Shown: positions 1 to 24,393 of the stretch, one piece after another
Layout: each line of letters begins with the position of its first letter
Position numbering within the stretch: position 1 is the stretch's first letter
Assembly (NCBI GenBank): GCA_031266095.1
Contig: JAISBR010000156.1
Location: 1-24,393 of the forward strand
DNA: 24,393 nt
Reading direction: 5' to 3'
Source of the DNA: Treponema sp.
Lineage (GTDB): Bacteria; Spirochaetota; Spirochaetia; Treponematales; Breznakiellaceae
Notes under the pieces: generated by a model
Told to the model about the DNA's origin: nothing
Seen by the model: the letters and a program-made list of their open reading frames with translations, nothing else
Databases searched by the model: none
Position numbers and translations under genes: made by a program

Positions 1-10
1 CAATAATTCA

Positions 11-278
11 GATGATTATAAGCACATAACTTGTTACAGGCATAATTATGCAGCTAACATTATAAATAACACATAGTATTTTTGTGTATTTTAATTTTTT
101 ACATGTTAATTTTCAACTACAGTGAAAAGTAACCCTGATGTACATAATTGACTTTGGTTTTGATGATTATGAGCGTACAGCTTGTTATAAGCATAATTAT
201 GCGGCTAATATTTAAAGAATACAACATATTTTCGTATTTTTAAATTTTCGTGTTAATATTTAAGGGCAGAGAAAAGTA
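11..278. repeat. Degenerate ~120-bp direct duplication in AT-rich DNA
   Basis: Two diverged copies lie in tandem, at 11-131 and 162-278. Both open with gatgattat, share cttgtta, then gcataattatgc and gctaa, continue through an AT-rich middle with a tgttaat motif, and close with gaaaagta. The stretch is much richer in A and T than the genes that follow, and it holds no open frame or recognisable RNA. It could be a decayed duplication, a curved regulatory region or the edge of a mobile element. The duplication is seen directly; no function is claimed. Confidence 0.7.
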
Positions 279-292
279 CTTCGAATGAAGAA

Positions 293-312
293 CCCAGGAG
301 CAAGCTCCTGGG
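293..312. repeat. Perfect short hairpin (cccaggagc / gctcctggg)
   Basis: This is a perfect inverted repeat with a 9-bp stem and almost no loop, or an 8-bp stem with a 4-nt caag loop. The segment aggagcaagctcctgggtat recurs in near-identical form at 406-424 (aggaacaagctccggggtat), so the hairpin shares sequence with the larger inverted-repeat element beside it. No T-tract follows, so it is not an intrinsic terminator on the plus strand. Confidence 0.65.
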
Positions 313-343
313 TATCTTCGTTGGAGAGGAAATTTATACTACT

Positions 344-435
344 GGCGAGGTCCATACCCCGATCTGAAAATCGAGTTATACCATTTTCAGGAGTGGTAAA
401 TTTTCAGGAACAAGCTCCGGGGTATGGACCTCGCC
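344..435. repeat. 18-bp perfect inverted repeat, MITE- or REP-like
   Basis: The arm at 344-361 (ggcgaggtccataccccg) is the exact reverse complement of 418-435, with a 56-nt spacer between them. Inside the spacer, ctgaaaa at 364-370 can pair with ttttcag at 384-390 or 401-407, giving alternative inner stems. A smaller GC hairpin (ccggcg / cgccgg, 450-466) follows. An 18-bp perfect dyad is very unlikely by chance. It resembles a small non-autonomous repeat or a structured RNA. No transposase gene lies nearby and no target-site duplication was identified. Confidence 0.65.
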
Positions 436-532
436 TTCCAATCATGGTCCCGGCGGCAAACGCCGGCGCGCAGGGCATAATTGGCTGGAGATAAAATACC
501 AATCCCGGGGCCGGTAGCCGGCATGACTACCC

Positions 533-562
533 TTGCTTTCATGCAGTGAACTGTTTTATGAT
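533..562 (+). promoter_or_regulatory. Possible promoter for the clpP-pth-mazG operon
   Basis: A TTGCTT box at 533-538 is followed after 18 nt by TATGAT at 557-562, a reasonable sigma-70 pattern. The predicted start near 569 would coincide with the ggagg ribosome-binding site at 569-573, leaving an unusually short leader. The real promoter may therefore lie further upstream. Confidence 0.3.
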
Positions 563-580
563 AGGTACGGAGGCTGAAGG

Positions 581-1210
581 ATGTATCCATTGATAAAGAG
601 TCAGATAGAACATACTGTGTTGGAAGAAGAGGAAGAGCGGGAAAAAGAGGACGGGACGCCTTGGCCGGACCCGCTGGCCGGCAAAATGCTCAAAACCCGG
701 ACTATTCTGCTTTCTGGAGAGATAAAGAAGGAACTCGCGGAGAAGACCATCCGCCAGCTTTTACTGCTGGAAGCCATGGGCGATGAGCCGGTGCGGATCT
801 TCATTGATTCCCCCGGCGGCGACGCGGACGCGGGTTACGCCATCTTCGATATAATCCGCTTTATCAAGCCTCCGGTCTGGACCATCGGCATGGGACTGGT
901 GGCCAGCGCGGCGGCTATCATTCAGCTTGCCGCCCCACGGGAGCGCCGGGTAGGGCTTCCCAACAGCCACTACCTTATTCACCAACCTCTGTCGGGTATC
1001 CGGGGAGTGGCCTCCGACATTGAAATTCACGCCAGGGAGTTGGATAAGCTGCGGGAAAAAATCAATCGTCTCATCTCCGACGAGACCGGAGTCGCGGCCG
1101 GCCAGGTTGAGAAAGATACGGACCGGGATTTCTGGATGAATGCCGTCGAGGCGGTCGCTTACGGCCTGCTCAGCAGGGTGATTACCCGGCGGGATGAGCT
1201 GGGCGGTTAA
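581..1210 (+). CDS. clpP: ClpP-family serine protease subunit
   Basis: This 209-residue protein is the proteolytic subunit of a Clp-type protease, which forms a barrel in the cytoplasm and degrades proteins fed by AAA+ unfoldases. The catalytic triad is complete: Ser109 in GLVASAAA, His134 in YLIHQPLSG and Asp183 in TDRDFWM. Their spacing (25 and 49 residues) equals that of E. coli ClpP. DSPGGD at 76-81 is the usual substrate-strand motif. The N-terminus is unusual: a run of acidic residues (about 15-24, five consecutive Glu) replaces the normal axial-loop segment, which suggests a ClpP2-like paralogue. The ggagg at 569-573, 7 nt before the ATG, fixes the start. No ATPase partner is encoded nearby. 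The gene lies 28 nt upstream of pth and is probably co-transcribed with it. Confidence 0.9.
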   Translation: MYPLIKSQIEHTVLEEEEEREKEDGTPWPDPLAGKMLKTRTILLSGEIKKELAEKTIRQLLLLEAMGDEPVRIFIDSPGGDADAGYAIFDIIRFIKPPVWTIGMGLVASAAAIIQLAAPRERRVGLPNSHYLIHQPLSGIRGVASDIEIHARELDKLREKINRLISDETGVAAGQVEKDTDRDFWMNAVEAVAYGLLSRVITRRDELGG

Positions 1211-1238
1211 CCGGATTTCCGTTTCCCCCTGAGGTATT

Positions 1239-1874
1239 ATGATCCGGCTGGTTGGCTTCCTTGGAAACCCGGGCCCGGAGTATGCCCGCAGCCGGCATAA
1301 CGCCGGCCGGCTGCTCGCGGAGGCCCTCCCCTTTTTTTCGCGTATCAACTGGCAAAAAAAATACAAAGGCCGTTACGCCGCCGCGGCCGGTGATTGGATC
1401 CTTTCCGCCGCCGCCCCGCCTGAGCGTCAGATGGAACCGCCGGACAAATTCCACTTTCTCATGCCCGAGACTTATATGAACCTGTCCGGCGAATCGATCT
1501 TTGCCGCGGCGGCGTTCTTTAAAATAAAACCTGAAGAGATTCTGGTGGTCCATGACGAGCTTGAGATCCCCCTGGGGACCATTTCGCTGAAATTTTCAGG
1601 CGGCCTTGGCGGGCATAACGGCCTTCGTTCCATAAAAGCCTGTTTCGGCGCCGCCGATTTCTGGCGGCTGCGGATCGGCATCGGCCGGCCCGGAGAGGCG
1701 GGGCCCCGCGTTGTCGATTGGGTGCTTTCCGACTTCAGCGCCCCGGAAACGGAACAGCTTGCCCCGGTACTGGAAGCCGGCGCCGGACTTTTGCTGCGCG
1801 CCCTGGCCGGCGGTCCTGAAACGCTGCTGCCCGAGTGGGGAAAGAAAAAAATCGCCGCCCAAGAGTTTGTGTAA
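1239..1874 (+). CDS. pth: Peptidyl-tRNA hydrolase
   Basis: This 211-residue enzyme releases tRNA from prematurely dropped peptidyl-tRNAs, so that the tRNA can be recycled. Family hallmarks are all visible: GNPGPEY at 9-15, catalytic His20 in RHNAG, the YMNLSG segment with Asn81, Asp106 in VVHDELEIPLG, and GGLGGHNGLRSI around 121-132. The length is close to the usual ~190-200, with a slightly long and alanine/proline-rich stretch near 47-68. A gagg motif at 1231-1234, 4 nt before the ATG, supports the start. It sits between clpP and mazG in one transcription unit and ends 10 nt before the mazG start. Confidence 0.95.
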   Translation: MIRLVGFLGNPGPEYARSRHNAGRLLAEALPFFSRINWQKKYKGRYAAAAGDWILSAAAPPERQMEPPDKFHFLMPETYMNLSGESIFAAAAFFKIKPEEILVVHDELEIPLGTISLKFSGGLGGHNGLRSIKACFGAADFWRLRIGIGRPGEAGPRVVDWVLSDFSAPETEQLAPVLEAGAGLLLRALAGGPETLLPEWGKKKIAAQEFV

Positions 1875-1884
1875 GGAGCATGAG

Positions 1885-2700
1885 GTGAATGTGCGTGAAA
1901 CGTTTCAATCATTATACGACGCGGTAACCCGGCTGCGGGGTCCCGGCGGCTGTCCCTGGGACCGGGAGCAGAATCCCTCGACTCTGCGGGGTGACTTAAT
2001 AGAGGAAACCTATGAGTGCGTGGAGGCTATTGACGAAAAAGATCCGGCCCACATCGCCGAGGAACTGGGCGACATTTTTCTGGTGGTGACGATGATCGCG
2101 TATATGCATGAGGAAGCGGGCCTTTTCTCCGTAGCGGATGTACTGGCGGGCGTCACGGATAAACTGATCCGCCGCCACCCCCATGTATTCGGCGAGGCAA
2201 AGGTTAAGGACAGCCTTGCGGGTTTAAGTCCCTCCGCGGTTTTGGACAACTGGGCCAAAATCAAAGTGGAGCAGGAAGGCCGTAAGCCCAAAGACTCGGT
2301 CCTTGACGAGGTCAGTTCCGGCCTGCCGCCCCTGGACCGGGCCTGGAAACTCCAGAAAAAAGCCGCCAAGGCCGGTTTTGATTGGCCCGACGCCGCAGGG
2401 GTAATTGCGAAAATCAGGGAAGAGCTTGACGAAACGATTGAGGCCGCAAAAGCAGCCCCGCGTAATGGGGCGTCCAGCGGGGCGGTCGAGGAAGAACTGG
2501 GGGATCTACTCTTTTCGGTGGTCAACCTCTGCCGTTATCTCAAGGTCGAACCGTCGCTGGCCCTGCGCCGCGCCAACGCTAAATTCACCGGACGCTTCAA
2601 GTATGTGGAGAAACAGATGAAAGCAAAGGGCCTTGAACTGAAGGCGGAAAACCTCGGCATTATGGACCGGTATTGGAACGAGGTAAAGGCCATACATTGA
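1885..2700 (+). CDS. mazG: Nucleoside triphosphate pyrophosphohydrolase MazG
   Basis: MazG hydrolyses (d)NTPs to monophosphates and pyrophosphate, cleaning the nucleotide pool and, in some bacteria, affecting (p)ppGpp-linked survival. The 271-residue product has the expected two MazG domains. The first carries GGCPWD (21-26), EETYE (40-44) and EELGD (59-63), the metal-binding acidic helices. The second carries EEELGDLLFSVVN near the C-terminus. The length matches E. coli MazG (about 263). The open frame extends upstream inside pth, but the likely start is GTG at 1885, which has aaggag at 1873-1878 with a 6-nt gap. A second GTG at 1891 is an alternative. It is the last gene of the clpP-pth-mazG operon, with a terminator just downstream. 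Confidence 0.93.
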   Translation: MNVRETFQSLYDAVTRLRGPGGCPWDREQNPSTLRGDLIEETYECVEAIDEKDPAHIAEELGDIFLVVTMIAYMHEEAGLFSVADVLAGVTDKLIRRHPHVFGEAKVKDSLAGLSPSAVLDNWAKIKVEQEGRKPKDSVLDEVSSGLPPLDRAWKLQKKAAKAGFDWPDAAGVIAKIREELDETIEAAKAAPRNGASSGAVEEELGDLLFSVVNLCRYLKVEPSLALRRANAKFTGRFKYVEKQMKAKGLELKAENLGIMDRYWNEVKAIH

Positions 2701-2743
2701 GCCCCTTGCGATTGCCTGAATTGCCGGGAAACGGCGGTTTTTC

Positions 2744-2784
2744 CGCGAGTTGTTCGCCGTTTGAACAACTCGCGCTGTTTTTTT
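2744..2784 (+). terminator. Strong intrinsic terminator after mazG
   Basis: A perfect 12-bp stem (2744-2755 with 2763-2774, core gcgagttgttc / gaacaactcgc) closes a 7-nt loop. A run of seven T follows at 2778-2784. It lies about 45 nt after the mazG stop codon and ends the clpP-pth-mazG unit. Confidence 0.9.
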
Positions 2785-3043
2785 GCTTTTTCCCGCGGGG
2801 ACGGGGCTTCCGCCACGCCCGGCCGGCTGTTTGTAAAATCACCGTAAAACGCCTGGACAGGCGAATTTAAGAATCAAACTATCGAGAAACGCTGAATTTA
2901 CCATTCCCTAACTCGAAATTATATACTTTTTTCACGATTCCATTCCTTGAATCAGAAAATTAGGCCCGGTTTATCCGGCTTATCTTCAATCCCCTTCCAC
3001 CCCGCAAATCATATACAATTCATACTTTTTTTCCGAATAATTG
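2785..3043. other. AT-rich intergenic DNA without a recognisable gene
   Basis: Between the mazG terminator and the lipoprotein promoter I find no convincing open frame, RNA gene or repeat. The stretch becomes increasingly AT-rich towards the promoter and has several T-runs (for example around 2928 and 3024). Short ORFs here lack ribosome-binding sites. Confidence 0.6.
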
Positions 3044-3073
3044 TTGACAAAAAAAAAAAACAATCTGTATTCT
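3044..3073 (+). promoter_or_regulatory. Promoter with poly-A spacer before the lipoprotein pair
   Basis: A consensus TTGACA lies at 3044-3049, followed by an 18-nt spacer and TATTCT at 3068-3073. Twelve consecutive A residues (3049-3060) run from the end of the -35 box through most of the spacer. Transcription would start near 3080, giving a leader of about 215 nt before the ATG at 3294. A homopolymer at this place could change spacer length by slippage. Confidence 0.55.
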
Positions 3074-3087
3074 CTTTGACTTGTAGT

Positions 3088-3104
3088 GTGTTCCGGTAGA
3101 ACAC
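3088..3104. promoter_or_regulatory. Perfect inverted repeat just after the promoter
   Basis: gtgttc at 3088-3093 is the exact reverse complement of gaacac at 3099-3104, with a 5-nt centre. It lies at the predicted 5' end of the transcript. It could be a repressor operator or a stabilising 5' hairpin. The remainder of the leader (to 3293) includes the palindrome ttgtatatacaa at 3213-3224. I do not recognise a known riboswitch. Confidence 0.4.
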
Positions 3105-3293
3105 GTACAAAAAGCCGTCCGGTATGGGTGGCCTGCGATGGTTACAAAGGGGGACCCGGCGACGGGCCAAACGGTTCCGCGCTTCTGTCAGGACGCGGGG
3201 GCGTTTTTCCCCTTGTATATACAAAAAGGGAACGCGGTACGGATTTGCGGTGGCAAAAGACGCCGGTGTTCCGGCAAAGTTAAGGAGAAGAAC

Positions 3294-4124
3294 ATGAAGA
3301 AAACTTTTGTGAGATTGGGAGTTCTGGCCGCGGCGCTGGTATTCGCATTCGTTTTTGCGTCCTGCGCGCAGCCCACCGATGAATCATCTTCGGGCCCTAA
3401 CGCCCCGACCATCATCCGGCTGCACCTGGACAAACAGGAAACCACGGCTTTTGTAGGTACAACGTTTGAGATAAGGGTCGGCGAGGAACTGTATGTTCCG
3501 CAGGGCGTCATAAATTACCCCTACGCCAATGTACCGGGACAGAATGACGGCAAAACCTCTGGTCAGCAAATTAATACCGTAGATATAAATGATCGGACGA
3601 GAGTGCTGGCAATACCCGGTACCGTGACCAGGACTGATGATCCTAACGAGAGTGTTCTCCAACGAGAGGGTAAAAAGAATATCCTGGCGAGCGGAGTTTT
3701 GAATGCTTCGACTGGTGTCGGTGCAGTTGGTAGTGGGACGACAGGTGCAGGTTTAATCCAAACCGATAACAAAGATAAGACCCAGCGGTACATTGACATT
3801 GAGCTGGTTGACGTAAAGCAGTCAAGCGCAGGCTTCGGTTCGGTCTTCAGCGGCAGCATCAGCGGGTATGTGGAATTGGCAGTAACCGGTACTGTGGCAG
3901 GGAATGGCCTGGCGGCCAATCGTGCCTATTTGTACACCAAGGATAAACACGGTTTCAATGACTTCCTGAGACTCGCTACCGCTGCCGATGCTACGGCACT
4001 TGGTGTGAATGCTGGTACCCCGATTTATGGGGTGAAAAACGCCAACATCAAGAAGGTCAGCCTGAAATCCGGTATTAACGACCTGTATCTTTCCTTTTTC
4101 TCATTTAACCAGGACAGCGAATAA
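3294..4124 (+). CDS. Lipoprotein of unknown function, paralogue 1
   Basis: This is a 276-residue exported lipoprotein. The N-terminus has MKK, a hydrophobic core and the lipobox FASC, with the lipidated Cys followed by AQPTDESSSG, so the mature protein is probably membrane-anchored and possibly surface-exposed. No catalytic or known domain is recognised. Visible conserved blocks shared with the next gene include TIIRLHLDKQET, NVPGQNDGKT, DINDRTRVLAIP, GLIQTDNKDK, QRYIDIELVDVKQ, YLYTKDKHGFNDFLRLAT and a C-terminal GINDLYLSFFSFN. The reading frame is open from 3138, but the start is ATG 3294 because aaggag (3282-3287) precedes it by 6 nt and the signal peptide begins there. It is the first gene of a tandem pair downstream of a promoter with a poly-A spacer. 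Confidence 0.85.
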   Translation: MKKTFVRLGVLAAALVFAFVFASCAQPTDESSSGPNAPTIIRLHLDKQETTAFVGTTFEIRVGEELYVPQGVINYPYANVPGQNDGKTSGQQINTVDINDRTRVLAIPGTVTRTDDPNESVLQREGKKNILASGVLNASTGVGAVGSGTTGAGLIQTDNKDKTQRYIDIELVDVKQSSAGFGSVFSGSISGYVELAVTGTVAGNGLAANRAYLYTKDKHGFNDFLRLATAADATALGVNAGTPIYGVKNANIKKVSLKSGINDLYLSFFSFNQDSE

Positions 4125-4236
4125 TCCGGTCCTCGCAAATACATCCGGTACGGATGGTTGGGCGGGGTAAGTTCGATACAAAAAGGGAACGCGGCAATAA
4201 AAGACGCCGGCGTTCCGGCAATTGAAGGAGAATAGT

Positions 4237-5076
4237 ATGAAGAAAACTTTTGTGAGATTGGGAGTTCTGGCCGCGGCGCTGGTGCTCATTTTTGCGGCTT
4301 GCGCGCAGCCCACCGATGAATCCTCTTCGGGCCCCAACGCCCCGACCATCATCCGGCTGCATCTGGACAAACAGGAAACCGTGAATTTTGAAGGTGCAGT
4401 GTTTGAGATAAGGGTTGGCGAGGATTTGTATGTTCCGGTGACCGCCTTTGCCAACTATCCCTACGGCAATGTACCGGGACAGAATGACGGCAAAACCACT
4501 GCCCAGCAAATTAACGACGTCGATATAAATGACCGGACGAGAGTGCTGGCGATTCCCCCCAGGGCGACTAATGCGGATCTTGCTCTTGATCATAGTGTGC
4601 TCCAGACAGCGGGTAAAAAGAATTTCCTGGCGAGCGGAGTTTTGCAGGCCATGGCTGGCGTCAGCGTAGCTGGTGGTGGTGTAATAGCAGGTGCAGGCTT
4701 AATCCAGACCGATAACAAGGATAAAATTCAGCGGTACATTGACATTGAGTTGGTTGACGTAAAGCAACCAAGTACGGGCTACGGTTCGGTCTATAGCGGC
4801 AGCATCAGCGGATATGTGGAACTGGCGGTAACCACTGGCACCCTGGCGACCCATGGCGTGGAAGCCGATCACGTCTATCTGTACACCAAAGATAAACATG
4901 GTTTCAATGATTTCCTGAGACTCGCTACCACCGCCGATCAGGCGGCAGGCGCGGCTGCTAATATTGGGGACCCGATTTACGGGACGAGAAACGCCAACAT
5001 CAAGAAGGTCAGCCTGAAACCCGGTATTAACGACCTGTATCTTTCCTTTTTCTCATTTAACCGGAACAATCAATAG
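4237..5076 (+). CDS. Lipoprotein of unknown function, paralogue 2
   Basis: This 279-residue lipoprotein is a close paralogue of the preceding gene. The signal peptide is nearly identical and ends in the lipobox FAAC, followed by the same AQPTDESSSGPNAPTIIRL block. Differences concentrate in three places: the segment after YVP, the loop between AIP and GKKN, and the Gly/Val-rich part before GLIQTDNKDK. The C-terminus ends GINDLYLSFFSFN like its partner. gaaggag at 4224-4230, 6 nt before the ATG, supports the start at 4237 rather than 4222. No terminator separates the two genes (112-nt gap), so they are probably co-transcribed. The function is unknown; divergence in loops would fit a surface antigen, but that is inference. 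Confidence 0.85.
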   Translation: MKKTFVRLGVLAAALVLIFAACAQPTDESSSGPNAPTIIRLHLDKQETVNFEGAVFEIRVGEDLYVPVTAFANYPYGNVPGQNDGKTTAQQINDVDINDRTRVLAIPPRATNADLALDHSVLQTAGKKNFLASGVLQAMAGVSVAGGGVIAGAGLIQTDNKDKIQRYIDIELVDVKQPSTGYGSVYSGSISGYVELAVTTGTLATHGVEADHVYLYTKDKHGFNDFLRLATTADQAAGAAANIGDPIYGTRNANIKKVSLKPGINDLYLSFFSFNRNNQ

Positions 5077-5141
5077 TTAACCCGACCTGCGCCGCTTAGC
5101 CGCCGCGGGCGGCGCCGGTCGAAATTAGTTCCTTTTCCTTG

Positions 5142-5176
5142 GGCCCGCTATGCGTTGCAGAGCGGGCCGTCTTTTT
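5142..5176 (+). terminator. Intrinsic terminator after the lipoprotein pair
   Basis: A perfect GC-rich 8-bp stem, ggcccgct (5142-5149) with agcgggcc (5161-5168), closes an 11-nt loop that can form an extra 3-bp stem. It is followed by gtcttttt, with a T5 run at 5172-5176. A second GC hairpin (5099-5113, gccgcc / ggcggc) lies between the stop codon and this terminator. Confidence 0.85.
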
Positions 5177-5510
5177 GGGTGGTCAATGCTCCAAAAACCG
5201 CTATAGCGGCGCATGGTACCGGCGCGGCTTTTACTGTGCAGGCTTTACTTTGCCCAAAGGGAGCGCCGGTTTTACCCTGAACACACAGGGTATCGGCGTT
5301 TACTTTCATGTTCCAGGAAACTGCCACGTTTTGGAAGAAGTTTTAACCGCCAAGGCGTCTATGATAAAAGTCAAGCACTTTTTTTGCGCTCAGGTCTTTT
5401 TTTGACTTTACGGCGCGTTTGGCAAAAAAAACCACATCTGCGATAATAGTGTAATCCAGGATTTTTTTAGTTTTGTCGATGCCTGGAATGCTTCCATTAC
5501 CGCCTGACGG
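5177..5510. other. Convergent intergenic region, no supported gene
   Basis: This region separates the plus-strand lipoproteins from the minus-strand ptsI. An 88-codon open frame overlaps it (from 5139) but begins inside the terminator, lacks a ribosome-binding site and shows no domain. No clear minus-strand terminator for ptsI is visible; the tggaatgcttcca hairpin near 5484 has no following T-run on that strand. Confidence 0.55.
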
Positions 5511-7238
5511 CTATGAAATCTGTATTGCGGTTTTCAGGTAAGCCCTTACTTCTTCGTCTGTGGCCAGGGAGACAACCTTTTCCGCGATTTCCCGGCATCG
5601 ACTGGAATCCAGGCCGCGGATTTGGGCTATGGTCTGGGGAAGGGCGGAAGCGGTAACGCTGAGTTCTTCAACCCCCAAACCGATAAGAACCGGTATAGCC
5701 ATGGGATTGCCGGCCAACTCCCCGCAGATTCCGGCCCATTTTCCGTTTTTCCCCGCCGCGCCGGCGGTGATGCCGATGGCCCGCAGTACCGCCGGGCTAA
5801 AGGTCCGGTAATAGGAACTGATCTCCTCGTTTCCCCGGTCAACGGAAAGGATGTACTGGGTTAAATCGTTGGTCCCCATGCTGACAAAGCCCGCCTCACG
5901 GGTAAGCTCATCCGCCAGAAAAACAGCCGCCGGGGTTTCCACCATCACTCCCAGGGGAGGATCGGGCCGGTGTTCAATTCCCCGGGATTTCAGTTCTTCC
6001 GCGGCCCGGGCTATAAGCTCTTTTGCCCTGCGGAACTCCTGAACCGATGAAATCATGGGAAACATGATCCTGAGGTCTCCGTGAACCGCGGCCCGGAGCA
6101 GCGCCCTAAGCTGGATAAGGAAAAGCTCTTCATGCTTAAAACAGAGCCGTATTCCCCGCAGGCCCAGGAAGGGGTTTTCCTCTTTGGGCAGGCGCAGGGC
6201 TTTTACCTCCTTATCGCCGCCGATATCCAGGGTTCTGATAATCAGCATGCCTCCGGCCAGTTTTTTTGCGGCCTCCGCATAAACCCGGTATTGCTCATCT
6301 TCCTGGGGGAGATCCCCCTTTAAAAAAAGAAATTCGGTCCGGAAAAGGCCGATGCTTTTGGCCCCAAAACTCCGGGCGTTGACCAGATCCTCCAGGGAAC
6401 CGATATTGGCGGAAAGGGTAATTTTTTGACCGTCCCGGGTAATACATTCCAAATCCTTCATTTTAAGAAGATCTTCCCGCTGTTTCCGGTACTCCCCTTC
6501 CATAATTTCCAGTTCCCGCCGCTTATCCGTGTCAGGATTAATATAAATCCGGGCTTCCTCAAAATCCCGGACGTCCAGAATCATGAAATCGTTTTTTTTA
6601 ACCTGCTTCGTTATCTCCGGGGTTCCCACCGCGGCGGGAAGCGAGAGGCTTTTTGCCAGTATGGCCACGTGCGAGGTAAGCCCGCCCCGTTCAGTTACAA
6701 AGCCCCGGATATGCTTCCGGTCCATCATAGCCGTATCGGAGGGAAAAAGTTCCTCCGCGACAACAATACTCTCCGGAGGAAGAGCGGAGAGAACGACATC
6801 TTCTTTTCCCAGGAGGTTACGCAGCACCCGTTTGCAGACGTCATTGAGATCCGTCAGGCGCTGGGCATTATAGGAATTGTCTTCCATCTGAGAAAACAGT
6901 CCGGCGTACATTTCATAGGCCGCCTCCACCGCGGTTTCCGCCCGGCAGGGACTTTCATCAAGTTTGTCAAGAATTTCCTGCTTGAAATCATCATCCTCCA
7001 GGATGGTCATCTGGGCCCGGAAAATATGTCCATATTCTTCCCCCAGGCTTCCCGAAAGGGTGTCTTTGATCCGGCCAAGCTCCTCAAAAGAAAGACGAAA
7101 GGCCCCGGAAAGCCGTTTTTTTTCCGCTGTTGAATCTGCAATTTTTGCAGGATCATAACGTAAATCGGGGGCCTTAAAAATATATGCCTTTCCGGAACAG
7201 ATTCCGGGAGACGCGGTTAAGCCCAGAAATGTTTTCAT
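5511..7238 (-). CDS. ptsI: PTS enzyme I (phosphoenolpyruvate-protein phosphotransferase)
   Basis: Enzyme I takes phosphate from PEP and passes it to HPr at the head of the phosphotransferase system in the cytoplasm. The 575-residue length equals that of E. coli enzyme I. The phosphorylated His190 lies in GGLTSHVAILAKSLSLPA. The PEP-binding barrel shows FRTEFLFL, LDIGGDK, LGLRGIRLC, VMVETPAA and SMGTNDLTQY, and the active-site Cys505 lies in GICGELAGNP. It starts 2 nt after the stop codon of the upstream ptsN-like gene, with only a weak gaagaag upstream, so translation is probably coupled. No HPr gene or sugar permease is in the window. The motifs are typical of sugar PTS enzyme I, and I see no N-terminal GAF domain, which argues against PtsP. 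Confidence 0.95.
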   Translation of the reverse strand: MKTFLGLTASPGICSGKAYIFKAPDLRYDPAKIADSTAEKKRLSGAFRLSFEELGRIKDTLSGSLGEEYGHIFRAQMTILEDDDFKQEILDKLDESPCRAETAVEAAYEMYAGLFSQMEDNSYNAQRLTDLNDVCKRVLRNLLGKEDVVLSALPPESIVVAEELFPSDTAMMDRKHIRGFVTERGGLTSHVAILAKSLSLPAAVGTPEITKQVKKNDFMILDVRDFEEARIYINPDTDKRRELEIMEGEYRKQREDLLKMKDLECITRDGQKITLSANIGSLEDLVNARSFGAKSIGLFRTEFLFLKGDLPQEDEQYRVYAEAAKKLAGGMLIIRTLDIGGDKEVKALRLPKEENPFLGLRGIRLCFKHEELFLIQLRALLRAAVHGDLRIMFPMISSVQEFRRAKELIARAAEELKSRGIEHRPDPPLGVMVETPAAVFLADELTREAGFVSMGTNDLTQYILSVDRGNEEISSYYRTFSPAVLRAIGITAGAAGKNGKWAGICGELAGNPMAIPVLIGLGVEELSVTASALPQTIAQIRGLDSSRCREIAEKVVSLATDEEVRAYLKTAIQIS

Positions 7239-7240
7239 GC

Positions 7241-7729
7241 TTAGGCTTCTTCACCCTGCATACGGGGGCCTACAGCCCGGTAAAGGACCTCGTAAATATC
7301 CTTAGCGGAGGGGGCTTTCAGAATGGCGTCCAGCACCTCATTGTTTGAATAGGCGGTGATAAGCACGTCCAGCATAAAGCCGATTTTTTTCTTTTCCTTA
7401 AGGGCAAACATGGATATGAGCTGCACCTGAATTTTTTCATCGGGATCGCCCATGGAGGAAAATTCCAGCGGCCTGGCAAGCCGGGCAAAGAGGATCACCG
7501 ATTCGTTTACATGTTCTGCGTCCGTATGGGGAATGGCGATCTTATGACCTTCCATGGGAAGGCCGGAAGGATAGAGTTTTTCCCGTTCAAGGATAGCCGC
7601 GGGAAAGCTTTCTTTTACGTAGCCCTTGGAAAGGAGGACTTGACACATGAGCGTCAGGGCTTCCTCCCTGGTTTCCGCCTCAAGGCGATCTATAATGCAG
7701 TCAGGTTTTAAAACATCTTCAACTTTCAT
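7241..7729 (-). CDS. ptsN: PTS IIA domain protein, fructose/nitrogen (PtsN) type
   Basis: This 162-residue stand-alone IIA domain belongs to the fructose/mannitol/Ntr class. The phosphorylatable His68 lies in KIAIPHTDAEHV, preceded by EREKLYPSGLPMEG, which also resembles galactitol-type IIA proteins. Such proteins either pass phosphate to a sugar permease or act as regulators of metabolism and potassium transport. With no IIB/IIC gene nearby and enzyme I immediately downstream, a regulatory role is plausible but inferred. An aggag lies about 13 nt before the ATG, a rather long gap. The gene is first in a two-gene minus-strand unit with ptsI. Confidence 0.8.
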   Translation of the reverse strand: MKVEDVLKPDCIIDRLEAETREEALTLMCQVLLSKGYVKESFPAAILEREKLYPSGLPMEGHKIAIPHTDAEHVNESVILFARLARPLEFSSMGDPDEKIQVQLISMFALKEKKKIGFMLDVLITAYSNNEVLDAILKAPSAKDIYEVLYRAVGPRMQGEEA

Positions 7730-7800
7730 GTCTTTGCGGTGTCTCCTCTCACATAAAACGCATGACGATATACGGGTAGCAACATCGGTTCGTCTATGGT

Positions 7801-7826
7801 ATCATATTTTTCAGGGTATTTGTCAA
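7801..7826 (-). promoter_or_regulatory. Possible promoter for ptsN-ptsI
   Basis: On the minus strand a consensus TTGACA (plus coordinates 7821-7826) lies upstream of TATGAT (7801-7806). The spacer is only 14 nt, shorter than normal. TACCAT with a 19-nt spacer is an alternative -10. The -35 match is perfect, but the pairing is uncertain. Confidence 0.35.
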
Positions 7827-7920
7827 GAATTTTTTATCTTTTGTAAAAACCAGCCGGGTTTTGAAACAAGCTCAAGAGTTAGGGCTTATTCCTTAATTTC
7901 TGTTGACAAAGGAAGGAACG

Positions 7921-8565
7921 GTGAAAAAGGCCTACATTTTCGATTTGGACGGCACTCTGGCCAACAGTATCTATGACATCGGTGACAGCGTGAACTATCT
8001 TCTTGCCCAACGGGGTCTTCCTCCCCGTACCTATGAAGAATATCTGACCTTTATGGGGATGGGTATTGGGGTAACCCTCAGTAAAGCCATGTCCGGTTAT
8101 GACGCGCTTCCCCCGGAGGAACAGGCGGTTCTGCGGAATGCCTATACGGTTCATAATGAAGAGCATTGCCTGGATAAAACCCGTCCGTATGCGGGGATAA
8201 CCGAGACTTTGAAAGCCCTGATGGAGGGCGGCGCCGTTCTGGGGATTTTTACCAATAAGCCCGAAGTACTGGGTAAAAAGATGGCCGACTCTCTTTTTGA
8301 GGGCATTGACTTTGCCTTTGTCCTGGGAGGTGTCGAGGGGGCGCCCATGAAACCCGATCCCGGACGGGTCTTGGCGGAACTGGAAAAAATCGGAATCGCT
8401 CCCGCCGATACGGTATTTGTGGGAGACGGCGGGCCTGATATTGCCACCGGAAAGAACGGGGGCATGGTGGCCTGTGGCGTCAGCTGGGGTTTTAAAGGGC
8501 TGGAAGAGTTGGACGGGGCGGATATAATCATATCCCATCCCCGGGAACTGCTTGATATTTCATGA
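7921..8565 (+). CDS. gph: HAD-family phosphatase, phosphoglycolate-phosphatase-like
   Basis: This 214-residue hydrolase of the haloacid dehalogenase superfamily removes phosphate from a small metabolite such as 2-phosphoglycolate. Motif I is FDLDGTL with nucleophile Asp8 and Asp10. Motif II is the Thr in IFTNKP, motif III the Lys in MKPDPG, and motif IV VGDGGPDI. The helical cap lies between motifs I and II. The frame is open from a TTG at 7903, but GTG at 7921 is preferred because aaagga(ag) at 7908-7915 is well placed and FDLDGTL then begins at residue 7. Substrate specificity cannot be read from sequence: it could be pyrophosphatase PpaX-like. It overlaps the next gene by 4 nt (ATGA). Confidence 0.85.
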   Translation: MKKAYIFDLDGTLANSIYDIGDSVNYLLAQRGLPPRTYEEYLTFMGMGIGVTLSKAMSGYDALPPEEQAVLRNAYTVHNEEHCLDKTRPYAGITETLKALMEGGAVLGIFTNKPEVLGKKMADSLFEGIDFAFVLGGVEGAPMKPDPGRVLAELEKIGIAPADTVFVGDGGPDIATGKNGGMVACGVSWGFKGLEELDGADIIISHPRELLDIS

Positions 8566-9368
8566 TGGATCTTGCGGTCCTGCTGCCGGCGGTCAAACAG
8601 GCGGCCCTTGATTCATGCCGGTGTTTCAAGCGGATTCCGGATTTGCAGGTGGAAAACAAGGGTCCCAATGATTTTATTACCCGGATTGACCGTGAAATAA
8701 GCGACTATCTCTGTGCGGAACTTCCCAAATTGCTGGATGATTCCCAGGTTATTTCCGAGGAACAGCAAGAACTCCCCGGTTCCGCTCCGTACCGGTGGAT
8801 TATCGATCCCATCGACGGAACCAATAACCTCATCTATGATCTGCCTTTTTACGCGGTTTCCATAGGACTGGTACTGGAAAAAGAACCCCTCCTCGGGGTG
8901 ATTTATATGCCCGCCTCAGGAGAACTTTTTTCGGCCGCCCGTAAGAACGGCGCCTTTGTCGAGAATCCCCTTACGGGAAGCGCCGCCAAGTCTATTCGGG
9001 TAAACGATGCGGACAGTTTAAGCCGGGCGATTGTAATGGCTGAAACGGATCCGTATTTTGAGAGGGAAAAAAATCCCTCCCTGGATCTGATAAAAAGCGT
9101 ATACCGGTACTGCATTGATCTGAGAATCACCGGTTCCGCCGCCATAGACTTGAGCTATATTGCCGCCGGCCGGGCGATGGCTCACTTTTGCCGCCACCTT
9201 AATCCCTGGGATTATGCCGGGGGCAGCAGCATCCTGACCGAAGCGGGGGGCATTGTAAGTCAATGGGACGGCAGTCCTATGCCCTATGAGGGAAAACACA
9301 CCAGCCTCGCCGCCAGTTCAAAGCCGATCCATGAGGCGATGCTGGAATTGGTCCGCCCGTATATATAA
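8562..9368 (+). CDS. Inositol monophosphatase family protein
   Basis: This 268-residue Mg-dependent phosphatase belongs to the IMPase/SuhB/FBPase family. Metal and phosphate ligands are present: EE at 66-67, DPIDGTNN at 82-89 and WDYAGG at 216-221. Likely substrates are inositol-1-phosphate or related sugar phosphates; the sequence does not separate IMPase from SuhB or CysQ-type enzymes. Its ATG overlaps the gph stop codon, a second ATG follows at once (8565), and there is no strong ribosome-binding site, so translation is likely coupled to gph. Two phosphatases in one operon suggest related housekeeping dephosphorylation. Confidence 0.88.
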   Translation: MMDLAVLLPAVKQAALDSCRCFKRIPDLQVENKGPNDFITRIDREISDYLCAELPKLLDDSQVISEEQQELPGSAPYRWIIDPIDGTNNLIYDLPFYAVSIGLVLEKEPLLGVIYMPASGELFSAARKNGAFVENPLTGSAAKSIRVNDADSLSRAIVMAETDPYFEREKNPSLDLIKSVYRYCIDLRITGSAAIDLSYIAAGRAMAHFCRHLNPWDYAGGSSILTEAGGIVSQWDGSPMPYEGKHTSLAASSKPIHEAMLELVRPYI

Positions 9369-9433
9369 CGGCGGAATGAACATACTGAAGTTTTGAAAGA
9401 GACCGGGGTTTGTTTTTCTGTTTTTCAACTCGC

Positions 9434-9461
9434 TTGACATCTTACCTGTTTCTATTATATC
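9434..9461 (+). promoter_or_regulatory. Probable promoter for rny
   Basis: A consensus TTGACA at 9434-9439 precedes an AT-rich segment. TATATC at 9456-9461 (16-nt spacer) or TATCCT at 9458-9463 (18-nt spacer) could be the -10. The start would be about 30 nt upstream of the rny ATG. Confidence 0.5.
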
Positions 9462-9501
9462 CTAATCTGTATTTGTAATATCATCGGTAAGGGGTAGAGT
9501 G

Positions 9502-11031
9502 ATGGATTGGATATTGTGGATAATCCTCCCTCTTGCCGGGTTAACCTTAGGCTGGACTATAAGATGGCTGTATGCCAGATTTCAACTTACGGCATCGGAG
9601 CAGCGCGCCGAGCGTATAAAACAGGATGCGATAAAAGAAGCTGAAGCTAAAAAGAAAGAAATACTTCTTGAGGCAAAAGAACAAGTTATCCGCGAACGAA
9701 ACCAGCAGGAGAGGGAGACTCGGGAACGCAGGGCTGAACTACAGCGGTATGAACGTCGTGTTTTACAAAAAGAAGAGACGGTTGACAGGAAAACCGCGCA
9801 GATTGAACGGATAGGACAGCAGCTTGCCGATAGGGAGAAGGTCTGCCAGGAGCGTGAAAACGTTCTTTCCAAAGAAGAGGAGCGCTATCGGGCCGAACTG
9901 GAACGGATTTCCTGTCTCAGCGTAGAAGAAGCCAAGGCCCTCATTATCCAGAGCCTGGAAAACGAGGCCAAGCACGACGCGCAGGCTTTGATCAATAAAA
10001 TTGAGCAAGAAGCCAACCTGGCCGGGGAGAAAAAGGCCAGGGATATCCTGGTAACTACCGTCCAGCGGCTCGCCACGGAGGTGACCGGTGATGTAACCGT
10101 AGCCACCGTTACCCTGCCCAACGATGAGATGAAGGGCCGGATTATCGGCCGGGAAGGCCGGAATATCCGTACCCTGGAAACGCTCACCGGAGTGGATATT
10201 ATTATTGACGATACCCCGGAAGCTGTGGTCATTTCCTGTTTTGACCCGGTACGCCGTGAAATCGCCAAAGTCTCCCTTGAACACCTCATTCTGGATGGCC
10301 GTATTCACCCGGCGCGAATCGAGGAAATTGTCACCAAGGTCAGCAAGGACATTTCCCAGAAGATCTTTGAGGAAGGCGAAAAGGTCCTCTTTGACCTGGG
10401 GATACATAACATCAAACAGGACGCTATCCGCGCCCTGGGCCGGCTCTACTTCCGTACCAGCTACGGACAGAACGTACTCAATCATTCCCGGGAAGTGGCG
10501 ATCATCGCCGGTATGCTGGCGGCAGAAATCGGCTGCAACCGGGAACTGGCCAAGCGGGCCGCCCTGCTCCACGACATTGGCAAAGGGGTGGAGTCCGATT
10601 CCGACTTAAATCACGCTGAGATCGGAATGGATATGGCCCGCAAAATGGGTGAGGATCCCCGGATCATCAACGCCGTGGGCAGCCACCACAACGACATCGA
10701 TCCCACCTGTATCGAAGCCGTATTGGTCCAAATTGCCGACGCCATTTCCGCAGCCCGTCCCGGCGCACGCCGGGAAACCCTGGACAACTACATCAAGCGC
10801 CTTGAAACCCTTGAAAGCATCGCCGTAAGCTTCACCGGCGTGGATAAGGCCTTCGCTATCCAGGCAGGCCGTGAATTGCGCATCATCGTTAATAACGATG
10901 CCGTAACCGAAGACCAGTCACGTGACCTGGCTAAAGAAATCGCCAAGAAGATCGAAAACGATCTGCGCTACCCGGGCCGTATCAAGGTAACGATTATCCG
11001 GGAGATGAGAATTACGGAATACGCGAGATAG
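9502..11031 (+). CDS. rny: Ribonuclease Y
   Basis: RNase Y is a membrane-anchored endoribonuclease that starts bulk mRNA decay in bacteria lacking RNase E. The 509-residue product shows the family order: one transmembrane helix (about 3-23), a long charged coiled coil (about 30-175), a KH RNA-binding domain with GRIIGREGRNI (212-222), and an HD domain with the metal-binding His357-Asp358 in ALLHDIGKG and a second HH in GSHHNDIDP. The length is normal. The frame also starts with a GTG one codon earlier (9499), but ATG 9502 has aagggg (9489-9494) at 7 nt. It is apparently monocistronic. No clear terminator is seen after it; the 97-nt gap to pepT contains that gene's own promoter. Confidence 0.95.
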   Translation: MDWILWIILPLAGLTLGWTIRWLYARFQLTASEQRAERIKQDAIKEAEAKKKEILLEAKEQVIRERNQQERETRERRAELQRYERRVLQKEETVDRKTAQIERIGQQLADREKVCQERENVLSKEEERYRAELERISCLSVEEAKALIIQSLENEAKHDAQALINKIEQEANLAGEKKARDILVTTVQRLATEVTGDVTVATVTLPNDEMKGRIIGREGRNIRTLETLTGVDIIIDDTPEAVVISCFDPVRREIAKVSLEHLILDGRIHPARIEEIVTKVSKDISQKIFEEGEKVLFDLGIHNIKQDAIRALGRLYFRTSYGQNVLNHSREVAIIAGMLAAEIGCNRELAKRAALLHDIGKGVESDSDLNHAEIGMDMARKMGEDPRIINAVGSHHNDIDPTCIEAVLVQIADAISAARPGARRETLDNYIKRLETLESIAVSFTGVDKAFAIQAGRELRIIVNNDAVTEDQSRDLAKEIAKKIENDLRYPGRIKVTIIREMRITEYAR

Positions 11032-11114
11032 GAGCGGCGGATTCTGGGACTTAGGCTTTACCCTTTTCCTGGCGAAATTCTTTGAAGAACCGGTAATGAT
11101 ATGTCCTTGAAGTA

Positions 11115-11123
11115 TGCTATAAT
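11115..11123 (+). promoter_or_regulatory. Extended -10 promoter directly before pepT
   Basis: TGCTATAAT at 11115-11123 is a perfect extended -10 element. The pepT ATG begins at 11129, only 5 nt after it, so the transcript would start at or next to the start codon. The -35 region at 17 nt (aatgat) is weak, as is common for extended -10 promoters. Confidence 0.65.
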
Positions 11124-11128
11124 ACCCC

Positions 11129-12388
11129 ATGGAAAACCCGGTAAGACAAATAGAAGACCGGCAGCTTGAAAAACTACTGACGCCCCGTTTTATGCGGTAC
11201 GTCCGTTATTGGACTGAAAGCGACCGCTATGTGGAAGAAACCCCCTCAAGCCCGGGACAATGGGATCTGGCAAAAGCTCTGCGGGATGAGCTGCTGGTCC
11301 TTGGTCTCGATGATGTAGAATTAACCGATCACTGTTATGTATTGACTCGGCTGCCGCCAAGTCCCGGAAAAGAAGCCGCGCCGACTATTGGTTTTCTGGC
11401 CCATATCGACACTGCCAGCGATGTTTCCGGAAAGGACGCCAGGCCCCATCTGATAAATAGTTACGACGGAGAAAAAATTGAACTTTCAGGCGGCCTGGCG
11501 CTGGATCCTGCGCGAGAACCGGATCTGGCCGCGCAAAAGGGCAAGGCCATTATTCACAGCGGCGGGGATACGCTGCTGGGCGCCGACGACAAGGCGGGCG
11601 TGGCAGAGATCATGGCTGCAGTGGAGTACCTTTTTATGCATCCTGAAATCAAACACGGTCCAGTAGAGATTATCTTTTCTCCTGACGAGGAAACCGGCAA
11701 GGGGCTGCCTGATTTTCCCCTGCGGAAAATCAAATCCACCGTGTGCTATACCATGGACGGCGGACCCATGGGAGAGATTGAGGCGGAGTGTTTCAATGCC
11801 TGGAAAGCCGATATTGTGTGTAAAGGAAAGGTGATCCATGTGGGGGCGGCCAGAGGCATACTCGCCAATGCGGCGCTTATGGCCGCTTCCTTCGCGGTGA
11901 TGCTGCCCCGTTCTGAAAGCCCCGAAGCCACCGATGGCTATTATGGCTATTATTGCCCTATGGAAATCAGGGGTGATCTGGAAAACGCCGGTCTTGAAGT
12001 ATATCTGCGGGACTTTGATGCCGATGGCATGCGGCGGCGGCTGGCGGCGCTTGAAGCCTTCGCAAAAACCACGGAAGCCCAGTTTCCCGGCGGGAAGGTA
12101 CTTGTTAACGCCAAGCCGCAATATTATAATATGAAGTCCAAAATCGAAGAGCGGCCCGAGGCGCTTGATCGTCTGAAACAGGCCCTGGATAACATAGGTA
12201 TCGGGTATTGCCTGAAGCCGATCCGGGGCGGTACCGACGGTTCCCGGCTGACCGAGTTGGGTATCCCCACCCCGAATATTTTTACCGGGGGCCGGAATTT
12301 TCACAGCCGGATCGAGTGGGTTTCGGTGAGCGAAATGTGCGCCGCCTGCAAACTGATCATTGAGCTAATCAGACTTTGGGGAGAGTGA
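11129..12388 (+). CDS. pepT: Peptidase T (tripeptide aminopeptidase)
   Basis: PepT is a cytoplasmic zinc aminopeptidase that removes the N-terminal residue of tripeptides (M20 family). The zinc ligands and catalytic residues are visible: His92 and Asp94 in AHIDTASD, Asp153 in LLGADDKAG, Glu187-Glu188 in SPDEETGKG, Asp210 in YTMDGGPMG, and the late His in GGRNFHSRIEW. The GGTDGS motif is also present. At 419 residues it is about 10 longer than E. coli PepT, all at the N-terminus. No Shine-Dalgarno precedes the ATG and a TATAAT box sits 5 nt upstream, so the mRNA may be leaderless; no other in-frame start lies before Met22. The acyltransferase gene follows after 3 nt. Confidence 0.94.
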   Translation: MENPVRQIEDRQLEKLLTPRFMRYVRYWTESDRYVEETPSSPGQWDLAKALRDELLVLGLDDVELTDHCYVLTRLPPSPGKEAAPTIGFLAHIDTASDVSGKDARPHLINSYDGEKIELSGGLALDPAREPDLAAQKGKAIIHSGGDTLLGADDKAGVAEIMAAVEYLFMHPEIKHGPVEIIFSPDEETGKGLPDFPLRKIKSTVCYTMDGGPMGEIEAECFNAWKADIVCKGKVIHVGAARGILANAALMAASFAVMLPRSESPEATDGYYGYYCPMEIRGDLENAGLEVYLRDFDADGMRRRLAALEAFAKTTEAQFPGGKVLVNAKPQYYNMKSKIEERPEALDRLKQALDNIGIGYCLKPIRGGTDGSRLTELGIPTPNIFTGGRNFHSRIEWVSVSEMCAACKLIIELIRLWGE

Positions 12389-12391
12389 AGC

Positions 12392-13279
12392 ATGGATACT
12401 TTGACCACCCTTTTCGGTCAATATATAAAAAAAGCCCTGATTTTGTCGAAAGCCGCCTCTGTTGTAACCGGGCATAACGTATATCAGGAAGGTGATGATA
12501 ATATCCTGCCTATGCTGGACGAAATGGCGGAATCCCTGATCCTCCCCGGCTCAAGGCTTGATGGTCTTGATAATCTTGAGGAACTGCTGGTCAAGGCCGA
12601 AGCGGGAAAGTCCTGTCTGCTCCTCCTGGAACATTACAGCAATTTCGACTTGACGATTTTTTCCCTTATGGCCCGCAAAGCAGGCGGCAGGGGCGCGGAT
12701 ATTTCCAGGGCTTTGGTCGCCATAGCCGGAATGAAGCTCAACGAGGACAATCCGGGAGTCGCCGCCTTTGCCAGCGCCTACACCCGAATCGTAATTTACC
12801 CCAGCCGTTCCCTGTTGGAACTGAACGCGCAAAAGGACCGCGCCGAAATTATCCGCAGCAACGCCATTAACCGGGCAGCCATAAAAGCGCTGAACGATAT
12901 AAAGACAAAAGGCAAACTGGTTCTGGTCTTTCCGTCCGGTACCCGCTACCGCCCCTGGGACCCCGCAAGCAAAAAGGGCCTTCGGGAAATCGATTCCTAT
13001 ATCCGTTCTTTTGATTATATGTGCTGTGTGTCCCTGAACGGCCAAATCCTGCATGTACAAAAATCCGACATGCTGAACGATATAGTGACCAAGGACCTGC
13101 TTCTGGTCACCGCCGCTCCGGTGTATTCCTGCGCCGAATTCCGCGGCAAAGCCAGAGCCGCCGGTACCGGGGACAAAAAGCAGGCCGTCGTCGACGCGGT
13201 CATGGCAGCACTGGATGAGCTCCACCTGGCGGCGGAGGAGAAACGGCAGAAATTACTCTCAAGCGCCCTTACAGCTTAA
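12392..13279 (+). CDS. Glycerolipid acyltransferase (PlsC/GPAT-like)
   Basis: This 295-residue protein looks like an acyltransferase of the glycerol-phosphate/lysophosphatidate superfamily. The catalytic HX4D motif is present as EHYSNFD (about 80-86). The substrate-binding block is VFPSGTRYRPWDP, a variant of FPEGTR with Ser for Glu. Such enzymes attach fatty acyl chains during phospholipid synthesis at the cytoplasmic membrane face. No convincing transmembrane helix is seen, which fits soluble or peripheral GPAT types. ggggag inside the pepT stop region provides the ribosome-binding site, and the 3-nt gap implies an operon with pepT. Whether it acylates glycerol-3-phosphate or a lyso-lipid is unresolved. 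Confidence 0.75.
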   Translation: MDTLTTLFGQYIKKALILSKAASVVTGHNVYQEGDDNILPMLDEMAESLILPGSRLDGLDNLEELLVKAEAGKSCLLLLEHYSNFDLTIFSLMARKAGGRGADISRALVAIAGMKLNEDNPGVAAFASAYTRIVIYPSRSLLELNAQKDRAEIIRSNAINRAAIKALNDIKTKGKLVLVFPSGTRYRPWDPASKKGLREIDSYIRSFDYMCCVSLNGQILHVQKSDMLNDIVTKDLLLVTAAPVYSCAEFRGKARAAGTGDKKQAVVDAVMAALDELHLAAEEKRQKLLSSALTA

Positions 13280-13359
13280 CGGTCAGCCTGCGCGCTAAAT
13301 CATTCATCTCCGTGTACAGTTGTGATAAATTTGTAAAAACAGGGTTTATAATATGAAGA

Positions 13360-13389
13360 TTGTTACCCGTTCATTGTTCGTGGTATACT
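13360..13389 (+). promoter_or_regulatory. Probable promoter for the upstream ORF and beta-barrel gene
   Basis: TTGTTA (13360-13365), an 18-nt spacer and TATACT (13384-13389) form a fair sigma-70 promoter. A second perfect -10 hexamer TATAAT lies at 13347-13352 but lacks a good -35. Starts near 13396 would give a leader of about 130 nt. Confidence 0.45.
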
Positions 13390-13461
13390 TGGGTAAAGAA
13401 CGGCGATATGGGCGAAGTATGAACGGAAATTACCCCCTGGTAAACCTGAGAGAGGCGGGTA

Positions 13462-13536
13462 ATGCGCAGAGTGATTGATTATTACAGGGTGGGGGATACA
13501 CCGGGATTGACAGCCTGTGAGGAAAAAGATGGGTAA
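13462..13536 (+). CDS. Possible 24-residue upstream ORF
   Basis: An ATG at 13462 with gagagg (13450-13455) 6 nt upstream opens a 24-codon frame (MRRVIDYYRV... ending EEKDG) that stops at TAA 13534-13536. It overlaps the start of the beta-barrel gene by 8 nt in another frame. The ribosome-binding site is as good as that of any gene here. It may be a leader peptide that couples translation to the following gene, or a coincidence. No homologue is recognised. Confidence 0.35.
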   Translation: MRRVIDYYRVGDTPGLTACEEKDG

Positions 13537-14587
13537 GAAGATACAAGTTCTGGCGGTTTTTGCTATGGTTCTCGCCGGCCCGGTCCTGATGGCCCAGACG
13601 GAGGTCCGGGTAGTGGTTGTGCCGAGGGTGAGGATTTATCTGGGGTCGGTGGAAAACGGGACGGCGGAGGAGCAGGACTACTTTACCAATTCCATGACGA
13701 CGGAGTTTACTTCCGCCGGCTACCAGATGATGGATACCAAGGAAGACTCCGATTATAACATGACTATGGAAATTACCCGGTCGGAACCGGAGCCGGACGA
13801 GGAACCATTCAGCAACATTGCGATGGTCCTCTTTGAGACAAAGAGCGGGCGGGAAGTAGTCTCACAGGGCTGGGACTACCAGGATTTCACTGAAATGAAC
13901 CAGTGGAATTTATACGCAATTACCCAGATGATGGCCAACACGCCCATAATCAAGATAACGCCCGATGCGGAGATGCTGGGCGTGCCGGCCGGGGGGGAGC
14001 AGCCGCATAGGGCGGCGTTGTATCTGGGGCTGCAGGCGGGGGGAATTTTTGATCTCTCGTTTATCCAAAACAGCGGGGGCTATGAGGGAGGAGTAGGCCG
14101 GGGTTTTGGCGGTGAAGGGGCGCTCTTGGCGGAGTTTCAGCCGCTGCGGTTTTTGAGCCTGCAAACAGGGGTGGGAATGAGCTACGATACGTTTATGGCA
14201 GGCCGAATAATCGAAGGGGAAGAAACCCGCGTGACCGACACCTTCCGGAGCCTGTCGCTGCTGCTGCCACTGTGGATAAAAATACCGGTAACGGTGGACG
14301 GGGTTGTCCTGTCCCCCTTTGTGGGGGCCTATTATCTCCTGCCCCTGGATGTGACGAATATCGGTAAAACCGGTACTTATAAGACGGATCTGCCTCTGGG
14401 CTTAAGCCTGGGGTTTGAATGGGGAATACCCCTGAATACCCAGATGTTATTCTTCGGCCTGCGGTTTGACTACGATATTGGCTTGAGCAGCGCGGGGGAG
14501 GATGACGCCCTGCGCTATTCCCGGACACGGATCGGACTCTTCGCGGGCTATAAATTCCGCGTATGGCGGCGCGGGGGAACTGATTGA
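13529..14587 (+). CDS. Secreted outer-membrane beta-barrel-like protein
   Basis: This 352-residue exported protein has a clear Sec signal peptide (KK, a hydrophobic stretch, cleavage near LMAQ). An N-terminal domain of about 120 residues (mature) contains VRVVVVPRVRIYLG and many acidic residues. The second half (from about residue 158) alternates hydrophobic and polar residues with repeated Gly and aromatics (LYLGLQAGGIFDLSF, LSLQTGVGMSYDTF, LSPFVGAYYLLPLD, MLFFGLRFDYDIGL, IGLFAGYKFRVW), typical of an OmpA-like 8-10 strand barrel. The function is unknown. The frame is open from GTG 13517, but ATG 13529 is preferred since gagg (13519-13522) lies 6 nt before it. It faces the convergent dat gene 68 nt downstream; no clear terminator lies between. 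Confidence 0.78.
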   Translation: MGKKIQVLAVFAMVLAGPVLMAQTEVRVVVVPRVRIYLGSVENGTAEEQDYFTNSMTTEFTSAGYQMMDTKEDSDYNMTMEITRSEPEPDEEPFSNIAMVLFETKSGREVVSQGWDYQDFTEMNQWNLYAITQMMANTPIIKITPDAEMLGVPAGGEQPHRAALYLGLQAGGIFDLSFIQNSGGYEGGVGRGFGGEGALLAEFQPLRFLSLQTGVGMSYDTFMAGRIIEGEETRVTDTFRSLSLLLPLWIKIPVTVDGVVLSPFVGAYYLLPLDVTNIGKTGTYKTDLPLGLSLGFEWGIPLNTQMLFFGLRFDYDIGLSSAGEDDALRYSRTRIGLFAGYKFRVWRRGGTD

Positions 14588-14655
14588 AGGGGCACGTTGT
14601 TATAGGCGGGCGCGTGATTATCGGATAGCGGCGCTTGCCCCGGGCGTTATCCCGC

Positions 14656-15498
14656 TCACCGTTGACACTCTTTCCGGAATTCTTCAACAAGGGAATTCCT
14701 GAGCCGTTCCGAGAGTTCAGGGGCTTTCCCGCCTACGGAAACGCAGTCGATCTGATCTACGGAGACATAGAACGCTGAGCAGCGGGAAATGAGTATCTCG
14801 TCCGCGGACATCATTTCCTCCAGGGTAAACGCGCGCTCCTCAACGCCGATTCCCAGTTTCCTGCAGTGGCTGATGATATGAAAACGGGAAATGCCGGGGA
14901 GGATAAGGTTGTCCGTGGGGGCGGTATAGAGGATCCCGTCCTTGAGAATATGAACATTGCTGTGAGAGCACTCGGTGACCAGATTCCCCCGGTGAAAAAC
15001 CGCTTCCTCGGCGCCGGCCTGTTTGGCTTTCTCGGCGGCCATCACGTTGGGAAGAAGATTCAGTGTCTTGATGTTACAGTGGAAAAAACGGGTGTCTTCC
15101 ACCGTGATGAGTTTGACCCTTTTACTCAGGTCCGGCAGGGTAAAGGGGCGCAGGGTTATCCAGAGATTGGGCGTTACCCCCGGGGGAAAAGAGTGGCCGC
15201 GGTCCGCGGTTCCCCTGCTGAGCTGCCAGTAGACCATCTGGGTGGGACTTTCCAGCTTTTGAACCAGTGAGCGCAGGAGCTCCGCAAGTCCGGCCTTCGA
15301 AATGGGAACCGTCATTTCCAGGAGCCGGGCGCTGTTAAAGAAGCGGTCGACATGCTCTTCCAAGGCAAAGACGTGATAATTGGCGGCAATGGCGGCGTCA
15401 TAGACCCCATCCCCGAACCAACAGGCCCGGTCATTCATGGGGATGCGCATCTCGGCAATCTCACCGATTTCACCGTTATAATAACCAAGAGTTTTCAT
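14656..15498 (-). CDS. dat: D-amino-acid aminotransferase
   Basis: This 280-residue fold-type-IV PLP enzyme interconverts D-amino acids and 2-oxo acids, typically D-alanine and D-glutamate for peptidoglycan. It follows Bacillus D-amino-acid aminotransferase closely: FGDGVYD (28-34), RGTADRGHSFP with Arg100 and His102 that bind the substrate carboxylate, PLP Lys144 in NIKTLNLLPN, and VTECSHSNV with Glu176, against VTEGSSSNV in the known enzyme. The RxH pair and the Tyr in GVY favour the D-specific enzyme over branched-chain aminotransferase or aminodeoxychorismate lyase. agagg 5 nt before the ATG supports the start. It is divergent from prfB across a 188-nt region with three inverted repeats. 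Confidence 0.85.
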   Translation of the reverse strand: MKTLGYYNGEIGEIAEMRIPMNDRACWFGDGVYDAAIAANYHVFALEEHVDRFFNSARLLEMTVPISKAGLAELLRSLVQKLESPTQMVYWQLSRGTADRGHSFPPGVTPNLWITLRPFTLPDLSKRVKLITVEDTRFFHCNIKTLNLLPNVMAAEKAKQAGAEEAVFHRGNLVTECSHSNVHILKDGILYTAPTDNLILPGISRFHIISHCRKLGIGVEERAFTLEEMMSADEILISRCSAFYVSVDQIDCVSVGGKAPELSERLRNSLVEEFRKECQR

Positions 15499-15564
15499 AG
15501 CAGCCTCTGTTTGCGGCGCCGGGGCCGCGTGTTGTATTGGGCATAAAACAAAGTTTCATTCCTC

Positions 15565-15603
15565 ATACTATCCTTGAAAAACACGGTCTTTTCAAGGTAT
15601 CCT
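15565..15603. promoter_or_regulatory. Palindrome carrying back-to-back promoter elements (dat/prfB)
   Basis: ccttgaaaa (15572-15580) and ttttcaagg (15589-15597) are perfect 9-nt inverted arms around an 8-nt centre. Each arm contains TTGAAA. On the plus strand TTGAAA (15574-15579) lies 18 nt before TATCCT (15598-15603). On the minus strand TTGAAA (15590-15595) lies 19 nt before TAGTAT (15565-15570). The dyad could thus be overlapping divergent promoters and/or a shared operator. Confidence 0.5.
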
Positions 15604-15619
15604 TATAACAAAGAATACT

Positions 15620-15640
15620 CATTAACACTTCGTGTTAATG
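15620..15640. promoter_or_regulatory. Perfect 9-bp inverted repeat in prfB leader
   Basis: cattaacac at 15620-15628 pairs exactly with gtgttaatg at 15632-15640 around a ttc loop. A further attaac follows at 15645-15650. It lies downstream of the predicted prfB start of transcription, so it could act as an RNA hairpin or as a repressor-binding dyad. Confidence 0.55.
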
Positions 15641-15652
15641 TCCGATTAACGT

Positions 15653-15674
15653 AAGCGGCGATACCGCCGCTTTT
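15653..15674 (+). promoter_or_regulatory. Hairpin plus short T-run just before the prfB ribosome-binding site
   Basis: aagcggcg (15653-15660) pairs with cgccgctt (15665-15672) over an atac loop and is followed by two more T (tttt at 15671-15674), then caggaga with the ribosome-binding site. The form resembles a weak intrinsic terminator or an attenuator. The short T-run makes termination uncertain; it may simply place the ribosome-binding site beside a stable stem. Confidence 0.4.
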
Positions 15675-15686
15675 ACAGGAGATACT

Positions 15687-16782
15687 ATGCTGCTTACTGA
15701 ACTTGGCGCCCCCATAGGGGATTTAAAGGCCCGAATCTACGAAACATGGAGGCGTCTTTGAGGACGCTTCTTTTGAACAGCGTATAACCGAAATTGAGGC
15801 AAAAACCGCCCGGGAGGATTTCTGGAACGACAGCACTGCCGCGAAGGAGGTTATGAGCGAGCTTAAAGGGTTGAAAAGCCGCTATGAGCCGTGGAAGAAT
15901 CTCCGTGCTGCAATTGACGATCTTGAGACCTTGCATGAGCTTGCCGTTGAGGCCAGGGACGAAAACGAAAGTGCCGGCATCGAAAGCGCCCTGAGGGACC
16001 TCAACGCCCGTTATGAAAAACAGAACATCTTCGAACTTATGGGCGGGGAAGTGGATAAGAACGGCTGTTTTCTTACGGTCCATTCCGGGGCCGGAGGTAC
16101 CGAGGCCTGCGACTGGTCCCAGATGCTTTACCGCATGTACCTGCGCTGGACTGAGCGTAAAGGCTTTGCGGTTGAGGAAGTGGATCGGCTGGAGGCCGAG
16201 GGCGGGATAAAATCCGCGACTTGCAGGATTGAGGGAGATTACGCTTACGGTTACCTCAAAGGCGAGTCCGGGGTACACCGGCTGGTGCGCATCTCCCCGT
16301 TTGACGCCAATGCCAGGCGGCATACTTCTTTCGCCTCGGTGTATGTTTTCCCGGTCATCGATGATTCTATCGAAGTGGAGATCCGGCCCGAGGACCTCAG
16401 GGTAGACACCTACCGTTCAGGCGGCGCCGGGGGCCAGCATGTGAACAAGACCGACAGCGCGGTACGCTTTACCCACCTGCCCACAGGCATCGTGGTGGCC
16501 TGCCAAAACGAGCGGAGCCAGATCAAAAACCGGTCCATTGCCATGAGTATGCTCAAGGCCCGGCTCTACGAACACTACCGGCAGGAAAAGGAAAAAGAAA
16601 ACGAGAGATTCGCCCAGGAAAAAAAGGATATATCCTGGGGTAATCAGATCCGCTCGTATGTTTTCCAGCCCTATACCCTGGTGAAGGATTACCGGACCAA
16701 GACCGAGATGGGAGATATTCAGTCGGTGATGGACGGGAATATTGACCTCTTCATTGAGGAATATTTACGGAGCAAGCGATAA
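15687..16782 (+). CDS. prfB: Peptide chain release factor 2, programmed +1 frameshift
   Basis: RF2 recognises UGA and UAA stop codons and releases the finished protein. The coding region is in two parts. Codons 1-24 run from ATG 15687 (aggaga upstream) to CTT 15756-15758, an in-frame TGA follows at 15759-15761, and decoding resumes +1 at GAG 15760 to the stop at 16780-16782, giving 364 residues (E. coli RF2: 365). The stop-codon recognition tripeptide SPF lies at 203-205 and the catalytic GGQ at 248-250, both two residues earlier than in E. coli. SPF identifies RF2 rather than RF1. The frameshift makes RF2 control its own level. A conventional gene caller would report only the part from 15853. 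Confidence 0.95.
15748..15761 (+). promoter_or_regulatory. Programmed +1 frameshift signal in prfB
   Basis: An internal Shine-Dalgarno-like ggagg (15748-15752) is separated by exactly 3 nt (cgt) from CTT TGA (15756-15761). This is the same geometry as the known RF2 autoregulatory site of E. coli (AGGGGG, 3 nt, CTT TGA). The base after TGA is G rather than the usual C. Confidence 0.93.
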
Positions 16783-16830
16783 GCCGGGAAGTTTTTAAAT
16801 GACGCTGCCCTGATCGCTGATGAAAATCGG

Positions 16831-16859
16831 TTACATATTCTTTGCAAATCGTGTATGCT
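16831..16859 (+). promoter_or_regulatory. Promoter directly before parA
   Basis: TTACAT at 16831-16836, a 17-nt spacer and TATGCT at 16854-16859 match the sigma-70 pattern. A TG lies at 16852-16853 but is directly adjacent, so it is not a proper extended -10. The first in-frame ATG of parA (16866) starts 6 nt after the -10 box, where transcription would be expected to begin. Confidence 0.5.
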
Positions 16860-16865
16860 CTTTCT

Positions 16866-17654
16866 ATGGGTATGGTCTATGTGTTTGTGAACCAGAAAGG
16901 GGGAGTGGGGAAAACCACTTCGGCCGTCAATATAGGGGCCTACCTCGCGGAGGCGGGAAAATCGGTGCTTCTGGTGGATTTTGACGCTCAGGCAAACCTT
17001 TCCAGCGGCATGGGGATAAAACCGCTCAAGCCGGGAGTGTATGAGCTGCTCGCCGGAACCGCCGCCGTCAGCCAAGTTATCAGAAAAACCGCTACGCGGG
17101 GCCTTGACGTGATTCCCGCCAGTATAGACCTTTCCGGCGCGGCGGTGGAATTGATCGAACAGAAAGGGCGGGATTTTTTCCTGAAAAAAGTCCTGGCCCC
17201 GGTGCGTAACCGCTACGATTTTATCCTGATTGACTGCCCTCCGAGCCTGGGAGTACTTACCTTGAACGGTATGGTGGCGGCGGACGCGGTACTCATCCCC
17301 ATGCAGTGCGAATATTTCGCCATGGAGGGGCTTACCCTCCTGCTGCAAACCGTCAAGCGTATCCAGAAAAGCCTGAACCCGGCGTTGAGCATCGGAGGCA
17401 TTTTTTTTACCATGTATGATCCCCGGACCAAACTCGCCCAGGATGTGGTCAGGCAGGTCAGCGCCTATTTCAAGGACTCGGTTTTTACCACGATCATTCC
17501 CCGGAATGTTCGCCTGTCTGAAGCCCCTTCTTACGGGACGCCCATTTCTCTCTACGATCCTCAATGCTCAGGCGCGCGGGCTTACCGGAGTCTCAGCCAG
17601 GAACTGATTCGCCGGGTCTCGTCCGGCTCAAACGGAGGTTCCCAAGATGCGTAA
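16866..17654 (+). CDS. parA: Chromosome-partitioning ATPase ParA/Soj
   Basis: ParA is a DNA-bound ATPase that moves ParB-parS complexes during chromosome segregation. The deviant Walker A KGGVGKTT lies at 11-18, the A' segment LLVDFDAQANLSSG follows, and Walker B is FILIDCPPSLG. The late SEAPSYGTPI block is typical of Soj proteins. The length of 262 residues is normal. ATGs at 16866 and 16872 are both possible; a start at 16842 would lie upstream of the predicted transcription start. No Shine-Dalgarno is visible before either, and a good -10 lies 6 nt before 16866, so the message may be leaderless. It overlaps parB by 8 nt. Confidence 0.93.
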   Translation: MGMVYVFVNQKGGVGKTTSAVNIGAYLAEAGKSVLLVDFDAQANLSSGMGIKPLKPGVYELLAGTAAVSQVIRKTATRGLDVIPASIDLSGAAVELIEQKGRDFFLKKVLAPVRNRYDFILIDCPPSLGVLTLNGMVAADAVLIPMQCEYFAMEGLTLLLQTVKRIQKSLNPALSIGGIFFTMYDPRTKLAQDVVRQVSAYFKDSVFTTIIPRNVRLSEAPSYGTPISLYDPQCSGARAYRSLSQELIRRVSSGSNGGSQDA

Positions 17655-18570
17655 AATCGGGCTGGGAAAAGGTCTGGATGCCCTGCTCCCGAATGAGGAT
17701 GAGTTGTCACAAAGCGCCGCGGATCCGGGTACTGATACCGCCCCGTCCGCTTCCGCCGGAAACGCCGTGGCGCAGCTTTCCGTTGACAAACTCCGGCCCA
17801 ATCCCGACCAGCCCCGGAAAAATTTTGATGAGGCGGAACTGCAGGAGCTGGCGGACTCCATCGCCGAACACGGCGTCATTCAGCCCATCATCGCCGCCGA
17901 CGCCGGGGACGGCGGTTATATCATTATCGCCGGGGAGCGCAGAACCAGGGCCGCCCGGCTTGCGGGCCTTTCCGAAGTTCCGGTGATCATCCGGGACTAT
18001 ACCGATCAAAAACGTATGGAAATTTCCCTCATCGAAAATATCCAGCGTACGGACCTGAACCCCATTGAGGAAGCGGCGGCCTACAAGAACCTGATGGACT
18101 TCTCCCGCCTTTCTCAGGACGAGGTAGCCGCCAGGGTGGGCAAAAACCGTTCCACCGTGGCCAACGCCCTGCGGCTCCTCAAACTGCCGGGAGATATGCA
18201 GAAAAGCATCGAAGAGGGCGCCATAAGCCCCGGCCACGCCCGCGCCCTCCTTTCGGTAACCGCCCCCGCGCTCAGGGAAAAGCTCTACAGGGAAATCCTT
18301 GCCGGGGGGCTTTCAGTGCGAGACGCGGAAAAACGGGCGACGGCGCTCAACAGCGATCCCGCGGACGAAGCCGCGGGCGGGAACAAGGACACAACCGGCG
18401 GAAAGGAAAACCCGGGGCGCCCCCCTGAAATCGGGGCCATGGAAGAAAAATTCATCGGCAGGCTGGGGACCAAGGTGATCATTGCAGGAGACCTCAACAA
18501 AGGCCGTATCCAGATCGACTATTATTCAATGGAAGATTTGGAGCGCTTATATGAAATTTTAGGAGGATAA
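17647..18570 (+). CDS. parB: Chromosome-partitioning protein ParB
   Basis: ParB binds parS sites near the origin, spreads as a CTP-dependent clamp and stimulates ParA. The 307-residue protein has the N-terminal RKIGLGKGLDALL ParA-interacting segment, the ParB core with PDQPRKNF, the GERR motif (96-99) and ENIQR (130-134) of the CTP pocket, a helix-turn-helix around 155-180 (LSQDEVAARVGKNRSTVANALRL), and a C-terminal dimerisation domain. The linker near 260-280 is low-complexity (Gly, Lys, Asn). Its start overlaps the parA end. No full parS (tgtttcacgtgaaaca) was found in the window, so the sites probably lie elsewhere. Confidence 0.94.
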   Translation: MRKIGLGKGLDALLPNEDELSQSAADPGTDTAPSASAGNAVAQLSVDKLRPNPDQPRKNFDEAELQELADSIAEHGVIQPIIAADAGDGGYIIIAGERRTRAARLAGLSEVPVIIRDYTDQKRMEISLIENIQRTDLNPIEEAAAYKNLMDFSRLSQDEVAARVGKNRSTVANALRLLKLPGDMQKSIEEGAISPGHARALLSVTAPALREKLYREILAGGLSVRDAEKRATALNSDPADEAAGGNKDTTGGKENPGRPPEIGAMEEKFIGRLGTKVIIAGDLNKGRIQIDYYSMEDLERLYEILGG

Positions 18571-18578
18571 AGATCGCT

Positions 18579-20054
18579 ATGCTGGATCTGACTATCGACA
18601 AACAAACACTGGAAAAAAATGTACGAAAAGCGAAAGAGAAAGGCATCATCGTTCCCACTTTCAGCCAGATGCGTAATCCGGAAACCGTTCCGGATTCAAT
18701 TAAAGAACGACTGAAAAAAACCGGCCTCTGGGACGTGGACCCGGTGAATCTATTCAGGATCACCTGGAAAAATGAGCCCAAAGAGAGCGGCGGCCTTTTC
18801 GGCGGCCCCTTCTTTATTGAACTGCCGTCCGAACTTACCGGAACAGCGGCGAAAATCATCTGCCTTGTGGGAAAGTACTTCCCCACCGGATGCCACAAAG
18901 TAGGAGCGTCTTTCGGTTGCCTCGCGCCGCGCCTGGTAACCGGCCAATTCGACGCTTCGGTCCAAAAAGCGGTCTGGCCTTCAACCGGTAACTTCTGCCG
19001 TGGCGGCGCCTTTAACTCCAAGCTGCTCTCGGTAGACTCCGTGGCGATTCTCCCCCAGGGTATGAGCCGGGAGCGTTTCGACTGGCTTAAAACCATCGCC
19101 ACCGAAATCATCGCCACACCGGGCACTGAATCCAACGTTAAAGAGATTTTTGACAAGGTCCACGAGTTAAAGGCGGCAGGGAAAGATCTGTGGATTTTCA
19201 ACCAGTTTGAGGAAATGGGAAACTACCTCTGGCATTACAACGTAACCGGTTCCGCGATTGCCTCAGTCTTTGAGCGCATGGCTCAAAAATACGGAGAGGG
19301 GCTTAACTTTGCCGGAGTCTGTTTTACCTCCGGCTCCGCCGGTACCCTCGCCTCGGGCGACTTCCTCAAACAGCGTTATCCCCTGAGCAAAATAGCCGTG
19401 GGCGAGGCGCTGCAATGCCCCACGATTCTCAATAACGGGTTCGGCGCCCACCGCATAGAAGGCATCGGCGACAAGCATATCCCCTGGGTACATAACGTGA
19501 AGAATACCGATATGGCCATCGCTGTTGACGACAATGACAGTATGGCCCTGCTCAGGCTTTTCAATGAGGACGCGGGAAAAGACTATCTGGTCAAAGAAGC
19601 GGGGATCAAGAGGGAACAGGTTGACTCCCTGGCGCTTATGGGCATTTCAGGCATCGCCAATATGCTCTGCTGCATTAAATTCGCCAAATATTACGAGCTT
19701 GGCGCGAATGACGTGATCGCCACGGTACTGACCGACTCGGTTGATATGTACCGTTCACGGCTGGCCGAACTCCGGGAGGAGCAGGGCCCCTATACCGCCT
19801 TGAAAGCCGCCGGAGATTTTTCCGCCAGCCTGAAAGGGGAGGACATCAGCAATATGCTGGAGTTGACGTACCAGGAACGCAAGCGGGTACACAACCTCAA
19901 ATACTATACCTGGGTGGAACAGCAGGGACGGACCGGCGGGGAACTCATCGATCAGTGGTACAACCAGGAAGAGAGTTTCACCGGCGTGCAGAAACAGGCT
20001 GATGAGATCGACGCGCTGATCGACGAGTTTAATCAGCGGACAGGCCTGCTATAG
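18579..20054 (+). CDS. Divergent PLP-dependent (tryptophan-synthase-beta fold) enzyme
   Basis: This 491-residue protein looks like a fold-type-II PLP enzyme related to cysteine/threonine synthases but with altered motifs. Lys107 in GCHKVGASFG sits where the Schiff-base lysine is expected, although the usual KDR is missing. STGN (135-138, in WPSTGNFCRGGA) matches the substrate loop. SGSAGTLASG (251-260) fits the Gly-rich phosphate loop. The protein is longer than typical (320-420), with extra N-terminal residues. The reaction is not known from sequence; 'cysteine synthase' would be over-annotation. An aggagg lies at 18561-18566 inside the parB end, 12 nt before the ATG. It precedes the threonine-synthase-like gene by 9 nt, so the two enzymes may act together. 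Confidence 0.65.
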   Translation: MLDLTIDKQTLEKNVRKAKEKGIIVPTFSQMRNPETVPDSIKERLKKTGLWDVDPVNLFRITWKNEPKESGGLFGGPFFIELPSELTGTAAKIICLVGKYFPTGCHKVGASFGCLAPRLVTGQFDASVQKAVWPSTGNFCRGGAFNSKLLSVDSVAILPQGMSRERFDWLKTIATEIIATPGTESNVKEIFDKVHELKAAGKDLWIFNQFEEMGNYLWHYNVTGSAIASVFERMAQKYGEGLNFAGVCFTSGSAGTLASGDFLKQRYPLSKIAVGEALQCPTILNNGFGAHRIEGIGDKHIPWVHNVKNTDMAIAVDDNDSMALLRLFNEDAGKDYLVKEAGIKREQVDSLALMGISGIANMLCCIKFAKYYELGANDVIATVLTDSVDMYRSRLAELREEQGPYTALKAAGDFSASLKGEDISNMLELTYQERKRVHNLKYYTWVEQQGRTGGELIDQWYNQEESFTGVQKQADEIDALIDEFNQRTGLL

Positions 20055-20063
20055 AGGAATCAC

Positions 20064-21320
20064 ATGAAAAACGTCAAAGCCGCGGTCTGCGTCAAATGCG
20101 GAGAGGAATACGAGGCGGGAAACGCTACCTATACCTGTGGGAAATGCGGCGGTGTTCTGGAGATCGTCTACGATTACCGGTACATCAAGTCTCAGTTAAA
20201 CCGGGAGAAACTCGCGGCCCGAAAAGATTTCTCGATATGGCGTTATATGGAACTGCTTCCCGTTGAGGAAGGCAGCAGGCTCGGCCCTCTGCGGGTGGGC
20301 TGGTCGCCCTTATACAAAACCGAACGCTTAGGTGAAACCCTGGGACTGAAAAACCTCTATATTAAGGACGACGGCCTTAACCCCACCGCAAGCCTCAAAG
20401 ACCGGGCCTCGGCAGTCGCGGTAGTGCGGGCCTTTCACGCCGCCAAGGACACGGTAGCCTGCTCTTCCACGGGAAACGCCGCCTCGTCACTGGCGGGCGG
20501 GGCCGCGGCGATGGGCCTTAAATCCGTTATCTTTGTACCCGAGCGGGCGCCCCTGGGCAAGGTAACCCAGCTGCTGCTATTCGGCGCCGCGGTTATCAGC
20601 GTCAAGGGAAATTATGAGGAGACCTTCCGCCTTTCCGCCGAGGCCATTGCGCAATACGGCTGGTATAACCGGAACGCGGCCATCAACCCGTACCTCTCGG
20701 AGGGAAAGAAAACCGTGTCCCTGGAGATCGCCGAACAACTGAACTTTGAGGTCCCCGACTTTGTGGCCGTTTCCGTGGGCGACGGCTGTACTATCGCCGG
20801 CGTCTGGAAGGGCTTCAAGGATCTCTACGCCGTGGGCCTTACCGACCGGCTGCCCCGGCTCATCAGCGTACAGGCCTCCGGCTGTTGCCCGGTGAACCGC
20901 GCTGTTGAGCAAAACGCCCCCATTGAGTGGATGGATGAGAACACCCTGGCGGACAGTATCGCGGTGGGCGCTCCCCGTAACGGGGACAAGGCCCTGGCGG
21001 CGATTCGGGAATCCAAGGGTATTACCATTAACGTCAGTGATGAGGACATACTCGCCGCTATGCGGCTCCTGGGGAAAAGCGCCGGGGTTTTTGGCGAGCC
21101 TGCCGGAGTGACCGGAACAGCCGGGCTGGTACAGGCGGTTGAGCGGAAACTTATCCCAACGGACGCGGTGGTGGTCTCGATCGTAACCGGCAGCGGCCTC
21201 AAAGATGTAGCCTCGGCCCAAAAGGCCGCCGGTTTTGAAACCGGCGGCGCAAACCTGCTGCGTATCGCCCCCGACATGCGGCTGTTAACCGAAGCCTTCG
21301 CGAAACGGGGTATCCGGTGA
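20064..21320 (+). CDS. thrC: Threonine-synthase-like PLP enzyme
   Basis: This 418-residue fold-type-II PLP enzyme is probably threonine synthase, which converts O-phosphohomoserine to threonine. A four-cysteine zinc ribbon (Cys9, 12, 25, 28) opens the protein, as in several archaeal-type threonine synthases. The PLP lysine is Lys112 in NPTASLKDRAS, and the substrate loop is SSTGNAAS. APLGKVTQLLLFGA and GNYEETFRL resemble Thermus threonine synthase. SLKDRAS in place of the usual SFKDRG leaves some doubt about substrate; cysteate synthase and other paralogues share this fold. gagg before the ATG and a 9-nt gap link it to the upstream PLP gene. No homoserine kinase or dehydrogenase gene is near. 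Confidence 0.75.
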   Translation: MKNVKAAVCVKCGEEYEAGNATYTCGKCGGVLEIVYDYRYIKSQLNREKLAARKDFSIWRYMELLPVEEGSRLGPLRVGWSPLYKTERLGETLGLKNLYIKDDGLNPTASLKDRASAVAVVRAFHAAKDTVACSSTGNAASSLAGGAAAMGLKSVIFVPERAPLGKVTQLLLFGAAVISVKGNYEETFRLSAEAIAQYGWYNRNAAINPYLSEGKKTVSLEIAEQLNFEVPDFVAVSVGDGCTIAGVWKGFKDLYAVGLTDRLPRLISVQASGCCPVNRAVEQNAPIEWMDENTLADSIAVGAPRNGDKALAAIRESKGITINVSDEDILAAMRLLGKSAGVFGEPAGVTGTAGLVQAVERKLIPTDAVVVSIVTGSGLKDVASAQKAAGFETGGANLLRIAPDMRLLTEAFAKRGIR

Positions 21321-21355
21321 GCCGTTCACCAAACCGGCCGGCTTTTGTGAACGGC
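21321..21355. repeat. Hairpin between thrC and birA
   Basis: gccgttcac (21321-21329) pairs perfectly with gtgaacggc (21347-21355), beginning directly after the thrC stop codon. The loop contains the palindrome ccggccgg. No T-run follows, so it is not a standard terminator; it could be an RNA-processing or mRNA-stabilising stem. Confidence 0.5.
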
Positions 21356-21381
21356 GCCGCCATTATCACCTTACCGCGGCA

Positions 21382-22209
21382 ATGAACATGCGGCGGCTTG
21401 CGATCCATAGCCCCTTTAACGCGCCGGTGTACCACGCGGAAACCGTCGGCAGCACCATGGATGTTTCCCGCCTCCTCGCGGCGGACGGCGAACCGCACGG
21501 TACGGTCATTACCGCCGATTTTCAGGAAGCGGGCCGCGGCCGCGGCCGGGAGCGGACCTGGGACACAGACCGGGGGAAGAATCTTCCCTTCACCATCCTG
21601 TTGCGCTACGGAAGAATCGAGACCATTCCCCCGGCCCTGACCCTGCGCGCGGGACTCGCCGTGGCCCTCGCCATCGAAGACTTTGCCCCCAGCCTTACCG
21701 GCGCGATAACGGTTAAATGGCCCAACGATGTGATGATCCGCGCCGCCGGCGGCGTCAAAAAGGCGGCCGGCATTCTCACCGAGGCTGAAGGCGGAACCGT
21801 ACACATCGGCATCGGGATCAACGTGGCTCAAACTGAGTTTCCCGGTTTTCTGCGGGATACGGCGATTAGTATCAGCCTCGCCCTGGGCGGAAAGACAGCC
21901 CCCGCGGCCCGCTTTACACTGCTGGAAAAAACCCTCTTCCGCCTGTACCGGGAACTGGAAACGCCGGAGGGAAACGCCGGGACCGGAAACGCTTTGGATT
22001 GGCGGGAGCGCCTTGAACAGCGGCTCTACCAAAAAGGCGAACAGGTCGCTTTTATCGCCGGAGCACCCGGCTCGGATCGGATCGTGGAAGGCCGCCTCGC
22101 GGGCATTGGGGCCGGAGGCGAACTGCTGCTTGTGCCGAAAGGCGAAACCGGGGCGCGCCCCTTCATCACCGGGGAACTGGCCCCCACTGTCAACAAGTTA
22201 AGGGCATAG
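21382..22209 (+). CDS. birA: Biotin-protein ligase (no DNA-binding domain)
   Basis: This 275-residue enzyme activates biotin with ATP and transfers it to the lysine of biotin carboxyl carrier proteins. The biotinyl-AMP loop is GRGRGRERTW (51-60). KWPNDVM (112-118), KKAAGIL (126-132) and GIGINV (143-148) form the active site. The N-terminal winged-helix repressor domain of E. coli BirA is absent, so it is a class I enzyme without operator binding. The C-terminal cap (GRLAGIGAGGELLL) is present. ATGs at 21382 and 21388 are both possible, and neither has a clear Shine-Dalgarno. It is the last gene of the plus-strand run starting at parA. Confidence 0.9.
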   Translation: MNMRRLAIHSPFNAPVYHAETVGSTMDVSRLLAADGEPHGTVITADFQEAGRGRGRERTWDTDRGKNLPFTILLRYGRIETIPPALTLRAGLAVALAIEDFAPSLTGAITVKWPNDVMIRAAGGVKKAAGILTEAEGGTVHIGIGINVAQTEFPGFLRDTAISISLALGGKTAPAARFTLLEKTLFRLYRELETPEGNAGTGNALDWRERLEQRLYQKGEQVAFIAGAPGSDRIVEGRLAGIGAGGELLLVPKGETGARPFITGELAPTVNKLRA

Positions 22210-22248
22210 ACATCTTCAAAGCGGCAGGATTTCAGCCGGGAGCGTAAA

Positions 22249-22377
22249 ATGCCGTTCAAAAAACTGATGCGGTTCATGCCCGGCATGGTGAAGGAAAGTT
22301 CCCAAAACGTGCTCGAACGGTTTCCTCTCCGGATTTACGGTTGTATGTTTCAAGGACTTGCGCTCAAAGAGAGATGA
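22249..22377 (+). CDS. Possible small basic protein, 42 residues
   Basis: A short frame (MPFKKLMRFMPG... to GLALKER) starts at ATG 22249 with gggag (22238-22242) 6 nt upstream and ends at TGA 22375-22377. It is rich in Lys, Arg, Met and Phe. No family is recognised. It may be a genuine small gene after birA or a remnant of a longer one. The rest of this 378-nt interval (to 22587) contains GC-rich inverted repeats and a minus-strand terminator. Confidence 0.3.
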   Translation: MPFKKLMRFMPGMVKESSQNVLERFPLRIYGCMFQGLALKER

Positions 22378-22444
22378 AATGAGGCAGGCGCCATACGGCG
22401 CCCGCGTAGCGGGTTCTTGGGTGGTGTGGGATCAATGCTTTTAC

Positions 22445-22499
22445 AAAAAAACCGCGGGGCCCTGCGTGCCGGACCGAAAGTCTTTGCGCAGGACCCCGC
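22445..22499 (-). terminator. Strong minus-strand terminator after the Ig-like lipoprotein
   Basis: Read on the minus strand, a 13-bp stem with one mismatch (22487-22499 with 22454-22466, gcggggtcctgcg / cgcagggccccgc) is followed by gg and seven T (plus-strand A-run 22445-22451). It lies about 90 nt after the lipoprotein stop codon. Confidence 0.88.
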
Positions 22500-22587
22500 C
22501 CGGTGTCAGGCGCCTTTTGCGTTACCGGCGCCCCAAATGACGGCCAGCGCCCCCGCGTTACCCGCAGGGACGCCGCGGCGGCCGTTT

Positions 22588-23583
22588 TTATGGTTGTTTG
22601 TTAAGGGTAAAGTCCATTCCTACACATCTATCGCTGTATATAATGATCGTTGCGTGTTCGGAGCCGCCAAGCATACCTTTGATCTCTTCACTCAGCGCAG
22701 CCCATGATTCCCAGCTATCTGCACCACCACCAAGGAAGCCGGTATTAACCTGAGTAAAACTCACAAGGGCAGGGTTTGTATTTGTCGTAGTTGGATATGT
22801 TCCCTTTGCTATGTCATGCCAGGAACTACCACCATCAAAGCTCATAGATTGAGTCCAAGTACCACCGGCGGCGGCAACTAGTCTCACCGGATTGCCATCA
22901 TCATCTTCACCTGCCCATGTTCCCTCTAAGGTTAAAGCAGTATTCAGTTTGGTGAGCGTTCCGCTCATGGGGCCGAAATTCGCGACGTGTATCTTTGCGT
23001 CGTCTCCAATATACGCAAGCCCCGTAGTGCCTGCTCCTTCACCCCCGGTAATGGTTAACTCCGCGCCTATTCCTCCAACACGGGAATACGTTCCCTCAGC
23101 AACAGTCTCCCCGTTACCGGCGGCTTCCCATGCGGTAGCCGTAAATGTAACGTATACTCCTCCGGCGCTGTCCACAGCCCATACCGTATTGGTAAAGGTA
23201 TTTGTACCGTTGTCGGTCCCGGCGTCAAGCGCCGTGACGGTGAAAGTCTTGGTGTAAGCGCTTGACCGTGAACTCCCGTTTGCGATAGTAGCGGTCAGCG
23301 TAGGAGATCCCGCGGATGCCGCGGTTAAGACGCCGTTACTTACACCGGTACCGCTCCACACAATGGTCTTGTTGGTAGCGTTAGCAGGTACAACTGTACC
23401 GCTGAGTGAAAGCGCGTTGCCCACAAAGGTCAGAGTCGGCAGGCCGTCAATATTCGTAACGGCGACAAAGGTATCGACATAATCGCCGCTGTCTTCGCCG
23501 CCGGTGGGGCACGCCGCCAGAACCAAACCCAATGCCAGCAGAACCACCGGCAATCCGAAAACAAAAAACCGCTTCGTTTTCAT
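22588..23583 (-). CDS. Lipoprotein with bacterial Ig-like domain
   Basis: This 331-residue lipoprotein has a signal sequence ending in the lipobox LAAC, followed by PTGGEDSGDYVDTF. A bacterial Ig-like (Big_2-type) domain spans about residues 40-115: VTNIDGLPTLTFVG, LSLSGTVVPANATNKTIVWS, VSNGVLTAASAG, LTATIANG. The remainder is Gly/Thr/Trp-rich beta-type sequence with WAVDSAGGVYVTFTATAW and YSRVGGIGAELTITGG, resembling lipocalin-like repeats found with this domain in treponemes. It is probably surface-associated, with adhesive or structural roles guessed from the domain only. The frame is open from 23616, but ATG 23583 is chosen because aaggag precedes it by 6 nt and the signal peptide starts there. 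Confidence 0.82.
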   Translation of the reverse strand: MKTKRFFVFGLPVVLLALGLVLAACPTGGEDSGDYVDTFVAVTNIDGLPTLTFVGNALSLSGTVVPANATNKTIVWSGTGVSNGVLTAASAGSPTLTATIANGSSRSSAYTKTFTVTALDAGTDNGTNTFTNTVWAVDSAGGVYVTFTATAWEAAGNGETVAEGTYSRVGGIGAELTITGGEGAGTTGLAYIGDDAKIHVANFGPMSGTLTKLNTALTLEGTWAGEDDDGNPVRLVAAAGGTWTQSMSFDGGSSWHDIAKGTYPTTTNTNPALVSFTQVNTGFLGGGADSWESWAALSEEIKGMLGGSEHATIIIYSDRCVGMDFTLNKQP

Positions 23584-23601
23584 ACAAAACTCCTTGTGTT
23601 G

Positions 23602-23680
23602 TATGCCCTCAGGCATAATTTTTTATGTTCACCGCATAAGCGGGTAACACCTTTGTTACGGCGCTCAAGGGATGAGCGCC
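23602..23680. repeat. Cluster of short hairpins upstream of the lipoprotein
   Basis: Two perfect inverted repeats lie here: tatgcc / ggcata (23602-23617, 4-nt loop) and ggcgctca / tgagcgcc (23660-23680, 5-nt loop). On the minus strand they fall within the probable promoter/leader of the Ig-like lipoprotein gene. No confident -35/-10 pair was identified. Confidence 0.4.
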
Positions 23681-23685
23681 CTTGC

Positions 23686-23708
23686 GCCCCTCAGCAGGGG
23701 GCGTACCC
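23686..23708 (+). repeat. Left flanking hairpin copy of the tandem array
   Basis: A 23-nt GC-rich segment (gcccctc ... ggggcgtaccc) forms a stem of cgcccc with ggggcg. It matches the segment at 24031-24053 in 20 of 23 positions and overlaps the first array unit by 4 nt. Confidence 0.7.
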
Positions 23709-24026
23709 TGCGCCAGGCTATCGCAGGACCCTGCGCCAGGCTATCGCAGCACCCCGCGCCAGGCTGTCGCAGCACCCTGCGTCAGGCTATCGCAGCACCC
23801 TGCGTCAGATTATCGCAGGACCCTGCGCCAGGCTATCGCAGCACCCTGCGTCAGGCTGTCGCAGGACCCCGCGCCAGGCTATCGCAGCACCCTGCGTCAG
23901 GCTATCGCAGCACCCTGCGTCAGGCTATCGCAGTACCCTGCGCCAGGCTATCGCAGGACCCCGCGCCAGGCTATCGCAGGACCCCGCGCCAGGCTATCGC
24001 AGCACCCTGCGCCAGGCTGTCGCGGC
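23705..24026 (+). repeat. Fourteen tandem copies of a 23-bp hairpin-forming unit
   Basis: Fourteen units of exactly 23 nt run without any gap, starting at 23705, 23728, 23751, 23774, 23797, 23820, 23843, 23866, 23889, 23912, 23935, 23958, 23981 and 24004. Each follows accctgcg / ccaggct / atcgcag plus one variable last base (G, C or T). Differences are mostly transitions at a few positions (T/C at 5, C/T at 9, A/G at 16). cctgcg near the start can pair with cgcagg at the end of the unit, and cgcag can pair with ctgcg across the unit boundary. There are no unique spacers, so it is not CRISPR. The period is not a multiple of 3, yet all three plus-strand frames are open. Confidence 0.95.
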
Positions 24027-24030
24027 ATCT

Positions 24031-24053
24031 GCCCCTCGGCGAGGGGCGTACCC
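24031..24053 (+). repeat. Right flanking hairpin copy of the tandem array
   Basis: gcccctc ggc gaggggc (24031-24047) is a perfect 7-bp stem, followed by gtaccc. It is a near-copy of 23686-23708, so the array is bracketed by direct repeats of one hairpin motif. Confidence 0.7.
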
Positions 24054-24091
24054 ACCCCTCAGCGCGCGCGGCATCCTCCCCTGCGCCTGAG

Positions 24092-24111
24092 CGGTCAATG
24101 TGCTTTGACCG
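24092..24111. repeat. Perfect 7-bp hairpin
   Basis: cggtcaa (24092-24098) pairs with ttgaccg (24105-24111) around a 6-nt loop. There is no T-tract on either side. Confidence 0.45.
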
Positions 24112-24159
24112 TACAATGAAGCGCCCGAAAGAGCCTCCATAAAAGTGAAAACAGGCATA

Positions 24160-24268
24160 CGTATCCTCGAACCTTCGGTTTGAGGATACGGCGCAGCTGA
24201 GGATAAAATGATACGGAAAGGAGCACTCCGCGCGACAGCGGCCGGAAGCGGAGTATATAAGCGTATCA
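24160..24268. other. Structured non-coding segment, possible RNA
   Basis: Three nested or adjacent stems lie here. A 14-bp stem (24160-24173 with 24177-24190, one G-T pair, ttc loop) includes gtatcctc / gaggatac. An outer stem tgatacg (24209-24215) / cgtatca (24262-24268) encloses an inner stem actccgc (24225-24231) / gcggagt (24248-24254). No coding frame or known RNA family was recognised. The density of perfect stems suggests a transcribed structured element, but the quality of nearby sequence is doubtful. Confidence 0.35.
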
Positions 24269-24295
24269 GGTAAAAGGATTATACAAACGTTACAT

Positions 24296-24393
24296 GGGGG
24301 GGGGGGGGGGGGGGGGTACCAAAACCCCCCCCCCCGGCATGGACCCCGGGGTTTTCCGCGGGGGGTTGGCGGGGGGGGGTTCCCGTTTGTGTC
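24296..24393. other. Homopolymer-rich, probably low-quality contig end
   Basis: Twenty-one consecutive G (24296-24316), then eleven C (24325-24335) and several further G-runs fill the last 100 nt. This pattern is typical of sequencing or assembly failure at a contig end. A real poly-G tract cannot be excluded. Confidence 0.7.

Follow-up and report, generated by a model that had tools for sequence, protein, structure and literature searches.

A 23-bp hairpin array in a Treponema contig is related to a lineage-restricted class of DNA-hairpin arrays

The tandem array in a 24,393-nt Treponema sp. contig (the whole analysed stretch, hereafter the window) is related to a lineage-restricted class of DNA-hairpin arrays and does not stand alone. 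The best-defined relatives are built of a 7-nt linker, TAAGCCT, and a 16-nt palindrome with a 6-bp stem and a 4-nt loop. Their stems differ between arrays and between neighbouring units yet stay complementary, and adjacent units may carry entirely unrelated perfect palindromes.

In the window, TRF reported an array at 23705-24027 with a period of 23, 14.0 copies, 90% matches, 0% indels and a score of 499, which bears out the 14 contiguous units of fixed 23-bp length described in the first-pass annotation (Table 1). Its two further descriptions, that units vary chiefly by transitions and that hairpins form both within units and across their boundaries, also hold. Columns 5, 9, 13, 14, 16 and 21 of the unit table show transitions only, and column 23 holds C, G or T. 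The unit folds as CTGCG-CCAGGCTAT-CGCAG, with 9 nt between the stem arms, and 65 of the 70 cells of this five-pair stem are Watson-Crick pairs, the others being four A-C and one G-T on the + strand. A second hairpin, CGCAG-nACC-CTGCG, spans the unit boundaries. Double compensatory changes are absent from the window array itself, with its five non-Watson-Crick cells in 70. G+C content is 69.6% in the array and 54.4% in the window. A 19-nt core pattern, allowing up to three mismatches, matched 14 times in the window, always inside the array, and never in 100 shuffles. All three + frames are open across the array because its units contain no stops on the + strand, as might be expected of a protein-coding tandem repeat. 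Such a repeat has next to no probability here, however, as 23 is not a multiple of 3 and the three ORFs have no Pfam match.

Table 1. Features of the window at and around the array.
Feature	Position	Strand	Description	Basis
14 x 23-bp array	23705..24026		- strand reading: TAGCCTG-like linker + GCGCAG-GGTN-CTGCGA-like palindrome	TRF, unit table
Flanking unit, different hairpin	23682..23704		hairpin 23685-23703, centre 23694, 23 bp before first array hairpin centre (23717)	
Flanking unit, different hairpin	24027..24049		GCCCCTCGGCGAGGGGC; hairpin 24031-24047, centre 24039, 23 bp past last array hairpin centre (24016)	
Two degenerate units	24050..24095		still at lag 23; 14/23 and 15/23 identity to preceding unit	
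Flanking palindrome	23660..23680		8-bp stem, 5-nt loop	palindrome scan
Palindrome	24092..24111		7-bp stem, 6-nt loop	palindrome scan
Single linker-palindrome unit	23637..23659	+	TAAGCGG + perfect 6-4-6 palindrome GTAACA-CCTT-TGTTAC	
6-4-6 palindrome	23602..23617		TATGCC-CTCA-GGCATA, between lipoprotein-like gene start and array; then T run on + strand	
Neighbouring gene, putatively lipoprotein-like	22588..23583	-	start codon taken as 23583; array upstream; no Pfam family	

The hairpin regularity reaches past both of the array ends given earlier, and the intergenic region is a longer train. The units adjoining the array carry different hairpins whose centres keep the 23-bp step; at lag 23 they match the neighbouring array unit at 7 of 23 positions on the left and 9 of 23 on the right. 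Further to the right, units 15-16 and 16-17 are identical at 14/23 and 15/23 positions (mononucleotide-shuffle P(>=14) = 0.0002). On the left, the palindrome centred on 23670 lies 24 bp, not 23, from the next hairpin centre. The single unit beyond it holds the sole TAAGC site, out of 43 in the window (22 on the + strand and 21 on the - strand), that precedes a 16-mer with at least 5/6 pairs; TAAGCGG linkers are present too at a locus of genome G002 (L085). The flanks (23600-23703 and 24028-24280) together contain eight perfect palindromes of at least 6 bp, versus 0.45 in mononucleotide shuffles, with none of 300 shuffles reaching that number. A long hairpin, CGTATCCTCGAACC-TTCG-GGTTTGAGGATACG, was seen by eye downstream of the array at 24160-24191.

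The gene neighbouring the array reads as lipoprotein-like from a Cys near its predicted N-terminus. A homologue with 49% identity is found in G001, and any match in 4 of the 11 genomes searched. The region upstream of the G001 homologue differs from that of the window and includes, by eye, a diverged 21-bp periodic stretch. Elsewhere in the window (3138-5076), two paralogous lipoprotein-like genes without a Pfam family lie side by side, most of their repeat blocks being 76-92% identical at a spacing of about 940-950 bp. The window also encodes a threonine-synthase-like protein (20064-21320) whose best relatives, at 86, 86 and 84%, are those of loci L001-L003, from Treponema MAGs and a Spirochaetia record.

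The palindromes of the window array are of the same family as those of TCGCAG..CTGCGA arrays in genomes G005 and G015, and its TAGCCTG-like linker recurs in one G005 array (L092). Of 20 loci, 18 lie in whole genomes; used as a query, the array DNA matched 4 of these 18, among them a 46-copy array of G005, and found a match in 2 of the 11 genomes of G005's genus. Most units of the matched arrays, but not all, consist of a TAAGCCT-like linker and a palindrome. The array region (23600-24300) had no match among plasmids and phages by distant blastn.

We determined the distribution of the class with a strict 23-bp pattern, which matched 20 of the 390 genomes of the order. All 20 were among the 169 from G005's family, none among the 221 others, and the reversed control matched none of the 390. 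The strict pattern was preferred because a variable-gap pattern with three linkers has background: it matched 26 of 195 family genomes (367 matches, mostly at 23-bp spacing among those listed), whereas its reversed control still matched 19 of the 195 (62 matches). The first-pass annotation had named a sole locus, absent in relatives, as part of what would count against its reading; for the loci, the related arrays show otherwise. The linker pattern did not match two single-contig family genomes (3,855,671 and 4,059,867 bp), and a 96-kb sample of the two contained no array of at least three copies with a period of 12-70.

At loci 83-150, which were chosen by linker or array similarity and include overlapping ones that entered the count repeatedly, 309 of the 358 successive linker pairs less than 67 bp apart were spaced 23 bp. 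The 23-bp arrays were mostly intergenic (49 of 57, by simple ORF calls at loci partly chosen for arrays). Two matches on viral contigs (L081 and L082) were rejected as single matches that, by eye, fall in apparent phage coding sequence. Loci L239 and L240 were likewise set aside, having TAAGCCT at 23-bp spacing but other anatomy by eye; L239 is included as one array in the counts of loop inversion, consensus pairing (41/68) and array-end phase, and left out of those on neighbour pairing, G-T and A-C pairs, linker variability, covariation and census linkers.

Many relatives lie at the contig ends of short-read MAGs, and the window ends in low-complexity G/C runs, as would be seen if the arrays were artefacts of assembly or of contig ends. 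We consider this highly improbable: the units are diverged, arrays also occur at internal, flanked positions and in many assemblies, and contig breaks are the expected outcome of repeats. The runs themselves, long stretches of G and of C at 24297-24393, resemble low-quality or artefactual sequence. The arrays probably break short-read assemblies of gut treponemes, and they may mark rearrangement points.

We analysed covariation in the commonest unit from each of 69 distinct linker-anchored arrays (62 distinct units), a set in which the linker is invariant by choice of pattern and some rows share a locus or genus. The 6-bp stem was paired in 79.6% of cells versus 47.7% in shuffles. The covariation score was 0.721 against 0.182 +/- 0.025 in shuffles, none of 500 being as high, and slid partners scored at most 0.242. 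Three or more Watson-Crick types were seen at five of the six stem pairs. Of the five measures, two did not rise above shuffles: the pairs with both sides changed, a value reached in 393 of 500 shuffles, and the number of pair types, reached in 383. Array consensus units had at least 5/6 pairs in 41 of 68 arrays, compared with 11% for halves taken from different arrays. In 82 neighbour pairs with differing arms, pairing of at least 5/6 was found within 85 of 164 inserts and across 11 of 82 linkers (p = 3e-9). The co-varying module is therefore the 16-nt insert, whose arms stay paired with each other, unlike arms on either side of a linker. In 38 TRF arrays, selected because they hold two exact linkers in phase, variability was 0.052 in the linker, 0.104 in the stem and 0.205 in the loop; the linker varied less than the stem in 30 of these and more in 6 (p = 2e-5). 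The covariation across units and genomes that had been proposed as a check is present in the linker-bearing relatives. As for the earlier choice between selection on phasing and recent amplification, a constraint on length and fold is better supported than a single recent amplification, because the 23-bp unit is common to many arrays that differ in sequence, and the linker-bearing subset shares a covarying palindrome.

An unbiased census was obtained by running TRF on 1.57 Mb of contigs not selected for arrays and counting intergenic arrays of at least three copies. The sample comprised 20 low-numbered contigs each (up to 20 kb per contig) of G063, G015, G001, G026 and G029, two contig numbers each being passed over in G063 and G029, and 30 thrC loci. 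The 70 intergenic arrays had periods of 21 (n=29), 22 (n=6), 23 (n=20) and 24 bp (n=4), with 11 at all other periods; 59 of 70 thus fall at 21-24 bp. The mostly Clostridia-labelled thrC loci L031-L080 (0.79 Mb) contained three intergenic arrays, none with a period of 21-24. Array content varied by genome: G015 and G063 were rich, and the G001 sample had no intergenic array. G001 holds one of the two closest thrC relatives, and its locus L001 has a linker-bearing 23-bp array.

TAAGCC or TAGCCT occurred in the TRF consensus of 4 of the 20 intergenic 23-bp census arrays, none with an exact TAAGCCT, and of 1 of the 39 arrays with a period of 21, 22 or 24. A palindrome was detected at p<=0.05 in 6 of the 20. 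Palindromic arrays with the linker make up part of a 23-bp length class, most members of which have neither the linker nor a clear palindrome. Exact TAAGCCT sites had a neighbour at 23 bp in 6/40 cases in G063, 0/23 in G015, 0/30 in G026, 0/16 in G001, 1/16 in G029 and 3/33 at the thrC loci, against 4/73 in the Clostridia control. Solitary linker-palindrome units with at least 5/6 pairs were at background level, with two in 1.57 Mb of Treponema and two in 0.79 Mb of Clostridia. The 21-bp arrays are as common as those of 23 bp and diverse in sequence; some are palindromic, and some sit within ORFs or might encode heptapeptides. They are abundant in G015 and G063 contigs (L179-L218) and at L006, L017 and L303, 22-bp arrays being rarer. 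L196 and L197 of G063 carry 69-bp tandem repeats, possibly coding 23-residue repeats.

The first-pass annotation had listed a structured RNA among its readings. The array transcript would then be a chain of hairpins that regulates or stabilises a message or titrates a protein. Covarying stems agree with this, as do both strands of the window array folding better than most shuffles (z of -3.2 and -2.2; 1/100 and 3/100 shuffles equal) and a weak bias in orientation to genes, with 36 same-strand and 22 opposite-strand gene sides. Stems selected in a transcript would be expected to tolerate G-U over A-C on the transcribed strand. Among distinct inserts, however, the non-Watson-Crick pairs were 65 G-T and 75 A-C (p=0.45); of the arrays, 17 had more G-T and 24 more A-C, with 8 ties. 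About half of the A-C cases fall at the outermost stem pair, and the inner five pairs of distinct inserts had 59 G-T versus 37 A-C (p=0.03). This inner-pair excess hints at strand asymmetry but does not persist when arrays are the unit of counting (21 versus 15, p=0.41; counted once per array and pair, 39 G-T and 37 A-C, p=0.91), and no robust asymmetry is present. An Rfam covariance-model scan of the window gave one match, outside the array, with an E-value of 0.71 and a score of 15.2 bits, the gathering score being 50. A weak scan for sigma-70-like sites found none reading into the array within 23560-24393. An RNA function is thus not favoured and appears very unlikely. Given that no robust strand bias exists among the non-Watson-Crick pairs, it is probably as DNA that the palindromes are maintained. 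Strong covariation, the usual evidence of RNA structure, occurs here without a robust G-U strand signature, and the arrays lend themselves to testing whether template switching gives rise to compensatory changes.

A DNA-binding protein that sits on each 23-bp unit and serves nucleoid structure, segregation or control of the lipoprotein-like gene would agree with the fixed spacing, the common linker and the mostly intergenic location of the arrays, as well as with the palindromes between the window array and its neighbouring gene. The stems vary freely between and within arrays, however, unlike a sequence-specific site. Array polarity has no clear relation to GC skew (26/53 positive; 2/11 where skew is at least 0.05), and array position is not conserved between the relatives examined. 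We therefore regard protein binding as unlikely.

Our leading explanation, held tentatively and at somewhat less than even odds, is that the arrays are intergenic DNA hairpin minisatellites of a lineage-restricted class, which slippage expands and template switching symmetrises. Each unit would consist of a short linker (TAAGCCT or a relative; TAGCCTG in the window) and a 16-bp quasi-palindrome with a 6-bp stem and a 4-nt loop. When the DNA is single-stranded, in replication or repair, each palindrome could fold back and bring the direct-repeat linkers together at its base. Slippage between linkers would then gain or lose whole 23-bp units, and template switching within a palindrome would rewrite one arm from the other and sometimes invert the loop. 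Through such arm rewriting the stems could drift yet remain complementary without an RNA function. What is observed is the array with its relatives, the covariation, the length lock, the loop inversions and the lack of robust strand asymmetry, whereas the replication mechanism is our inference.

Loops in reverse complement on the same perfect stem were found in 12 of 47 cases, versus 6 of 106 for reversed or complemented loops (p=0.0009), and 4 of 332 non-self-complementary inserts had their reverse complement in the same array. Loop inversion looks real but rare, the latter because of those 4 of 332, and it fits template switching, whose signatures are arm homogenisation and spacer inversion in the parts consulted of PMC8604942 and PMC8794818. 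Arrays end at arbitrary phase. The left flank of one G063 array matched the congeneric genomes G061, G062 and G064 at 87-89% identity; at the orthologous position G061 has a different 23-bp array, G062 and G064 have none in the stretch read, and all right flanks differ. As a single locus was compared, this is an indication of array volatility. The recombination hot spot suggested earlier, or one of slippage, is plausible in light of the loop inversions and of this one position with a different array or none. Loss of the hairpin nuclease SbcD in carriers was considered and is not supported, SbcD scoring above the cut-off in 14/26 carriers versus 64/169 other genomes.

Against slippage with template switching, neutral slippage should neither conserve TAAGCCT between genomes nor fix the period (59/70 at 21-24). 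Drift also poorly accounts for neighbouring units with wholly different perfect palindromes. Considering that the linker was found in 4/20 and a palindrome in 6/20 of the 23-bp census arrays, the hairpin mechanism leaves part of the length class unaccounted for. We infer a further factor behind the shared linker, the 23-bp length and the 23-bp arrays without linker or clear palindrome.

A dedicated enzyme (an HUH/Y1 transposase, recombinase or integrase) might build the arrays by reading the linker and a hairpin irrespective of its sequence, in the way proposed for RAYTs and REPs. The linker and geometry are constant across 20 genomes while stems vary freely, and adjoining units may have unrelated perfect palindromes. 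Y1_Tnp (PF01797) occurs in 119 of 195 family genomes, with any match in 21/26 carriers versus 98/169 others and at least four matches in 16/26 versus 27/169 (p=2.6e-6). Of 20 Y1 loci, all from relatives' genomes, five (L160, L161, L167, L169 and L173) are closely followed, by eye, by a 21- to 23-bp repeat array. However, an exact TAAGCCT lies within 500-600 nt of the domain at 1 of these 20 loci, and another repeat, GTGYCAGACA, lies beside 12. The array-rich G015 and G026 have one and two Y1 matches and G002 has none, dispersed solitary units do not exceed background, and the copy-number association may reflect shared ancestry. An enzyme of this kind seems rather unlikely, and RAYT was rejected as the cognate one since Y1 flanks mostly bear GTGYCAGACA instead. 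The many-copy Y1/RAYT-like genes at L159-L178, with that repeat beside 12 of 20, are possibly an undescribed REP-like family of these treponemes. More speculative, and doubtful, is an undescribed system of this Treponema family that writes a constant 7-nt linker and an arbitrary 16-nt palindrome on a fixed 23-bp (perhaps also 21-bp) ruler, with an enzyme reading the fold and not the stem sequence. If enzyme-built, the arrays would represent a new kind of structure-reading repeat machinery.

We compared the arrays with known systems. No paper listed in searches of an open-access library describes such arrays in its title or abstract opening. Arm homogenisation and spacer inversion, expected of quasipalindromes corrected by template switching, are seen in the linker-bearing relatives but not in the window array. 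The cases covered by the parts consulted of PMC8604942 and PMC8794818 are single inverted repeats located in yeast genes or in RNA genes, whereas ours are long tandem arrays with a conserved linker. According to the sections consulted of PMC3116915 and PMC3733652, REP/REPIN elements and their RAYTs resemble the arrays in being short extragenic palindromes in many copies, with a conserved tag beside a variable stem-loop, and tandem REPIN clusters are on record. Array carriers are, moreover, often rich in Y1/RAYT-like genes. REP tags are GTAG or CGTC at one palindrome end (PMC3733652, in part), whereas the linker is TAAGCCT in the relatives or TAGCCTG in the window. REPs form singlets and inverted doublets, whereas these arrays run head-to-tail at a fixed 23-bp period with solitary units at background, and it is GTGYCAGACA (12/20), not TAAGCCT (1/20), that accompanies the relatives' Y1 loci. 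CRISPR arrays, with repeats of about 24-48 bp and non-repetitive spacers between them in the part consulted of PMC3733652, similarly alternate a constant element with a variable one of fixed length. Here, however, the constant part is 7 nt, the inserts are palindromic and repeated within arrays, and Rfam gave no match on the array. Nor does a known structured RNA family account for the arrays, the sole Rfam match being below its gathering score and outside the array.

Bacterial minisatellites or VNTRs consist of head-to-tail units with homogenised variants. The arrays likewise are tandem units of tens of bp with variants, as TRF and the unit table show. Unlike minisatellites, arrays of different sequence share a unit length, and a subset shares a linker and a palindrome with covarying arms. 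Because the likely mechanism uses known polymerase errors, we rank them as palindromic minisatellites, a known kind.
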